From: Mesorhizobium australicum WSM2073 | GTDB taxonomy: Bacteria > Pseudomonadota > Alphaproteobacteria > Rhizobiales > Rhizobiaceae | DNA: 64,000 nt | Reading direction: 5' to 3' | Assembly (NCBI RefSeq): GCF_000230995.2 | Contig: NC_019973.1 | Span: 3,734,001 to 3,798,000, forward strand | Shown here: in pieces, positions 1 to 64,000 of the stretch | Numbering within the stretch: the stretch's first letter is position 1 | How the letters are laid out: the number at the start of each line of letters is the position of its first letter | The notes under the pieces: model-generated | The model's input: only the letters and a program-made list of their open reading frames with translations | Database searches by the model: none | Told to the model about the DNA's origin: nothing | Translations under genes and position numbers: made by a program

Positions 1-78
1 CGGCTATTCGCCGCCTGCCGTCCTCTGACGAATTCGCCCCGGCACCGCCGGAATGATTTCAGAGGAAAGACCAGATCA

Positions 79-1458
79 ATGACCTATCAGAATTATTCGC
101 TGAAGCAGCTTCAGCAGATCGACGCCGCGCATCACCTGCATCCCTTCACCGACCATAAGGAGCTGCGTGAGGCAGGCGCCCGCGTCATCACCCGCGCCAA
201 TGGCCCGTTCATCTACGATTCCGAAGGGACGGAACTGCTGGACGGCATGGCCGGCCTGTGGTGCGTCAATATCGGCTATGGCCGCGACGAGCTGGCCGAG
301 GCCGCCTATGCACAGATGAAGGAACTGCCTTACTACAATTCCTTCTTCAAATGCTCGACGCCGACGCCGGTGCTGTTGTCGAAGAAGCTGGCCGAGATCG
401 CACCACGCAACGTGAATCAGGTGTTTTACGGCTCGTCCGGATCGGAGGCCAACGACACCGCCTTGCGCCTGGTGCGCCATTACTGGGTGCTTGAGGGTAA
501 GCCGGAGAAGAACCGCGTCATTTCGCGCAAGATGGCCTATCACGGCTCGACCATTGCCGGCACTTCGCTCGGCGGCATGGATGCCATGCACAAGCAGCTC
601 AACGGTGCGGTGCCCAACATCGTCCATGTGATGATGCCCTATGCCTACGAGCTGGCTCTGCCGGGCGAAAGCGACCACGATTTCGGCCTGCGCGCGGCAA
701 AGTCCGTCGAGGATGCCATCCTCGAGGCCGGTGCCGACAAGGTCGCGGCCTTCATCGGCGAGCCGGTGATGGGCGCGGGCGGCGTCAAGATACCGCCGGC
801 GAGCTACTGGCCCGAAGTGCAGCGCATCTGCCGCAAATACGATGTGCTTTTGATGCTGGACGAGGTCATTACCGGCTATGGCCGCACAGGTGAGTGGTTC
901 GCGGCGCAGACCTTCGGCATCGAAGCGGACACCATCACCACGGCCAAGGCGCTGACCTCGGGCTATCAGCCTCTTTCGGCGCTGCTGGTTGGCGACCGCA
1001 TTGCCTCGACGCTGGTCGAGAAGGGCGGCGAGTTCAACCATGGCTACACCTATTCGGGGCATCCAGTGGCTTGCGCCGTGGCCTTGAAGAACCTGGAGAT
1101 CATCGAGAGGGAAGGGCTGGTCGACCGTGTCAGGAACGACACCGGACCTTATTTCGCTAGCGCGTTGCAGGAGCGTATTGCCGGGCATGACCTGGTCGGC
1201 GAGGTGCGCTCGATCGGCCTGATGGGCGCGATCGAGATCGTCAAGGACAAGGCGACGAAGGAGCGCTTCCTGCCGTCGGGGAGTGCCGCGGTGACGGTGC
1301 GCGACCACGCGATCGCCAACGGCATGATGCTGCGCGCCACCGGCGACACGATGATCCTGTCGCCGCCGCTGATCTGGACCCGCGATACGATCGACATGGC
1401 TTGCGAGCGCATCGGCAAGGCGCTCGACCTGGCACAGGCGGACCTGCGCAAGCGATAG
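79..1458 (+). CDS. Class III aminotransferase (omega-amino acid:pyruvate type)
   Basis: A 459-residue fold-type I PLP enzyme of the class III (omega) aminotransferases, which move an amino group from a diamine, beta-amino acid or taurine-like donor to pyruvate. The segment LDEVITGYGRTG (from about residue 260) carries the aspartate (D261) that pairs with the pyridine nitrogen. K290 in TTAKALTSGYQP is the expected Schiff-base lysine. YGSSGSEAND near 117 is the phosphate-binding loop. Length is normal for the family. A GAGGAAA ribosome site precedes the ATG. It stands alone, followed by a strong hairpin, so context does not reveal the amine substrate. Putrescine- and taurine-pyruvate enzymes are both close relatives, so I name only the class. 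Confidence 0.9.
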   Translation: MTYQNYSLKQLQQIDAAHHLHPFTDHKELREAGARVITRANGPFIYDSEGTELLDGMAGLWCVNIGYGRDELAEAAYAQMKELPYYNSFFKCSTPTPVLLSKKLAEIAPRNVNQVFYGSSGSEANDTALRLVRHYWVLEGKPEKNRVISRKMAYHGSTIAGTSLGGMDAMHKQLNGAVPNIVHVMMPYAYELALPGESDHDFGLRAAKSVEDAILEAGADKVAAFIGEPVMGAGGVKIPPASYWPEVQRICRKYDVLLMLDEVITGYGRTGEWFAAQTFGIEADTITTAKALTSGYQPLSALLVGDRIASTLVEKGGEFNHGYTYSGHPVACAVALKNLEIIEREGLVDRVRNDTGPYFASALQERIAGHDLVGEVRSIGLMGAIEIVKDKATKERFLPSGSAAVTVRDHAIANGMMLRATGDTMILSPPLIWTRDTIDMACERIGKALDLAQADLRKR

Positions 1459-1469
1459 GAGCAAACCTC

Positions 1470-1501
1470 GATTGGGCGTTTTTGCGAAGAAACGCCCAAT
1501 C
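1470..1501. terminator. Perfect 12-bp inverted repeat after the aminotransferase
   Basis: Arms GATTGGGCGTTT (1470-1481) and AAACGCCCAATC (1490-1501) are perfectly complementary around an 8-base loop. It starts 11 bases after the stop codon, so it probably ends transcription of the aminotransferase. There is no clear T run, so a dispersed repeat acting as an mRNA stabiliser is an alternative. Confidence 0.6.
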
Positions 1502-1592
1502 CCGGAAATATGCGCTATGAGCGGGAACGAATTTCGCCTTCGGCGCGTAATGTAAGGGGCGGCCGATCCGGCCGCGACAGGGGATTGCCCAC

Positions 1593-1958
1593 ATGAGAAA
1601 GACCGGCAAAAGCCGACGCGTGCAAGAGGCGGCCAGCCTTGGCGCGGACCTGATGCTGGCGCCGCTGGTGGTGATGATGCGGCTGCCGCTGATGGCCATG
1701 GAGGCGCGAAGCGGCGAGCCCTGGAGCGCGGAGACGGCAATGGCTGTCAGCGAGAAGACCGTCGCCATGGCCGAGGGCGCGCTTGCGGCGCAAATGTCTT
1801 TCCTGCAATCGGCGTCACGTTTCTGGCCGGAGGTTCTCTCGGGTCGAACGCCGTCGCTGTTCAACGGCGTCGCGGCCGAACGGTCGATCAGCGCAGCGCT
1901 GAAGCCGGCCGGCCGCGCGGTGAGGGCAAATTTTCGCCGCCTTTCCACAAAGGGTTGA
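1593..1958 (+). CDS. Hypothetical small helical protein
   Basis: A 121-residue protein I do not recognise as a named family. The centre (about residues 15-75) is rich in Ala, Met and Leu and reads as two amphipathic helices. The last 25 residues are basic (GRAVRANFRRLSTKG). An AGGGGATT ribosome site lies 6 bases before the ATG. There is no signal peptide, and the hydrophobic parts are interrupted by charged residues. The composition recalls short phasin-like proteins, but I see no firm motif. The antisense frame is also open here, so coding rests on the start signal and the amino acid pattern. Confidence 0.6.
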   Translation: MRKTGKSRRVQEAASLGADLMLAPLVVMMRLPLMAMEARSGEPWSAETAMAVSEKTVAMAEGALAAQMSFLQSASRFWPEVLSGRTPSLFNGVAAERSISAALKPAGRAVRANFRRLSTKG

Positions 1959-2039
1959 GGCGGAAGCCCCGGAACTTTTTTGCGCATCGTCGAAGTCTTG
2001 CGCTAGAACCAATCGGCATACACGCCGATGGGGAACAAC

Positions 2040-2684
2040 ATGGCCGGACAACCGCTCAACCAACCGGCTGAAATTCCAGCCGAACTCGATCGCTGGAACT
2101 GGGGCGCCTTCTTCCTCAACTGGATTTGGGGCATCGGCAACAGCACCTTCATCGCGCTGCTGGCGCTGATCCCCGTCGTCAACCTCATCATGATCTTCGT
2201 GCTCGGCGCGCGCGGCAGCCGCTGGGCTTGGCAAAACCGGGCTTGGCGCGACGCCGAGCAGTTCCGCAAGACGCAGCGCAATTGGGCGATTGCCGGCCTT
2301 GCCGTATGGGTGGTCAGTATCGGCGGTTGTGCGACGATGGTCGGCAGCATCCCTTTCGTGCTCAAAGGCAGCGACGCCTACCGCATGACCATGGACGCCG
2401 TCCGCACCGATGTTCGGGTCAAGGCCGCCATCGGCGACGATTTGGCCGACAATTTCTGGGTCGGCGGTCATCTCAACGTCAATGCAAATGGCGCGGGCGA
2501 CGCCCAGTTCAGCATTCCCGTCCACGGCGCCAAGGGCAAGGGCACCGTATATTCCCATCTGGTTCGCAATGCCGGCACATGGAGCACGCGCCTGCTCGTG
2601 GTCCGCGTCGACGGCGTCGATGCACCGATCGTGCTGACCAATGAAGACCATGTGCCGATCCCGGGTGCGGCGATCGGAATATAG
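2040..2684 (+). CDS. Membrane protein with Coa1-like C-terminal domain
   Basis: About 214 residues. The N-terminal part has an aromatic WNWGAFFLNWIWG stretch and a first membrane segment (FIALLALIPVVNLIMIFVLG). A second membrane segment follows (WAIAGLAVWVVSIGG). The C-terminal half (from about residue 115) resembles the Coa1/TIM21-like domain found in cytochrome c oxidase assembly factors and many bacterial proteins of unknown role. In this sort of protein the domain lies outside the cytoplasmic face. I chose ATG 2040 because GGGGAA sits 6 bases upstream; ATG 2028 in the same frame would place that site inside the gene. A role in oxidase assembly is not implied by context. Confidence 0.75.
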   Translation: MAGQPLNQPAEIPAELDRWNWGAFFLNWIWGIGNSTFIALLALIPVVNLIMIFVLGARGSRWAWQNRAWRDAEQFRKTQRNWAIAGLAVWVVSIGGCATMVGSIPFVLKGSDAYRMTMDAVRTDVRVKAAIGDDLADNFWVGGHLNVNANGAGDAQFSIPVHGAKGKGTVYSHLVRNAGTWSTRLLVVRVDGVDAPIVLTNEDHVPIPGAAIGI

Positions 2685-2717
2685 ACGGATCGTCGGTAAT
2701 AAAGGGGCCGGAAATGC

Positions 2718-2744
2718 AAAAACCGCGCCCCATCGGGAACGCGG
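2718..2744 (-). terminator. Rho-independent terminator reading leftward
   Basis: On the minus strand a CCGCG/CGCGG stem (2740-2744 with 2723-2727) is followed by five T residues (2722-2718). It lies about 220 bases past the stop of the minus-strand dehydrogenase at 2967. The rest of 2685-2966 holds further hairpins, such as GCTCCGG/CCGGAGC, but no gene I can support. Confidence 0.55.
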
Positions 2745-2966
2745 CTTTGCCAGATACGCATGGCGTTTCGCTACCAAGACACTTGCGAAACTTACGGGCT
2801 CCGGTACGCGAGACCTGATCCGGAGCGCCGGGCGGATGCGATATGTCCGCCTCGCAATCTGTTTTATAGGGACATCGTTACCGCGGAGTTATCGAGAGCT
2901 TAAGCAAATCTAAATTTGCGGCCCTTGGTCCGAAGAACCCGAAAAAAACTAAACCAAATCCGCTGC

Positions 2967-3851
2967 TTACGCCGAGTTGCCGCGCAGAAAATTTATTATG
3001 CCGGAGAAATCGGCGCCGCCATGGCCCTGGGCGTTGAAAAGGGCATAGAGCTGCGCCGCTTCTGCGCCAAGCGGTGTCACCGCGCCCGCGCCAAGCGCTG
3101 CTTCCTGCGACAATTTCAGGTCTTTCAGCATAAGAGCCGCCGCAAATCCGGGCTTGTAATCCCTGTTGGCGGGCGAAGTGGGAACCGGGCCAGGCACGGG
3201 GCAATAGGTGGTCAGCGACCAGCACTGGCCCGACGAGGTCGAGGCGACGTCGAACAGCGCCTGATGCGACAGGCCGAGTTTTTCCGCCAGCACGAACGCC
3301 TCGGCGACGCCGATCATCGAAATGCCGAGGATCATGTTGTTGCAGATCTTCGCCGCCTGTCCGGCGCCGTCACCGCCGCAATGGACGATGCGGCCGGCCA
3401 TCGGCTTCAGGATCGGCTCGGCGGCCGAGAAAGCATCGTCGGCTCCCCCAGCCATGAAGGTCAATGTACCGGCCGTGGCACCACCGGTGCCGCCCGAAAC
3501 CGGCGCGTCGATGGACAGCAGGCCGTGCTTTGCTGCAATCGTATGCGCCTTGCGCGCCGATTCGACGTCGATCGTCGAGGAATCGATGAACAGCGCGCCG
3601 TTCCTGGCCTTGGGAGCAATGTCCCCATAGACCGACAGCACGTGCTTGCCGGCCGGCAGCATGGTGATGACCACGTCGGCATCCTTCACCGCCGCGAGCG
3701 CATTGGCCATAACGACGACGCCATGTTCGCGCGCGACCGCGAGGTTTTCCGGCATCAGGTCGAAACCGTGCACGGCATGCCCAGCCTTGACCAGGTTTGC
3801 GGCCATCGGATTGCCCATATTGCCGAGGCCGATGAAGGCGATCGTCGTCAT
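2967..3851 (-). CDS. mmsB: 3-hydroxyisobutyrate dehydrogenase
   Basis: A 294-residue NAD(P)-dependent beta-hydroxyacid dehydrogenase. In valine breakdown it oxidises 3-hydroxyisobutyrate to methylmalonate semialdehyde. The N-terminal Rossmann motif is FIGLGNMGNPMAANL. The substrate loop is DAPVSGGTGGA, and the catalytic lysine lies in GQAAKICNNMILG. The family-typical GQCWSLTTYCPVPGP stretch is present and is characteristic of 3-HIB dehydrogenases rather than tartronate semialdehyde reductases. It sits 26 bases behind the acyl-CoA dehydrogenase gene, which supports a shared valine-type operon. A role on 3-hydroxypropionate is possible given the divergent lyase-like gene nearby. Confidence 0.93.
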   Translation of the reverse strand: MTTIAFIGLGNMGNPMAANLVKAGHAVHGFDLMPENLAVAREHGVVVMANALAAVKDADVVITMLPAGKHVLSVYGDIAPKARNGALFIDSSTIDVESARKAHTIAAKHGLLSIDAPVSGGTGGATAGTLTFMAGGADDAFSAAEPILKPMAGRIVHCGGDGAGQAAKICNNMILGISMIGVAEAFVLAEKLGLSHQALFDVASTSSGQCWSLTTYCPVPGPVPTSPANRDYKPGFAAALMLKDLKLSQEAALGAGAVTPLGAEAAQLYALFNAQGHGGADFSGIINFLRGNSA

Positions 3852-3877
3852 AGTCTCTCTCCCGGAGTTTGCTGGCG

Positions 3878-5044
3878 TCAGCGGCCGATCAGGGCGCGCG
3901 CGATGATGACGCGCATGATTTCGTTGGTGCCTTCGAGGATCTGGTGCACCCTGAGATCGCGCACCAGCTTCTCGATGCCGTAATCATGCAGGTAGCCGTA
4001 GCCGCCCAGCAGTTGCAGCGCGTCGTTGGCGACGTTGAAGCCGGTGTCGGTGACGAAGCGCTTGGCCATTGCCGACCATTTGCCGGCGTCCGGCGCCTTG
4101 CGGTCGAGTTTGGAGGCCGCCGCATAGAGAAAGATGCGCGCCGCCTGCAACTCTGTCTCCATGTCGGCCAGCCTGAACTGCAGCGCCTGGAACTGGTTGA
4201 TCTTCGAGCCGAATGCCTTGCGCTCGGCGGTATAGGACAGCGCCTTGTCGAGCGCCGACTGGGCGCCGCCCAGCGAACAGGCGGCGATGTTCAGCCGGCC
4301 GCCGTCGAGCCCGGCCATGGCGATGCCGAAGCCGGCGCCTTCGCCCGACAAGAGGTTCTCCGCCGGCACCTTGCAGTTCTCGAAGATAACCTGGCGGGTC
4401 GATTGCATGTGCCAGCCCATCTTGTGCTCATTGGCGCCGAAGGAGAGGCCGGGCGCATCCTTGGGCACGACGATGGTGGAGATGCCTTTCGGGCCGTCGG
4501 CGCCGGTGCGCACCATGACGGCATAGACATCGCTGTCGCCGGCGCCGGAGATGAACTGCTTGGCGCCGTTGAGGATGTAATCGCCGCCGCTTTTCACCGC
4601 GCGCGTCTTCAGCGCCGCCGCATCCGAACCCGAGCCAGGCTCGGTCAGGCAATAGCTCGCCAGCCATTCCATGGAGGCGAGCTTCGGCAGGAAACGCTGG
4701 CGCTGTTCTTCATTGCCGAAGCGGTCGATCATCGAGGCCACCATGTTGTGGATCGAGATGAAGGACGAAAAGGCCGGGTCGGCATGCGACAGCGCCTCGA
4801 AGATCAGTACGGCGTCGAGCCGGCCGAGCGCGGAACCGCCGACATCGTCCCTGACATAGATGCCGCCGAGGCCGAGCGGCCCCGTCTCGCGGATCACATC
4901 GGCGGGGAAATGTCGCCTGCGGTCCCAGTCGAGCGCATTGGGCGCGACGCGATCGGCGGCGAAGGCCCGCGCCATCTCCTGGATGGCACGCTGTTCCTCG
5001 TTGAGTTCGAACTGGCTGGTGCTCGCATCGACCGCGGCGTCCAT
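3878..5044 (-). CDS. Acyl-CoA dehydrogenase (isobutyryl-CoA type)
   Basis: A FAD-dependent acyl-CoA dehydrogenase of 388 residues. The likely substrate is isobutyryl-CoA, by linkage to mmsB. FAD-binding and substrate motifs are visible: YCLTEPGSGSDAAALKT, the AERKAFGSKINQFQALQF helix, and the C-terminal QLLGGYGYLHDYGIEKLVRD. The C-terminal EGTNEIMRVIIAR stretch is typical of the family. The open frame extends upstream to 5161, but the extension is basic and unlike a dehydrogenase N-terminus. MDAAVDAS at 5044 leads directly into the family start FELNEEQRAIQEMARAF. It forms an operon with mmsB and is divergent from the cupin gene at 5181. Confidence 0.92.
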   Translation of the reverse strand: MDAAVDASTSQFELNEEQRAIQEMARAFAADRVAPNALDWDRRRHFPADVIRETGPLGLGGIYVRDDVGGSALGRLDAVLIFEALSHADPAFSSFISIHNMVASMIDRFGNEEQRQRFLPKLASMEWLASYCLTEPGSGSDAAALKTRAVKSGGDYILNGAKQFISGAGDSDVYAVMVRTGADGPKGISTIVVPKDAPGLSFGANEHKMGWHMQSTRQVIFENCKVPAENLLSGEGAGFGIAMAGLDGGRLNIAACSLGGAQSALDKALSYTAERKAFGSKINQFQALQFRLADMETELQAARIFLYAAASKLDRKAPDAGKWSAMAKRFVTDTGFNVANDALQLLGGYGYLHDYGIEKLVRDLRVHQILEGTNEIMRVIIARALIGR

Positions 5045-5180
5045 GGCGTGCTCCCTGATGTCTGACCTGCTGGCCCGTCGTTTTTGGCTTTGCGCGCGGA
5101 CCAATCTAGACCAATGATGCCGCCGCGCAACCCGACCCGCCGCGGAGCGGCTGTGCACCAATGCATGCCCGGAGCAAGAT

Positions 5181-5795
5181 GTGACGACAAAATTCGATAA
5201 GCTGCTGGAAAAGTTCCACGCCTATCTCGCTTCCGTCGATGACGCTCTGGTGCGCGAGGCGGTGGCGCGTATCGGCTGGGATATGCCAGCCCGAAATTTG
5301 GAGCCGCACCGGCTTGGTTGCCTGCGCCATCTCGATCGCGCGGCCGAACTGGCGCCGCCGGATGCGAGGCCGCTGGTGCGATTGCTGGCCGAGCAGCGCA
5401 ACGAACTGCATTGGGGGCAGACCTACACCGAGGCTGATTTCGGCAGGGCCTTCACCGACAATTACGGCTGGCTGGAAATCTTCGGCACGCGCGGGCACTT
5501 CGTCAACGAAGAGGTCGCCGCCGGGCTGCTGATTCTCGGACCCGGGATCGTCTACCCCGACCATCATCATGTCGCCGAGGAAATCTATATTCCGCTGACC
5601 GGCGGTACGGAATGGCGCATGGGCGAAAGCGGTTTTCGCAGGCGGGAGGCCAGCGAGGTCGTCCACCATGCCTCCAATGTCAACCACGCCATGCGGACCG
5701 GCAAGGACCCGCTGCTGGCGCTCTATATCTGGCGCGGCGGGCCGTTGGCGCAAAAATCCACGATCACCGGCACCGCGACGCAGGTCAGAGGCTGA
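5181..5795 (+). CDS. DMSP-lyase-like cupin protein
   Basis: A 204-residue cupin related to the DddQ/DddL/DddW lyases, which cleave dimethylsulfoniopropionate to dimethyl sulfide and acrylate. The core motif runs from Y125 through H128-H130, E134 and Y136 (YPDHHHVAEEIY). H169 lies in SNVNHAMRT, and LYIWRGGPL follows. These match the metal ligands (two His, Glu) and the catalytic tyrosine of known lyases. Start is GTG at 5181, 6 bases after GGAG. The stop overlaps the cobQ start (TGATG). Soil rhizobia carry such homologues whose substrate is unproven, so I infer the fold and metal site but not DMSP cleavage. Confidence 0.8.
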   Translation: MTTKFDKLLEKFHAYLASVDDALVREAVARIGWDMPARNLEPHRLGCLRHLDRAAELAPPDARPLVRLLAEQRNELHWGQTYTEADFGRAFTDNYGWLEIFGTRGHFVNEEVAAGLLILGPGIVYPDHHHVAEEIYIPLTGGTEWRMGESGFRRREASEVVHHASNVNHAMRTGKDPLLALYIWRGGPLAQKSTITGTATQVRG

Positions 5796-7270
5796 TGGCC
5801 AGGGCAATCATGCTGCAAGGCACAGGGTCGGATGTCGGCAAGACGGTGCTGGTCGCAGGCCTTTGCCGCGCCGCGAAAAAGCGTGGCCTGAAGGTGCGGC
5901 CATTCAAGCCGCAGAACATGTCGAACAACGCCGCCGTCGCCGATATCCCCGGCGACAACAACCATGGTGGCGGCGAGATCGGCCGCGCGCAATGGCTGCA
6001 GGCGATCGCCTGCGGCGTGCCGCCATCGGTGCATATGAACCCGGTGCTGCTCAAGCCGCAGACCGATGTCGGCGCGCAGGTCATCGTCCAGGGCAAGGTG
6101 TTCGGCGAGGCGCGGGCGCGCGACTACCAGGCGCTGAAGGGCCGGCTGATGGATGCAGTGCTGGAGTCCTGGGGCAAGGTCGGCGAGGGCGCCGACCTCG
6201 TCATCGTGGAGGGCGCCGGCTCGCCGGCCGAAATCAACCTCCGCAGCCGCGATATCGCCAATATGGGCTTTGCCACGCGCGCCGATGTGCCGGTGGTGCT
6301 GGTCGGCGACATCGATCGCGGTGGCGTCATCGCCTCGGTCGCGGGCACGCATCTGATCCTGCCGGAAGAAGACCGGCGCATGATCGTCGGCTATCTCATC
6401 AACAAGTTCCGGGGCGATGTCTCGCTGTTCGATGACGGCATCAAGGCGATCGAGAAGTTCACCGACTGGCGCTGTTTCGGCGTCGTGCCGTGGCTGAAGG
6501 CCGCGGCACGGCTACCCTCGGAAGATTCCGTGGTGCTGGAGCGGCTGGCATCCGGCGAGGCGCGCGCGCTCAAAGTGGCGGTGCCGATGCTTGGCCGCAT
6601 TGCGAATTTCGACGATCTCGACCCGCTCAAGGCCGAACCGCAGGTCGAAGTGGTGTTCGTGCCGCCGGGAAAGAAGCTGCCGGCCGATGCCGGGCTGGTG
6701 GTCATTCCCGGCTCCAAGTCGACGATCGGCGATCTCCTGAAGTTGCGCGAGAATGGTTGGGATCGGGATCTTGCGGCGCACCGCAAGCGCGGCGGCCATG
6801 TCGTCGGCATCTGCGGCGGGTTCCAGATGCTCGGCCGCATGGTACGCGATCCCGACGGCATCGAAGGCTCCGTCATGGAAGCCGAGGGGCTCGGCCTGCT
6901 CGATGTCGAGACGGTGATGGAGCCGGAAAAGACGGTGCGAAATGTCAGCGCCCGGTCAGTGCCGTTCGGCCTGCCGCTCGAAGGCTACGAGATCCACCTC
7001 GGCCGCACCACGGGTCCGGACACCAGGCGCCCGTCGGCGATCATCAATGGTGCCGAGGATGGCGCGATCTCGGCGGACGGCAAGGTGATCGGCACTTACA
7101 TGCATGGCCTGTTCGGCGCCGACGGCTTTCGCGGGAAATTTCTCGAAAGCCTCGGCATCAAGGGCGGTGGCCTCGACTATCGTGCCGAAGTCGAGCGGGC
7201 GCTGGACGAAGTCGCCGCCGAGTTGGAGACCCATCTGGACTGCGACGCGATTTTTTCGCTGGCGCGTTGA
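5795..7270 (+). CDS. cobQ: Cobyric acid synthase
   Basis: A 491-residue glutamine-dependent enzyme that amidates side chains b, d, e and g of adenosylcobyrinic acid a,c-diamide in cobalamin synthesis. The N-terminal synthetase half has the P-loop GTGSDVGKT (9-17) and the PFKPQNMSNN motif. The C-terminal amidotransferase half has nucleophile C340 in GICGGFQMLG and the paired His in GTYMHGLFG. Length is normal. I chose ATG 5795, which overlaps the stop of the cupin gene by one base, so the two are translationally coupled. No other cob gene lies in the window, so cobQ is detached from the rest of the pathway. Confidence 0.95.
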   Translation: MARAIMLQGTGSDVGKTVLVAGLCRAAKKRGLKVRPFKPQNMSNNAAVADIPGDNNHGGGEIGRAQWLQAIACGVPPSVHMNPVLLKPQTDVGAQVIVQGKVFGEARARDYQALKGRLMDAVLESWGKVGEGADLVIVEGAGSPAEINLRSRDIANMGFATRADVPVVLVGDIDRGGVIASVAGTHLILPEEDRRMIVGYLINKFRGDVSLFDDGIKAIEKFTDWRCFGVVPWLKAAARLPSEDSVVLERLASGEARALKVAVPMLGRIANFDDLDPLKAEPQVEVVFVPPGKKLPADAGLVVIPGSKSTIGDLLKLRENGWDRDLAAHRKRGGHVVGICGGFQMLGRMVRDPDGIEGSVMEAEGLGLLDVETVMEPEKTVRNVSARSVPFGLPLEGYEIHLGRTTGPDTRRPSAIINGAEDGAISADGKVIGTYMHGLFGADGFRGKFLESLGIKGGGLDYRAEVERALDEVAAELETHLDCDAIFSLAR

Positions 7271-7273
7271 AGG

Positions 7274-7375
7274 TCAGGCCTTCTCGCTGGCCTTCGGCCA
7301 GTAGGTGCCGAACGACCAGACATCTCGATTGGCATTGCCCATCCTTCCGCCAAGCGAATCTAGCAGAGCCCGCAT
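7274..7375 (-). CDS. Possible 33-residue microprotein
   Basis: A short frame encoding MRALLDSLGGRMGNANRD... and ending WSFGTYWPKASEKA, rich in aromatic residues near its end. It lies just beyond the leftward terminator at 7383-7406 and ends four bases after the cobQ stop on the opposite strand. An internal ATG at 7342 has GGAAGG immediately before it, too close for good initiation. It may be a tiny protein or the tail of a lost gene. Confidence is low because neither start has a convincing ribosome site. Confidence 0.2.
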   Translation of the reverse strand: MRALLDSLGGRMGNANRDVWSFGTYWPKASEKA

Positions 7376-7382
7376 TAGAATC

Positions 7383-7406
7383 AAAAACGCCCGGCTTGGC
7401 CGGGCG
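7383..7406 (-). terminator. Rho-independent terminator
   Basis: On the minus strand a perfect CGCCCGGC/GCCGGGCG stem (7388-7406) with a 3-base loop is followed by TTTTT (7387-7383). It lies 31 bases past the stop of the small membrane protein gene and is the clearest terminator in this part of the window. Confidence 0.85.
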
Positions 7407-7437
7407 CTCTCAGTCCCCGCTTGTCGAGGGAAACTTG

Positions 7438-7608
7438 TCAGGCGCCGCGCATCAGGCAGCCGGCGGCCAGCACGATGTAGGCGATAAGAACAATCCACAC
7501 CGATGCGATTGGAATGAACGCGAGGACGCCAAGCGCGGCAAGAATGCCGATGATGGCGATGACAACGGAGATGATGAAAATAATCTGGGTAGGCGCGCTG
7601 AGATTCAT
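7438..7608 (-). CDS. Small two-helix membrane protein
   Basis: A 56-residue protein starting MNLSAPTQIIFIIS. It has two hydrophobic segments, IIFIISVVIAIIGILAALGVLAFI and VWIVLIAYIVLAAGCLM, separated by a short turn. This is typical of the small inner-membrane proteins of unknown function that are common in Rhizobiales. I prefer ATG 7608 to the upstream in-frame ATG at 7626, because a GGAG site lies just before 7608. It has its own terminator. It is downstream of, and on the same strand as, the TauE-like gene, with a 50-base gap. No function can be assigned. Confidence 0.7.
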   Translation of the reverse strand: MNLSAPTQIIFIISVVIAIIGILAALGVLAFIPIASVWIVLIAYIVLAAGCLMRGA

Positions 7609-7659
7609 GTCTGACTCCTCCAACATGATTCGAACATCAGCACTGTAACAGGCGCGTGA

Positions 7660-8445
7660 TCACAGACCAATCATGACACGCAACGGGTTGGCCGGATCGG
7701 CCAGCAGCTTCACCGCCAGAGCCACGCAGACGATGACCAGCAGCGGCTTGATCAGCTTGGCGCCGATACGCATGGCCAAGCTCGCGCCAACGCGGGCGCC
7801 GAGGAACTGGGCGACGCCCATCATCAGGCCAATCTTCCATGAGATGACGCCGACAGCGGCAAAGATGATGAAGCCGCCGATGTTGGAGGCGAAATTGAGC
7901 AGTTTGGTGTGCGCCGTTGCCTTGAGCACGCCGTAGCCGGCGAGCGTCACGAAGGCCAGCATGTAGAAGGAACCGGCGCCCGGCCCGAATACGCCATCAT
8001 AGAAGCCGATGGCCGGCACCACGGTCACGCCGAACAGGAAGGGCGACAGGCGCTCGGCCCGGTCGACATCGTTCATGTTGGGCTTGAGCGCGAAGTAGAG
8101 CGCAATGGCAATCAGCACCAGCGGCAGGGCCGCGCGTAACAGGTCGCCGGGCACGATCGTGGCCAGCAGTGCGCCGATGGCGCCGCCAGCGAGGGCAAGC
8201 AGCGCCGATGGCAACTGCCGGCGCAGGTCGACATGGCCTTTCGAGGCATAGTGGATCGTCGCCGACCCGGAGCCGAACATGCCTTGCAGCTTGTTGGTTC
8301 CAAGCGCCTCGACCGGCGAAAAACCGGCGAGCAGCAGCGCCGGAATGGTGATCAGCCCGCCGCCGCCGGCTATCGAATCGACAAAGCCCGCGGCAAAGGC
8401 GGCGAAAGCGAGCATGGCGATGGTCTGGGCGGTGAGGTCGATCAT
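7660..8445 (-). CDS. TauE/SafE family membrane permease
   Basis: A 261-residue protein with about eight membrane segments, belonging to the TauE/SafE (DUF81) family of sulfite, sulfoacetate or other anion exporters. Two characteristic family repeats are visible. The first is FAAGFVDSIAGGGGLITIPALL near the N-terminus with GTNKLQGMFGSGSA. The second is PAIGFYDGVFGPGAGSFYMLAFV with AHTKLLNFASNIGGF. The open frame continues far upstream to 9009, but that part is not membrane-like and overlaps the TerB-like gene. ATG 8445 (MIDLTAQTIAML) begins the first helix. The substrate cannot be told from context. Confidence 0.88.
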   Translation of the reverse strand: MIDLTAQTIAMLAFAAFAAGFVDSIAGGGGLITIPALLLAGFSPVEALGTNKLQGMFGSGSATIHYASKGHVDLRRQLPSALLALAGGAIGALLATIVPGDLLRAALPLVLIAIALYFALKPNMNDVDRAERLSPFLFGVTVVPAIGFYDGVFGPGAGSFYMLAFVTLAGYGVLKATAHTKLLNFASNIGGFIIFAAVGVISWKIGLMMGVAQFLGARVGASLAMRIGAKLIKPLLVIVCVALAVKLLADPANPLRVMIGL

Positions 8446-8559
8446 CTGATATATCGAGATGTCCGTCGGCTTTGGCGCGCGTTCGACCACGGCCACCCCG
8501 TTTGCGCAAGGCCGATTCCGCGCTAATTCTGTTGAAGAGGAATCGGAAAGGGGCCGTTC

Positions 8560-8991
8560 ATGGCATTCGCATTGCTGGACCAGATACGCTCGATCTTCGA
8601 CGGCGACCCGGGCGTGCGCAAGGTCGCGGACGATCCCGTCCTGTCGGCGGAACTGCTGATGCTGTTCCGGATGATCCTGGCCGATGGCACGGTGAGCGAG
8701 AGCGAGATGATCGCCTTCCGGCGCATCTGCAAGGATGCTTTCGGCATTCCGGAAACCAGCATCGACGCGGTCATCGAATATCTCAACGAATTCGGCTACG
8801 AGACCAACGGCTCGCAGGCGATCGCGCTGTTTCGCGACCTCGACGTCGGGCGGCGCAAGCAATTGGCGCAGCACATGGCGGAAATCGCCAAGGCGGATTC
8901 GCAACTGGCCGAGACCGAGGTGCGCCTGTTGCGCCGCACGCTCGATTTGCTCGACATCAGCCCGGTCGACGTGGTGAAGCCGGAAGAGTAG
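8560..8991 (+). CDS. TerB-like protein
   Basis: A 143-residue all-helical cytoplasmic protein of the TerB-like superfamily. This fold is named for tellurite-resistance TerB but is widespread as a metal-binding or adaptor module. Acidic residues repeat in a helix-turn pattern: ILADGTVSESEMIAFRRICKDAFGI (about residues 39-63) and the second half IAKADSQLAETEVRLLRRTLDLL. These are the paired helices that hold the metal-binding aspartate and glutamate in TerB. No other ter gene is nearby, so tellurite resistance should not be assumed. It is divergent from the TauE-like gene. Confidence 0.78.
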   Translation: MAFALLDQIRSIFDGDPGVRKVADDPVLSAELLMLFRMILADGTVSESEMIAFRRICKDAFGIPETSIDAVIEYLNEFGYETNGSQAIALFRDLDVGRRKQLAQHMAEIAKADSQLAETEVRLLRRTLDLLDISPVDVVKPEE

Positions 8992-9005
8992 CGGGCGGCG
9001 GCAAC

Positions 9006-10628
9006 TCACCCTTGTTCCTGCATCCGTTTCGCGATCGCCCGGCGCAGATCCGGCGCCGCAGCGACAAGCGCCCTGGCCGCCTCTGATTGTGGGTGATCGA
9101 GCAGTTCGCTCGTCCTGCCGCGCTCGACGATCTTGCCGTCATGCATGACAAGCACCTCATCCGTGATGGCGCGGGCGACGGCCAGGTCATGAGTGATGAA
9201 GAGATAGGCGATGCCGAGTTTCCGGTTGAGTCCGGCGAAGAGGTCCAGGATCTGTGCACGAATCGAAACATCGAGCGCCGAGACCGGCTCGTCGGCGACG
9301 ACAAGCTTGGGGCGCGTGATGATGGCGCGGGCGATCGACAGGCGTTGGCGCTGGCCGCCGGAAAATTCGTGCGGATATTTGTGCATGTCGCGTTCGTCGA
9401 GGCCGACCTCGTGCAGCGCATGCGCCACCATCTCGCGGCGCTCGGCGCGCGTCGGTTTTTTCTCCAGGACATGCAGGGGTTCGGCGACCAGTTTTTCGAC
9501 CTTCTGGCGCGGATCGAAGGAGCCGTAGGGGTCCTGGAAGACAACCTGCATATCGCGCCTGGCCGGCTTCAGCTCGGCCTCGCTCCTGCCGGTGATGGGT
9601 TCGCCGCGAAAGCGGATCACGCCCGAACTCGGCCGGTCCAACGCCAGGATCATGCGGGCAAGGGTCGACTTGCCGCAGCCGGAGCGGCCGACCAGCGCCA
9701 CCGACTGGCCCGGCGCCATCGACAGGGAGACATCGTCGACCGCACGTATGTCGGGCGCGCGCCTGAACAGCGCGATGCGGCGGCCGGGGTAGTCGCGGCT
9801 GACGCCCTCAACCTGCAGCAAGGGTTGGTCCATCCCGACACGATGAGGCTTGGCGCGCGCCGGAACATGCATCGAGGCCTGCGCCAGCTGGCGCGTATAG
9901 GGATGGAACTGTTCCGAGAGCGTACGCGCCGTGTCGCCGGCGTCCATCACCTCGCCATGGCGCAGGATGGTGATGCGGTCGGCCATCTCTGTTACGACAG
10001 CGAGATCATGCGAGACCAGCAGCAGACCCATGCGGTTCTCCGCCACGAGATCGCGCAGGAGGTCGAGGATCTGTGCCTGCAGCACCACGTCGAGCGCCGT
10101 CGTCGGCTCGTCGGCGATCAGCAGCTTCGGCTTCAGCGCGCAGGCGATGGCGATGACGACGCGCTGGCGCTGGCCGCCCGACAATTCGTGCGGATAGCGC
10201 GACAGCGGGAATTTCGCTTCGGGCAGGCCGACGCGGTCGAGCATTTTTCGCGCCCGCTCCTCGGCGTCGGCACGGCTTGCCCTGGTGTGCCAGCGTATGC
10301 CTTCGGCGACTTGTTCGCCGATCGTCTTGACCGGATTGAGCGCCGTCATCGGCTCCTGGAAAACCATGCCGATGTCGTCGCCGCGCAAGGCACACATCTG
10401 GTCCTCGGTCGCGCCGAGAATATCGATGCCGTCGAATGTAATGCGCCCGGTGGCGCGTGCGGCATGGGGCAGGAGCCGCATCACCGTCAGCGCTGTCATC
10501 GATTTGCCGGAGCCGGATTCGCCGACCAGCCCCATCACTTCGCCGGGCGCGACGGAGAGCTCCATGTCTTTCAAGATCTGTGTGTCGCCGATGACCAGCG
10601 ACAGATTATCGACTTCGAGCAGGCTCAT
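9006..10628 (-). CDS. Peptide ABC transporter, double ATP-binding protein
   Basis: A 540-residue fusion of the two ATPase domains (DppD- and DppF-like) that drive dipeptide/oligopeptide importers. Domain one has Walker A GESGSGKS (about 36-43), signature LSGGQRQRV and Walker B LLIADEPTTALD. Domain two has Walker A GRSGCGKS, signature FSGGQRQRLSIARA and Walker B LVVADEPVSALD. The Opp/Dpp-type C-terminal extension follows each domain. The start at 10628 overlaps the permease stop by four bases. It is the last gene of a five-gene minus-strand operon. Confidence 0.94.
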   Translation of the reverse strand: MSLLEVDNLSLVIGDTQILKDMELSVAPGEVMGLVGESGSGKSMTALTVMRLLPHAARATGRITFDGIDILGATEDQMCALRGDDIGMVFQEPMTALNPVKTIGEQVAEGIRWHTRASRADAEERARKMLDRVGLPEAKFPLSRYPHELSGGQRQRVVIAIACALKPKLLIADEPTTALDVVLQAQILDLLRDLVAENRMGLLLVSHDLAVVTEMADRITILRHGEVMDAGDTARTLSEQFHPYTRQLAQASMHVPARAKPHRVGMDQPLLQVEGVSRDYPGRRIALFRRAPDIRAVDDVSLSMAPGQSVALVGRSGCGKSTLARMILALDRPSSGVIRFRGEPITGRSEAELKPARRDMQVVFQDPYGSFDPRQKVEKLVAEPLHVLEKKPTRAERREMVAHALHEVGLDERDMHKYPHEFSGGQRQRLSIARAIITRPKLVVADEPVSALDVSIRAQILDLFAGLNRKLGIAYLFITHDLAVARAITDEVLVMHDGKIVERGRTSELLDHPQSEAARALVAAAPDLRRAIAKRMQEQG

Positions 10629-11494
10629 CGCTGCCGCCGCGATTTCGGGTCGAGAATGTCGGCGATGCCGTCGCCCAGAAGATTCAGGCCGAGCACGGTG
10701 ACGACGATCGCCATGCCGGGGAAGATCGCCATCCACGGCGCCACCACCATGCGCGTCTGGGCGTCGAACAGCATGCGGCCCCAGCTCGGCATTGGCGGCT
10801 GAGCGCCGAGGCCGAGATAGGAAAGCCCGGCTTCGGCCAGGATGCCCAGCGCGAACTGGATTGTGCCTTGCACTAGGAGCAGCGTGGCGATGTTGGGCAG
10901 CACGTGTTCGATCGATATCTGCGTGCTGCTCTTGCCGGCGGCGCGCGCGGCAAGGATGAATTCACGCGGCCAGACGGCCAGCGCGCCGGCGCGGGCGACG
11001 CGGGCGAACACCGGAATGTTGAAGATACCGATGGCTATGATCGCGTTGACGGCGCCCGGCCCGAAGATGGCTGTTATCATGATGGCCGACAGCAGCGCGG
11101 GGAACGCGAAGACGAGGTCGTTGATGCGCATCAGCGCCTCGTCGACGAGGCCGCCGCGCGCGGCGGCGAAGGCGCCAAGCGGCACGCCGACACCCATGCC
11201 GATCCCGACGGCGACCAGCGCCACGGCGATCGAGTTGCGGGCGCCAACCATGATCATCGACAGGATATCGCGGCCGAAATGGTCGGTGCCGAACCAGTGC
11301 GCCAGCGAGGGACCTTGCGTCTTGTCCGCTATGACGAGCCTCGTCACATCGAAGGGTGTCCAGACATAGGAGACGACAGCCATCGCCAGGATCAGCACGG
11401 TGATGACGAAACCGGTAACGAAAGCGGTGTTCCCAAACGCCTTGACCAGGATGCCGCGGAACGTCTCGTCGGGGATGTCGATGCGCAGCGTCAT
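10625..11494 (-). CDS. Peptide ABC transporter permease (DppC type)
   Basis: A 289-residue inner-membrane permease of the oligopeptide/dipeptide importer family. There is one N-terminal membrane helix, then the periplasmic loop HWFGTDHFGRDILSMIM, which is the classic DppC/OppC signature. Four to five helices and the ATPase-docking EAA loop (EFILAARAAGKSSTQISIEHVLPN) follow. ATG 11494 overlaps the stop of the upstream permease by four bases. The open frame extends further upstream, but only within the other permease. Confidence 0.93.
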   Translation of the reverse strand: MTLRIDIPDETFRGILVKAFGNTAFVTGFVITVLILAMAVVSYVWTPFDVTRLVIADKTQGPSLAHWFGTDHFGRDILSMIMVGARNSIAVALVAVGIGMGVGVPLGAFAAARGGLVDEALMRINDLVFAFPALLSAIMITAIFGPGAVNAIIAIGIFNIPVFARVARAGALAVWPREFILAARAAGKSSTQISIEHVLPNIATLLLVQGTIQFALGILAEAGLSYLGLGAQPPMPSWGRMLFDAQTRMVVAPWMAIFPGMAIVVTVLGLNLLGDGIADILDPKSRRQR

Positions 11495-12438
11495 TGCCGG
11501 GTCCTCAGGCGGGGATCGACCACCGCATAGGAAAGGTCGACGACGAGGTTGACGGCAACGACGGCGGCGACCAGCAGCATGACGACGCTCTCGACGACGA
11601 TCAGGTCGCGCTGGGTGATCGCCTGGAACACCAGCCGGCCGAGCCCGGGCAAATAGAAGACATTTTCGATGATGATGGTGCCGGCGAGCAGGAAGGCGAA
11701 CTGCAGGCCAAGGATGGTCAGCACCGGGATCATGGCATTGCGTAGCGCGTGCCGCCACAGCACGGCTCGATAGGGCAGGCCCTTGGCGCGGGCGGTGCGG
11801 ATGTAATCCTCGTTGAGCACCTCGATCAGCGCCGAGCGGGTGACGCGCGCCAGGATCGCCGCTTGCGGCAAGGCAAGCGCCACCGCCGGCAACAGCAGCG
11901 ATTTCAGTGCCGGCCAGGCGCCGGCGCCCCAACCAGGAAAACCACCGGCCGGGACCAGACGCAGCCAGACGGCGAAGACATAGATCAGCATCAGCGCGAA
12001 CCAGAAATTGGGCACGGCAACGCCAAGCTGCGCGACGCCCATTGAAATCGTATCGCCGGCCCGTCCGCGTCGGCTGGCGGAAAACAGGCCGACCGGAGTG
12101 GCGATCAAGGTGGAGAGCGCGAGCGCGATCAGCGCCAGCGGCAGCGAGACGGCCAGCCGTTCACGCACGAGATCGATGACCGGGACCGAGTAGGTATAGG
12201 AGCGGCCGAAATCGAGGGTGAGCAAGCCGCCGGCCCAGTGCAGATAGCGCAGTACGATCGGCGCGTTGAGGCCCATCTGGTTGCGCAAGAGTTCCACTTG
12301 GTCGGCACTGGCGTTCATGCCCAGCATCAGCCGCGCCGGATCGCCGGGGAGGATCTCCAGCACGGCGAACACCACCATCGAGGCAAGCACCAGCGTGGCT
12401 AAAGCGACGGCGAGGCGCTTGAGGAGGTAGGCGCTCAT
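11491..12438 (-). CDS. Peptide ABC transporter permease (DppB type)
   Basis: A 315-residue permease forming the other half of the peptide channel. It starts with the DppB/OppB signature MSAYLLKRLAVALATLVLAS followed by LEILPGDPARLMLG. It has six membrane segments and the EAA loop EDYIRTARAKGLPYRAVLWRHALRN. It lies 34 bases after the binding-protein gene and overlaps the next permease by four bases. Confidence 0.93.
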   Translation of the reverse strand: MSAYLLKRLAVALATLVLASMVVFAVLEILPGDPARLMLGMNASADQVELLRNQMGLNAPIVLRYLHWAGGLLTLDFGRSYTYSVPVIDLVRERLAVSLPLALIALALSTLIATPVGLFSASRRGRAGDTISMGVAQLGVAVPNFWFALMLIYVFAVWLRLVPAGGFPGWGAGAWPALKSLLLPAVALALPQAAILARVTRSALIEVLNEDYIRTARAKGLPYRAVLWRHALRNAMIPVLTILGLQFAFLLAGTIIIENVFYLPGLGRLVFQAITQRDLIVVESVVMLLVAAVVAVNLVVDLSYAVVDPRLRTRQ

Positions 12439-12472
12439 GGAAGGCGAGGGAGTGGCGCGCGCACCACGAGCC

Positions 12473-13951
12473 TCACTCGCTCCACTTCACCTTGGTCAGG
12501 TCATTGGCCTGGATCGGCGCATTTTCCCACAGGCCTTGCAGCTTGGCGTCCCAGACACCGACCTTGGGCAATTCGTAGAGGAAGCCGACCACGGCGTCGT
12601 CGGCCAGGATCTTCTGCGCCTCGCCAAGCAGTTCCTTGCGCTTGGCCTCGTCGGAGGTGAGGTTGAGGTCGGCGATCACCTTGTCGAAGGTCGGATTGTC
12701 GTAGTTGAAGTAATAGTCCTTGCGCGCATAGATATCGATGTCGTTGGGCTCGGTGTGGGAGACGATGGTCAGGTCGTAATCCTTCTTGGTGAACACCTGG
12801 TCCAGCCACTGCGCCCATTCGACCGGGATGATCTCCAGGTTGATGCCGACATCGCGAAGTTGCGAGGCGATGATCTCGCCACCGAGCCGTGCATAGCTGG
12901 GCGGCGGCAGTTTCAGCGTTGCCTTGAAGCCGTTCTCCAGCCCGGCCTCCTTCAGCAGTTCCTTGGCCTTGTCGACATTATGCGGATAGAGGCCGGTGAG
13001 GTCGACATAGTCCTTGTTCGCCGGCGACATATGCGAGCCGATCGGCAGGCCAAGGCCGGCTGAGGCGCCGTCGATGATCGCCTTGCGGTCGAGCGCGTAG
13101 GAGATCGCCTGCCTGACCTGCAGCTTGTCGAAAGGTGGCTTCTTGTTGTTGATCGAGAGGATGGTCTCGCCTTCGGTCGAACCGATCACCACCTTGAAAC
13201 GCGGATCGTCCTTGACCTGTGCGAGGCTGTCGGGATCGAAGAAGGGGAAGGCCTGGATGTCGCCGGACAAAAGGGCCGGCACATAGGCCGCGGCATCGGG
13301 CACGATGCGGAACTCGACCTTGTCGAGGAACACCGGAGCGCCCCAGTAATGGCCAGATTTGACCAGCGTGATCGATGATCCCTTGGCCCAGTTCTGGAAC
13401 TTGAACGGGCCGGTGCCAACCGGGTTTTCCTTGTTGGTGGCGGCGGATTTCGGCGACACCATCACCGCGTCGCCCCAGCCCATATTGTAAAGGAAGGATC
13501 CTTGCGGGTTTTTCAGCGTGACGTTCACCGTCGCCGGATCGATGACATCGACCTTGTCGATGGCCGCGAACAGGCCCTTCTGCGCGTTGACCGAATTGTC
13601 GGCGCGGGCACGGTCGAGCGAGAATTTCACGTCATCGGCGCTGAAATCGGCGCCGTCGTGGAATTTGACGCCGGTGTGCAGCTTGAAGGTGTAGACCTTG
13701 CCGTCATCGGAAATGGTCCAGCTTTCCGCCAGATCCGGCAGCACTTCGCCATTGGGTCCGATCCGGGTCAGGCCCTCGAAGACATTGGCGTAGAGCACTT
13801 CCTTGATCGCCGCAGCGGCACCAGCGGTTGGGTCGAGATGCGGCGGTTCGAGCGGAATGCCGATGACCAGGTCGGTTCGGGCCGCAAAGGCGGAGGTTCC
13901 AGCGGCCAATGCGAGAACCGCGGCGGCCAGAATGGTTTTCCACAATCTCAT
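12473..13951 (-). CDS. Peptide ABC transporter substrate-binding protein
   Basis: A 492-residue periplasmic solute-binding protein of family 5 (DppA/OppA/NikA). A Sec signal peptide is clear: MRLWKTILAAAVLALAAGTSAFA, with cleavage near residue 23. The mature part has family landmarks LAESWTISDDGKVYTFKLHTG, then KFHDGADFSADDVKFSLDR. GTGPFKFQNW and VRQAISYALDRKAIID follow. ATG 13951 was chosen over upstream in-frame codons because GGGGAG lies 7 bases before it and the signal peptide begins there. It is the first transporter gene, downstream of the M20 peptidase gene. Confidence 0.94.
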   Translation of the reverse strand: MRLWKTILAAAVLALAAGTSAFAARTDLVIGIPLEPPHLDPTAGAAAAIKEVLYANVFEGLTRIGPNGEVLPDLAESWTISDDGKVYTFKLHTGVKFHDGADFSADDVKFSLDRARADNSVNAQKGLFAAIDKVDVIDPATVNVTLKNPQGSFLYNMGWGDAVMVSPKSAATNKENPVGTGPFKFQNWAKGSSITLVKSGHYWGAPVFLDKVEFRIVPDAAAYVPALLSGDIQAFPFFDPDSLAQVKDDPRFKVVIGSTEGETILSINNKKPPFDKLQVRQAISYALDRKAIIDGASAGLGLPIGSHMSPANKDYVDLTGLYPHNVDKAKELLKEAGLENGFKATLKLPPPSYARLGGEIIASQLRDVGINLEIIPVEWAQWLDQVFTKKDYDLTIVSHTEPNDIDIYARKDYYFNYDNPTFDKVIADLNLTSDEAKRKELLGEAQKILADDAVVGFLYELPKVGVWDAKLQGLWENAPIQANDLTKVKWSE

Positions 13952-14113
13952 CGTGCAACTCCCCATGCGTTCAGGACACGTGCTCAAGCCGGGCGATAGA
14001 AGCGTGATTTCGCGTGGGAGTAAATTGCGTTTCGTGCTGCCAGGCGGGATGGCCGGGAATGTTTTTGCCGTGCCAGCCCTGTCGGCGGGCCGAAGCTTAT
14101 CGCGATGCAGGGG

Positions 14114-15394
14114 TTATCCCGTGGCCGTGCCGCGCAGCAGCACGTTGAGCCCGATCGCCATCACCTTGGCCGATTCCACCATGTCCGATATGCCGACCCA
14201 CTCGTCCGGCCGATGGGCGAGGTCGAGAATGCCCGGGCCATAGGCGATGCAGTCGTGGATATGTCCGATGCGGGCGATGTGCTTCTGGTCGTAGGTGCCG
14301 GGCGAAATGACGTAGTCGGGCTCGCGGTCGAAGATCGCATGAATGCCTTGCGCCACCGCCTTGACGACGGGCGCGTCGCGCTCGGTCATCAGCGGCAGTA
14401 CTTCCATCAGATCGCGGATCTCGTAGTCGAATTTTTTGCGCTCGCGCTTCAGCCGGTCGAGAATGCCGGTCACTTCGGCTTTGACCGTGGCCAGATCCTC
14501 CTCGAGAAGGAAGCGGCGGTCGATGGTCAGACGGCAGGAATCGGGCACGTTGGGGGAGGGCAGGCCGGGGCGGAAATCCTCGGTCTGGCCGCCATGAACG
14601 GAATTGATGTTCATGGTCGAGCGCCTGGCGCCTTCCGGCACCACCGGCATGCGCGTGATCTTGCGGTCGAGTGCCGGGAACAGTTCGTTCTCGAATGCCT
14701 GCAGCACCGCGCCCATATGGCGCACCGCATTGTCGCCGAGAAACGGCATCGAGCCGTGCGCGATCTCACCCTTGGTCTCGATCTCCGCCCACCAGACGCC
14801 GCGATGGCCGAGGCAGATGCGGTCCTTGTTGAGAGGCTCGGGAATGATGACGTGATCGACCCTGGGTTTCGAGAAATAGCCGAGGCCGGCCAGGTGGGCG
14901 ACGCCGCCGAAGCCGCCGGATTCCTCATCGACCGTTCCCGAGATCTCGATGGCGCCCGGAAAGTCCGGGAAGACTTCCAAAAAGGCTTCGACAGCGATGA
15001 TGGAGGCGGCGAGGCCGCCCTTCATGTCGCAGGCGCCGCGTCCATAGACCTTGCCATCCCTGACGATGCCGGCGAACGGATCGACGGTCCAGCCGTCGCC
15101 GGCTTCGACAACGTCGATATGCGAATTGAAATGGACGCAGGCACCAGGTGACCGTCCATCAAACCGCGCAACGACATTGATGCGCGGGTAGCGATCGGTG
15201 TCCCCGGGCGTGCCGTCGGCGCGGATGAACTCGGTCTCGAAGCCGCTCTTCCTTAGCCGCGCACCGATATAGTTGGCGCATGGTCCGTAGGCTTCGCCGG
15301 GTGGATTTATGGTCGGAAAGCGGATCAGGTCGGCGGTCAGCGCCACCAACTCGTCGCGCCTGATGTCGATTGCCTTGAGGAGTCGCCCGTTCAT
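14114..15394 (-). CDS. M20 family metallopeptidase (ArgE/DapE-like deacylase)
   Basis: A 426-residue zinc hydrolase of the M20 family, related to acetylornithine deacetylase and succinyl-diaminopimelate desuccinylase. Metal ligands lie in FNSHIDVVEAG (His), YGRGACDMKGG (Asp), SGTVDEESGG (catalytic Glu then ligand Glu) and the C-terminal TYDQKHIARIGH. The dimerisation domain is in the middle (about 200-310). ATG 15394 starts MNGRLLKAIDIRRDELVALT. It leads the peptide-transporter operon by position and strand (gap about 160 bases), so it may hydrolyse the imported N-acyl or dipeptide compound. The exact substrate is unknown. Confidence 0.88.
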   Translation of the reverse strand: MNGRLLKAIDIRRDELVALTADLIRFPTINPPGEAYGPCANYIGARLRKSGFETEFIRADGTPGDTDRYPRINVVARFDGRSPGACVHFNSHIDVVEAGDGWTVDPFAGIVRDGKVYGRGACDMKGGLAASIIAVEAFLEVFPDFPGAIEISGTVDEESGGFGGVAHLAGLGYFSKPRVDHVIIPEPLNKDRICLGHRGVWWAEIETKGEIAHGSMPFLGDNAVRHMGAVLQAFENELFPALDRKITRMPVVPEGARRSTMNINSVHGGQTEDFRPGLPSPNVPDSCRLTIDRRFLLEEDLATVKAEVTGILDRLKRERKKFDYEIRDLMEVLPLMTERDAPVVKAVAQGIHAIFDREPDYVISPGTYDQKHIARIGHIHDCIAYGPGILDLAHRPDEWVGISDMVESAKVMAIGLNVLLRGTATG

Positions 15395-15610
15395 GCCGCG
15401 AGTTGAGCAGCGATCCCAGTGGTTTTGCAAGCCCGTCGATCAAATCCGTGCAACGTGTCGTTGTGGCAACTATCGCGGGAAATCGTTCAAATTCACTGCT
15501 TTGGATTGGCGAATTGGTCAAAGACTGTGTGTTATCTGTTCACCGCCATTAAAAACGTGAAAAACAACGTGATGGCGAGCAGGCAAGGGCAATCAAAGGG
15601 GTTTGATCGC

Positions 15611-16039
15611 ATGAAAATGTCATTTCTCAAGGCAGCAGTATTGGTCGTTGCGCTGTTTGGCGCATCGGCCGCAAGTCAGTCGGCGACATTGGTGGCGAAC
15701 ATCGACGTGTCGTCGCAGACAATGACGGTTCGTTATGGCGATTCTGTCTATAGGTGGGCCGTCTCGACCGCCCGTCCGGGCTATTTCACGCCGCGCGGCA
15801 CCTACCGGCCGCAGCGCACGGCGCGGATGTGGTATTCGCGCAAATACGACATGTCGCCGATGCCGTACTCGGTGTTCTTCCGTGGCGGCTATGCCATCCA
15901 TGGAACGGGCGCCGTCAGGCAGCTCGGCCGTCCGGCTTCGCATGGCTGCGTAAGGCTGCATACAGCCAATGCCGCGGCCTTCTATTCAATGGTCCGCGAA
16001 GTGGGCTTCGGCAATACGCGCATTGTCGTCACCAATTAG
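15611..16039 (+). CDS. Periplasmic L,D-transpeptidase (YkuD domain)
   Basis: A 142-residue exported enzyme of the YkuD family, which forms 3-3 crosslinks in peptidoglycan or anchors proteins to it. A signal peptide occupies residues 1-25 (MKMSFLKAAVLVVALFGASA). The catalytic domain follows immediately. The motif is YAIHGTG (His at about 97) and SHGCVRLH with nucleophile C113. It lacks any LysM or extra domain, so it is a minimal form. The start at 15611 has AAAGGGG 9 bases upstream. It is divergent from the M20 peptidase gene and convergent with lpxXL. Confidence 0.92.
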   Translation: MKMSFLKAAVLVVALFGASAASQSATLVANIDVSSQTMTVRYGDSVYRWAVSTARPGYFTPRGTYRPQRTARMWYSRKYDMSPMPYSVFFRGGYAIHGTGAVRQLGRPASHGCVRLHTANAAAFYSMVREVGFGNTRIVVTN

Positions 16040-16072
16040 GCAATTGGCGATTTGTTGATACTGGCTTTGCTT

Positions 16073-16102
16073 GCTGGCGGAGGAACACACGTTCCCGCCA
16101 GC
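16073..16102. terminator. Two-way hairpin terminator
   Basis: Stem GCTGGCG (16073-16079) with CGCCAGC (16096-16102), continued after a two-base bulge by GGAAC (16082-16086) with GTTCC (16091-16095) around an ACAC loop. It sits in the 70-base gap between the convergent L,D-transpeptidase and lpxXL genes and likely ends transcription from both sides. Confidence 0.7.
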
Positions 16103-16109
16103 GGCTTGC

Positions 16110-17093
16110 TCATGTGTTTGAGACGGGAGCCGGCTTGGTGCGGTTTTTTCGCCGCCACTTGCTGATCTCCCACCTTTTGTGGAACCACATCCATTGGCCT
16201 GGATCCTCTCGGACCCAGCGCTCGACGACGTCATTCAGCATCTGGGTGGTGGCGTGGACATCGACGCTGCCGTCGGCGGTGCGCGGCAGGACCAACTTGT
16301 CCTCGATCTCGAGCCGGAAGCGGTTGCCCGGCAACCTGATACAACGCGCCGGATAGACGTCGCAGTCATAGTGGCGGGCAAGGGTGCCGAGCACGCGGTT
16401 GCTCTGGCAGGGACGGCCGAAGAAGGTCGTGTCCAGGCCGTTGGAGAATTTCTGGTCGACGAGAACGCCGATATTGCCGCCATTCTCCAACACCCCCGCC
16501 AGCGCGAACGAGGCACCGGCCATCGAAGGCAGCAAGCCTCCCATGGTCGATCGCCTTGTCGAAAGGATGTAGTCGGCGAGGTAGGGGTTGTTGGGCGGCC
16601 GAAACAGCGCCGTGATGTTCATGCCGAAGGTCGCGGCCGCCACCGGCAGCAGCTCGAAATTGCCGAGATGGCCGGTGAAGACGATGTGCGGCTGCTTCTC
16701 GGCCGCGATCTCGACGAAATGCTCTGTTCCCTTGACCTCGATGCGGCCGGGCTTGCCGGCGGCTGGGTCATAGTCGAACAGGGCGTCGAGGAAGATGTAT
16801 TCGGCGGCAAGGCGGGCCATGTTGCCCCACATGTCGGAGGCGATGGCCCGGATTTCGTCCTCGCTCTTTTCCGGATAGGCCTTGCGCAGATTGTCGAGGG
16901 CGACCTGGTGGCGTCCGACCCTTGGACCGATGAGGCGTGCGGTGCGGTCGGCAAAATTCAGCGCGCTGTCGACCGGCAGCAGGCGCAGCAGCGACATGAT
17001 GACCATCGCGAGACGCGCAACAAACCAGTAATTCACCTGGCGCAATTGTCTGCCAAAGCGAAATTTCAGATCGCGGCGAAGCTTCTTGAGCAC
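16110..17093 (-). CDS. lpxXL: Lipid A very-long-chain fatty acid acyltransferase
   Basis: A 327-residue late acyltransferase of the LpxL/HtrB family. In rhizobia LpxXL transfers the 27-hydroxyoctacosanoyl group from AcpXL to lipid A at the inner membrane. The catalytic HX4E motif is FTGHLGNFE (H142, E147). RPPNNPYLADYIL and DQKFSNGLDTTFFGRP are further family blocks. The basic N-terminus (MLKKLRRDLKFRFGRQ) and the hydrophobic segment at about 26-40 anchor it to the membrane. It is the last gene of the acpXL cluster and is separated from adh by a 126-base spacer filled with palindromes. The symbol follows from cluster position and family. Confidence 0.92.
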   Translation of the reverse strand: MLKKLRRDLKFRFGRQLRQVNYWFVARLAMVIMSLLRLLPVDSALNFADRTARLIGPRVGRHQVALDNLRKAYPEKSEDEIRAIASDMWGNMARLAAEYIFLDALFDYDPAAGKPGRIEVKGTEHFVEIAAEKQPHIVFTGHLGNFELLPVAAATFGMNITALFRPPNNPYLADYILSTRRSTMGGLLPSMAGASFALAGVLENGGNIGVLVDQKFSNGLDTTFFGRPCQSNRVLGTLARHYDCDVYPARCIRLPGNRFRLEIEDKLVLPRTADGSVDVHATTQMLNDVVERWVREDPGQWMWFHKRWEISKWRRKNRTKPAPVSNT

Positions 17094-17107
17094 GGAAATC
17101 GAGGCTC

Positions 17108-17160
17108 TAGAGCATGATGCCGAAAAGTGTGAAGCGGTTTTCGGATGACATCATGCTCTA
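17108..17160. repeat. Rhizobial palindromic repeat
   Basis: Outer arms TAGAGCATGATG (17108-17119) and CATCATGCTCTA (17149-17160) are perfect 12-bp complements. Inner arms CCGAAAA (17120-17126) and TTTTCGG (17138-17144) pair as well. This is the widely dispersed GCATGATnCCGAAAA type of intergenic palindrome of Rhizobiales. Between adh and lpxXL it may reduce expression of lpxXL or stabilise the adh mRNA end. Confidence 0.85.
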
Positions 17161-17170
17161 TTCCTTGATT

Positions 17171-17222
17171 TAGAGGCGGATTCAGATTTCAGGTCGAATC
17201 GACCTGAAATCATCCGACTCTA
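17171..17222. repeat. Second palindrome, overlapping the adh stop codon
   Basis: A core of perfect 12-bp arms, GATTTCAGGTCG (17185-17196) and CGACCTGAAATC (17200-17211), has a 3-base loop. The outer flanks (TAGAGGCGGAT and ATCCGACTCTA) pair with one mismatch. The last three bases are the complement of the adh stop codon TAG. It may act as a partial terminator between adh and lpxXL. Confidence 0.75.
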
Positions 17223-18248
17223 GGCGACGCGCAGGACGATCTTGCCGAAGACGTCGCGGCCTTCCATGCGTTTCAGCGCGGCATCGATATCGTCGAAGCC
17301 GACCTCGGTGTCGATCACCGGAGCGACCTGTCCAGCGGCCATCTTCTGCATGGCGTTGGCCATGTTCTCCATCCGGCAACCGAAGGATCCGAGCAGTTTC
17401 AACTGCTGCTGGAAGAGCTGCATCAGGTTGATCTGAGTCGACACGCCGGAGGTCGAACCGCAGGTCACCAAGCGACCGCCGCGCTTCAGGCACAGCATCG
17501 AGCCGGCAAAGGTGTCGGTGCCGACATGCTCGAACACCACGTCGACGCCTTTCTTCTTCGTCAGCTTGCGCACGACACCCTCGAATCGATCGTCGCGGTA
17601 GTTGATGACATGGTCGGCGCCGAGCGCCTTGGCCTTGTCGATCTTGTCGTTCGAGCCGACCGTGGTGATGATCGTGCAGCCCATCCGCTTGGCCAGCTGG
17701 ATGGCCGCCGAGCCGATGCCGGATCCGCCGGCATGGACGAGGATCGTCTCACCGGGCTGCAGCCTGGCATTGTCGAACAGCATGTGCTCGACGGTGCCGA
17801 AGGTAACCGGCGCCACCGCGGCCCCGATGTCGGTCACACCGGGCGGGGCGGGGACCAGCAGGCGCGCCGGCAGGTTGATCTTCTCCTGCGCGAAACCGTC
17901 GAGATGGAAGCCGTGAACGCCCGAAACATGCTCGCACAGATTGTCGCGGCCTTCGCGGCAGGCACGACAGAGGCCGCAGGTGTGTGCGCCGTAGATCGAT
18001 ACCAATTGTCCGGGCAGCAGGCTGGAAACGCCGGGACCGACCGCCTCTACCTCGCCGGAGGCCTCGGCGCCGACGACCAGCGGCAGCTTGCGCTTCGCGA
18101 AGGCCATGCCGCGCCAGCCCCAGACGTCGATGTGGTTCAGCGCCACCGCCTTGATGCGCAGCGTCACTTCGCCAAGCGCGGGAGGCGGTGGGGGTGGCAG
18201 GTCCACCGTTTCAAGGCGGCGGTCCTCGATAAGTTGCAGTGCGCGCAT
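17220..18248 (-). CDS. Zinc-binding dehydrogenase of the acpXL cluster
   Basis: A 342-residue medium-chain dehydrogenase/reductase, in the position of the adh2XL gene of the rhizobial very-long-chain fatty acid cluster. Its likely job is a reduction step in acyl chain synthesis. The structural zinc lobe is intact (C91, C94, C97, C105 in CGLCRACREGRDNLC). The catalytic zinc ligands are not: the usual Cys is replaced in NHIDVWGWRG and the usual GHE is GAEASGE. It is therefore closer to quinone-oxidoreductase or enoyl-reductase types. The NAD(P)-binding site is HAGGSGIGSAAIQLAK. It lies 36 bases after fabF1. Confidence 0.85.
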   Translation of the reverse strand: MRALQLIEDRRLETVDLPPPPPPALGEVTLRIKAVALNHIDVWGWRGMAFAKRKLPLVVGAEASGEVEAVGPGVSSLLPGQLVSIYGAHTCGLCRACREGRDNLCEHVSGVHGFHLDGFAQEKINLPARLLVPAPPGVTDIGAAVAPVTFGTVEHMLFDNARLQPGETILVHAGGSGIGSAAIQLAKRMGCTIITTVGSNDKIDKAKALGADHVINYRDDRFEGVVRKLTKKKGVDVVFEHVGTDTFAGSMLCLKRGGRLVTCGSTSGVSTQINLMQLFQQQLKLLGSFGCRMENMANAMQKMAAGQVAPVIDTEVGFDDIDAALKRMEGRDVFGKIVLRVA

Positions 18249-18284
18249 GGAGCCTGTCGGTTCTGTTAAGCGGAAAGGGCTCGC

Positions 18285-19556
18285 TTAGACCGGTTCCCGC
18301 GCCATGACAAGGCAGGTGTTCTGGCCGCCAAAGCCGAAGGAGTTCGACAGAACGGAGCGAACCTGCGCATCGCGCTTCTTGTTCGGCACGACGTCGAGCA
18401 CGATCGCCGGGTCGGGATTGTCATAGTTGATGGTCGGAGGAATGACGCTTTCGCGCATCGTCATCAGCGAAAACGCCGCTTCCACAGCGCCCGCCGCCGA
18501 CAGCGTGTGGCCGATCATCGACTTGTTGGACGAGATCGGCATCGAGCCGATGCGCTCGCCAAACACCGTCGACAGCGACAGGTGTTCCATCTTGTCGTTT
18601 TCCGGCGTCGAGGTGCCGTGTGCGTTGACATAGTCGATCTCGTCTTCGCCGAGACCCGCATCCGCAAGTGCGGCCCGGACAGCGGCAATCGCCGGCGATC
18701 CATCCGGCTTGGAGCGTGTGCGGTGGAAATCGTCGGCCTTTTCGCCACAGCCGCTGAGGATGCCGAGAACGGCGGCCCCGCGGGCAAGCGCCGCCTCCAG
18801 CGATTCCAGCACCAGAGCGCCGGATCCCTCGGCCAAAACGAAGCCGTCACGGTCCTTGGAAAACGGCTTGGAAGCCTTTTCCGGATTGTCGTTGTGGGTG
18901 GAGAGCGCCGACAGCAGCGAGAAGCGGATCAGCGCCTCGGCGGTCGCCGAGCCGTCGGCGCCGATCGACAGCGCGCGGTCGCATTCGCCACGGCGGATCG
19001 CCTCGACGCCGAGCTGGATGGCGGTGGCGCCGGAGGCGCAAGCCGTCGAGAGCGTGATCGGCAGGCCACGCGTGCCGAACCGGTCGGCGAGCCGGTCGGC
19101 GATCGAGCCGAACTGGGTGGTTTCGAAGAGATCGAGTTCCTTCAGGCCGCGCGCCACGCGCAGCAGCCTTTCGGCGCCGGAATCCTGCTTGTCGGAATTA
19201 TAGAGCGAAAAGCGGCCGTGCCAGTCGAGTTCGACCGGCGGCGAGGCAAGGAAGAGAGGGCCTCCGAAATCGCCGGAATTCAGGCCGGCTTCGCCAACAG
19301 CCTCCTGAGCCGCGGTTTCCGCCAGTTCATAGGTGAGAAGGCTTGCCCCCCTGGAACTCGACGGCAGAAAATCGACCATGCCGGAGATCCGTGTGTTGAG
19401 GTGATCGACCGGGAAGCGGGTGATCGGGTGGATGCCCGACTTGCCCGAGGTCAGCGCGCCCCAATTGTCTGATTTGCCGACGCCGAGCGAGGTCACCACC
19501 CCGATACCGGTAACGGCAACGACGGGCCTGCCCATGTGATCTCTGAAATTGGCCAT
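18285..19556 (-). CDS. fabF1XL: Beta-ketoacyl-ACP synthase (catalytic partner)
   Basis: A 423-residue condensing enzyme of the FabF family that extends the acyl chain on AcpXL toward C28. The triad is complete: C173 in STACASGA, H313 in NAHGTSTPEND and H350 in NKSMIGHTLSAAG. The C-terminal SNSFGFGGQN block is present. It is co-directional with fabF2, 44 bases downstream of it. By analogy with ketosynthase/chain-length-factor pairs, it is probably the active half of a heterodimer with the next protein. Symbol by cluster synteny. Confidence 0.9.
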   Translation of the reverse strand: MANFRDHMGRPVVAVTGIGVVTSLGVGKSDNWGALTSGKSGIHPITRFPVDHLNTRISGMVDFLPSSSRGASLLTYELAETAAQEAVGEAGLNSGDFGGPLFLASPPVELDWHGRFSLYNSDKQDSGAERLLRVARGLKELDLFETTQFGSIADRLADRFGTRGLPITLSTACASGATAIQLGVEAIRRGECDRALSIGADGSATAEALIRFSLLSALSTHNDNPEKASKPFSKDRDGFVLAEGSGALVLESLEAALARGAAVLGILSGCGEKADDFHRTRSKPDGSPAIAAVRAALADAGLGEDEIDYVNAHGTSTPENDKMEHLSLSTVFGERIGSMPISSNKSMIGHTLSAAGAVEAAFSLMTMRESVIPPTINYDNPDPAIVLDVVPNKKRDAQVRSVLSNSFGFGGQNTCLVMAREPV

Positions 19557-19600
19557 CCGGGAGCCCTCTTATCTCTGCAGTGCGTTCGCCAGACGCCGCC

Positions 19601-20791
19601 TCAAGCGGCGTTGACCAGCGCCACGCCCTCGAATTGGTGATAGCCGATCGCCGTTGCAAGGACGCTCGCGGGAATGCCTTCAAACGGCTTTTCGGCCGTG
19701 GCGTCAAAGACAGGGTAGGCGGCCTTGCGGTCGACCGCGAGTGCCGCCAGCGCTACGGCGAAGGGAAACTGCGCTTCCTTCATGTGCCCGGTCAACGTTG
19801 TAAAACCGCGCGCCGATATCGCCGGATTGGCGTCGAGCGCCGCCTTTTCGGCCGATGTTGCCGCATGCGCGCCCGATGCTCCCGACATGGCGAGCAGCTT
19901 GCCGTTCGGCAGCAGCGCCTGTTTGAGCAGGAGAGCGATCTCGGCGTCGAGTTCTCCGCGCGCGCGCCTGGCGCGGCCGGAGACGACGGGGCCGAGTTCA
20001 GCGTAGATCTTGCGTCCGCGGCTTGCCGCGTGTTCGCGCTGCTCAAGCACCAGGAAGGCACCGCCGGAACCTGAGACCACGCCGCCGCCCTCGGCGCCCT
20101 GCCTTTGCCAGACGGGCTTCCACGGGCCGCGATGCAGGTAACCGGCCAGCTCGTAGCCGAGCAGCATGTCGGAATGTTCCGTCTGGAAGGCGCCGCCGAC
20201 CAGGATGTGCGTCGACTGGCCGGAGCGAATGCGCGCGGCTGCCGTCTCGACGGCGGCGACGCCAGCGCCTTCCTCGCCCATGAAGGTCCTGGACGAGCCG
20301 GTCACCTTGTGGACGATGGAGATGTTGCCGGCGAGCAGATTGGAAAGCTGCGCCAGGAAAAGCGTCGGTCGCAATTCGGTGGTCAGCTTCTCGTTGAGCA
20401 GCACGCCGCGGTCGTTGCGGTTTTCCGAAGCGGCTAGAATGTCGGCGTCGACCGCTTCGTCGCGCTCGCCGCCGCCGGCCGCCACAACCATGTCCATGGT
20501 GGTGCAGAGTTCGTCATTGCCCTTGATGCCGGCGTCGTCGAGCGCGAGGCCCGCCGCATAGGTGCCGAGCCTCTGCCATGTCTCCATCTGCCGCTGATCG
20601 CCGCGCTTGGCGATCTGCAGGTTCCAGTCGATCTCGGGCAGTGGATGAACCGTGTAGGGCGCGAAGCGCCCGGCCTCGAGCACCGGCTCCCGGCCCGGTT
20701 GCGCCAGCTTTTGCCAATGGGCGTCAGGACCTTCCCCCAGCGAGGAAACAAGGCCGATACCTGTGATGACGACGTCGTGGGGGCTGCTCAT
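19601..20791 (-). CDS. fabF2XL: Beta-ketoacyl-ACP synthase homologue lacking active-site Cys
   Basis: A 396-residue FabF-like protein in the position of fabF2XL. The fold landmarks are kept (VVITGIGLVSSLGEG at the N-terminus, LTGHMKEAQFPF with H336). The catalytic cysteine region reads TGSSRTFMGEEGAG (164-177), with Met171 about where Cys should be. The first active-site His (NAHGTST in partners) is replaced by a SGASGAHAATS segment. It therefore cannot do standard Claisen condensation alone. I infer a chain-length-factor-like role beside FabF1. It lies 55 bases downstream of acpXL. Confidence 0.87.
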   Translation of the reverse strand: MSSPHDVVITGIGLVSSLGEGPDAHWQKLAQPGREPVLEAGRFAPYTVHPLPEIDWNLQIAKRGDQRQMETWQRLGTYAAGLALDDAGIKGNDELCTTMDMVVAAGGGERDEAVDADILAASENRNDRGVLLNEKLTTELRPTLFLAQLSNLLAGNISIVHKVTGSSRTFMGEEGAGVAAVETAAARIRSGQSTHILVGGAFQTEHSDMLLGYELAGYLHRGPWKPVWQRQGAEGGGVVSGSGGAFLVLEQREHAASRGRKIYAELGPVVSGRARRARGELDAEIALLLKQALLPNGKLLAMSGASGAHAATSAEKAALDANPAISARGFTTLTGHMKEAQFPFAVALAALAVDRKAAYPVFDATAEKPFEGIPASVLATAIGYHQFEGVALVNAA

Positions 20792-20846
20792 GAGCGGCTT
20801 TGTGGGTCAGGTGACGGAGCGCGTCAAGTCACGCGCCCTGATGACC

Positions 20847-21128
20847 TCAGGCGGTCTTGGCGGCAACCAGCGCGTCGATCTTGGCGCACAGGTTCTTCAT
20901 GACGAAGTAATCGTCGGTCGAAGCCTTGCCGTCATTGACTTCCTGGGTCCACTTTTCCAGCGGCACCTTGATGCCGAATTCCTTGTCGATGGCGAACACG
21001 ATGTCCAGGAAGTCGAGGCTGTCGATGCCGAGATCGTCAATGGTGTGGCTCTCGGGCGTGATGGTGTCGATATCGATCTCGCTGGTGTCGGCAATGATCT
21101 TGGCGACTTTGTCGAACGTTGTAGACAA
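20847..21128 (-). CDS. acpXL: Acyl carrier protein for very-long-chain fatty acid
   Basis: A 93-residue acyl carrier protein dedicated to 27-hydroxyoctacosanoic acid of lipid A. The phosphopantetheine serine is S37 in [15 protein letters not shown]. The sequence [27 protein letters not shown] and the later [11 protein letters not shown] stretch are typical of AcpXL and not of housekeeping AcpP. The start appears to be TTG at 21128 with AAGGA 8 bases upstream; no ATG gives the family N-terminus. The longer open frame to 21254 is basic and unlike an ACP. It is the first gene of the cluster that ends with lpxXL. Confidence 0.93.
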
Positions 21129-21254
21129 GGGGCTTTTCCTTCTTTGCGGGCGGAATCTGTCCGCATTCGTTTGGGCGCTGTCTAATCGGTTTTTCCCGGC
21201 AGGAAAAGGCCTGTTAAGCCGGGCGCAGATGGGTAGGATGCCCAGGAAACGCAA

Positions 21255-21285
21255 GAAGGGCCGCCGGTCGACCCGGTGGCCCTTC
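21255..21285 (-). terminator. Hairpin after the slipin gene
   Basis: Arms GAAGGGCC (21255-21262) and GGCCCTTC (21278-21285) are perfect complements enclosing a GGTCGACC palindrome. It lies 18 bases past the slipin stop and upstream of acpXL. On the minus strand it is followed by TTGCGTTT, a weak T run. Confidence 0.65.
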
Positions 21286-21303
21286 CGTTGACGCTACGTA
21301 AGC

Positions 21304-22446
21304 TCAGCTGTCGCGGAGCTTGACCAGGTCGTTCAGCAGCCCGCCCGTTCCGTTGTGGACGGTCAGCCGCTCGACCTTGCCGGCGATGGTTTCCAGAGCC
21401 TCGAGCTCCTTCAGCCGCAGCATCACCGGGTTCTCCGCCATCACCTTGGCCGTGTTGAGAAGGGAACGCGTGGCGTTCGTCTCCTCGCGGCGGCGGATGA
21501 CATTGGCCTCGGCCTGCTTTTCGGCCGAAACCACCTGGTTGAGGATCTCACGCATCTCACCCGGCAGGATGACATCCTTGAGCGCGATATCGCTGACCTC
21601 GACCCCGATCTCGGCCATGTCGGCACGGACCTTGGCCGCCGCTTCCTCGTCGACCGTCACCTTCTTTTCGAGGATCTGGTCGAGCGTGAGCGCGCCCAGC
21701 GTCTTGCGGAACGCGTACTGCAGGGCGCGGTAGAGGGCCTCGGAGAAGTCCTTCACCGCGCTCACCGCCTTGACCGGATCGATGACCCGGTATTCGGCCG
21801 CGATATTGACGCGGATCGTGACGCGGTCCCTGGTCAGCACTTCCTGCCCGGCGACATCGAGCGACTGGCGCTTGAGGTCGACGACCTTGATCTGCACCAT
21901 CCGTCCGACGTTCCAGAAGCCGTGCACGCCAGCGGCAAGCGTCCGCACAAGGACACCGTCGATAAACAGCAACCCGGCCTGGCCGTCGACAACCGGGTGA
22001 ACGGACATCAATTCCGCCTTCCGGGCCTGGCCGAGCCGGCGCATGACAGCCGGATCGATGGCAAGATCGGCCGAGGTGTCGATCACCGTCACCTTCCACG
22101 GTCCGGCATCGGTCCACAGTACCAGCTTACGGTCGGGGGCCTGCACGGAATGCAGGTTGCCGTCACGCTCGATGACGGCAACTTCCGTGCGCCCCGTGCG
22201 CACGACGGTGAAATGACGCGCGGCCACGTCCGGGAGCTTGTCGAACAACGCCTTCTCGTACGCCGAAACGAATTCCGGGCTCTTCAGATCGTGCCGGGAC
22301 ACCTCAAGGCTCTGGTTCCGGTTGGCGAGCCAGTGCTCACCCGGCAGCAGGACAGCCTTGATCTCTCCCTTGTAGAGAGTGAGGGCACGTTCGTTTTCCC
22401 TAACGAGGACGCGCTCGCGCCCAAGAACTGTATCGAGAATAGTCAT
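21304..22446 (-). CDS. Slipin (SPFH/stomatin-like protein)
   Basis: A 380-residue slipin of the SPFH (stomatin, prohibitin, flotillin, HflK/C) superfamily. Unusually it starts with a soluble stretch (MTILDTVLGRERVLVRENERALTLYKGE) with no clear N-terminal membrane helix. The SPFH domain spans roughly residues 165-300, with LKDVILPGEMREILNQVV marking its end. An Ala/Glu/Arg-rich helix (VSAEKQAEANVIRRREETNATR) then gives oligomerisation. ATG 22446 has AGGAG 7 bases upstream. Related soluble slipins occur in bacterial RNA-repair operons with rtcB and tRNA-like RNAs. Two tRNA-like sequences lie upstream on the same strand, which makes that link plausible. Confidence 0.88.
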   Translation of the reverse strand: MTILDTVLGRERVLVRENERALTLYKGEIKAVLLPGEHWLANRNQSLEVSRHDLKSPEFVSAYEKALFDKLPDVAARHFTVVRTGRTEVAVIERDGNLHSVQAPDRKLVLWTDAGPWKVTVIDTSADLAIDPAVMRRLGQARKAELMSVHPVVDGQAGLLFIDGVLVRTLAAGVHGFWNVGRMVQIKVVDLKRQSLDVAGQEVLTRDRVTIRVNIAAEYRVIDPVKAVSAVKDFSEALYRALQYAFRKTLGALTLDQILEKKVTVDEEAAAKVRADMAEIGVEVSDIALKDVILPGEMREILNQVVSAEKQAEANVIRRREETNATRSLLNTAKVMAENPVMLRLKELEALETIAGKVERLTVHNGTGGLLNDLVKLRDS

Positions 22447-22545
22447 TGTCTTACTCCTGTCGGGCATGGCCCCATGCGAGGCGTCACGTCATGCGTCGAT
22501 CTTCCCTTCGTTTCTCGTTTCACTTCCAATTCCGGACACGAATGA

Positions 22546-22759
22546 TCCGGGGACTGGTGGCATCGATGCGCGGCGGGCCTGCGGGAGCGGATCACGGGGC
22601 AGCGAAGCGGGCGCCGGAGGCGAGCCTCCCTTGCCGGCGACACTGCGCCTTGACCATCACCGCGAGCCTGGCCGCGAGCCGATGGCATCGGACCTTTCGA
22701 TACGTCCTGGCCCGAAGGCCTCGGCCGTCCGTCACGTCTTCAGCATTCCAGTCCCCGGA
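22546..22759 (-). other. Structured leader between tRNA-like pair and slipin
   Basis: The 354 bases from 22447 to 22800 contain no gene I can support. They hold a perfect 12-bp inverted repeat, TCCGGGGACTGG (22546-22557) and CCAGTCCCCGGA (22748-22759), which could close a loop of about 190 bases in RNA. Inside on the minus strand are a GGAGGC-TC-GCCTCC hairpin and a direct repeat of GGCTCGCGG. It could be a long 5' leader of slipin or a separate small RNA. Structure is inferred from pairing only. Confidence 0.4.
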
Positions 22760-22800
22760 CCGTTTCAGATAACACCTGGCAGGGTGCTGGCTTATCGAGC

Positions 22801-22872
22801 CAATGGAGAAGGAATCGAACCTTCGACAATCAGATTATGAGTCTGATGCTCTACCAACTGAGCTATCCGTGG
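22801..22872 (-). tRNA. tRNA-like sequence, anticodon CAT
   Basis: On the minus strand the D stem GCTC/GAGC, the anticodon arm TCAGA-CTCATAA-TCTGA (anticodon CAT) and the T arm GAAGG-TTCGATT-CCTTC are all well formed. The acceptor stem CCACGGA/TCCATTG has two mismatches, and no CCA is encoded (next bases G-CTC). It would be scored as a Met/Ile2-type tRNA, but the weak acceptor suggests a tRNA-like RNA or decoy rather than a translating tRNA. The sequence GTCGAAG at 22827-22821 resembles the Ro-binding motif of Y RNAs, which may be chance. Confidence 0.6.
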
Positions 22873-22943
22873 TGCAGACGACGGGACTCGAACCCACAAC
22901 CTCCGGATTATGTCCGGCGCTCTCCCAGTTGAGCTACATCCGC
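22870..22943 (-). tRNA. tRNA-like sequence with shortened anticodon loop
   Basis: On the minus strand the acceptor GCGGATG/CGTCTGC pairs with two G-T wobbles, followed by ACCA, so CCA is encoded. D stem GCTC/GAGC and T arm GTGGG-TTCGAGT-CCCGT are sound. The anticodon arm is CCGGA-CATAA-TCCGG: a perfect 5-bp stem with only a 5-base loop, as if two bases had been lost from a CTCATAA loop. Its CCA is also the first three bases of the next tRNA-like sequence. It is either a pseudo-tRNA or a specialised tRNA-like RNA. Confidence 0.55.
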
Positions 22944-23054
22944 GATCCCAATCCCCAAAGCGGCGCCGTATACAGGGCGGCAAAGCCGTCTGCACGGGCG
23001 GAGACGAAAGCTCCAACCGTTGTGCTCGCTTCGGTTTTCGTGACCGGGAGCGCG

Positions 23055-23083
23055 CCTATAGCCCCTGCGACGGGTTGTCGCAA
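23055..23083 (-). promoter_or_regulatory. Sigma-70 type promoter for the tRNA-like pair
   Basis: On the minus strand TTGCGA (23083-23078) and TATAGG (23060-23055) are separated by exactly 17 bases. This places a start site near 23048, about 105 bases ahead of the first tRNA-like sequence. It could drive both tRNA-like RNAs and the slipin gene as one unit. I found no sigma-54 element of the kind that RtcR uses. Confidence 0.5.
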
Positions 23084-23172
23084 GCGACATTGTCGTGCCG
23101 AATTCGCGGCTTCTTTCGGCGGTGGCATTTCGGCAACACTCATTGCCGCGCCCGCGTTCGGGAGCAGTTGTC

Positions 23173-23721
23173 TCAGAAGGTGACGCGGCCGAGTACGCGC
23201 AAGCCGTCGCCTTGCGGCTCGACCACCACTGCTTCGCCTTCGCGCGGCGACACGCCGGTCAGCGCCACGATGTTTTCGAGATGGGTGACCAGGACCAGAT
23301 TGTCGGAGCCGGAATAGGCGCGGATTTCCTTCATGATGGCGGCGATCTGCGCTGCTTTCTGCGCATCGTCACCCTTCAGGAGATCGAGCGGTGCGAACAG
23401 CTCCGGCTCGGCCTCGAAGGCGGTGCGCGCGGTGTCGAGGCAGCGGCAATAGCGGCTGGACAAAATGCGCTCGATGGGAGCCGCGCGGGCGGCAAACAGG
23501 GCGCCGATCTTGCTTGCCTGCTGCTTGCCGCGCGCCGACAGATTGACCTGGGTGGCGCAATTGCCGATGTCGAAATTGGCCGGGTCGGTGGTGCCGGTGA
23601 CCATAGCGTGGCGCAGCAGCACGACATGGCCGCCATCCCGCAGCAGCGCCCAGCCGGCGTCCGTCGCGTGCGCGGCGGCGGGGACGACAAGCAGGAACAA
23701 CGCCAAGGCTAACCGGATCAT
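23173..23721 (-). CDS. Exported histidine phosphatase family protein
   Basis: A 182-residue protein of the histidine phosphatase (phosphoglycerate-mutase-like) superfamily with a Sec signal peptide (MIRLALALFLLVVPAAAHA, residues 1-19). The phosphate pocket is visible: R37-H38 in VVLLRHAMVTG, the second Arg in LSSRYCRCLDTA, and the second His in LVLVTHLENIVALTG. The start at 23721 has AAGGG 5 bases upstream; upstream frame extension is not signal-like. Substrate is unknown; periplasmic members act on sugar phosphates or phytate-like compounds. Confidence 0.87.
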   Translation of the reverse strand: MIRLALALFLLVVPAAAHATDAGWALLRDGGHVVLLRHAMVTGTTDPANFDIGNCATQVNLSARGKQQASKIGALFAARAAPIERILSSRYCRCLDTARTAFEAEPELFAPLDLLKGDDAQKAAQIAAIMKEIRAYSGSDNLVLVTHLENIVALTGVSPREGEAVVVEPQGDGLRVLGRVTF

Positions 23722-23814
23722 CGCCACCCTTCCATGCTCCCGTGTCGGGCTCCAACCATTCGCATATAAGGATTGGAAAGCAGGCACAAAGACAAGCCGG
23801 GCGTCAGCCGTGTC

Positions 23815-24180
23815 TCACGCCTCACATTTGGCGAGCTGCTGCTTCACCAGATCGATCACCGAGCGGAACTCGGTACCTTTCATCGCCGCGAGATGATGCG
23901 GCAGAGCCGCCGCGTAGGGCTGTTTTCACCAGCGGCGCCATACATCGCCGAACGGTCGGTTCCGCGGCGAAGCCGATCACAATGCCGAGGCTCGCATCGG
24001 CCTTTGCGCGTTGCCGAGGGCCTTGGCGCCGCGCACCGGTTCCAGCCCGCCAGCTCCGATCGGCTCGGCCGAGGCGGTTTGGCGCGCGCCGCACGATGGC
24101 ATCGGCACGGATTGGTGCGGCAGGCATCGAGCAGCATGATCGGGCGCGATTGCGCCGCGACCGTGGCTCGCCTATCCCTG
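23815..24180 (-). pseudogene. Remnant of caspase-like (peptidase C14) gene
   Basis: No single frame is intact, but pieces of a caspase-like domain appear in order on the minus strand in shifting frames. SRPIMLLDACRTNP (catalytic Cys region) comes first, then GLEPVRGAKALG, then LGIVIGFAAEP. ENSPYAAALPHHLAAMKG with EFRSVIDLVKQQLAKCEA follows and ends at 23815. These match the C-terminal half of bacterial metacaspase-like proteins. The N-terminal half with the catalytic His is absent, cut off by the AEC transporter gene at 24185. At least two frameshifts are needed. I regard it as a decayed gene. Confidence 0.55.
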
Positions 24181-24184
24181 AAAA

Positions 24185-25135
24185 ATGTCTCCGCTTACCG
24201 AAACCGTCCTGTTCGTCTTCAGTCTTGTCGCGCTCGGCTATCTCGCCGGGCTGACGGGCTATTTGAGACCGGCGAGCGGCGAGGGGATATCCGACTTTGC
24301 CGTCAGCGTGGCCATGCCGCTGCTTCTCTTCCAGACCATGGTGACGGCGGATTTCCATGGCGTGGCGCCCTGGCCGCTGTGGGGTGCTTATTTCACGGCG
24401 GCGGCGATCACCTGGGCCGCCGGCCATCTCGTCATCACGCGGATATTCGGGCGGGATGCCCGCGCCGGCGTTGTCGGAGGCGTCTCGTCGGCCTTCTCCA
24501 ACATCGTGCTGCTCGGCGCCCCCTTCATCCTCGGCATATTCGGCCCGAGCGGCTTCGAAGTGCTGTCGCTGCTGGTTTGCGTGCACCTGCCGATCATGAT
24601 GATGGCCTCTATCGTGCTGTTCGAAATGTTCGGCCGCGGCAGTGGCGAGCATGTGCATCCGCTGCGGGTCCTGCACAGTTTCCTCAAGCGGCTGTTCATC
24701 AACCCTTTGATCATCGGCATTCTGCTGGGTCTCGCATGGCGGCTCGGCGGCGTGCCGTTGCCGGCTCTTGTGATGCGGCTGGTCGAGGCCATGGCAAACA
24801 CCGCCGGGCCGGTGGCGCTGTTTGCCATGGGGCTCAGCCTGCGCCGCTTCGGGATATCAGGCAATGTGCGGCCGGCGTTGGCGCTTTCGGCGCTCAAACT
24901 GTTCCTGATGCCGGCACTGGTTCTTGCCTTCGTCTGGCTGCTCGGCCTGCCGCCCCTGACCGCCAAGGTGGCGGTCGTGGTGGCGGCGCTGCCCTCCGGT
25001 ATCAATTCCTATCTCATCGCGGTGCAGTTCAACACCGGCCAGGCGCTGGCATCGAACCAGATGACCATCGCCACGGCCTGCGCGGCGATCACCACCGCTT
25101 TCTGGCTGACGGTTGTCCTGCATGTTTTCGGGTAA
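24185..25135 (+). CDS. AEC family transporter
   Basis: A 316-residue inner-membrane carrier of the auxin efflux carrier (AEC) family, with about ten membrane segments in a 5+5 arrangement. Family blocks seen are VAMPLLLFQTMV, SAFSNIVLLGAPFILGIFG and NPLIIGILLGLAW. The C-terminal half has ALPSGINSYLIAVQFNTGQ. Bacterial members carry malonate, malate or similar acids rather than auxin. The gene begins directly after the caspase-like remnant and is divergent from it. Substrate is unknown. Confidence 0.88.
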   Translation: MSPLTETVLFVFSLVALGYLAGLTGYLRPASGEGISDFAVSVAMPLLLFQTMVTADFHGVAPWPLWGAYFTAAAITWAAGHLVITRIFGRDARAGVVGGVSSAFSNIVLLGAPFILGIFGPSGFEVLSLLVCVHLPIMMMASIVLFEMFGRGSGEHVHPLRVLHSFLKRLFINPLIIGILLGLAWRLGGVPLPALVMRLVEAMANTAGPVALFAMGLSLRRFGISGNVRPALALSALKLFLMPALVLAFVWLLGLPPLTAKVAVVVAALPSGINSYLIAVQFNTGQALASNQMTIATACAAITTAFWLTVVLHVFG

Positions 25136-25318
25136 GGTTGGCGACGCCGTACGCCAAGGCGCGCTCGTCTTGTGCTGGTCCAACCCCTATATGCCATCTT
25201 GCGATTGCTTGCGGGGCTTTCCCTAGGTTAAGAGCAATGGCTCCAGCGCGCGGCCCTGCCTGCGCTTTACCGAAGACATCCAGATAGCGGCCCGTGAGCG
25301 CCGAACGGAGGCTAGACC

Positions 25319-26776
25319 ATGCTTCAGAAAACCAGCCATTTCATGCGGCAGGCCAATCTCATCAACGGCGAATGGGTGCAGGCCGACAGCGGCCAGACGG
25401 TCGACGTGAACAATCCGGCTACAGGCCTCAAGATCGGCACCGTACCGAAGTCGGGCAAGGCAGAGACTCGCCGCGCCATCGAGGCCGCCGATGAAGCTTT
25501 CAAAACCTGGCGCAAGACGACCGCGCTCGAGCGCTCGAAGCTGCTGCGCAAGCTGCATGATGCGATGATGGACAATCAGGACGTGCTGGCCGAACTGCTC
25601 ACCATCGAGCAGGGCAAGTCGCTGTTCGAATCCAAGGGCGAGATCGGTTCGGCTGCCGCCTACATCCTGTGGTTCGCCGAAGAAGGCCGCCGCACTTATG
25701 GCGATGTCGTGCCCTCGCCATGGGCGGACCGCCGCATCCTGGTGACGAAAGAACCGGTCGGTGTCATCGCCGCCATCACGCCGTGGAATTTCCCGTCCTC
25801 GATGCTGGCCCGCAAGCTCGGTCCCGCACTTGCCGCAGGCTGCACCGCCGTCGTCAAGCCGGCCTCGCAGACGCCGTATTCCGGCCTTGCCTGGGGGGCG
25901 CTTGCCGAGGAAGTCGGCTTTCCCAAGGGCGTCATCAACATCCTGACCGGCGCCGCCGGCGAGATCGGCGACGAGATTTGCGCCAATCCGCTGGTCAAGA
26001 AGATCACCTTCACCGGCTCGACCGAAGTCGGCAAGATCCTGATCCAGAAATCGTCGGTGACCGTCAAGAAGGTATCGATGGAACTCGGCGGCAACGCGCC
26101 GTTCATCGTTTTCGACGACGCCGATATCGAGCGTGCGGTGGCCGGCGCGATCACCGCCAAATATCGCAATTCCGGCCAGACCTGCGTCTGCACCAACCGC
26201 TTCCTGGTCCAGGCTGGCGTCTATGACAAGTTCGTCGAGAAACTCGCCGCGGCCAGCAACGGGCTGAAGGTTGGTTCCGGCCTGGAAGAGGGCGTCCAGC
26301 AGGGGCCGCTAATCGACGAGAAGGCGGTCGAGAAGGTCGAGGAGCTGATCGCCGACGCCACGGCCAAGGGCGGCAAGGTCGTCGCCGGGGGCAAGCGCCA
26401 CGCGCTCGGCGGTTCGTTCTTCCAGCCGACGGTCATCGCCAACGCGACGCCGAAAATGCGCTTTATGAAGGAAGAGATTTTTGGGCCGGTCGCACCCGTG
26501 TTCAAGTTCGAGACCGAGGAAGAGGCCGTGGCGCTCGCCAACGACACGGAGTTCGGCCTTGCCTGCTACTTCTACACCGGCGATCTCGGCCGCGCCTTCC
26601 GGGTCATGGAAGGCCTGAAATACGGCATGGTTGGCGTCAATGAAGGGCTGATCACCACACCTGAAGCACCGTTCGGCGGCGTCAAGGAATCCGGACTTGG
26701 CAAGGAAGGCGGACATCAGGGCATCGAGGATTACCTCGATACCAAATATGTGTGCATCGGCGGCCTCGGCCTCTGA
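25319..26776 (+). CDS. gabD: NAD(P)-dependent succinate-semialdehyde dehydrogenase
   Basis: A 485-residue aldehyde dehydrogenase most like GabD, which oxidises succinate semialdehyde to succinate at the end of GABA breakdown. General base E255 lies in KVSMELGGNAPF, and nucleophile C289 in NSGQTCVCTNRF. The CVC arrangement with a second cysteine two residues on is typical of GabD, where it forms a redox switch. The dinucleotide site is FTGSTEVGKIL. GGAGG precedes the ATG by 7 bases. No gabT is adjacent, so related semialdehydes remain possible. Confidence 0.92.
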   Translation: MLQKTSHFMRQANLINGEWVQADSGQTVDVNNPATGLKIGTVPKSGKAETRRAIEAADEAFKTWRKTTALERSKLLRKLHDAMMDNQDVLAELLTIEQGKSLFESKGEIGSAAAYILWFAEEGRRTYGDVVPSPWADRRILVTKEPVGVIAAITPWNFPSSMLARKLGPALAAGCTAVVKPASQTPYSGLAWGALAEEVGFPKGVINILTGAAGEIGDEICANPLVKKITFTGSTEVGKILIQKSSVTVKKVSMELGGNAPFIVFDDADIERAVAGAITAKYRNSGQTCVCTNRFLVQAGVYDKFVEKLAAASNGLKVGSGLEEGVQQGPLIDEKAVEKVEELIADATAKGGKVVAGGKRHALGGSFFQPTVIANATPKMRFMKEEIFGPVAPVFKFETEEEAVALANDTEFGLACYFYTGDLGRAFRVMEGLKYGMVGVNEGLITTPEAPFGGVKESGLGKEGGHQGIEDYLDTKYVCIGGLGL

Positions 26777-26862
26777 TAGGCTAGTCCGGAGGCAGGCTCG
26801 TACACCTGCCTCGAGGCTGAAGAACCAGCCGAAGTCCTTTGGATCCACTGACGTTTGCGGGC

Positions 26863-27885
26863 ATGATGATGAAGGACGGCGAGGTTTTCGGCACGACGCA
26901 GGCAGGCGAACCGGTCCGCCGCTTCACGATCAGGGGCGGCGGCCTCACCGCCAACATCATCGGGCTCGGCGCCATCGTCCAGGACCTGCGCCTGGCCGGG
27001 CATGACGCGCCGCTGGTTCTCGGCTACAGCACTCTGGAAGCGTATGAGACAGATACTGCCTTCTTCGGGGCGGTGGTTGGGCGCTACGCCAACCGCATCG
27101 GCGACGCTCGTTTCACAATTGGCGGCAACCGCTATCAGACCGAGCGCAACTTCCTGGACAAGCATACGCTGCATGGCGGCTCGCAAGGCTATTCCCACCG
27201 GCCATGGACGGTTTCGCTGCATGGCAGGGACTTCGTCACGCTGACGCTGCATGATCCCGATGGCGCGATGGGCTTTCCCGGAGCGCTCGACGTTACCTGC
27301 ACCTACCGGCTGAAAATTCCCGGCACGCTCAGCGTCGAATTGACGGCGACCTGCGAGGAGCCGACGCCGTGCAATCTCACCCAGCATTCCTATTTCAACC
27401 TCGACGATGGCGGTGCCGGCGACATTCTCGACCATAGGATGATGCTGAACGCCGGCGCCTATCTGCCTGTCGACGGCGACATGATCCCGACCGGCGTGGT
27501 CAAGCCGGTCGACGGCACGCCCTTCGATTTTCGCCAGGCGCGGCCGCTGCGCATGGAGACCGAGGGCGAACAGTTACCCTACGACCAGAATTTCTGCCTG
27601 GCCGCGGCGCGCGGTCCGCTCAAGCAGGCAGCTTGGGTGCAAGGGGCGAGTTCCGGCGTCGAGATGGAAGTCTGGACCACCGAGCCCGGCGTCCAGCTTT
27701 ATACCGGGCAATATGTGACGCCACGCACCGGCCTGGAAGGGCGGGGTTACAAGGCCTTCAGCGGCTTCTGTCTGGAGCCGCAGATATGGCCCGACGCGCC
27801 GAACCGGCCGTATTTCCCGCAGGCGACGCTATGGCCTGGCGCGATCTACCACCACGTGACGGAATATCGGTTCCGGCAGGGCTGA
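26863..27885 (+). CDS. galM: Aldose 1-epimerase
   Basis: About 340 residues. A mutarotase that interconverts alpha and beta anomers of aldoses. Family blocks are GAVVGRYANRIGDARF, KHTLHGGSQGYSHRPW, and NLTQHSYFNLDDGG with the catalytic His. The C-terminal glutamate lies in GFCLEPQIWPDAPN. The start is unsettled: TTG 26839 and ATGs at 26863, 26866 and 26869 are all in frame, none with a strong ribosome site. It follows gabD by 86 bases and is convergent with the sugar kinase gene, so a hexose or uronate pathway is likely. Confidence 0.9.
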   Translation: MMMKDGEVFGTTQAGEPVRRFTIRGGGLTANIIGLGAIVQDLRLAGHDAPLVLGYSTLEAYETDTAFFGAVVGRYANRIGDARFTIGGNRYQTERNFLDKHTLHGGSQGYSHRPWTVSLHGRDFVTLTLHDPDGAMGFPGALDVTCTYRLKIPGTLSVELTATCEEPTPCNLTQHSYFNLDDGGAGDILDHRMMLNAGAYLPVDGDMIPTGVVKPVDGTPFDFRQARPLRMETEGEQLPYDQNFCLAAARGPLKQAAWVQGASSGVEMEVWTTEPGVQLYTGQYVTPRTGLEGRGYKAFSGFCLEPQIWPDAPNRPYFPQATLWPGAIYHHVTEYRFRQG

Positions 27886-27890
27886 CTTTT

Positions 27891-28814
27891 TCAGGACTGG
27901 CCGAACGCCGCCCGTAGCGTCTCGAACGGCGCCAATGCGCCGCGGACCTGCACGACGGCGGCGGCGACGCGGTGCGCACGCTGGACAGCGTCCGCCGGGG
28001 CAATCCCGCCAAGCCGTGCGGCGAGATAGCCGCCGTTGAAGGAATCGCCGGCACCGGTCGTGTCCACGGGCGCAGGCACGTGGATTGCGGCGACCTCCCG
28101 CAGCGCTCCACCCTTGCCAATCAACGCCGGTGCCTCGCCGTTCTTGACCACGACCTCCTTGACCAATTGCCCGAGGCGCTCGGCGGTCGCCTGCGGTGTG
28201 TCATCGCCGAACAGCATCTGCTCGTCCGGGAACGTCGGCAGCGCGATGTCGGTAACCGCAAGCGCCCGGGCAATCGCTGCTTGCGCGTCCTCGCGGTTAC
28301 GCCAGAGCCGCGGCCGATAGTTGGGATCGAAGGCAATCAGCGAGCCCGCCGCGCGCGCCTTTGCCACTGCGGCCAGCAGCGTCTGGCGCGCGGCCTCATC
28401 GAGAATTGCCAAAGTGATTCCGGAGAAGTACACAAGCGCCTGATTTTCCAGGTTTTTCGCCAGTGCCGCCGGGTCCGAGGCGAGCTGCCTGGCGGCGGCG
28501 TCGCCGCGCCAGTAGGTGAAGGAGCGCTCGGCGCCGGTCAGCGTGATGGCATAGAGGCCGGGGCGCGCGCCCGGTATGACCGGACTGGAGCCGATGCCGA
28601 TGCCGTTTTCGGCTAAGAAGTCGATCTGGCCCTGCGAGAAAGGGTCGTCGCCGAAGGCCGAGACATAGGTTGCCGGCCGGTCAGCGCTTAGGGCATGCAG
28701 CGCCCACAGCGTGTTGAACGTGTCGCCGGCAAAGCCCATGCGCCAGTTCGGCCCGGTCTGGCCCGACAGTTCCAGCATGCATTCGCCGATCGAGGCGACG
28801 CCGTTTCCCACCAT
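27891..28814 (-). CDS. kdgK: PfkB-type sugar kinase, likely 2-dehydro-3-deoxygluconokinase
   Basis: A 307-residue ribokinase-family kinase, most like KdgK, which phosphorylates 2-keto-3-deoxygluconate for Entner-Doudoroff entry. It starts MVGNGVASIGECMLELSG. GFAGDTFNTLWALHAL matches the KDG-kinase substrate block. The phosphoryl-transfer motif is VDTTGAGDSFNGGYLAARL with the catalytic Asp. ATG 28814 has GGAGG 7 bases upstream. It is convergent with galM, five bases apart. Confidence 0.87.
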   Translation of the reverse strand: MVGNGVASIGECMLELSGQTGPNWRMGFAGDTFNTLWALHALSADRPATYVSAFGDDPFSQGQIDFLAENGIGIGSSPVIPGARPGLYAITLTGAERSFTYWRGDAAARQLASDPAALAKNLENQALVYFSGITLAILDEAARQTLLAAVAKARAAGSLIAFDPNYRPRLWRNREDAQAAIARALAVTDIALPTFPDEQMLFGDDTPQATAERLGQLVKEVVVKNGEAPALIGKGGALREVAAIHVPAPVDTTGAGDSFNGGYLAARLGGIAPADAVQRAHRVAAAVVQVRGALAPFETLRAAFGQS

Positions 28815-28965
28815 CTGCAATCCTCCAGTGCTTTCGGTGCTGTAGCTTTTTGCCGAACGCAGCGCCATGCTTGGCAAGCAGGCTTTTTTCCGCCACAGCG
28901 TTTTCCCACAGGCTGGCGGGATGCGATCCGCCCGGCAGGACGTTATCTGCGAAAGAGGAACCGGT

Positions 28966-29415
28966 TTGGCATCGTTATGGCGTTATCTCCTGGCAGGTCT
29001 TGGTCTGGCTGCTTTGCTGGTCGGCGTTCTCGCGGCCGTTTATCTGACCGCGCCGCATTCGGCACAGCCCGCCGGCCCGGATGTCTCGCGGACGAAAAAA
29101 ACCGACAACGGGTTGTACGTAGCGAGTTTCGTGCCGGAACGGGGCGTCGTGCGGCAGGGCGAACTGGAATCCTGGCTTCTGACGCTGAAGACAAAGACGG
29201 GGGCCTCGGTGGAGCGAGCCGCGATTGCCATCTCCGGTGGCATGCCGCAACACAATCACGGTCTGCCGACCAGCCCGCAGGCGACCGACTATCTAGGCGA
29301 GGGACGCTACCGCATCGAAGGGGTGAAATTCACCATGAGCGGCTGGTGGCAACTGCGTTTCGCCATATCGTCCGGCGCGGGCTCCGACACTGTGCTGTTC
29401 AACGTGGTGCTGTGA
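28966..29415 (+). CDS. Membrane-anchored FixH/YtkA-like protein
   Basis: About 149 residues. An N-terminal membrane anchor (YLLAGLGLAALLVGVLAAVYLTA) is followed by a periplasmic beta domain of the FixH/YtkA type. The domain contains the conserved, metal-ligand-rich block GGMPQHNHGLPTSPQ. The end is FTMSGWWQLRFAIS. I favour TTG at 28966, with GAGGA 6 bases upstream; ATG 28921 and the frame start at 28867 are alternatives. It is 7 bases upstream of a dihaem peroxidase gene and surely co-transcribed. It could deliver copper or be the substrate of the peroxidase. Confidence 0.75.
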   Translation: MASLWRYLLAGLGLAALLVGVLAAVYLTAPHSAQPAGPDVSRTKKTDNGLYVASFVPERGVVRQGELESWLLTLKTKTGASVERAAIAISGGMPQHNHGLPTSPQATDYLGEGRYRIEGVKFTMSGWWQLRFAISSGAGSDTVLFNVVL

Positions 29416-29422
29416 GCGGTCG

Positions 29423-30622
29423 ATGAGGCGCTTTTTCTGCTTTTTGGCACTGACGGTGGCAGCCATCCTTGCCGGTTGCGGCAAGCCGGATTTTTCCGAT
29501 GCCGAGAAGAAGACGATTGCATCGCTCGCGCTGAATACGCTGCCGGCGCTGAAGCCTGATACCACCAACCGCTTCGCCGATGAGCCGGCCGCGGCGGCGC
29601 TCGGCTCGACGCTGTTCTTCGACGTCGGGATGAGCCGCGACGGTACGGTGTCCTGCTCGACCTGCCACAAGATCGACCGGCAGTTCCAGGACGACCTGCC
29701 GCAGGCGGTCGGAGTCGGCCACACCAACCGGCGCACCATGCCGCTGGCCGGCGTGGCGCGCGACCCCTGGTTTTTCTGGGACGGGCGACGCGACAGCCTG
29801 TGGGCGCAGGCGCTGACACCGCTCGAAAACCCGTTGGAACAGGCGGGAAACCGTGCTGCCTACGCGCATTACATGAAGGCGCGTTTCGGCGAACGCTACG
29901 AGCGCATCTTCGGGCCATTGCCTGATTTGTCCAGCATTCCGCCAAATGCCAGCCCGCTTGGAAGCGATGCCGAAAAAACCGCCTGGAACGCGATGAGCGA
30001 TGCGCAGCGCGACGCAATCAACGGCGTCTATGCCAATATCGGCAAGGCGATCGCCGCTTTCGAACGCTCAATCGAGCCGGCACCGACACGCTTCGACCGC
30101 TTTGCGCTGGACCTTGCGACAGGCGCCGAGCCGAAAGGCGATGCCGTCTTTTCCGCGGAGGAAATCCTTGGGTTGAAACTGTTCGTCGGCAAGGCCAATT
30201 GCGTGAGCTGCCACAACGGCCCGCGCTTCAGCGACAACGGTTTTCACAACACGGGTGTACCGCCTGCTGCCGGCCTGCCGGCGGATCGTGGGCGCGTCGA
30301 TGCGGTGGCCCAGGTCGAGGCCGACCCGTTCAACTGCTTCGGAGCCTATCGCGATGGCGAGGCCAGTGCCTGCGGAGAGCTGCGCTTCATGGTCAAGGAT
30401 GCGCCGGAACTTGTGCGCGCCTACAAGACGCCGTCGCTGCGCGGTGCGGCGACGCGGCCGCCTTACATGCACGCCGGGCAGTTTTCATCGCTCGACGAGG
30501 TCGTCGCTCACTATGCCAAGGCTGCGCCAAGCGTCGAGGGCAGTTCTGAAATTCACCCGCTGGAGCTCTCGGGCCGCGAGCGCGCCGCGCTGGTGGCGTT
30601 CCTGAAGACGCTATCGGAATAG
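29423..30622 (+). CDS. Dihaem cytochrome c peroxidase/MauG-like lipoprotein
   Basis: A 399-residue dihaem c-type protein of the CcpA/MauG/MbnH superfamily. It begins with a lipoprotein signal (MRRFFCFLALTVAAILAGC, lipobox LAGC). Two haem sites are CSTCHK (about residues 74-79) and CVSCHN (about 260-265). The C-terminal RPPYMHAGQFSSLDEVVAHY carries the Tyr and Met region that supplies axial ligands in this family. It is coupled to the FixH-like gene. The pair recalls MbnH-MbnP, where a dihaem enzyme oxidises its small partner, but hydrogen peroxide removal is also possible. Confidence 0.88.
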   Translation: MRRFFCFLALTVAAILAGCGKPDFSDAEKKTIASLALNTLPALKPDTTNRFADEPAAAALGSTLFFDVGMSRDGTVSCSTCHKIDRQFQDDLPQAVGVGHTNRRTMPLAGVARDPWFFWDGRRDSLWAQALTPLENPLEQAGNRAAYAHYMKARFGERYERIFGPLPDLSSIPPNASPLGSDAEKTAWNAMSDAQRDAINGVYANIGKAIAAFERSIEPAPTRFDRFALDLATGAEPKGDAVFSAEEILGLKLFVGKANCVSCHNGPRFSDNGFHNTGVPPAAGLPADRGRVDAVAQVEADPFNCFGAYRDGEASACGELRFMVKDAPELVRAYKTPSLRGAATRPPYMHAGQFSSLDEVVAHYAKAAPSVEGSSEIHPLELSGRERAALVAFLKTLSE

Positions 30623-30623
30623 G

Positions 30624-31076
30624 TTACCTGTCCTTGACCGTCTCCATCGCCACGAAGGTCGAGGTCTGGGCGACGTGGGGCAGGGCGGAGATGCGCTCAC
30701 CGAGCACGCGGCGATAGGCGGCGATGTCCTTCGTGCGGACCTTAAGGAGATAGTCGAAGCTCGACGCCATCATGTGGCACTGCTCGATTTCCGGCACGGC
30801 TTGTACGGAGCGGTTGAAGGCATCGAGCGCGGCGGATCGGGTGTCCGATAATTTCACCTGCACGAAGGCGACATGGCCTTCGCCCATGCGTTCGCGGTCG
30901 ATGATCGCCTGGTATCCCCTGATATAGCCGTCCTTCTCCAGCCGCTTCACCCGCGCCTGCACCGGTGTCTTCGACAGGCCGACCTTGACCGCCAGTTCCG
31001 ACATGGAAAGCCGGCCATTGCCGGCCAGTGCCGACAGGATGTTCCTGTCGATGCGGTCCAATTGATCTTCTGTCAT
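30624..31076 (-). CDS. putR: Lrp/AsnC-type regulator, likely activator of putA
   Basis: A 150-residue Lrp/AsnC family regulator. The helix-turn-helix is in LDRIDRNILSALAGNGRLSMSELAVKVGLSKTPVQARVKRLEKDG. The ligand-binding RAM domain occupies the second half. It is divergent from putA, the arrangement of PutR in alpha-proteobacteria, where it activates putA in the presence of proline. ATG 31076 was chosen since MTEDQLDRID is the usual start. The intergenic 31077-31238 should hold both promoters, but I cannot define an operator. Confidence 0.88.
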   Translation of the reverse strand: MTEDQLDRIDRNILSALAGNGRLSMSELAVKVGLSKTPVQARVKRLEKDGYIRGYQAIIDRERMGEGHVAFVQVKLSDTRSAALDAFNRSVQAVPEIEQCHMMASSFDYLLKVRTKDIAAYRRVLGERISALPHVAQTSTFVAMETVKDR

Positions 31077-31238
31077 TGAAACTGCAGCCCGAATGAGCAA
31101 TTTTCGGCGACATGATACGTCAATCGAGCTGCCCTGTCGATTTTTTCAGACCGCCTGAAATCTGGCACTTGTGCTAGCTTGCGCCATTCGGTCCGGTGAC
31201 CGCCGGCCCGTTCCCTTGTGCTTGCTCATAGGACCGCC

Positions 31239-34200
31239 ATGCCGCTCGACGCCATCCGCCAGCAGATCCGCGCTAATTATTTGCCCGACGAAGACGCAGC
31301 GGTTAAGCGATTAGCCGAGGCGGCCGGGCTTTCGGCCGGAGACCGTAAGGCGATCTCGGCGCGTGCGGCCGACCTGGTGCGGGCGGTGCGCGGTTCGTCC
31401 GATCCCCGGCTGATGGAAGTCTTCCTCTCGGCCTACGGCCTCTCCACCAAGGAAGGCGTGGCGCTGATGTGCCTGGCCGAGGCGCTGCTGCGCGTGCCCG
31501 ACACAGAGACGATGGACGATCTCATCGCCGACAAGATCGCGCCGCACGACTGGTCGGCGCATTCGGGCGGTTCGAGTTCGATCTTCGTCAACGCCTCAAC
31601 CTGGGCGCTGATGCTGACCGGCCGCGTGCTCGAGGAAGGTGAGGGCGGTATCGAAGGCACGCTGCGTTCGATGGTGCGCCGGCTGGGCGAACCGGTCATC
31701 CGCAAGGCAGTGGCCGCAGCCATGCGCGAGATGGGCGAGCAGTTCGTGCTTGGCCGCACGATCGCGGAAGCCGTCAAGCGCGGCCGGCCAATGACGCAGA
31801 AGGGTTACCTCTACTCCTTCGACATGCTGGGCGAGGCGGCCCGCACCGAGGCGGACGCGCTGCGCTATCACAAGGCCTATGCCGACGCCATTTCCTCGCT
31901 CGATGCTGGCTCGAACGGGCCAGATATCCGCCAGAACCATGGCATCTCCGTCAAGCTTTCGGCACTGCATCCACGCTACGAAGAAGCGCAAAAGGAAGAG
32001 ATGCTGCCTGTGATGGCCGAGCGGCTGTTGTCGCTGGCCCTGGCCGCACGGCATTCGCGGATGGGGCTCAACATCGACGCCGAGGAGGCGGATCGTCTCG
32101 ACCTGTCGCTCGACGTGATCGAGCGGGTGCTGGCCGAGCCGGAACTCGCCGGCTGGAACGGCTTTGGCGTCGTCGTGCAGGCCTATGGTCCGCGCGCGGC
32201 TTTCACCATCGATTGGCTCTATGCCCTGGCCAACAAGCATAATCGCAACATCATGGTCCGGCTGGTCAAGGGTGCCTATTGGGACACGGAGATCAAGCGG
32301 GCGCAGACACTCGGGCTTGCCGGTTATCCCGTGTTCACGCGCAAGGCCAACACCGACGTCTCCTACATGGCTTGCGCGAAAAAGCTGCTTGGCATGACCG
32401 ACCGCATCTATCCGCAGTTCGCCACCCATAACGCGCACACCGTCGCCGCCATCCTGTCGATGGCTGACAGTCGCGACACCTTCGAATTCCAGCGCCTGCA
32501 TGGCATGGGCGAGGCTTTGCACGAAACGGTGCGCAAGGCCGAAGGCACGCGTTGCCGTATCTATGCGCCGGTCGGCGCGCATTCGGACCTGCTGGCCTAT
32601 CTGGTCCGCCGGCTCCTGGAAAACGGCGCCAACTCCTCCTTCGTGCACCAATTGACCGACGAGGAGGTCGAGCCGGAGGATATCGCACGCGATCCGCTGG
32701 AAACGGTTGAAAGCCAGGGTCCCGCCGCCAATCCGGCGATTGCCCGGCCTTCCCAGATCTTTGGGATCGGGCGCCGCAACTCGAAGGGATTCGACATCAC
32801 CGACACGGTGACGCTGGCGGCGATCGAGCAGTCCAGAGCGGCATTTGCGGGTCCCGATCGCTGGCACGCCAAGCCGATCACGCGCGCCGCCGGCTACGGC
32901 AAGCAGCGCCCGATCCTCAATCCGGCAAAGCCTTCCGAGGTGGTCGGCACGGTTCACGAGGCCGCCGCCAAGCAGGTCGCAACCGCCGTGCGCATCGCTG
33001 TCGAGGCGCAGCCGGCGTGGGCAAAACGCCCGGTCGCCGAGCGTGCCGCTATCCTCAACCGTGCCGCCGATCTTTACGAGGCCAATGCCGTCGAGTTCTT
33101 CGCGCTCGCCACGCGCGAGGCCGGCAAATCGCTGGCCGACGGCGTCGCCGAAGTGCGCGAGGCGGTCGACTTCCTGCGCTATTACGCCACCGAGGCGGCG
33201 AACGCCGAAACGGGCACGCAAGCGCGCGGCGCCATCGTCTGCATCTCGCCGTGGAATTTCCCGCTCGCCATCTTCACCGGCCAGATCGCGGCAGCACTTG
33301 TCACTGGCAATTCAGTGATCGCCAAGCCAGCCGAGCAGACCCCGCTGATCGCCTTCCGCGCCGTCGAGATGCTGCGCGAGGCCGGCGTGCCGGAAGACGT
33401 CATCCAACTCCTGCCCGGGGACGGCCCGTCGGTCGGTGGTCCGCTGACAGCGGACCCGCGTATTGCCGGCGTCTGCTTCACCGGCTCGACCGAGGTCGCC
33501 AAGCTGATCGAAAAGCAATTGGCCGAGACCGCGGCGCCGGACGCCATGCTGATCGCCGAGACCGGCGGCCTCAATGCCATGATCGTCGATTCCACGGCAC
33601 TTCCTGAGCAGGCGGTGCGTGACATCCTCGCGTCGGCCTTCCAGAGTGCCGGCCAGCGCTGCTCGGCGTTGCGCGTGCTCTATGTCCAGAAAGACGTCGA
33701 GAAGAAGATGCTGGAGATGCTGAAAGGCGCCATGGAGGCGCTCAATGTCGGCGATCCCTGGCGGATTTCGACCGATGTCGGTCCGGTGATCGACGATGAC
33801 GCGCAAAGTTCGATCCGCGATTATTGCACGACGATGGGCCTGCAGGGCCGGCTGATCGCTAAACTTGAGGCGCCCAAGGATGGCCGCTTCGTCGCGCCGC
33901 ATGTCTTCCGGGTCAAGGGCATCGAGGAGATGGAGCGCGAAGTGTTCGGTCCGGTGCTGCACGTCGCGACCTTCGACGCCGACCAGATCGACAGCGTCAT
34001 CGCCGCCATCAACCGCAAGGGCTACGGCCTGACCTTCGGCCTGCACACCCGCATCGAAGGCCGGGTGCAGCATTTCGTCGACGGCATCCATGCCGGCAAC
34101 ATCTATGTCAACCGCAACCAGATCGGCGCTGTCGTCGGTTCGCAGCCATTTGGGGGCGAGGGCCTGTCCGGCACCGGGCCAAAGGCCGGCGGGCCGCACT

Positions 34201-34847
34201 ATCTCAGGCGTTTCCGCAAAGGGCCTGAAGCGGGCACGGAAGTCGGCGAAGGCCATAAGGTGACGGCGACCGAACTGGCCGACAATCTGCCCGATCCCGC
34301 TCTCGGCGGCTGGTCGACGCGGCCGGACCGGGTCGCCATCCTCAGGAAGCATCTTCGCGGCAAGGGCGCGGCCGCGATCGGTGCCGCCGCCAGCATTGAT
34401 TTCGGCCAGGTCGATCTGCCCGGGCCGACCGGCGAGGCCAACACGCTGTCGCTGTCGCCGCGCGGCCGGGTGCTGTGCTTGGGGCCGGACGGCGACACGC
34501 TGCTGGCGCAGACCATCCAGGCGCTCGCCGCCGGCAATGCGGTGCTGGCTGTTGCGCCGGGTGCACCGGCGGCGCTCTCGGCATTGACCGGCAAAGGCCT
34601 GCCGCTGGCGGCCATCGACGGCCGCCCCGATCCTGTCGAGGCGCGCTCGCTGCGCGTCGATGTGGTTGCTTTTTCAGGCACGCCCGCGGCGGCGCGCATC
34701 GTGCGCAAGGTCATCGCCGAGCGCAGCGGGCCGATCGTCCCGCTGGTCAGCGAGGTGCTTTATCCGGCGGCTTATGCGCATGAGCGGGCGGTCTGCGTCG
34801 ACACGACCGCCGCGGGTGGCAATGCCAGCCTCTTGGCCGCCGCATAG
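31239..34847 (+). CDS. putA: Bifunctional proline dehydrogenase/glutamate semialdehyde dehydrogenase
   Basis: A 1202-residue PutA. It oxidises proline to P5C with FAD in the N-terminal barrel (about residues 180-440; MLGEAARTEADALRYHKAY and GAYWDTEIKRAQ are PRODH blocks). It then oxidises glutamate semialdehyde with NAD in the aldehyde dehydrogenase domain (about 520-980; general base in IAETGGLNAM, nucleophile C808 in SAGQRCSALRVLY). A C-terminal domain of about 200 residues follows, as in longer rhizobial PutA. There is no ribbon-helix-helix at the N-terminus, so it is not autoregulatory; PutR takes that role. ATG 31239 is preceded by AGG. Confidence 0.95.
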   Translation: MPLDAIRQQIRANYLPDEDAAVKRLAEAAGLSAGDRKAISARAADLVRAVRGSSDPRLMEVFLSAYGLSTKEGVALMCLAEALLRVPDTETMDDLIADKIAPHDWSAHSGGSSSIFVNASTWALMLTGRVLEEGEGGIEGTLRSMVRRLGEPVIRKAVAAAMREMGEQFVLGRTIAEAVKRGRPMTQKGYLYSFDMLGEAARTEADALRYHKAYADAISSLDAGSNGPDIRQNHGISVKLSALHPRYEEAQKEEMLPVMAERLLSLALAARHSRMGLNIDAEEADRLDLSLDVIERVLAEPELAGWNGFGVVVQAYGPRAAFTIDWLYALANKHNRNIMVRLVKGAYWDTEIKRAQTLGLAGYPVFTRKANTDVSYMACAKKLLGMTDRIYPQFATHNAHTVAAILSMADSRDTFEFQRLHGMGEALHETVRKAEGTRCRIYAPVGAHSDLLAYLVRRLLENGANSSFVHQLTDEEVEPEDIARDPLETVESQGPAANPAIARPSQIFGIGRRNSKGFDITDTVTLAAIEQSRAAFAGPDRWHAKPITRAAGYGKQRPILNPAKPSEVVGTVHEAAAKQVATAVRIAVEAQPAWAKRPVAERAAILNRAADLYEANAVEFFALATREAGKSLADGVAEVREAVDFLRYYATEAANAETGTQARGAIVCISPWNFPLAIFTGQIAAALVTGNSVIAKPAEQTPLIAFRAVEMLREAGVPEDVIQLLPGDGPSVGGPLTADPRIAGVCFTGSTEVAKLIEKQLAETAAPDAMLIAETGGLNAMIVDSTALPEQAVRDILASAFQSAGQRCSALRVLYVQKDVEKKMLEMLKGAMEALNVGDPWRISTDVGPVIDDDAQSSIRDYCTTMGLQGRLIAKLEAPKDGRFVAPHVFRVKGIEEMEREVFGPVLHVATFDADQIDSVIAAINRKGYGLTFGLHTRIEGRVQHFVDGIHAGNIYVNRNQIGAVVGSQPFGGEGLSGTGPKAGGPHYLRRFRKGPEAGTEVGEGHKVTATELADNLPDPALGGWSTRPDRVAILRKHLRGKGAAAIGAAASIDFGQVDLPGPTGEANTLSLSPRGRVLCLGPDGDTLLAQTIQALAAGNAVLAVAPGAPAALSALTGKGLPLAAIDGRPDPVEARSLRVDVVAFSGTPAAARIVRKVIAERSGPIVPLVSEVLYPAAYAHERAVCVDTTAAGGNASLLAAA

Positions 34848-34855
34848 GTCGGCAT

Positions 34856-35170
34856 CTACGCGCCCTCGACGACGGAAAAGCCCTCGAATTGCGGGTGGCC
34901 GAGATAGTGGACTTTCGTCGTGCCGACATTCCGGTGGGCGGCGCGGAAGTTCTCCGACTTGGTCCAGGCGACGAAATCATCGTGACTTGCCCACGCCGTG
35001 TGCGACGCGAACAGCGTGTAGCCCTCGGTCTCGTTGACCGGGCCGCGCAGCAGGTGAAATTCGCGAAAACCCTTCATCTCGGCCAGGCTGGAGTCGCGGT
35101 TCTTCCACATGGCTTCGAAGTTGCCCTCCGAGCCGGTCTGGACCTTGAAGCGGTTCATGGCGATGTACAT
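34856..35170 (-). CDS. IsdG-type haem-degrading monooxygenase
   Basis: A 104-residue ABM-fold protein like the HmuQ/HmuD haem oxygenases of Bradyrhizobium. The catalytic N-W-H triad of IsdG enzymes is present with correct spacing: N6, W69 and H79. Haem degradation here would release iron from haem taken up by the neighbouring hmu system. ATG 35170 gives MYIAMNRFKV, the usual family start. It is downstream of tonB on the same strand, 57 bases away. Placement at one end of the haem-uptake locus strengthens the call. Confidence 0.82.
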   Translation of the reverse strand: MYIAMNRFKVQTGSEGNFEAMWKNRDSSLAEMKGFREFHLLRGPVNETEGYTLFASHTAWASHDDFVAWTKSENFRAAHRNVGTTKVHYLGHPQFEGFSVVEGA

Positions 35171-35227
35171 GGGGTCCCTTTCACGCGGATGTTGATGGTT
35201 GCGCCGCAACGTTTGTCCCGGGCCTAG

Positions 35228-36238
35228 TCAAAACGGGCCGATGCCGACCTCGAACTCCAAGCTCGGGTTCGATGCCTGTGACGGAATTGGAGGGAAGGGA
35301 GCGGCCTTGCGCACGATGCCAAGCGCGGCCTCGTCGAAAGTCGGCGATCCTGAGCTTTCCAGAATGCGCAACTGGTCTATGTCGCCCTTCCTGCCTATGG
35401 CGAATGCCACAACCGCATTGTTACGCGCGGCCAGTTGCAGCGAAGGCGGGAGAGTACGATTGACGCTGCCGAGTTTTCGAAAGACGTTGCCGCGGTAGCT
35501 GTCTTCCGCGGCGCTGCCTTGGTCTTTTTGCCTTTTGCCCTTGCTGGCCGCTTCCGCCAGCCGGTCCTGGCCATCGGCCGTGCCGCTCCGTTCATTCGCT
35601 GCTCCAGCAGTGGCAGGGGCAGCCGCCGGAGTTGGCCTTGCAACGGGGATCGGCGGTTGGTCCGGAACGGTGACAGGAATTTCGGTGGTTCCGGCCTGGG
35701 CGTTCGGCTGTGCCGGCGTTTCTGTCCTGGCAGCCACGCTCTGGTCATCCGGGCGCGGGGTTGCCGCCACCAGTATGTCCGGCGTGGCCACGGGCTGTTT
35801 GACCGGTTCCGCCGAGGGCTCCGAAGCCTGCTTCGCGGCGTCACGGGCAGGCTCGGGAGCGTGTGTCACCGGTTCCTGCGCGGGCTGTGAAGGTGCGGTC
35901 GGCGCCGGTCTGGCCGCCTTTGCCGGATGAGGCTTGGCCGTCGGCGGGGGCGGCACCAGCGTGACATTCATTGCCGCCGGGTCCTTGTCCAATGCACTGC
36001 CGGCGACCTTGTCACCTTTGTGATCGCCGCCTTCCGACTGCTCTGCCTCCCTGGAATCGAACTTGCCGGCGGACGAGATCAGAAAAGCCGCCGCCACGCC
36101 GGCATGGAGCAGGCAGGAGATGGCGATCGCAGCCTGCCACTTGCCGTTGCTGGCTTGCGGTCGTGCCTGGGCAAGTCGCTCTGCCGGCGCTATTGCCAAC
36201 TCGCTGCCAGCGTCGGGGAGTGGATTGATTTCCTGCAT
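35228..36238 (-). CDS. tonB: Energy transducer TonB
   Basis: A 336-residue TonB. It has a cytoplasmic N-terminus, a membrane anchor (WQAAIAISCLLHAGVAAAFLIS, about 33-54), a long Pro/Ala/Lys-rich periplasmic linker (about 85-215), and a C-terminal TonB domain (SYRGNVFRKLGSVNRTLPPS onward). ATG 36238 (MQEINPLPDA) is the likeliest start. It probably powers the adjacent haem receptor. No exbB or exbD lies in the window. A near-match RirA-type box lies 32 bases upstream. Confidence 0.88.
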   Translation of the reverse strand: MQEINPLPDAGSELAIAPAERLAQARPQASNGKWQAAIAISCLLHAGVAAAFLISSAGKFDSREAEQSEGGDHKGDKVAGSALDKDPAAMNVTLVPPPPTAKPHPAKAARPAPTAPSQPAQEPVTHAPEPARDAAKQASEPSAEPVKQPVATPDILVAATPRPDDQSVAARTETPAQPNAQAGTTEIPVTVPDQPPIPVARPTPAAAPATAGAANERSGTADGQDRLAEAASKGKRQKDQGSAAEDSYRGNVFRKLGSVNRTLPPSLQLAARNNAVVAFAIGRKGDIDQLRILESSGSPTFDEAALGIVRKAAPFPPIPSQASNPSLEFEVGIGPF

Positions 36239-36269
36239 GTCGCGGGCGCGAAATTGCAGCGATACGCGC

Positions 36270-36284
36270 AGACTTGTCAAATCA
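36270..36284. promoter_or_regulatory. Near-match IRO (RirA) box ahead of tonB
   Basis: On the minus strand the 15 bases read TGATTTGACAAGTCT, one mismatch from the TGA-N9-TCA pattern of rhizobial iron-responsive operators. It sits 32 bases upstream of the tonB ATG, a sensible place for repression when iron is high. Confidence 0.45.
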
Positions 36285-36361
36285 AGATCGGCTGCCTCAA
36301 CCGGTAAGCAATCGAAGCCGGCCAGCGGCCCTGCCACGGTCTTTTCTTATGCGGTCCCACT

Positions 36362-36799
36362 TCAGACGCCGAAAGCGATGCCGGTCCTGGTGTCCGTCTT
36401 CAGCTTGCGCATGCAGGCAGTTGGTTCGACGCCCGTGCCAGCGCAATCCGTTCCGCTGTTGACCAGCACGCGGCTGACCTTGGTGCAGTCGGTGCCGGCC
36501 AGGTCAAAGCGTGTCACCTTGGTCTTGCCGTGCGGCAGGTCCTTGAAGTCGAGCACGGTCAGCCGGTCGACGATGCCGGCCTTGTTGAACAGAGCGATCT
36601 CGAACGCCGCCTTGGTCAGGTCGGCGCCGAGATTGTTGCTGACCAGGAAGGTCAGCCGGCAGCCCTTGCCGGAAGGCTGCGCGGCATTGAGTTCGAGGGT
36701 CAGGACCGGCGCGGACTGCTCAGCCCACGCCGGAATTGTCGTCAGCGACATCGCCAGCGTCGAGGTCAGCAAACGAAGGGATGCCGTCAAGGGCGTCAT
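36362..36799 (-). CDS. Small secreted protein linked to the haem receptor
   Basis: A 145-residue protein of unknown function with a Sec signal peptide (MTPLTASLRLLTSTLAMSLTTIPAWA, cleavage near 26). The mature part is predicted beta-rich and has four cysteines. One is in GKGCRLTF, one in AGTDCTKV, and two in DCAGTGVEPTACMRK; they could form two disulfides. It follows the receptor gene by two bases, so it is co-expressed with it. Homologues beside TonB-dependent receptors in Rhizobiales are my recollection, not a search result. A periplasmic haem or receptor accessory role is inferred. Confidence 0.72.
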   Translation of the reverse strand: MTPLTASLRLLTSTLAMSLTTIPAWAEQSAPVLTLELNAAQPSGKGCRLTFLVSNNLGADLTKAAFEIALFNKAGIVDRLTVLDFKDLPHGKTKVTRFDLAGTDCTKVSRVLVNSGTDCAGTGVEPTACMRKLKTDTRTGIAFGV

Positions 36800-36801
36800 G
36801 G

Positions 36802-38991
36802 TCAGCCTCCAAAGCGCATGGTTGCCGCTAGCTTCAGCGTGATACCGGGTTCGTAGACCGCAACCGTGGTGCTGCCGTTCAGCGGATTGGCGTATTTGAC
36901 GTCGAACAGATTGTCGGCGCGGAAATCGACTTTCAGATTGTCGGTCGCCTGATAGCTCGCGAAGGCATTGACCAGTGTGTAGTCCGTCGCAACGGCATTG
37001 CCCTTCGGCTTGCCGTTATACTGCACCTCACCGCCGACGGTCAGCTTGTCCTCAAGGAAACGCAGGCCAAGCTGAGCGGTGACCTGAGAGGAGGGAATAG
37101 TGGCGAGGTCGGCTTCCACACCCTTGTAGGAAACGGTGTGGCCATCCGTGATCGAGGCCGAGAAGCCGGCATAGCCCCATGCCGCGTCATAGACGCCTTC
37201 CAGCTCGAAACCGTTGATCTTGGCCTTGGCGAAATTTTGGTACTGGAAGCAGATCGGGATTCCGGGGCCGAAGGGGCAGCCGCTGCCTGGAGCGAACGGC
37301 GACAGCGTTACGCCGTCGATATAGTCGTCGACATCGTTGTTGAAATAGGCTGCTTTCAGGCGCAAGGCGTCGCCCGGTTCGAAGATGTCGTTCTGCTTGT
37401 AGTTGACGCCGAACTCGGTCGTCTTGCCGGTTTCAGGCCGCAGATTTGGATTGGGCAGGAACGGGAAGCTGACGCCGGCTGGATGATTGCCGCTGATCAG
37501 CGTTTCCGTGATCGAGGGCGAGCGGTAGCCTTCCGCATAAGTGCCGTAGAATTGCAGGCCGGCAAGCCCGGCGCTCTCGAACGGCGAGACACCGACCGTG
37601 ACGCGCGGGGATAGCCTGTGTCCGGAAATATCGTGCGTGTCATCCTTCAGGCTGTAGCTGTCGTAGCGCAGGCCAGCGATGACTTCGAGCCAGTCCCAGG
37701 TGAGCTTGTCCTGGACATAGGCGCCGGACACGTTGCGCTTGCCCGACGGCGTGTAGAAACTGTCGCCCCCGGCCGCGCCACCCGTCTTGACGTTGTCGCC
37801 GACCCAATCGCCGCCATAGGTCAGTTCATGCGCGATGCCGTTCGTTTCGAACCGCGACGTGTTCCAGATATCGATGCCGGTCGTGCCGACATCGAATGTC
37901 GACAGTGATCCTGCCGGCAGCACCACGGGAAGACCGGTCACCGGATCGAAGCGGTTCTGCGGCGCGAGACTGGTCAGGTCGAGATTGGTCTTGTTGTAGG
38001 ACGTGTTGATGTGGAGATCGAGCCAGCTCTTGTCTTCGTCCGTGATGTTGTAGCGGGCCGTGAAGGTGTTCGACTTCAGGTCGACATCGTTGACCGGCAC
38101 GCCGCCGCTGGTCTCGTCCCAGCCGTCGCTCGAACCGACCCAGCCGAGCTTGAGCTCACTGTTCTCGGTTGGCCGGATGGTCGTCTTGAACAGGCCGCTC
38201 TGCACGTCGAAGCCGGTGCCGTTGACGGTGTCGCCGTCGCCGTCCTTGTAGTTGTCGTAGTCGCGGTAAACGATGTTGCCCAACACGTCCCAGTTCTCAT
38301 TGATGCGATAGGCACCGGTGGCGCTGGTGGTCCAGCCCTTGCCGTTGCTCTCGTAGCGTCCGGTGACGGAACCGGCCCAGGTCTCGTCGGGCATAAGGAC
38401 ATCGACCGCATCCTTGGTATCGAAGAAGACGACGCCGCCAATAGCGCCCGAGCCATAGGTGTTGGCGACGGGACCACGGATCACGTCGACGGATTTGACG
38501 AGCTCGGGATCGATGTAGAAGGTCGACTGGGTGCCGTGGTCGGAACGCTGGAAATTCTGGCGCGCGCCATCGACGATCACCGCGACGCGGCCGAAATCCT
38601 GCAGGCCGCGGATGTTGATGCTGGTGCTGACGCGCCTGGCGTCGGCCTGCGCAGCGACGCCAGGCACACCGAAAAGCATCTCGTTCGGCGTTGTCGCCAT
38701 GCGGCGATCGAGCTGTTCCTGGTCGACATGGCTGGCCGAGGCCAGCGACTGTATCGCCGTTTCGCCGGTGCGGCTGAGCACCAGGATCCTGTCGAGCAAC
38801 GTAGCGCCCGCGGGGGCTGCCTTTTGCTGGTCAGTCTTCTTCGATTGATCCGTCTGCTCGCTCGCCGCCTGCGTCGCAGGTTGCGCGTGCGCCGATGGCG
38901 CGGATAGAGCGATCGCCGCCACGCTTGCGAGCAAAGCCGCCGCACCGTTCGCCGCCCACCGACGGCGCCGTTCCCAACTTATCAACCCCAT
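36802..38991 (-). CDS. hmuR: TonB-dependent haem/haemoglobin receptor
   Basis: A 729-residue outer-membrane receptor of the haemoglobin/transferrin/lactoferrin class. The signal peptide is basic then hydrophobic (ERRRRWAANGAAALLASVAA, ending AHAQ). The plug domain includes LDRILVLSRTGETAIQ (TonB box region) and RGLQDFGRVAVIVDGARQNF. The barrel carries the haem-receptor PNPNLRPETG motif and a YRSP form of the FRAP box. It ends at a C-terminal aromatic-containing beta strand (TMRFGG). ATG 38991 has GGAG 7 bases upstream. It is divergent from hmuP. Confidence 0.92.
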   Translation of the reverse strand: MGLISWERRRRWAANGAAALLASVAAIALSAPSAHAQPATQAASEQTDQSKKTDQQKAAPAGATLLDRILVLSRTGETAIQSLASASHVDQEQLDRRMATTPNEMLFGVPGVAAQADARRVSTSINIRGLQDFGRVAVIVDGARQNFQRSDHGTQSTFYIDPELVKSVDVIRGPVANTYGSGAIGGVVFFDTKDAVDVLMPDETWAGSVTGRYESNGKGWTTSATGAYRINENWDVLGNIVYRDYDNYKDGDGDTVNGTGFDVQSGLFKTTIRPTENSELKLGWVGSSDGWDETSGGVPVNDVDLKSNTFTARYNITDEDKSWLDLHINTSYNKTNLDLTSLAPQNRFDPVTGLPVVLPAGSLSTFDVGTTGIDIWNTSRFETNGIAHELTYGGDWVGDNVKTGGAAGGDSFYTPSGKRNVSGAYVQDKLTWDWLEVIAGLRYDSYSLKDDTHDISGHRLSPRVTVGVSPFESAGLAGLQFYGTYAEGYRSPSITETLISGNHPAGVSFPFLPNPNLRPETGKTTEFGVNYKQNDIFEPGDALRLKAAYFNNDVDDYIDGVTLSPFAPGSGCPFGPGIPICFQYQNFAKAKINGFELEGVYDAAWGYAGFSASITDGHTVSYKGVEADLATIPSSQVTAQLGLRFLEDKLTVGGEVQYNGKPKGNAVATDYTLVNAFASYQATDNLKVDFRADNLFDVKYANPLNGSTTVAVYEPGITLKLAATMRFGG

Positions 38992-39110
38992 GCCCCAACT
39001 CCAAATCCCAGGTTCCATGCTGGCTGGCCCGGGGCTTGCTGGCATTTTGATCGTATCCGGCATCTTAAATGTTGACTTATTTAGTCCGGTATTGCACTGA
39101 CTAGTAAACA

Positions 39111-39125
39111 TGATTATTCAAGTCA
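39111..39125. promoter_or_regulatory. IRO box (RirA operator) between hmuR and hmuP
   Basis: TGATTATTCAAGTCA is a perfect TGA-N9-TCA iron-responsive operator. It lies 64 bases upstream of the likely hmuP start and 120 bases upstream of hmuR. A second near match (TGACTTATTTAGTCC, 39073-39087) faces hmuR. Together they suggest RirA control of both divergent units. Confidence 0.65.
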
Positions 39126-39188
39126 AGAATGAATCGGCAATTCGCAACGCCTAGCCAGATGCCCGGCACAGGAAAGGGATCGACCCAG

Positions 39189-39395
39189 ATGAACACGCAC
39201 AATCCCAACGAGTTTCGCTATCGCGTCCGCCGTTCCGACGATACCTCCACCCGTTTCGATCGGGTCTCGCTGGCGGTGCGGACGCTGTCCAGCAACACGC
39301 TGTTCCAGGGCGAGCACGAAATCGGAATCGAGCATCATGGCGCGCTCTACCGGCTGAAGATCACCCGCCAGGGCAAGCTCATTCTCAACAAGTAA
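39189..39395 (+). CDS. hmuP: Haemin uptake protein HmuP
   Basis: A 68-residue HmuP. In Bradyrhizobium HmuP is a coactivator needed with Irr for expression of the haem receptor. The conserved core LSSNTLFQGEHEIGIEHHG and the tail YRLKITRQGKLILNK are complete. ATG 39189 (MNTHNPNEFRYR) fits the family and has AAGGGA 9 bases upstream; in-frame ATGs at 39129 and 39159 are less likely. It begins the hmuPSTUV operon. Confidence 0.9.
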   Translation: MNTHNPNEFRYRVRRSDDTSTRFDRVSLAVRTLSSNTLFQGEHEIGIEHHGALYRLKITRQGKLILNK

Positions 39396-39418
39396 GGCAA
39401 GGCATCAGGGGTAAAGAC

Positions 39419-40480
39419 ATGGACCAGCGCGTAAAACCCGCTCCGCATGAAATCCGGCGGGCCCGGACCGACAATCCGAAAGCGCGCGAGCGTGACCTCG
39501 CCGCCCAGCTCGGCATTTCGGAGGCCGAGCTGGTGGCCGCGCATTGCGGCGACGGCGTCGTCCGCGTCGAACCGCGCGTCAACGACCTTCTGACCGGTCT
39601 CGAGGCCGTTGGCGAGGTGATGGCGCTGACCCGCAACGAAAGCGCCGTGCACGAGAAGATCGGCGTCTATGACAAGGTCGTCACCGGCAATCACAATGCC
39701 ATGGTGCTCGGCGAGAACATCGACCTGCGCATTTTTCCGAAAATCTGGGCGCATGGCTTTGCCGTGGAGAAGCGCGACGGCGACGACATCCGCCGCAGCC
39801 TGCAGTTCTTCGATGCGGCCGGCGACGCGGTGCACAAGGTGCATCTGCGCCCGGCCTCCAGCCTCCATGCCTACCAGAAACTGGTCGCCTCGCTGGAATC
39901 GCCGAACCAGGAGCCGACGATCGACATTTCAGGGACGGTTCTCGATGAGGAAAGCGAGGCCGGGGCATCGACGGCGAGCCTGGACGACCTGCGTGATCGC
40001 TGGAGCCGGCTGACGGACGTGCACCAGTTCTTCGGCATGCTGAAAACGCTGAAGCTCAGCCGCCGCCAGGCAGTGCGCATGGTTGGCCAGGACTACGCCT
40101 GGCTGCTCGACAATGACGCGGTGCGCGCCATGTTCCATCACGCCGCCGAAAGCGAGATGCCGATCATGTGCTTCGTGGGCAACCGCGGCTGCATCCAGAT
40201 CCACTCCGGGCCGATCAAATCGATCAAGCCCATGGGGCCGTGGATCAACGTGCTCGACGAGACCTTCCACCTGCACCTGCGCACCGACCACATCCATGAA
40301 GTCTGGGCGGTGCGCAAGCCGACCAAGGACGGCCATGTCACATCGCTCGAGGTCTATGCCGCCAATGGCGACATGATCATCCAGTTCTTCGGCAAGCGCC
40401 ATGAAGGCGAAAGCGAGCGCGAGGACTGGCGTTTTCTGGCCGAGCACCTGCCGCGCATTCCGAACCCGACGGCAGCCTGA
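39419..40480 (+). CDS. hmuS: Haemin-degrading factor HmuS
   Basis: A 353-residue protein of the HemS/ChuS/HmuS family, which binds and degrades or traffics haem in the cytoplasm. It contains the internal duplication typical of the family: blocks near residues 85-150 (GVYDKVVTGNHNAMVLGE) and 225-345 (FVGNRGCIQIHSGPIKSIKPMG). DETFHLHLRTDHIHEVWAVRKP is the strongest signature. It lies 23 bases after hmuP and 10 before hmuT. Confidence 0.93.
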   Translation: MDQRVKPAPHEIRRARTDNPKARERDLAAQLGISEAELVAAHCGDGVVRVEPRVNDLLTGLEAVGEVMALTRNESAVHEKIGVYDKVVTGNHNAMVLGENIDLRIFPKIWAHGFAVEKRDGDDIRRSLQFFDAAGDAVHKVHLRPASSLHAYQKLVASLESPNQEPTIDISGTVLDEESEAGASTASLDDLRDRWSRLTDVHQFFGMLKTLKLSRRQAVRMVGQDYAWLLDNDAVRAMFHHAAESEMPIMCFVGNRGCIQIHSGPIKSIKPMGPWINVLDETFHLHLRTDHIHEVWAVRKPTKDGHVTSLEVYAANGDMIIQFFGKRHEGESEREDWRFLAEHLPRIPNPTAA

Positions 40481-40490
40481 GGAGAGTGCG

Positions 40491-41399
40491 ATGCGGTTTG
40501 TTTCGAGGCCGTCCGCCCTGCGCGGATCGAGGGTCGGTTATGCAATCGGCCTTTCCATGGCTTTCGCCGCGCTGCAACCAGCCGGCGCCACCGAAGGCGT
40601 TTCGGTGTTCGCCGATCCTTCGAAGATCGCCGCTATTGGCGGCTCCATCACCGAGATCGTCTATGCGCTGGGCGAGGAGAGGCATCTGGTGGCGCGCGAT
40701 TCCACCAGCCTCTATCCAAAGGCCGCGCTCGACCTGCCTGATGTCGGTTACATGCGCCAGCTGTCGCCGGAAGGCGTCTTGTCGGTCAATCCGACGGGCA
40801 TACTGGCATTGCACGGCAGCGGTCCCAAGGAAGCCGTCGACGTGCTGAAGAAGACGAGCATTCCGTTGATAGAAGTGCCCGAGCAGTACAACCGCGAAGG
40901 CATCCTCCAGAAGGTCCGCATTGTCGGCAAGGCGATCGGGGTCGAGGCCAAGGCCGAGGTGCTGGCCAGGGCGCTCGATGCGAAACTCACAGCCGCCGAA
41001 AAGCGGACAGCCTCGATCAAGGAGCGCAGGCGCGTGCTGTTCATTCTCTCGACGCAGGGTGGCAAGATCCTGGCGGCCGGCAGCGAAACCGCGGCCGACG
41101 GCATGGTCAAGCTGGCGGGCGGGGTCAATGCGGTGGAAGGCTTTTCCGGCTACAAGCAAATGTCGGACGAAGCGATCATCACCGCAAGGCCGGACGTGAT
41201 CCTGATGATGAGCAATGCCGGGCCGCCGGTCTCGGACGACGAAGTGTTCGGCAATCCATCCATCGCCTCAACGCCGGCCGGAACGGCGCGCAAGCTGATC
41301 CGCATCGATGGCGCCTATCTACTCGGCTTCGGGCCGCGCACGGCCGACGCGATCCATGATCTCGCCGTTTCGCTTTATGGCGCACAGGTCACGGACTGA
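40491..41399 (+). CDS. hmuT: Haemin ABC transporter substrate-binding protein
   Basis: A 302-residue periplasmic haem-binding protein of the class III (helical-backbone) type. A signal peptide spans about 1-34 (GYAIGLSMAFAALQPAGATE). The Tyr haem ligand is probably in ARDSTSLYPKAALDLPDVGYMRQ. ATG 40491 is preceded by GAGGAGAG. It delivers haem to HmuUV and lies five bases before hmuU. Confidence 0.92.
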   Translation: MRFVSRPSALRGSRVGYAIGLSMAFAALQPAGATEGVSVFADPSKIAAIGGSITEIVYALGEERHLVARDSTSLYPKAALDLPDVGYMRQLSPEGVLSVNPTGILALHGSGPKEAVDVLKKTSIPLIEVPEQYNREGILQKVRIVGKAIGVEAKAEVLARALDAKLTAAEKRTASIKERRRVLFILSTQGGKILAAGSETAADGMVKLAGGVNAVEGFSGYKQMSDEAIITARPDVILMMSNAGPPVSDDEVFGNPSIASTPAGTARKLIRIDGAYLLGFGPRTADAIHDLAVSLYGAQVTD

Positions 41400-41404
41400 G
41401 CATC

Positions 41405-42505
41405 ATGGCCGACCAGTCGATCGCCGGTCCGGCGAAGCCGATTAGGGCATCCGAAGGGGATCGTTCCGGCCGCGCCCGTGCCGTCATCCTTCTGCTGTGC
41501 CTGGGCTTGGCGATCGCCATCTTGCTTTCGCTCACATCCGGCGCATCGGATGCATCCGCCGTGACCGTCTTCAGGGATTGGCTCTTTGGCTCCGTCCCCG
41601 GCGATGCGGCGCTCAACGCCCGCGACAGCTTGATCGTCCATGACATCCGCATGCCACGCGTCATCCTCGGCATGTTGGTGGGTGCGGCGCTCGCGGTTTG
41701 TGGCGCCGTCATGCAAGGACTGTTCCGCAATCCGCTCGCCGAACCCGGTCTGATCGGCGTTTCCGCAGGATCCAGCCTTGGCGCGGTGGTCATCATCGTT
41801 CTTGGCGGGACCGTGCTGGCGCCGGTGACCGCCTTGCTCGGAACGCTGGCGCTGCCGCTTGCGGCGTTCGTCGGCGGTCTCGTCACCACATTGGCGCTCT
41901 ATCAGGTCGCCACGCGACGTGGGCAAACCTCGGTCGCCACCATGCTGCTCGCGGGCATAGCCCTGGCGGCACTTGCCATGGCGCTGACCGGAATCCTCAT
42001 ATTCATGGCCGACGATCGCCAGCTGCGCGACCTGACCTTCTGGTCACTGGGATCGCTCGGCGGTGCGACATGGGCCAAGATAGCTTCCGTAGGACCCATA
42101 ATCGTCCTGGCACTGGCGGCGATGCCGTTCCTGGCCCGCGGCCTTAACGCGCTGGCGCTGGGCGAAGCGACCGCCGGCCATCTCGGCATTCCGGTGCAGC
42201 GGCTGAAATACACCGCCATTATCGGCGTTTCGGCGGCGGTCGGCGCCTCCGTCGCCGTCAGCGGCGGCATCGGCTTCGTCGGCATCGTCGTGCCGCATCT
42301 GCTGCGACTGCTGATCGGACCCGACAATCGTTACCTGCTGCCGGCCTCGGCGCTGCTCGGCGCCTCGTTGTTGCTGCTCGCCGATGCGGTCGCCCGCACC
42401 ATCGTGGCGCCGGCCGAGCTGCCGATCGGCATCGTCACCGCGATATCAGGCGCGCCGTTCTTCCTGTGGATATTGCTGCGCAGGCGCGGCGTGATCGATT
42501 TGTGA
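41405..42505 (+). CDS. hmuU: Haemin ABC transporter permease
   Basis: A 366-residue FecCD-family permease with about ten membrane helices. Family blocks are RMPRVILGMLVGAALAVCG, NPLAEPGLIGVSAGSSLGA, GGIGFVGIVVPHLLRLLIGPD and the final ELPIGIVTAISGAPFFLWIL. It forms a homodimeric channel with two HmuV subunits. It is followed by hmuV after 7 bases. Confidence 0.94.
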   Translation: MADQSIAGPAKPIRASEGDRSGRARAVILLLCLGLAIAILLSLTSGASDASAVTVFRDWLFGSVPGDAALNARDSLIVHDIRMPRVILGMLVGAALAVCGAVMQGLFRNPLAEPGLIGVSAGSSLGAVVIIVLGGTVLAPVTALLGTLALPLAAFVGGLVTTLALYQVATRRGQTSVATMLLAGIALAALAMALTGILIFMADDRQLRDLTFWSLGSLGGATWAKIASVGPIIVLALAAMPFLARGLNALALGEATAGHLGIPVQRLKYTAIIGVSAAVGASVAVSGGIGFVGIVVPHLLRLLIGPDNRYLLPASALLGASLLLLADAVARTIVAPAELPIGIVTAISGAPFFLWILLRRRGVIDL

Positions 42506-42512
42506 GGCTGGA

Positions 42513-43304
42513 ATGATCGAGGCGAGGGATGTTTCGGTCGATATTGCCGGCAAGAGAATTGTTGCCGGTGTCGATTTCGATGCGCGGCCGGGCGAGGTGG
42601 CCGCAATCGTCGGCCCCAATGGTTCGGGCAAGACGACCTTCCTGAGGGCATTGTCGGGGGACCTCGGCTATACCGGGAGCGTCGTCCTCAACGGCCGCGA
42701 CCTCGCAGCGATGAAGCCGGTGGAGGTCGCCGTCCAGCGGGCTGTGTTGCCGCAGGCGACGACGCTGTCGTTTCCTTTCACTGTGCGGGAGGTCGTCAGG
42801 CTTGGCCTGGTCGGTGGCCGTTCGGGCGTGCTGCCGGGCGAGGACGGACGCCTGCCGGAACGGGCGCTGGCGCGGGTCGATCTCGACGGCTTTGCCGGCC
42901 GCTTCTACCAGGAGCTTTCCGGTGGCGAGCAGCAGCGTGTCCAGCTTGCGCGCGTGCTGTGCCAGGTCTGGGCGCCGGTGCTCGACGGCAAGCCGCGCTA
43001 TCTGTTCCTTGACGAGCCGGTGTCCAGCCTCGACATCAAGCACCAGCTGATCATCATGAACATCGCCCGCGACTTCGCCAGAAGGGGCGGGGGCGTGGTA
43101 GCGATCCTGCACGACCTCAATCTGACGGCCATGTACGCTGACCGCATCTTCGTGATACATCGCGGCCGGCTGGCCGCCAGCGGCTTGCCCCGCGACGTGC
43201 TGAGTGACGACCTGATCGAGAAGGTGTTCGATTGCCGGCTCAAGGTCGGCGTGCTGCCGGCCGGCAACATGCCGTTCGTGCTCCCGCAATCGTCGGTCAG
43301 CTGA
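42513..43304 (+). CDS. hmuV: Haemin ABC transporter ATP-binding protein
   Basis: A 263-residue ATPase. Walker A is GPNGSGKTT (about residues 33-41), signature LSGGEQQRVQLARVL, Walker B YLFLDEPVSSLD, and the switch His is in AILHDLNLTAMY. It is most similar to HmuV, which powers haem import. It is the last gene of the hmuPSTUV operon and is convergent with rirA, 32 bases apart. Confidence 0.94.
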   Translation: MIEARDVSVDIAGKRIVAGVDFDARPGEVAAIVGPNGSGKTTFLRALSGDLGYTGSVVLNGRDLAAMKPVEVAVQRAVLPQATTLSFPFTVREVVRLGLVGGRSGVLPGEDGRLPERALARVDLDGFAGRFYQELSGGEQQRVQLARVLCQVWAPVLDGKPRYLFLDEPVSSLDIKHQLIIMNIARDFARRGGGVVAILHDLNLTAMYADRIFVIHRGRLAASGLPRDVLSDDLIEKVFDCRLKVGVLPAGNMPFVLPQSSVS

Positions 43305-43336
43305 TATTCAGCCGACACTGCACGATGCGGCAGGGA

Positions 43337-43801
43337 TCAGGCCGCTGGGGCGCGGCGCTCCATCAGCATGTCGATGCCGAGCAGGGCGCGCACATTCGGC
43401 CGTGCCGCCACGAGGTCGGCGATCGTGTAACGGGCAAGCACGGCGAAGAAGGCGTTGAGCGCTTCGCGCAATGCGGAGTTCAGCGCGCAGCTGTCGACCA
43501 GGGGACATTCGGCGGCATCGTTCTCGAAGCACTCCGCCATGGCAAAACTTTCCTCGGTCACGCGCACAACGTCGAACAGGCTTATCGATTCGGCGGCACG
43601 GCCGAGCCGTACCCCTCCGTTCCGGCCGCGCACAGTCTCGACCATGCCATTCTCGACCAGAGGCTGCAGGATTTTGAACAGGAACAGTTCCGACACCGAA
43701 TAGGCGGCCGCGATCTCCGGTATGCGGCTCAACCGGTCATTGTTGGCGGCGCAATACATCAGAATGCGCATGGCATAGTTGGTTTGGCGCGTAAGCCGCA
43801 T
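43337..43801 (-). CDS. rirA: Rrf2-family iron regulator RirA
   Basis: A 154-residue Rrf2-type repressor. Rhizobial RirA uses a [4Fe-4S] cluster to sense iron and represses uptake genes at IRO boxes. The winged helix is in RLTRQTNYAMRILMYCAAN through VRGRNGGVRLGR. Cluster ligands C91, C99 and C105 (AECFENDAAECPLVDSC) are exactly at the positions known for RirA. ATG 43801 gives the standard MRLTRQTNYA start. It faces the hmu operon it likely controls, and its own upstream region carries an IRO box. Confidence 0.93.
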   Translation of the reverse strand: MRLTRQTNYAMRILMYCAANNDRLSRIPEIAAAYSVSELFLFKILQPLVENGMVETVRGRNGGVRLGRAAESISLFDVVRVTEESFAMAECFENDAAECPLVDSCALNSALREALNAFFAVLARYTIADLVAARPNVRALLGIDMLMERRAPAA

Positions 43802-43919
43802 CTTGTCCTCACTCGGCGCTGATATGATGCAACCACGCCAGATTCTAAACTTTGCTGGCGCGGCCCTCGTCCGGAATCCGGATCGCTGCACTGGTCTCGG
43901 CGGAATATGGCCTATACCT

Positions 43920-43932
43920 TGGAATAATTCCA
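43920..43932. promoter_or_regulatory. ICE-like palindrome upstream of rirA
   Basis: TGGAATAATTCCA is a perfect palindrome that resembles the core of the Irr-binding iron control element, with GG/CC in place of the usual AG/CT. A half-site ATTCTAAA follows at 43842-43849. Irr control of rirA is known in some rhizobia; here it is only suggested. Confidence 0.35.
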
Positions 43933-43952
43933 GACTAGCCGGGCATCATAGA

Positions 43953-43967
43953 TGAATAAACTCGTCA
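43953..43967. promoter_or_regulatory. IRO box upstream of rirA
   Basis: TGAATAAACTCGTCA is a perfect TGA-N9-TCA match. It lies 152 bases before the rirA ATG and 103 bases before the DUF445 gene on the other strand. RirA autoregulation is the simplest reading. Confidence 0.5.
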
Positions 43968-44069
43968 ACTTTATGTGCGCCGCCGGGCAAAAGCCGGGAC
44001 AGACAAACCGGCTGCCACGGGCATTCCGGCGGCCGCGGCACTAGATAGGCCTAATAGACGAGGAGCGGC

Positions 44070-45365
44070 ATGGCTCAATCGGACCAATCCCTGGCGCCAG
44101 TGCGGTTCGATGCCGACGCGGGCGCCAAGCTTTCCGCGTTGCGGCGGACAAAGTTCGTCGCCACGGCGGCATTGGCACTCTGCGTGGTGGTCTTTGCCTT
44201 GGCCAAGTCCTTCCAGAGCAGCTATCCATGGCTCGGCTTCGTCGCCGCCTTCGCCGAGGCGGCAACGATCGGCGGCCTTGCCGACTGGTACGCGGTGGTG
44301 GCGCTGTTCAAACGGCCGCTCGGGTTGCCCATCCCGCACACCGCCATCATCCCGAAAAACCAGGACCGTATCGCCGACAATCTCGGCCGTTTCATCGAGG
44401 CCAATTTCCTGGCGCCGGAACCGGTGCGTGAAAAACTCGCCGAGGTCGATTTTTCGGCGCTCGTGGCCGACTGGCTGGCCGATGCCGAACGCGCCGCCGG
44501 CCTGTCGCGCTTCGTCGTGCGGCTGGTGCCGCAGACGCTTGCCGCCGTCGAACAATCCGGTCTGCGCGGCTTCGTCACCAGCCGCATGCTCGAACAGATC
44601 GAAAAGGTGCCGCTGGCGCCACTTGCGGCCGAACTTCTGTCCGCGCTCACCGACGACCGCCGCCACCAGAAGCTGTTCGACGAGTTCATCAAGGTCATCG
44701 GCCGGTTCCTCAACGACGAACAGGCGCTGGCGACGATGCGCGACAAGATCCGCGAGGAACTCCCGTCGCTATTCAACCTGTTCCGGGCCGACGCCTATCT
44801 CCTGAAGAAGATCGTCGCTTCGGCTGGCTCCTTGCTGGACGAGGTGCGTGCCGATCCAGATCACCCGATGCGCGCCGAATTCGACCGTTTCGCGCAAAGT
44901 TTCGTCGAGCGGCTGCGCACGTCCAAGCAATATGCCAGGCGAGCGGAGAAAATGAAGCGCGACTTCCTCGCCAGACCGGAAATCAGGGCGCTGGCCGGCG
45001 ACATGTGGGAGAGCCTCAGCCTGTTCATCGAGCAGGACGCCAAGGCGCCGAATTCGTTGATCAGGGAGCATCTGGCCAACATGTTTGTCGAAGTCGGCCG
45101 CCATCTTGCCGGAGACGCGCAGATCCGGGCCGACATGAACCAAGGCTTCGTGGTGGCGCTGGCCTCCTTCGTCGAAAGCCAGAAGAGCGGTGTGTCGAAA
45201 TTCATCGCCGACCAGGTCAAGCGCTGGGACCTGGCCCAACTGACACGCCTGATCGAGATGAACATTGGCAGGGACCTGCAATATATCCGCTTCAACGGCA
45301 TGATCATCGGTGGGCTGGCGGGCATCATACTTTACACGATCGAGTTGCTGCTCCCGGTCAATTGA
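44070..45365 (+). CDS. DUF445 membrane protein
   Basis: A 431-residue protein of the DUF445 family (YjiN-like), function unknown. An N-terminal membrane helix (KFVATAALALCVVVFALAKS) is followed by the highly conserved FVAAFAEAATIGGLADWYAVVALFKRPLGLPIPHTAIIP block. A long helical cytoplasmic or periplasmic region comes next. A final membrane helix (MIIGGLAGIILYTIELLLPV) closes the protein. GAGGAGCGGC precedes the ATG. It lies opposite rirA, and an IRO box sits in the shared upstream region, but no iron link is known for this family. Confidence 0.85.
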   Translation: MAQSDQSLAPVRFDADAGAKLSALRRTKFVATAALALCVVVFALAKSFQSSYPWLGFVAAFAEAATIGGLADWYAVVALFKRPLGLPIPHTAIIPKNQDRIADNLGRFIEANFLAPEPVREKLAEVDFSALVADWLADAERAAGLSRFVVRLVPQTLAAVEQSGLRGFVTSRMLEQIEKVPLAPLAAELLSALTDDRRHQKLFDEFIKVIGRFLNDEQALATMRDKIREELPSLFNLFRADAYLLKKIVASAGSLLDEVRADPDHPMRAEFDRFAQSFVERLRTSKQYARRAEKMKRDFLARPEIRALAGDMWESLSLFIEQDAKAPNSLIREHLANMFVEVGRHLAGDAQIRADMNQGFVVALASFVESQKSGVSKFIADQVKRWDLAQLTRLIEMNIGRDLQYIRFNGMIIGGLAGIILYTIELLLPVN

Positions 45366-45471
45366 TCCCTAGCGATCGCCTAGGCCCGTGTTCGAAATGG
45401 ACACGAGGCGTTCGAGTGCTATTCTCCTCGATGAGGGCGTCCGCGACCGCGGCAAAGGGGAGATGACAATC

Positions 45472-45900
45472 ATGGCCAGACAATCGGAATCCGATTCCTT
45501 CATGGAAATGTTCGGCAGGTTCGGCCGTGACCTGAAGGTGCCGAATGTGGATGTCGAAGCGATTCTTGCGCATCACCGCAAGAATCTCGAAGCCTTGGAG
45601 AAATCCGCGCGTGCCGGGGCGGCTGGGACGTCCTCGCTGTTGTCTAGGCAACGCGAAATGCTGCAGGACACGCTGCGCGAAATCGCCGACATGGCGCAGA
45701 GCTACCGCGCACCGGGCAATCCGCAGGAGTTGATGGCCAAGCAGACCGAGTTTGCCAGAAAATCCTTCGAGGTGGCGCTCAAGAACGCCGGTGAAGTGGC
45801 TGAGCTAGCCAGGAAATCAGGCACCGAATCGATCGACATCCTGCGCGCACGCATCAAGGAGGCGATGGAGGAGGTCCGCGCCGGTTACGGGCAGAAGTAG
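45472..45900 (+). CDS. Phasin family protein
   Basis: A 142-residue helical protein of the phasin family, which coats polyhydroxybutyrate granules. The start MARQSESDSFMEMFGRFGRDL leads into NVDVEAILAHHRKNLEALEKSA, the phasin signature. Two further amphipathic helices follow (MLQDTLREIADMAQSY and KQTEFARKSFEVALKNAGEVAELARK). ATG 45472 is preferred, as AAGGGGAG is 9 bases upstream; ATG 45463 is in frame. It stands alone without pha genes nearby. Confidence 0.8.
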   Translation: MARQSESDSFMEMFGRFGRDLKVPNVDVEAILAHHRKNLEALEKSARAGAAGTSSLLSRQREMLQDTLREIADMAQSYRAPGNPQELMAKQTEFARKSFEVALKNAGEVAELARKSGTESIDILRARIKEAMEEVRAGYGQK

Positions 45901-46159
45901 GTTCTCATGGGCTGTCGTTCCGCTCTCGGCCGGGCACACCCCGTTCCCGATACCGTAACCCTTCGCACAGTTGCATTAGCGCCACGCCATAAGCTCCCGG
46001 CAGTCTGAAAGGTCGGAAAAGTCCCAATTCGCCTGCCATCGCATGGCAAGACATGGCACGAGTGAGCGCGAATGCGCCGGAACGGATTTGCGAGGGACGA
46101 ATTGACAGAGGCCGCCGGTTCGTGGTCCGGAAGCTTTGGAAGCGATCGGGAAAGCAGGC

Positions 46160-46657
46160 ATGACGGAAGTACGGCCTAAAACGCCGCCAACCTACGAGCA
46201 GCTGAGAACGATGTCCGGGCAGGAGCTCGGCGTCTCGGAATGGACCACGGTCGACCAGAACCGTATCAACCAGTTCGCCGAATGCACGGGCGACCATCAA
46301 TGGATCCACGTCGATCCTGAACGGGCGCGGCGGCAAAGCCCGTTCCGCACCACGATCGCGCATGGCTATCTGACACTGTCGATCATCGGCGCGCTGGCCC
46401 TCGAAATGGGGATCGTGCCCGAGAATACGCAGGCCGCCTTCAACTATGGTTTCGACAAGGTGCGTTTCCTGGCGCCGGTCAAGGTCGGCGCACGCATTCG
46501 CTTGCGCACGAAGCTGCTTTCCATGGAAGACAAAGGCCCGGGCCAGTATCTGATGAAGGCAGCCAACACGGTCGAGATCGAAGGCGAGGAAAAGCCGGCG
46601 CTGATGGCTGAAACACTCGTCATGCTCTACGAGCGCCGCAAACGGGCAGGGGCCTGA
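46160..46657 (+). CDS. MaoC-like hydratase (NodN family)
   Basis: A 165-residue single hot-dog-fold protein of the MaoC/NodN group of (R)-specific enoyl-CoA hydratases. The catalytic dyad is D45 and H50 in CTGDHQWIHVD. IAHGYLTLSIIGAL and the later NYGFDKVRFLAPVKVG are family blocks. ATG 46160 (MTEVRPKTPP) is preferred over 46136. It resembles NodN in sequence, but no nod gene or nod box is nearby. A role in fatty acid or PHB precursor metabolism, perhaps with the phasin 260 bases upstream, is plausible. The gap 45901-46159 shows no gene. Confidence 0.85.
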   Translation: MTEVRPKTPPTYEQLRTMSGQELGVSEWTTVDQNRINQFAECTGDHQWIHVDPERARRQSPFRTTIAHGYLTLSIIGALALEMGIVPENTQAAFNYGFDKVRFLAPVKVGARIRLRTKLLSMEDKGPGQYLMKAANTVEIEGEEKPALMAETLVMLYERRKRAGA

Positions 46658-46831
46658 ACGGCGCCCGCTAGGCTCCTTGCGTCAATTCCTTCAGCTGTTC
46701 TTGTGCGGCAAGGAATAGGCCCAGATCTGGGTATGGCATTTCGGAAAAGGCATGATTGAGCATCCGCGCAAATGGTGAGATTTGGCGGCGTTCTGCCGTT
46801 TCATGGATGGTCTGATTTGATGGGGCAGAAG

Positions 46832-46858
46832 GCCGCAACAACGAGGTGTTGTCGCGGC
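46832..46858. terminator. Hairpin between convergent genes
   Basis: Arms GCCGCAACAAC (46832-46842) and GTTGTCGCGGC (46848-46858) pair with one mismatch around a 5-base loop, followed on the plus strand by TTATTTG. It lies between the MaoC gene and the MocR-type gene and probably serves both. Confidence 0.6.
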
Positions 46859-46889
46859 TTATTTGTCTGCTGACTTGGTGGTTCCCATA

Positions 46890-48290
46890 TCAGCGAGTCA
46901 TCGCCGTTTCGAGCGCCTTGAAAATCCGCTCGTCCGCGCACTGGGCGACGTTGAAGCGCAGGAAGCGGCTGGCGGACTGCGACAGGCTGAACGCATTGCC
47001 GGGCGCCAGCACGATGTTGTCGGCGAGCGCACTGCGGGCGATTTCGGCCGCGTCCACGCCTTCCGGCAGGGTGCACCACAGGAACAGCCCAGCCGGCTGC
47101 TCGATCCAGGGCGTGATGCCGATCGCCTTCAGCCGGGCGCTGGTCTCGCCCATGGCCCGCGAAAGGCGGGCGCGCAGCAAATCCATGTGCTTTCGGTAGC
47201 TGCCGTCCTTCAGCAGCGTCAGCACAAGTTCGGCCGCCAGCCGTCCGCCGCCGAAAGTCGTGGCGATCTTGAGGTCGGTCAGCCCCTCGATCCAGTCACG
47301 GGGCGCGGCGATGAAACCGCAGCGGACCGACGCCGACAGCGTCTTGGAGAAACTGCCGATCTGGACGACGCGACTAAGGCCGTCGAACGCCGCTAGCCTT
47401 GGGGCGGGAATGTGCTCGAAATCGGCGAAGATATCATCCTCGACGATGGTCAGATCCGACTGGTCGGCCAGTTTGAGCAAACGATGGGCCGTCACCGGAG
47501 ACAGGATCGCGCCGGTCGGGTTATGGATGGCCGAGTTGGTGATGTAGAGGCGCGGCCGGTGTTCGGCCAGCGCCTGGGCGAACAGCTCGATGTCCGGCCC
47601 CGATGGCGTGTAGGGCACGCTGACGACCTTGGCGCGGTGGGCGCGCAGCAGAGCATGGAAATTGAAGTAGCAGGGATCGTCGACCAACACGGTGTCGCCC
47701 GGCTCGATCAGGAACCGGCAGAGCAGGTCGATGGCCTGGGTGCACGATTCCGTCAGCATGATCTGGTCGGGGAAGGCTTCGATGCCGTGCCCGGCCATGC
47801 GCCGCGCCAGCAATTGCCGCAGCGGCGGCAGCCCGAGCGGCGTGCCGTAATCTGCGAGCGCGACATCGTCGGCACGCGCGACAGTGCGCAATGCCCGGCG
47901 CAGCCCGGCCTGTGGCATCCATGAAGCCGGCAGCCAGCCGCAGCCGGGTTTCAGGACCTCGTCGCCAGCCTCCAGGGACTGGCGCGAGACCCAGAGCGGA
48001 TCGACGGCACGGTCGAGCCGGGGACCGATCTCGGCGAGCGACAGCGGTGCCAGCGACCCGGCGGCATAAAAACCGGAACCGGGCCGCGAACGGATCGCGC
48101 CTTCGGCGGCAAGCCGTTCGTAGGCCTCGACCACGGTGGATTTCGACACCTGCATGGATTTGGCGAAAGCGCGGATCGAGGGCAACCTTGCTCCAGGCGT
48201 CAGGCTGCGCGCGGCAATCCGCTGCCGGATGGCGGCCATGACCCCTTCGACGAGAGTTCCGCCTCTGTCGAGCCTCACTGCTTCGTCCAT
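46890..48290 (-). CDS. MocR-type regulator (GntR wHTH plus aminotransferase domain)
   Basis: A 466-residue fusion of an N-terminal GntR winged helix (AIRQRIAARSLTPGARLPSIRAFAKSMQVSKSTVVEAYERL, about 20-70) with a fold-type I aminotransferase domain used as a PLP sensor. The PLP lysine is in QIGSFSKTLSASVRCGF, and the PLP aspartate lies in the DDPCYFNF/NPTGAILSP region. ATG 48290 has GAAGG 5 bases upstream. It is divergent from the EamA transporter gene at 48398, which is its likely target. MocR proteins often control amino acid or vitamin B6-linked exporters. Confidence 0.9.
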   Translation of the reverse strand: MDEAVRLDRGGTLVEGVMAAIRQRIAARSLTPGARLPSIRAFAKSMQVSKSTVVEAYERLAAEGAIRSRPGSGFYAAGSLAPLSLAEIGPRLDRAVDPLWVSRQSLEAGDEVLKPGCGWLPASWMPQAGLRRALRTVARADDVALADYGTPLGLPPLRQLLARRMAGHGIEAFPDQIMLTESCTQAIDLLCRFLIEPGDTVLVDDPCYFNFHALLRAHRAKVVSVPYTPSGPDIELFAQALAEHRPRLYITNSAIHNPTGAILSPVTAHRLLKLADQSDLTIVEDDIFADFEHIPAPRLAAFDGLSRVVQIGSFSKTLSASVRCGFIAAPRDWIEGLTDLKIATTFGGGRLAAELVLTLLKDGSYRKHMDLLRARLSRAMGETSARLKAIGITPWIEQPAGLFLWCTLPEGVDAAEIARSALADNIVLAPGNAFSLSQSASRFLRFNVAQCADERIFKALETAMTR

Positions 48291-48397
48291 CTGTACCTTC
48301 CAGAAAACCATGACAGTTTTATCGAATTGTACTGCATTGTCTCTGGTGGCGCCATAGCCGCGGGCCCCATAGAGGGGCGAAACAAACGGAGCCTGCG

Positions 48398-49288
48398 ATG
48401 GACAAGACGGCGAGCGGCTGGGTGAGCGGATTTATCGGCGTGCTGATTTTCAGCGGTTCGTTGCCGGCGACGCGCGTGGCGGTGATGGATCTCGACCCGA
48501 TATTCCTGACGTCGGCCCGCGCGGTCATTGCCGGCCTGCTCGGTCTCGCGCTGCTGCTTATGTCCCGCGAGAAGCGCCCCGGGCGTCATGACTTGCTGTC
48601 GCTCGTCATCGTTGCGCTTGGCGTGGTCGTCGGCTTTCCCTTGCTGACGGCATTGGCGCTGAAGCATGTCACCTCGGCCCACTCCATCATCTTCGTCGGC
48701 CTGCTGCCGCTGGCGACCGCGATCTTCGGCGTGCTGCGCGGCGGTGAACGGCCTCGTCCGGCCTTCTGGCTATTCTCATGCCTGGGCAGTGCGCTGGTGG
48801 CGGGCTTCGCGCTTGCGCAAGGCGTGACGGCTTCGCCGGTCGGCGATGGGCTGATGCTTGCGGCCATCGTCGCCTGCGGCCTTGGCTACGCCGAGGGTGC
48901 CGCGCTGTCGCGCAAGCTCGGGGGCTGGCAAGTGATCTGCTGGGCGCTGGTGCTGTCCCTGCCGGTCATGCTGGTGCTGACTTTTGCGACCCTGCCGCCA
49001 TCCTTCGCCAGCGTAGGCTCCAATGCCTGGATTGGCCTTGGCTATGTCTCGCTGTTCAGCATGCTGATCGGCTTCGTGTTCTGGTATCGAGGCCTGGCGC
49101 AAGGCGGCATTGCGGCGGTGGGGCAGTTGCAGCTTCTGCAACCGTTCTTCGGGCTCGCACTGGCGGCGACGCTGCTGCATGAACAGGTCAGCCCGATGAT
49201 GATCGTCGTCACGCTCGGCGTGGTGCTTTGCGTTTTCGGCGCGAAGAAGTTTGCCAAGCAGGATTTGCCGCGTCGTGCGGCTGCATAG
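48398..49288 (+). CDS. DMT superfamily (EamA) transporter
   Basis: A 296-residue carrier with ten predicted membrane helices in two EamA repeats. The first repeat includes FIGVLIFSGSLPATRVAV and ALKHVTSAHSIIFVGLLPLATAIFG. The second includes SLFSMLIGFVFWYRGLAQGGIAAVGQLQLLQPFFGLALAA. Members export amino acids or metabolites. Its divergent MocR neighbour suggests PLP-linked or amino-acid-linked control. It ends 12 bases before a convergent dehydrogenase gene. Confidence 0.88.
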   Translation: MDKTASGWVSGFIGVLIFSGSLPATRVAVMDLDPIFLTSARAVIAGLLGLALLLMSREKRPGRHDLLSLVIVALGVVVGFPLLTALALKHVTSAHSIIFVGLLPLATAIFGVLRGGERPRPAFWLFSCLGSALVAGFALAQGVTASPVGDGLMLAAIVACGLGYAEGAALSRKLGGWQVICWALVLSLPVMLVLTFATLPPSFASVGSNAWIGLGYVSLFSMLIGFVFWYRGLAQGGIAAVGQLQLLQPFFGLALAATLLHEQVSPMMIVVTLGVVLCVFGAKKFAKQDLPRRAAA

Positions 49289-49300
49289 CGGTGCCGACCC

Positions 49301-50344
49301 TCACGAGAACTTCGTTACCACCCCAATGCCGATACCCTCGAAGCCGCCCATCGCCATCAAGGCCGCTGGCGCTTCGTCGAGGCTGATCTTCTTGCCGACC
49401 AGCAGTTCGGGTTTGAGCTTGCCGTGGCGGATCATCTCCATCATCGCGGGGTAGCGATAGGCCTGCATGCCGTGACTGCCGAGGATTTCGAGTTCGAAGG
49501 CGATCACCTTGTCCATCGGCACCTGCGGGCGGGCGTGTTCGCCCAGCATCAAGCCGACCTGCACGTGACGGCCGCGCCGGCGCAGGTTGGCGATCGAGTT
49601 GAAGGACGTCGTCGGATGGCCGAGCGCGTCCATCGACATGTGAGCGCCACCATTGGTGATCTGCTTGACGGCCTTGACGACGTTCGGCGTCGTCGAAGCG
49701 TTGATGGTCGCCACGGCGCCGATCTGTTTGGCGAAGTCCAGCTTTTCCTCGGTGAGGTCGATGGCGATGACGTTGGCGCCCATCGAACTGGCGATCATGA
49801 TTGCCGACAGGCCGACGCCGCCGCAGCCATGCACCGCCACCCATTCGCCGGGCTTTACCCGGCCCTGATCGACAATGGCGCGGAACGATGTGACGAAGCG
49901 GCAGCCGAGGCTGGCGGCGGTGGCGAATTCCATTTCGTCGGGCAGGCGCACGAGATTGGTATCGGCGTGTTCGATAGCGACATATTCGGCGAATGAGCCC
50001 CAGGTGTTGAAGCCAGGCTGGGACTGGTGTTCGCAGACCTGGTGATTGCCTGATGTGCATTCGAAGCAGTGGCCGCAGCCGACGGCAAACGGCACGGTGA
50101 CGCGTTCGCCCGCCTTCCAGCGGGTGACGTGCTTGCCGGCGGCAACCACGACGCCGGCCAGTTCGTGGCCCGGCACATGCGGCAGGCGGATATCGGCGTC
50201 ATGGCCCATCCAGCCGTGCCAGTCGCTGCGGCAGAGCCCGGTCGCCTCGACCTTGATGACGACGCCATCGGCCGCCGGCTTGGGGTCTGGCACGGTCTGG
50301 ATCGTCGGCGCTTCGCCGAATTTCTCGAAGACGACGGCTTTCAT
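49301..50344 (-). CDS. Zinc-dependent alcohol dehydrogenase family protein
   Basis: A 347-residue medium-chain dehydrogenase. Catalytic zinc ligands are present (Cys in [10 protein letters not shown], His-Glu in PGHELAG, and Cys in LGCRFVTSF). The structural zinc lobe [16 protein letters not shown] is complete. The NAD(P) site is [17 protein letters not shown]. It differs from the zinc-poor enzyme of the acpXL cluster in having both sites. The substrate is unknown. No close functional neighbour; it is convergent with the transporter gene. Confidence 0.88.
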
Positions 50345-50454
50345 CGTTCATTCCACCCTAGAGACGACACTCACTGTGGGAAACGATAGCCGATTCCCTG
50401 TTCGGTCAAGCGGAAATCGACTCCGCCAGGCTGGCCAGCCTGCGGACCCTGCGG

Positions 50455-50916
50455 TCAGCTGTTTTCCTGGTTGCGGAAATCGGCAAGCCGGGTGTCACCG
50501 GGGGCAAGCAGGCGGCCGTCTTCTGCGTGCACTTCAAGACGCCTTATCGGCCGGCCACTCTCCGTGTCGACCATGAAGGTGTAGGGCTCGCCCGGACCGG
50601 AGAAATAGGTCTCGCCCCATTGCCGCAAGGCGATCAGCACGTAGAACAGGCCGCGTCCTTTTTGCGTCAGCACATATTCATGATGCGCGCTGCCGTCGGG
50701 GGCCGGGACGGTTTCGAGGATGCCGTGCGTAACCAGATTTCGGAGCCGCGCCGACAGGATGTTCTTGGCAACGCCCAGGCTCTTTTGGAACTCGCCGAAG
50801 CGTCGCAACCCGTCGAACGCGTCGCGCACGATGAGCAGCGACCACCAGTCGCCGATCGCATCCAGCGGTCGCGCGATCAGGCAATCCGCACTCTGGTGGC
50901 TCGTTCGTTTCACCAT
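50455..50916 (-). CDS. HxlR-family transcriptional regulator
   Basis: A 153-residue winged-helix regulator of the HxlR family. Core: CLIARPLDAIGDWWSLLIVRDAFDGLRRFGEFQKSLGVAKNILSARLRNLV (residues about 12-62). HEYVLTQKGRGLFYVLIAL follows, with an extended C-terminus. ATG 50916 (MVKRTSHQSADC) is the correct start; the open frame to 51633 lies inside the divergent gene. It is divergent from the MFS transporter gene with a 99-base gap, so it probably represses it in response to a ligand. Confidence 0.88.
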   Translation of the reverse strand: MVKRTSHQSADCLIARPLDAIGDWWSLLIVRDAFDGLRRFGEFQKSLGVAKNILSARLRNLVTHGILETVPAPDGSAHHEYVLTQKGRGLFYVLIALRQWGETYFSGPGEPYTFMVDTESGRPIRRLEVHAEDGRLLAPGDTRLADFRNQENS

Positions 50917-51015
50917 GGCTTTCGTTGGTCCAGATTGTTCATTTTGGTTGCAAGATAAAACTGTTTTGTTTATCCCACAAGTGGTTTCAAATTGAAACCT
51001 TTTCTGGAGAGCCTC

Positions 51016-52248
51016 ATGAATATACAGGTGGTGAACGGCGCGGCAGCGAAGGCGGCGCAGCCCGAAGAGCCGAGGCAAGTCACACCGGGATTGTCCGGAA
51101 TGACAGCGCTGGTCTTCGCCATCGCCTGTGGCCTGAGCGTCGCCAATGTCTATTTCGCCCATCCGCTGCTCGACGCCATGGCGCATGATTTTGCCATTGC
51201 GCCGGCCTCGATCGGCATCGTGGTGACGGTCACGCAGGTCGGCTATGCGCTTGGCCTGTTCTTCATCGTGCCGCTGGGCGACCTGTTCGATCGCCGCAAG
51301 CTGATTGCCGGCCAGGCGATCCTTTCGGCCGTGGCGCTGATAGCCGTTGGACTTGCACCGAACGCGGCGATGCTGCTGGCGAGCCTCGCGGCGGTCGGGC
51401 TGCTTGCCGTGATGGTGCAGGTACTGGTTGCCTACGCGGCCGATCTCGCCGCGCCGTCGCAGCGGGGGCGGGCGGTCGGCACCGTCACCAGCGGCGTCAT
51501 AACAGGCATCCTGCTTGCCCGCTTCGTCGCCGGCATCGTCGCCGATCTCGCCGGCTGGCGCTGGGTCTATCTTGTCTCGGCCGGCCTTACACTTGTCATG
51601 GCGGTTGTTCTCCACACCATCCTGCCGCGCCACGAGGCAGAGCGGCCGCGCACCTCCTATGTCAGGCTGTTGGGCTCGATGGTGCTGCTGTTCGTGCGGG
51701 AACCGCTGCTGCGCGTGCGCGCGGTGCTCGCCTTGCTGATCTTCGCCAGCTTCAACGTGCTGTGGGCACCGCTGGTGCTGCCGCTCAGCACGCCGCCATT
51801 TTCACTGTCGCACACCGCGATCGGGCTGTTCGGCCTTGCCGGTGTCGCCGGCGCGCTGGGAGCGCGATGGACAGGCGGCCTTGTCGATCGCGGGCATGGT
51901 CAACTGGTCACTGGCCTCAGCCTGCTTATGATGGCGGCGGCCTGGCTGCCTATCGCCTTCATGGGCATGTCACTATGGTTGCTTGTCGCCGGCATCGTCA
52001 TGCTGGATCTGGCAATCCAGGCCGTCCACGTCACCAATCAGAGCCTGATTTTCTCCCGTCGGCCGGATGCACGCAGCCGGCTGGTCGGCGGCTACATGAT
52101 CTTCTACTCGGTCGGCAGTGCGCTCGGCTCGATCGCCTCGACCATGGCCTTTGCCGCGGCCGGCTGGAGCGGGGTCTCGTTGCTCGGCGCCGGCATCGGC
52201 TTGACGGCGCTATTGTTCTGGGCGCTGACGCTGCGCGTTGGCCGGTGA
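51016..52248 (+). CDS. MFS transporter
   Basis: A 410-residue major facilitator with twelve predicted membrane helices. The characteristic loop 2-3 motif is LGDLFDRRKLI. A second sign is the 4th-5th helix block RGRAVGTVTSGVITGILLAR, typical of drug/metabolite efflux MFS proteins. ATG 51016 has GGAGA 5 bases upstream. It is likely regulated by the divergent HxlR protein. The substrate is unknown. Confidence 0.9.
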   Translation: MNIQVVNGAAAKAAQPEEPRQVTPGLSGMTALVFAIACGLSVANVYFAHPLLDAMAHDFAIAPASIGIVVTVTQVGYALGLFFIVPLGDLFDRRKLIAGQAILSAVALIAVGLAPNAAMLLASLAAVGLLAVMVQVLVAYAADLAAPSQRGRAVGTVTSGVITGILLARFVAGIVADLAGWRWVYLVSAGLTLVMAVVLHTILPRHEAERPRTSYVRLLGSMVLLFVREPLLRVRAVLALLIFASFNVLWAPLVLPLSTPPFSLSHTAIGLFGLAGVAGALGARWTGGLVDRGHGQLVTGLSLLMMAAAWLPIAFMGMSLWLLVAGIVMLDLAIQAVHVTNQSLIFSRRPDARSRLVGGYMIFYSVGSALGSIASTMAFAAAGWSGVSLLGAGIGLTALLFWALTLRVGR

Positions 52249-52252
52249 GCCC

Positions 52253-52903
52253 TTACTCGGCGTCGATCTGGTTCTGTGGCGCGGCTTTCTGGAAAGCGGG
52301 TAGCGCCACGCAGGCGGCGTTGATGCGCGCGATTGTCGGATAGGGCGTCATGTCGACGCCGAAGCGGGCGTTGCTGGTGACTTGCGCGGCAAGGCAGATG
52401 TCGGCCAGCCCCGCCGCCTCGCCATGGCAGAATGTGCCGGTTTCGGGCGACGCGGTGAGCAATTTTTCGAGCGGTCCAAATCCTTCATTGACCCAATGCC
52501 GGAACCAGTTGGCGACATCCTGGTCGCCGGCGCCGAACAGGGTGCGCAGCGAAGCCAGCACGCGCAGATTGTTCACCGGGTGGATGTCGCAGGCGATCAT
52601 CTGCGCCAGCATTCTCACTCGTGCCCGGCTCGGCGGATCCTTCGGCAATAGCGGGGGTTCAGGTATGGTCTCGTCGAGAAACTCGATGATCGCCAGCGAT
52701 TGCGTCAGGAGCATCCCGTCGCTCCAGATCAGTGCCGGCACCAGCCCTTGCGGATTGACCGCGAGATAGGCCGCCTCCAGATGCTCGCCATGGCGCAGGT
52801 GATGCGGGATGTAGTGATAGCCCACCCCTTTCATCTCCAGGGCAATCCGCACCCGGTGCGAGGTGGAGGAGCGGAAGTAGTTGTGCAGGACAATGTCGCT
52901 CAT
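52253..52903 (-). CDS. maiA: Maleylacetoacetate isomerase (zeta-class GST)
   Basis: A 216-residue zeta-type glutathione transferase, which isomerises maleylacetoacetate or maleylpyruvate. The N-terminal glutathione site is RSSTSHRVRIALEMKG (bacterial form of the zeta SSCxWRVRIAL motif). NPQGLVPALIW and QSLAIIEFLDE follow. The C-terminal helical domain has LAQMIACDIHPVNNLRVL. It is three bases downstream of a fumarylacetoacetate-hydrolase-family gene, so both act in an aromatic ring-cleavage route such as gentisate. Confidence 0.9.
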   Translation of the reverse strand: MSDIVLHNYFRSSTSHRVRIALEMKGVGYHYIPHHLRHGEHLEAAYLAVNPQGLVPALIWSDGMLLTQSLAIIEFLDETIPEPPLLPKDPPSRARVRMLAQMIACDIHPVNNLRVLASLRTLFGAGDQDVANWFRHWVNEGFGPLEKLLTASPETGTFCHGEAAGLADICLAAQVTSNARFGVDMTPYPTIARINAACVALPAFQKAAPQNQIDAE

Positions 52904-52906
52904 GCG

Positions 52907-53602
52907 TCACTTCCGCTGGCCGATGGTCAGTTCGATCGTGCCGATGCCGTCGACACCGCCTGATATCGTTTCACCCGGCTTGATCGCGCCGACACCGGCG
53001 GGCGTGCCGGTGAAGATCAGGTCGCCAGCCTGCAATTCCACGCCTTCGCTGCAGATCGAGACGATGTCCGATACCGGCCAGATCAGTTCGGCGAGGTCGG
53101 CATCCTGTTTCACCGCGCCGTCGACGGCGAGCCAGATGCGTCCCTTGGCCGGGTGCCCGGATTTCCGTGCGGCAACCAGCGGGCCGCAGGGCGCGGAACG
53201 GTCGAAGGCCTTCGACCAGTCCCAGGGCCGCGCCGCCTTCTTGGCGGCATCCTGGAGATCGCGGCGGGTGAGATCGATGCCGACGCCATAGCCCCAGACA
53301 TGGTCCAGCGCTTTGTCGCGGGAAATGCGAAAGCCTGAGGTGCCGATCGCCACCACCAGTTCGATCTCGAAGTGGAGGTTTTCCGTCAGCGGCGGGTAGG
53401 GGATATCAGTGCCGGAATCGACCACCGCGTCGGCCGGCTTGGTGAAGAAGAAGGGCGGATCGCGATCGTCATTGCCGAACTCGCGCGCATGTGCCGCATA
53501 GTTGCGGCCGACGCAGAAAATGCGCCGCACGGCAAAGCGTTCGCCGGAACCCGCAGTGGCGACGGAAGGCGTTGGCGGGGCGGGAAGGACAAAGGCGGTC
53601 AT
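52907..53602 (-). CDS. Fumarylacetoacetate hydrolase family protein
   Basis: A 231-residue FAH-fold hydrolase, probably fumarylpyruvate hydrolase given its short single-domain form. The core is IFCVGRNYAAHAREFGN, then PFFFTKPADAVVDSG. Metal ligands lie in LHFEIELVVAIG (Glu-x-Glu) and VWGYGVGIDLTRRDLQ (Asp), with TGTPAGVGAIKPGE near the end. ATG 53602 (MTAFVLPAPP) is preferred. It is co-transcribed with maiA; the ring-cleaving dioxygenase is not in the window. Confidence 0.9.
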   Translation of the reverse strand: MTAFVLPAPPTPSVATAGSGERFAVRRIFCVGRNYAAHAREFGNDDRDPPFFFTKPADAVVDSGTDIPYPPLTENLHFEIELVVAIGTSGFRISRDKALDHVWGYGVGIDLTRRDLQDAAKKAARPWDWSKAFDRSAPCGPLVAARKSGHPAKGRIWLAVDGAVKQDADLAELIWPVSDIVSICSEGVELQAGDLIFTGTPAGVGAIKPGETISGGVDGIGTIELTIGQRK

Positions 53603-53832
53603 GGCGGTCTCTGCGTTTGGCGGGGAGTCGGCGGCACATTCGGCCGATTTCCAGGGGCGGGCAAGGCGTCGCTTTTGATAAAGCATGGGCTTCGGCTAGG
53701 CTGTATAAGGAATTCAGGCTTCCGATCATTTTTTTGCAGCGATGAAACCTGTTCGACGGCGATAGACTATTTGCCAATAATCCGGCCATGGTCAGGAGAC
53801 TATGGTGTGCCCGGTAAACCGGAACGAGCCCT

Positions 53833-54516
53833 ATGACAGCCCCTACCGATCGCGTCCGGTTCCTTATCATCGACGATCATCCGCTGTTTCGCGAGGCGCT
53901 GCACAGCGCCGTTCAAATGGCTTATCCCGAGGTCGACACAGTCGAAGCGCGCTCGATCGCCGAGGCGCTGGACTTGCTGGCCGACGCAAAGCCTTTCGAC
54001 CTTGCGCTTCTGGACCTCAGCATGCCCGACGTGCACGGCTTCGAGGGGTTGTTGCAGCTCAGGACCCGCTATCCGCGCCTGCCAGTGGTGATCGTGTCGG
54101 GTTATGAGGAGCCTCGCATCATTTCCGAGGCCTTGTCCTACGGCGCTGCCGGCTTCATTCCGAAATCGGCGCGCAAGAGCGATCTCGCCGCCGCCATTCG
54201 CTCGGTGATGGACGGCGCGATCTATGTGCCTGAAACCTATGAGGGCCTGCCGCCGGGCGCCGACAGCACCGATCGCGCCGATATGGTGCAGCGGCTTTCC
54301 AAGCTGACGCCGCAGCAATTGCGCGTGCTGCAGATGCTGCGCCAGGGCCTGCTCAACAAGCAGATCGCCTACGAGCTGCAGGTCGGCGAGACCACGGTGA
54401 AGGCGCATGTGTCGGAGATCCTGCGCAAGCTCAATGTGTATAGCCGCACGCAAGCGGTGATCGAGGTGTCGAAGCTGGACAGCGCCGAGCTGTTCCGGGA
54501 TCAGGTAGGGTTTTGA
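53833..54516 (+). CDS. NarL/LuxR-type response regulator
   Basis: A 227-residue response regulator. The receiver has acidic D14-D15, phospho-acceptor D61 in LALLDLSMPD and Lys in AGFIPKSARK. The C-terminal LuxR-type helix-turn-helix is LTPQQLRVLQMLRQGLLNKQIAYELQVGETTVKAHVSEIL. It resembles the ErdR/AgmR type of regulator. It is convergent with the hybrid kinase gene, 13 bases apart, and is its probable partner. Confidence 0.9.
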   Translation: MTAPTDRVRFLIIDDHPLFREALHSAVQMAYPEVDTVEARSIAEALDLLADAKPFDLALLDLSMPDVHGFEGLLQLRTRYPRLPVVIVSGYEEPRIISEALSYGAAGFIPKSARKSDLAAAIRSVMDGAIYVPETYEGLPPGADSTDRADMVQRLSKLTPQQLRVLQMLRQGLLNKQIAYELQVGETTVKAHVSEILRKLNVYSRTQAVIEVSKLDSAELFRDQVGF

Positions 54517-54529
54517 GCCAACCCTCCCG

Positions 54530-55870
54530 CTATGCCAGCAGATGCGCCAGCAGGGCGCGCAGTTGCGCCGGCTTCACCGGCTTGCGCATCAGTTCGATGC
54601 CGCCGGCCCGTGCTGCCTTGGCCACGGCTTCGGAGCTGTCGGCGGTGACAATCAGCGCCGGCACGGCGCGGCCGAGATAGTCGCGGACCTCCGATATGGT
54701 GGTGGTGCCGAGATCGCCGCCGTCGAGATGCTGGTCGGCAATGACGATGTCGGGCAGCCAGTCGGTGTCGCCAAGCATGTCCAGCGCATCGGCGGTGGAG
54801 GTCGCCGCGCGTACCAGGCACTGCCAGCGTTCGAGCAGGAAGGTCATGGCTTCCAGCACTTCGGCGTCGTTTTCGACCAGCAGCACCTTGGTGCCGAACA
54901 GGCCGTAGCCGCGCGGCCGCTCCATGCTGGCGGCGCTGGCGATGGCGTCGGCCGGCGCGCCGAGGCCGACGGGGACATCGATGTGGAAGATGGTACCGCG
55001 GCCGACCCTGGATGAAAACGTGACGGGATGGCCGAGCGCGCCGGCCATGCGGCGCACGATGGCGAGCCCCAGCCCAAGACCGCCGCCGTCGAGTTCGGCG
55101 GTAGCCGGCAAGGTGCCGCGATGGAACTCCTCGAACACCGCTTCGCGCTGATCCTCGGGGATGCCGCAGCCCGTGTCGGCGACATCGATGCGGATGGTGT
55201 CGCCGCGATGGCGTGTGCCGACAAGGACGCCGCCCGAGCGCGTATAGCCCAGCGCGTTGGAAAGGATGTTCTGCAGGATGCGGCGCAGCAGCGTCCTGTC
55301 CGAGCGGACCACGGCATTGACCGGCCGGAATTTCAGCGACAGCGCCTTCAATTCCGCCACAGGCTGGAAATCCGAGCGCAGGGACGAGAACAGCGCCTCC
55401 AGGCTGACGTCGCCAATGTCGGGCTGAACCACGCCGGCGTCGAGCTTGGAGATGTCGAGCAAGGTGCGCAGCAGGTCTTCCATCGTTTCCAGCGAGCGCT
55501 CGACCTGCCGCACGAGCTTCTTTCCCTCTTCGCTGGTCTGCACCTCGGCAAGGGCTGAGACGGAGAGATGGGCGGCGTTCAGCGGCTGCAGCACGTCGTG
55601 GCTGGCCGCAGCCAGAAACCGTGTCTTGGACAGGTTCGCCTGTTCGGCGTTTTCCTTGGCGGCGCTGAGATCGATGTTCGACTGCTCCAGCCGCCGCAAC
55701 GTCGAATGCAGTTCCTCGGTGCGCGTACGCACCCGGCTTTCCAACGAGATCGCCGTCTGGAACAGCGAAAAGGCATTGCCTTGCTGGTCCATCGAGCGCT
55801 CGACGCGGCTGACCAGGGCGGCGTTGATCTTCTTCAGCCTGTCGAGATCGTTTATGTTCCTGAGCGGCAT
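54530..55870 (-). CDS. Soluble hybrid histidine kinase
   Basis: A 446-residue cytoplasmic sensor kinase without membrane segments. A coiled-coil N-terminus (about 1-80) leads to the phospho-accepting H91 in AAASHDVLQPLNAAHL. The HATPase domain follows (NILSNALGYT, DTGCGIP, GLGLGLAIV). A C-terminal receiver has D379 in DIVIADQHLDGG. The HDVLQPLNAA form is that of the NahK/ErcS group of hybrid kinases. It has no PAS domain, so input must come from elsewhere. The FIST protein gene lies 14 bases upstream and is the likely sensor. Confidence 0.9.
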   Translation of the reverse strand: MPLRNINDLDRLKKINAALVSRVERSMDQQGNAFSLFQTAISLESRVRTRTEELHSTLRRLEQSNIDLSAAKENAEQANLSKTRFLAAASHDVLQPLNAAHLSVSALAEVQTSEEGKKLVRQVERSLETMEDLLRTLLDISKLDAGVVQPDIGDVSLEALFSSLRSDFQPVAELKALSLKFRPVNAVVRSDRTLLRRILQNILSNALGYTRSGGVLVGTRHRGDTIRIDVADTGCGIPEDQREAVFEEFHRGTLPATAELDGGGLGLGLAIVRRMAGALGHPVTFSSRVGRGTIFHIDVPVGLGAPADAIASAASMERPRGYGLFGTKVLLVENDAEVLEAMTFLLERWQCLVRAATSTADALDMLGDTDWLPDIVIADQHLDGGDLGTTTISEVRDYLGRAVPALIVTADSSEAVAKAARAGGIELMRKPVKPAQLRALLAHLLA

Positions 55871-55884
55871 GCTGTTGCGCCGCC

Positions 55885-57135
55885 CTATTCAGCCGCCTGG
55901 CGGTCGCCGAAAGCGATGCCGGTGAAAGTCTGGTTGAGGTGCATCGACCGGTATTGTTCGCCATAGGTGCCGAAGCCGATGACATTGTTGATCCGGTAGA
56001 GTTCCGAAATGTCACGAAAGACCTGGCGGTTGCGCGCATCCAGCCGGCGCAGCACGCAGTCGAAGCCAAGGATCATATCGATGCCGCCCAGCCTTTCCTC
56101 GACCTCGCGCAATGCCGCTCGTGTCGCGTCCACCATGTCCTTGGGCTGGGCGATCGACAGCACGACACCGTCGTCGATGGCGCAGAAGAACGACAGCGAG
56201 CCATCCGCGTGCATCTTCTGGATCGAGCGGCAGTAATATTCTCCGCCCACCTTCACCACCACTGGATGCGAGGCGAAGCTCAACGGTGTCAAGGTCTGTG
56301 GGAGGATCCCGACCGAAGCGGCATATTCCTCCGCCGCATTGGTGGCGTTGAATTCCCGCACGACGCGGTGATCCGGGTCGGACGCGGTCACCACCAGCTT
56401 TTCGTCGGTGGGAACGAAATTGTCGGTCTTGAAGACGTGGAACGGAATTTCCGTGGCGACCAGCACGATGATGGCGCTGTCGGAGGTGACCCTGCCGTTC
56501 GAGATCAGACGCGTCGTCTCGAATTTCAAATCGTCGCCAGCCGAGCCGCCGAGGAGCGGTATGTCGTCGAGACCCCAGTGGATGGCCGAACTCACCGCTT
56601 CCTCGGCATAGGACAGCCCGTCGATGAAGCAGAGCGCGAAGGTGTTGCTGGTCTGCTCGCCGCCGAGCCGGGCGCGCAGCGTGCGCCGCAGGGCCTCGAC
56701 CTCTTCGGTGATCCTGTCCATGCCCGATGTCGACAGATTGTCGATCATCGTGCTGACCGCCGTGAAGGATGCCGAGGGCAGCAGCATCGCCAGCATATGG
56801 CCTTCCTCGAGCCCCTGCGGCGTGATCTCGCCGGCGGTGGAACAGCCAGCATGGTGGAGACACGGCGCGTGGGCCGAGAGTGCCCGTGACAGGGCGCCGG
56901 CCTCGATCAGGCTCTGGGAAAAGAACACGAGGGCAAAGCCGGCATTGATGGCGGCGGCCTCGGCGGCTACCGCTCGTGCGAAGACATCCGGGTCGGGCTG
57001 GTCCGTGGTCAGCGCCGACAAGCCGCATGCGTAGCGCGTCCGTGAACTTGTCAGCGGCGGTCCTCCCGCATTTCCTCCGACGCCTTCTTGTGCGCGGCTT
57101 TTCAAGTGCTTCTGGCGCGCGGGCGACGAGGGCAT
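55885..57135 (-). CDS. FIST domain sensor protein (NosP-like)
   Basis: About 416 residues, with FIST_N (from about residue 40) and FIST_C halves. FIST_N has [21 protein letters not shown] and [25 protein letters not shown] has [21 protein letters not shown]. NosP proteins of this family bind haem and sense NO, and pair with NahK-type kinases. Here the kinase gene is 14 bases downstream. The start is unclear: ATG 57135 has no good ribosome site, while CTG 57054 has GGGAGGA 6 bases upstream and fits the family N-terminus better. The open frame to 57825 overlaps coxS and is not used. Confidence 0.85.
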
Positions 57136-57333
57136 TGTTGCCGCCAGAAGGCGTTTTGGCAATGGGGCCGGAGGAATGCACTTTGGTGCCCTGGCCATGA
57201 CCGAAAGTACAATGATCCGCCTTTTCCGTCGTGCTGTTTTTTGTGCGTTGTGCGGTGTACGACTAGCACGTGGCCGAAGTGCCAGCGGCGCGTCGGCAGC
57301 GTGATGACCAAGGTTGACACCCAGGGAGGGGCT

Positions 57334-57834
57334 ATGTCGGACGTTTCGTTGATGGTGAACGGCAAGCGGGTCGGCGGTGCCGTCGAGGATCGAACGCTGC
57401 TCGTCCATTTCCTGCGGGAGAACCTCGGCCTGACCGGCACTCATGTCGGTTGCGACACATCGCAATGCGGCGCCTGCGTCGTGCATGTCGATGGCAAGGC
57501 GGTGAAGTCCTGCACCATGCTCGCGGTCCAGGCCTCGGGGTCGAGCGTGATTACGATCGAAGGCCTGGCCAGTGGCGCCGACTTGCATCCCGTCCAGGTA
57601 GCCTTCAAGGAACATCATGGTCTGCAATGCGGCTTTTGCACGCCGGGCATGATCATGGCCGCGACCGACATGATCAACCGCCACCCCGAAGGCCTCGACG
57701 AGGCCACGGTGCGGGCAGAACTCGAAGGCAATATCTGCCGCTGCACAGGTTACCACAACATCGTGAAAGCCATCCTCGCCGCATCGACGACGATGTCGAA
57801 GGGGGCCAAGGGCAAGGCGAAGCAAGCGGCATGA
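57334..57834 (+). CDS. coxS: CO dehydrogenase-like iron-sulfur subunit
   Basis: A 166-residue two-cluster [2Fe-2S] subunit of the xanthine oxidase/CO dehydrogenase family. The plant-type cluster is in [17 protein letters not shown] plus KSCTM; the second is in [11 protein letters not shown] and [14 protein letters not shown] 57334 has GGGAGGGG 3 bases upstream. It is first in a coxS-coxL-coxM order, which is the order of form II (BMS) clusters. Electron transfer is from the Mo site of CoxL to FAD in CoxM. Confidence 0.92.
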
Positions 57835-57945
57835 GGGAAAGAGGAGTGGAGTAGTCGATAGTCAGTAATCGGTCTGAACCGGCGGCTGTCCTCACTACTA
57901 CTTCCTATTCACACTTCCTATTCACTTTTCGGGAGGAATCTCTGC
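57835..57945. repeat. Repeat-bearing spacer between coxS and coxL
   Basis: The 111-base spacer holds AGTAGTC/TAGTCAGTA type units on one side and CTCACTACTACTTCCTATTC with CACTTCCTATTCAC on the other, which pair imperfectly. The same sort of units recurs in the coxL-coxM spacer. They look like short dispersed intergenic repeats that could form hairpins in the mRNA and tune subunit ratio. Confidence 0.5.
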
Positions 57946-60291
<2,346 letters not shown>

Positions 60292-60405
60292 GTGACTAGG
60301 GAAGTAGTGAGTTGCGGATAGGGCAGCGTGCCATCTCCGGCAGCGGCCATTCCCTGCTCCCTACTGACTACTCACTGCTGACTAACCACTTAGGGGGAGG
60401 ATCCC
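60292..60405. repeat. Repeat-bearing spacer between coxL and coxM
   Basis: The 114-base spacer contains GGGAAGTAGTGAGT near its start and CTACTGACTACTCACTGC toward its end, which can pair imperfectly into a long hairpin. It is akin to the spacer before coxL. It lies within the presumed operon rather than at its end. Confidence 0.5.
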
Positions 60406-61203
60406 ATGTACGCAGTCAACTATCACCGTGCCGCCTCGGTCACTGAAGCCGCCAAGCTCGTGAAGAGCGGCGACGCCAAGCTGCTCTCGGGCGGCATGAC
60501 CTTGATCCCCGCCATGAAGACGCGGCTGGCGGCGCCGTCCGATCTGGTCGACCTGTCCCGCATCAAGGAACTGCAGGGGGTCAAGGTGTCGGGCAAGACG
60601 GTCACGATCGGCGCTGCCACCACGCATTTCGACGTCGCCAATGACGAGAAGCTGCGCAAGGCCTGCCCGGCACTTGCCCAGCTGGCGTCGCTGATCGGCG
60701 ATCCGGCGGTACGCCACAAGGGCACGATCGGCGGTTCGATCGCCAATAACGATCCGGCGGCGGACTATCCGGCCGCACTTCTGGCGCTCGGCGCCACCAT
60801 CATCACCAACAAGCGCGAGATGTCAGCCGACAAGTTCTTCAAGGGGCTGTTCGAAACCTCCTTGAAGGACGGCGAGATCGTCAGGGCGGTCTCCTTTACG
60901 GCACCGGCGAAGGCTGCGTACGAAAAATTCCGCAATCCGGCCTCGCGCTACGCGATCGTCGGCGTGTTCGTGGCCAAGGGCAAGGACGGCGTCAGTGTTG
61001 CCGTCACCGGCGCCGGCGACGACGGCGTCTTCCGCTCGAAGGAGATCGAGGCAGCACTTGCCAAGAGCTTCGATGCCGCTTCGCTCAATGGTGTGAAAGT
61101 TCCGGCGAAGAACCTGATGAGCGACATTCACGCTTCATCAGACTACCGTGCCAATCTGATCACAGTCATGGCCAAGCGCGCGGTGGCGGCAGCCAACGCC
61201 TGA
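60406..61203 (+). CDS. coxM: CO dehydrogenase-like FAD subunit
   Basis: A 265-residue flavoprotein subunit. FAD sites are KLLSGGMTLIPAMKTRLA (about 32-49) and TIGGSIANNDPAADYPAALLALGA. The C-terminal domain closes the enzyme. GGGGGAGG precedes the ATG. It is the third gene of coxSLM and is followed by a terminator. No coxD, E, F or G maturation genes are in the window. Confidence 0.92.
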   Translation: MYAVNYHRAASVTEAAKLVKSGDAKLLSGGMTLIPAMKTRLAAPSDLVDLSRIKELQGVKVSGKTVTIGAATTHFDVANDEKLRKACPALAQLASLIGDPAVRHKGTIGGSIANNDPAADYPAALLALGATIITNKREMSADKFFKGLFETSLKDGEIVRAVSFTAPAKAAYEKFRNPASRYAIVGVFVAKGKDGVSVAVTGAGDDGVFRSKEIEAALAKSFDAASLNGVKVPAKNLMSDIHASSDYRANLITVMAKRAVAAANA

Positions 61204-61228
61204 CGCAAGATCGATTACGGACGGGGGA

Positions 61229-61250
61229 ACGGGCTGTCACGGCCCGTTTT
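61229..61250 (+). terminator. Rho-independent terminator after coxM
   Basis: A 6-bp stem ACGGGC (61229-61234)/GCCCGT (61242-61247) with a 7-base loop runs into TTTT (61247-61250). It lies 26 bases after the coxM stop and closes the operon. The next 208 bases to the acyltransferase gene show no feature I can support. Confidence 0.75.
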
Positions 61251-61458
61251 CATTCCCGGCGACCGTAGGCCTAGTTCCCGTCGGCCACGCCCCCATCCTT
61301 GCTTGAAGCAATTCCGGCCCATGCTGCGGGGGACATGCATCGGCGGCAATCTCGCACTTGCACAAACTTATATTGCGCTGCAGTATAGATCAGGGCGGGA
61401 ATGCGAGCCGGGTTCGGGAATAGCCGTGCCTTTCGCATTACAATGCGAAGGGATCGGC

Positions 61459-62481
61459 ATGTCCGAAATTTCCGCGACCCATCTGGCTTCGCCCCGAGCG
61501 ATCGTCGAGCGACCGGCCAGGACAAGACTGGCCTATCTCGATGGCTGGCGCGGTCTGTCGATCGCGCTCGTGCTGATCGGGCATTTTTTTCCCGTTCCCG
61601 GGATCAATCTGGGCGTGCTGGGCGTCGAATTCTTCTTCGTGCTGAGCGGCCGGCTGATGGCCGAAATCCTGTTCATCGAACGCTATCCGCTGAAGAAATT
61701 TTTCAAACGCCGGTTCTCGCGCATCTATCCGGCGCTTCTGGTCTTTGTCATCGTCGCCATGATCGCGCTCTCAGGCACGTTCATCGCCTTCAAATGGAAG
61801 GCGGCCCTGACGGCGCTGACCTTCACCTACAACTATGCCGGAATTCTCCTGAATCGGGCCGGCGCGCTCGACCACATCTGGTCGCTCTGCATCGAAGAAC
61901 ATGCCTATATCATCCTGGCGGCGATCAGCGCGGTCGTTGCCAGCCGCAGCCGTGTCATCCCGCTGCTGCTGGTCCTGGCTCTGGTGGCCATGGTCAATGG
62001 CGCGGTTTCCTACTGGTTCCTGCACATGGATTATGAGATCACGTACTGGCGCACCGACGTGCACATCGCCTCGATCCTGCTGTCGGCCGCGATCTGCCTG
62101 CTCAAAGCGGACGGCAAGCTGCCGACCTTGCTGAAGGGGCCTTATGTCGCCGTTTCGGCGGCCGTCGGCGCGGTTTGCCTGTTCATGGACTCGGTACCGA
62201 CACCGATCCACTACCTGGCCGCGGTGCCATTGCTGGCGATTGCCGTCAACGCGCTGGATTTCAGCACGCGGTTCTTGTCCGGATGGCTGTCGTCCCTGCC
62301 GATGACGACGCTGGGTCTATGGTCATATTCGCTTTATCTGTGGCAGCAGCCCTTCTACAAATTCGTCTACGAGCAGGGCAGCAATCCATGGCCGATGCTG
62401 GCCGGGGTTTTTGCCTGCGCGCTCTGCAGCTACTACCTGATCGAGCGCCCAGCACGCGAATGGCTCAACCGCAATTGGTGA
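61459..62481 (+). CDS. OafA/YrhL-type acyltransferase
   Basis: A 340-residue integral membrane acyltransferase (acyltransferase 3 family) with about ten membrane helices. It acylates surface polysaccharide, lipid A or Nod-factor-like glycans. Starting after LAYLDGWRGLSIALVLIGH (catalytic His), it has LGVEFFFVLSGRLMAEIL, RRFSRIYPALLVFVIV and DHIWSLCIEEHAYII. ATG 61459 (MSEISATH) has AAGGGA 5 bases upstream; earlier in-frame starts lack signals. The target is unknown. Confidence 0.87.
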   Translation: MSEISATHLASPRAIVERPARTRLAYLDGWRGLSIALVLIGHFFPVPGINLGVLGVEFFFVLSGRLMAEILFIERYPLKKFFKRRFSRIYPALLVFVIVAMIALSGTFIAFKWKAALTALTFTYNYAGILLNRAGALDHIWSLCIEEHAYIILAAISAVVASRSRVIPLLLVLALVAMVNGAVSYWFLHMDYEITYWRTDVHIASILLSAAICLLKADGKLPTLLKGPYVAVSAAVGAVCLFMDSVPTPIHYLAAVPLLAIAVNALDFSTRFLSGWLSSLPMTTLGLWSYSLYLWQQPFYKFVYEQGSNPWPMLAGVFACALCSYYLIERPAREWLNRNW

Positions 62482-62608
62482 GCCGCCCGATTGTTTTGAT
62501 GGTGGCCAGACGATAGCCGTACGACCGCGAGGTCCCTTTTCGTCAGATAGCGCTTAGCTGTTTTCCGGGGTGGCGCAACGTCCAGGTGAGTCGGCGGGTG
62601 CCACCCGA

Positions 62609-63097
62609 TCAGGTGGCGATCTGCCTGACGTAATAGCGCACCGCTTTCTTGCCGCCATGGATCACCGCGTCGCCGACTTCGACGAAGCCGAGTGCGGCGT
62701 GGAAGGCATCCGAGGCGGGGTTGGGCGGGTCGGTGTTGACCTCGCAGGTGACCAGCGCGTGACCGGCGCTCCGCGCATGGTCGAACAGGTTCCGATAGAG
62801 CCGGCGAGCATGGCCGCGGCCTCTTGCGTGCGCCGCCACGACGACGCGGTCGACATAGATGAAGCTGATGTAACGCTCGCGAAACCAGACGAAGTTCGGG
62901 CTGTCGTAGTTGGCATCCTGGTCGAAGGTCATGATGAAGGCTTCGAGATCGCCGATGCGGCGCGCGTAAAAGGCCTCGGCGAGCAGGAACGACAGCCGTT
63001 CGGCTTCAAGCCACGACAATTCGGCGGCGTGCTCGTTGTTGAGCGCCAGTATTGCCGCTTCGTCGGCCTGCGCAATGCGGTCAATGGGCGAGGTCAT
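62609..63097 (-). CDS. GNAT family N-acetyltransferase
   Basis: A 162-residue GNAT protein. Acetyl-CoA binding motif A is VVVAAHARGRGHARRLYRNLF, and FHAALGFVEVGDAVI is motif B. ATG 63097 (MTSPIDRIAQ) overlaps the cutC stop by four bases, so translation is coupled. The substrate is unknown. The open frame upstream lies in cutC and is not used. Confidence 0.87.
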   Translation of the reverse strand: MTSPIDRIAQADEAAILALNNEHAAELSWLEAERLSFLLAEAFYARRIGDLEAFIMTFDQDANYDSPNFVWFRERYISFIYVDRVVVAAHARGRGHARRLYRNLFDHARSAGHALVTCEVNTDPPNPASDAFHAALGFVEVGDAVIHGGKKAVRYYVRQIAT

Positions 63098-63852
63098 GCC
63101 TTGGCCGCCGCGATTGTCGCCGCCACCAGCGCTGTATCGGTCAGCGTGTTGCGATATTCGCGGTCGAGATCGGAGCCGCCCATGCCGACCTTCGGATTGC
63201 GGTAGCGCATGGCGCTCGACACGTCCTTGAGGGCGGCGAAGTGCATTTCGGCCAGGCCAGTCCTTGCGCGCACCTCGGCGATATTGCCGAGATCGAGCCC
63301 GCCGCAACCGAGGATGATGATGCGCTCGCCGGCCAGCCGGACCAGCTCTTGCAGCAATGCCAGGCCTTCGATCGCCGTGTCGCGCTGGCCGCTGGTCAGC
63401 ACGCGGCCAACCCTGCAGCGGATCAGCGCTTCCAGGGCTTCGGCCGGATCGCGAGTCATATCGAAGGCGCGGTGGCAGGTTACGTTCAAGGGGCCGGCGG
63501 CCTCTGTCAATTCGCGCATGCGCTGCTCGTCGATGGTCCCGTCGGGGTTCAGGCAGCCGAACACCACGCCGGGCACGCCGAGTTCGCGGAGCGCGGCGAC
63601 GTCGGCAAGCATCGAGCGGTATTCGGTCTCGCTGTAGAGAAAATCCCCGCCGCGCGGCCGCACCATGACATGAAAGGGCACGGTCGCCTGGTCGAGAGCG
63701 GCGCGCACGGTGCCGAGGCTCGGCGTGGTGCCGCCTTCGACAAGGCTGGCGCAGAGTTCGATCCGGTCGGCGCCGGCGGCCTGCGCGGCGAGCAGGCCAT
63801 CAATGCCTTCGACACAGATTTCTATAAGCGGCGGGCGAATTTTTGGGGTCAA
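63094..63852 (-). CDS. cutC: CutC family protein
   Basis: A TIM-barrel protein of about 252 residues. The family was named for copper homeostasis in E. coli, though a direct copper role is disputed. Motifs are IEICVEGIDGLLAAQAAGADRIELC, GGTTPSLGTV, HVMVRPRGGDFLYSE and CHRAFDM. The start is unclear: TTG 63852 or 63864 gives a normal N-terminus, and ATG 63954 adds about 34 residues that do not look like the family. It is coupled to the downstream GNAT gene. Confidence 0.85.
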   Translation of the reverse strand: MTPKIRPPLIEICVEGIDGLLAAQAAGADRIELCASLVEGGTTPSLGTVRAALDQATVPFHVMVRPRGGDFLYSETEYRSMLADVAALRELGVPGVVFGCLNPDGTIDEQRMRELTEAAGPLNVTCHRAFDMTRDPAEALEALIRCRVGRVLTSGQRDTAIEGLALLQELVRLAGERIIILGCGGLDLGNIAEVRARTGLAEMHFAALKDVSSAMRYRNPKVGMGGSDLDREYRNTLTDTALVAATIAAAKA

Positions 63853-64000
63853 GGGGCGATCCAATCCATGGTGTTGCGCAAGCCCTAGCACCCGGGCGCC
63901 TGGCGCGGAAGCGTGAACGCTACGCCGCCACTTGGACCAGACGGCAGATTCCATTCTTGACAGTCACATAACTGCAGGGTTATGGGTTTATACATAGCTG

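Follow-up and report, generated by a model that had tools for sequence, protein, structure and literature searches.

A slipin gene preceded by two tRNA-like RNAs in an RtcB-free Mesorhizobium genome

A soluble slipin gene of Mesorhizobium australicum is preceded, on the same strand, by two tRNA-like RNAs and two structured RNA domains, and tRNA-likes are found again ahead of homologous slipins in other genera and classes. Slipins of this kind sit beside RtcB in the sampled genomes outside Alphaproteobacteria, whereas the genome studied here has no RtcB. We tentatively read the unit as a stand-alone, RtcB-free branch of a slipin and tRNA-like module, whose RNAs might act as bait for ribotoxins. 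The evidence comes from a window of 64,000 nucleotides, the whole stretch of DNA analysed, and from comparison with related loci. The parts of the unit are listed in table 1.

Table 1. Positions of the slipin unit and its parts in the window.
Feature	Position	Strand	Basis
Whole unit	23083 to 21304	-	promoter-like element, domain A, tRNA-like pair, two small hairpins, domain B, slipin, in order
Promoter-like TTGCGA-N17-TATAGG	23055..23083	-	sequence itself and conservation in relatives
Domain A, structured 5' RNA, about 106 nt	22944..23049	-	conserved alignment and RNAalifold
tRNA-like 1	22870..22943	-	ARAGORN; Rfam tRNA 55.3 bits
tRNA-like 2	22799..22872	-	ARAGORN; Rfam tRNA 62.6 bits
Two short hairpins (GGC..GCC; CACC..GGTG) after tRNA-like 2	22771..22803	-	read from alignments
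Domain B, 224-nt leader RNA closed by a long helix	22541..22764	-	helix search in relatives
Slipin (SPFH/Band-7), 380 aa	21304..22446	-	Band_7 match, E 7.6e-30

Structure of the unit

The minus-strand order of promoter-like element, tRNA-like pair, leader with an inverted repeat and slipin is as described in an earlier, sequence-only reading of this DNA, with the addition of domain A, which was missing from that list. The two promoter elements that it named can be read directly in the sequence, TTGCGA at 23083-23078 and TATAGG at 23060-23055, with a 17-nt spacer. A strict sigma-70 consensus scan of positions 21200-23200 returned no promoter, so that the support for this element is its conservation: TTG stands at the promoter position in 21 of 23 aligned relatives, as read from the alignment, and the aligned alphaproteobacterial loci carry TTG...TATA or something similar ahead of the RNA. 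A pattern scan found no terminator-like site on the unit's strand between the tRNA-like pair and slipin. A chance arrangement was ruled out because the order is conserved and the helices covary.

ARAGORN finds both of the abutting tRNA-like sequences that had been proposed, and both score well above the Rfam tRNA cut-off of 29 bits. In the ARAGORN call three letters are common to both copies: the CCA that ends copy 1 is also the 5' end of copy 2. Copy 1 has a full acceptor stem, an encoded CCA and an anticodon stem CCGGA/TCCGG closing a 5-nt loop, CATAA; it therefore has no anticodon in the usual sense, which corrects the earlier description. Copy 2 has a 7-nt loop, CTCATAA (anticodon CAT), on the stem TCAGA/TCTGA, together with an imperfect acceptor stem and no encoded CCA. 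The same features are seen in the relatives. For copy 1, CCA is present in 65 of 80 rows, and 71 of 80 have an anticodon loop of 4-6 nt, with imperfect alignment slices accounting for a few of the lengths. For copy 2, the loop has 7 nt in 78 of 80 rows, CCA is found in one of 80, and the inner acceptor helix is 3 bp long in 59 of 80.

A translating tRNA would have a 7-nt anticodon loop, which copy 1 lacks (5 nt in the window), and an encoded 3' CCA on a complete acceptor stem, which copy 2 lacks. Judged from sequence, the two copies are disabled in opposite ways, copy 1 by its short anticodon loop and copy 2 by the lack of an encoded CCA, and neither looks fit for translation. Besides the pair, the tRNA loci retrieved from this genome comprise 45 distinct tRNA sequences, in a list that is incomplete (Ile-GAT, for example, is not in it). 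Three of the 45 are Met-CAT, so that the genome has no need of copy 2 as a Met tRNA. The labels tRNA-Met, tRNA-Tyr and tRNA-Stop that ARAGORN gives are a mislabelling of such elements. Weak 'Plastid' matches in Rfam, below the cut-off and on the strand opposite to the tRNA-likes, were ignored.

Domain A has a mean column identity of 65% in a 30-row alignment (A2). RNAalifold predicts a single 12-pair hairpin in it, with compensatory change at 6 of the pairs; the other domain A helices appear only in single-sequence folds of 19 sequences, most of which are alike on reading, with L057 unlike the rest. When searched against loci L152-L170, the domain A profile reached E 8.7e-5 in L153 and 0.021 in L157, and the domain B profile gave nothing under E 1.6. 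Motifs resembling domain A were noticed, by reading only, in further loci. Rfam matched neither domain.

The perfect 12-bp inverted repeat noted earlier in the leader is present (TCCGGGGACTGG at 22759-22748 and CCAGTCCCCGGA at 22557-22546) and belongs to a real helix, the one that closes domain B. The best 14-bp helix in 27 representatives had a mean score of 12.6, against 7.4 (maximum 10.0) in 12 base-shuffled regions. The two arms of a locus paired with each other at 13.81 of 14 positions, against 11.41 of 14 when arms were swapped between loci (702 swaps), in a comparison that favours own arms since arms were chosen for best pairing; with the same selection bias, eight hand-picked divergent loci gave 13.50 for own and 9.20 for swapped arms. 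The 27 representatives were chosen by hand, and L018, L031 and L059, in each of which another helix was best, are not among them. At L059, two mismatches were counted in the expected domain B helix. At L079, a weak spurious helix (6.5) was picked up in the representative test and a wider search gave 15.5.

The encoded protein consists of three beta units, an SPFH core and a long C-terminal helix. It has no transmembrane helix on reading of the sequence and the model, which together with the Band_7 match (table 1) bears out its earlier description as a soluble-type slipin. In a Foldseek search with the N-terminal part, the top match was a protein kinase (E 7e-4, low probability) and the major vault protein (MVP) came at E 0.05; a Pfam scan up to E 10 listed no vault family in this part. 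The eukaryotic vault is made of MVP and vault RNA, and we do not claim vault membership for this slipin. The slipin's family is known to form rings and domes (PMC12624060).

Relatives with and without RtcB

Lack of the pair in most slipin relatives, which the sequence-only reading had named as evidence that would count against it, was not what we saw. A slipin search with one genome per species yielded 186 relatives, the best 80 of which were kept as loci. ARAGORN at standard settings called one or two tRNA-likes upstream of slipin in 78 of these 80; the two loci with no call were L080 and L051, whose record starts 358 nt upstream. L051 was excluded from all pair counts for want of upstream DNA, and both tRNA-like copies could be traced, by reading an alignment with the window, in all 79 kept relatives that have such DNA. 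The slipins of these 79 range in identity down to 68%, and the set includes Rhizobium, Shinella, Labrys, Roseibium and Novosphingobium. A more distant set comprised 19 loci, 18 of them with upstream DNA. A tRNA-like sequence was called in 13 of the 18 at standard ARAGORN settings; the other five needed relaxed settings or a motif search, the latter run with no false-positive control. Five later loci all gave a tRNA-like call at relaxed settings.

No conserved partner gene was seen near the window's slipin among neighbour ORFs of at least 90 aa whose families occur in at least 10 loci. The families that reached this number belonged to Rhizobium- or Shinella-type loci or were rtc genes of RtcB loci, and among the families listed only frames overlapping slipin included the window. 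Phage records gave no match. Two peptide patterns matched 75 stretches of viral contigs, and no relative was encoded in any of these. Nine records described as plasmids matched, most of them over a megabase in length and one chromosome-sized.

A draw of 398 genomes from across the phylum gave slipin-profile matches in 23 and RtcB in 84. All 14 of the slipin genomes outside Alphaproteobacteria had RtcB no more than 4 kb from slipin, and RtcB was found in none of the nine alphaproteobacterial slipin genomes of this draw. A second draw of 376 Alphaproteobacteria added five slipin genomes, two with RtcB on other contigs and three with none, which brings the alphaproteobacterial count to 0 of 14 with linked RtcB and 2 of 14 with RtcB elsewhere in the genome. 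A single profile (A3), in which the window's slipin is included, finds both the RtcB-linked and the RtcB-free group at E 2.6e-80 or better. In the one locus annotated for these genes, L161, RtcR stands divergent upstream, with RtcB, RlaP and RtcA downstream. Several RtcR-type loci show, by reading, a TGGCAC...GC element before the RNA, which we take to resemble the sigma-54 consensus.

In the genome studied here, a 6.2-Mb single contig, RtcB gave no match (9 of 14 control genomes were positive), RtcR gave none across the whole genome (the E. coli control was positive), and RlaP was likewise absent from the whole genome. The absence of rtcB and rtcR first noted for the window extends, then, to the genome, and RtcB encoded elsewhere was rejected on the genome search. 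One 599-aa frame has a PF09414 RNA-ligase match of 35 bits and a second frame, of 849 aa, a match of 25 bits, below the cut-off; we suspect from the frame lengths that both are DNA ligases. The earlier proposal of a reduced or split RNA-damage system stands in part. Linkage to RtcB in 14 of 14 genomes against 0 of 14, and no RtcB here, supports by kinship both a link by descent to RtcB repair and reduction; the split form falls, since no rtcB was found in the genome.

Relatives outside Alphaproteobacteria set bounds on the decoy idea. In four Burkholderia records a GAAA-type or other short loop replaces the copy 2 anticodon. What the E. coli and Citrobacter records keep is, by reading, only a T-arm and an RNA like domain A; ARAGORN calls no tRNA in either record. 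A decoy anticodon is therefore not a universal function. In both enteric records a nucleotidyltransferase adjoins slipin, and Citrobacter also has rtcR. Of 5,426 E. coli genomes, 1,621 contain DNA resembling at least 80% of the E. coli query. A relative is also listed for Subdoligranulum.

Burroughs and Aravind reportedly described, in NAR in 2016, RNA-repair modules in which SPFH/Band-7 proteins go with a 'novel tRNA-like molecule'. The unit resembles such a module in its homologous slipin, its tRNA-like sequence upstream and its relatives in rtc loci, and differs in that the genome is without RtcB, RtcR and RlaP. The tandem pair, domains A and B and the loop variability are features found here. 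The association of SPFH proteins with tRNA-like RNA has reportedly been published already. The RtcB-free branch and the variable loops look new, since the literature matches listed, from a search with subscription journals mostly outside its scope, held no account of anticodon-loop variation, domains A and B or an RtcB-free branch.

Two further systems can be compared. PaFlo8 of P. aeruginosa (PA14_60630) is an SPFH gene in an rtc locus, described in a 2026 paper (PMC13086221). By gene context it is like the RtcB-linked loci in standing with rtcA, rtcB and rtcR; unlike here, the main text of that paper carries no mention of tRNA. YrlA is an RNA with a tRNA-like domain from an RNA-repair operon, and competitive inhibition of an anticodon nuclease by this tRNA-like RNA has been proposed in Salmonella (PMC7790460). 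The Ro/Rsr system with YrlA Y RNA (rsr-yrlBA-rtcBA operons) is similar in having a repair-operon RNA with a tRNA-like domain, and different in that the gene here is a slipin. Against the Rfam YrlA family the pair gave a weak match of 26 bits, far under the cut-off of 69, that spans the T-arm of copy 1 and the D-arm of copy 2.

Variation in the copy 2 anticodon loop

The copy 2 loop takes 26 distinct 7-nt forms in 76 rows, on a stem that is TCAGA/TCTGA in 70 of the 76. Within the loop, T is found at position 33 in 66 of 76 rows and a purine at position 37 in 75 of 76. Rows L073 and L078, with misaligned arms, and two rows with 6-nt loops were excluded from these counts. Measured against the nearest of 43 loops of own tRNAs, the copy 2 loops had a mean distance of 1.08 mismatches, against 1.43 for column shuffles (P 0.0004). 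Exact matches to own tRNA loops, 5 of 26, were not above those of column shuffles (mean 2.98, P 0.15).

On a slipin tree of 56 Mesorhizobium-clade rows, the copy 2 loop positions average 11.0 changes, and the anticodon and T stems of the same copy show 0. The four-fold sites of slipin in this clade (n=101) average 4.4 changes, with a 99th percentile of 18 and a maximum of 22. A tree of the RNA flanking the pair (55 rows) served as a control for recombination; L037, with a broken frame, was excluded from the trees. On the flanking-RNA tree, positions 32-38 change 13, 7, 20, 16, 8, 6 and 5 times, and the 418 flanking columns average 2.05 changes with a maximum of 13. Seven free positions in the D-loops, variable loops and T-loops of the pair change 11-18 times on this tree. 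Since the anticodon changes about as often as these sites, some of the variability may reflect relaxed constraint. The freedom of the anticodon is close to that of the least constrained sites in the RNA, with positions 33, 37 and 38 under restraint. Such variability is not what a working tRNA gene shows. The pattern, taken from aligned sequences, fits a tRNA-type loop with a changeable identity, and alone is no proof of positive selection.

The strongest rival to the bait reading draws on these same rates. It holds that the RNAs do no more than scaffold: the tRNA elbow and the two structured domains would be handles for slipin assembly, and the anticodon loop would be idle and drifting, kept vaguely tRNA-like by host modification and folding. 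The conserved parts of the unit are indeed domains A and B and the tRNA-like arms. The anticodon arm ends in a GAAA-type or short loop in the four Burkholderia and is absent from the two enteric records, and free sites in other parts of the pair match the anticodon in rate of change. Against this stand the retention in copy 2 of a 7-nt loop, of T33 and of a purine at 37, at the counts given above, and the closeness of its loops to real tRNA loops beyond that of column shuffles. Positions 33, 37 and 38 change 5-7 times against 16-20 at 34 and 35, which argues that the copy 2 loop is not simply free. We consider the scaffold-only explanation doubtful, and still a serious possibility.

Possible functions of the RNAs

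Another explanation, which seems to us improbable, makes the RNAs a cis-acting tripwire. The tRNA-likes would act as sensors in the 5' leader, and a cut by a tRNA nuclease would separate domain A from the slipin message and so alter slipin output. This would agree with RNAs that are codirectional with slipin and directly ahead of it, with a conserved structured leader, but the genome lacks RtcR, the activator of the rtc repair operon, and the pattern scan showed no terminator-like site between pair and gene. That these are ordinary tRNA genes or decaying tRNA pseudogenes, upstream of slipin by accident, is very improbable: both copies score as tRNA in Rfam and ARAGORN, but the genome has three other Met-CAT sequences, copy 1 is without a 7-nt loop and copy 2 without CCA, the anticodon differs between near relatives with constant stems, and homologous slipins in other genera and classes also have tRNA-likes upstream.

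The explanation that we put first, and hold tentatively, is that of an RtcB-free stand-alone branch of the slipin and tRNA-like module, in which slipin holds the mimics as bait or a holding site for ribotoxins. One transcript would carry domain A, the two tRNA mimics, domain B and the slipin message, and tRNA-maturation enzymes would probably cut it at the shared CCA. Slipin, soluble and from a family that forms rings or domes, may bind and gather the RNAs, and the gathered mimics would then be bait, or a holding site, for tRNA-cleaving ribotoxins. The copy 2 loop, with its tRNA grammar and species-specific identity, could titrate toxins that attack the anticodon loop or gather the damage that they cause. 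Bacteria that have RtcB would reseal the RNA so gathered; in this genome, with no RtcB, only a sink or shielding role would be left. The short loop of copy 1 is a poor substrate mimic and speaks against a decoy.

A more far-reaching version of the bait reading concerns Alphaproteobacteria as a whole, and we think it rather unlikely. In this version the two translation-dead mimics of each lineage would form part of a diversifying bank of anticodon-loop decoys. Their loops would turn over as tRNA-cleaving toxins and decoys race each other, and they would be mounted, together with the two RNA domains, on a slipin cage that is soluble and vault-like. Such an RNA-protein sponge would have replaced RNA repair by shielding.

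If the RNAs described here are bait, the unit would be a heritable and fast-changing decoy for anticodon nucleases, a layer of defence that works with no repair enzyme. If they are a scaffold, it would offer a clean, RtcB-free setting for finding out how soluble SPFH proteins deal with RNA.

Slipin-unit matches in E. coli

The E. coli slipin-unit query was matched over at least 80% of its length in 1,621 of the 5,426 genomes of the E. coli collection.

At one E. coli locus (L176), the unit adjoins a DUF3811 gene. Separately, an IS1 transposase is annotated beneath the match in a single E. coli record, H10.

Variation among slipin loci

Two loci with slipin relatives retain the tRNA-like pair despite an apparently altered slipin frame. 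In the M. ciceri WSM1271 record (L037) the slipin ORF is apparently broken, with a stop after 36 codons, while in L056 it shifts frame close to the C-terminus. Locus L165, where slipin lies near the RNA ligase RtcB, carries three tandem tRNA-likes rather than two, lying between 393 and 179 nt ahead of the slipin gene, and manual sequence reading of L172 suggests that copy 2 has lost its D-arm. Eight additional tRNA genes precede slipin in L154. The window itself also holds a match to a mesorhizobial small RNA.

Positions of RNA features in the window and at locus L154
Feature	Position	Strand or direction	Detail
Mesorhizobial small RNA MH_s15	window 61206-61458	+	Rfam match, 140.8 bits
YrlA-like match	window 22845-22904	-	Rfam, 26 bits; cut-off 69
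L154 additional tRNA genes	between 6 and 1.1 kb ahead of slipin	same direction as slipin	Phe, Gly, Asp, Phe, Arg, Pro, His, Leu

YrlA likeness at the tRNA-like junction

A weak, below-threshold match to YrlA, a Y RNA with a tRNA-like domain, covers copy 1's T-arm together with the D-arm of copy 2. Permuted tRNA-like RNAs of the YrlA type could have originated at the point where two such tandem copies meet.
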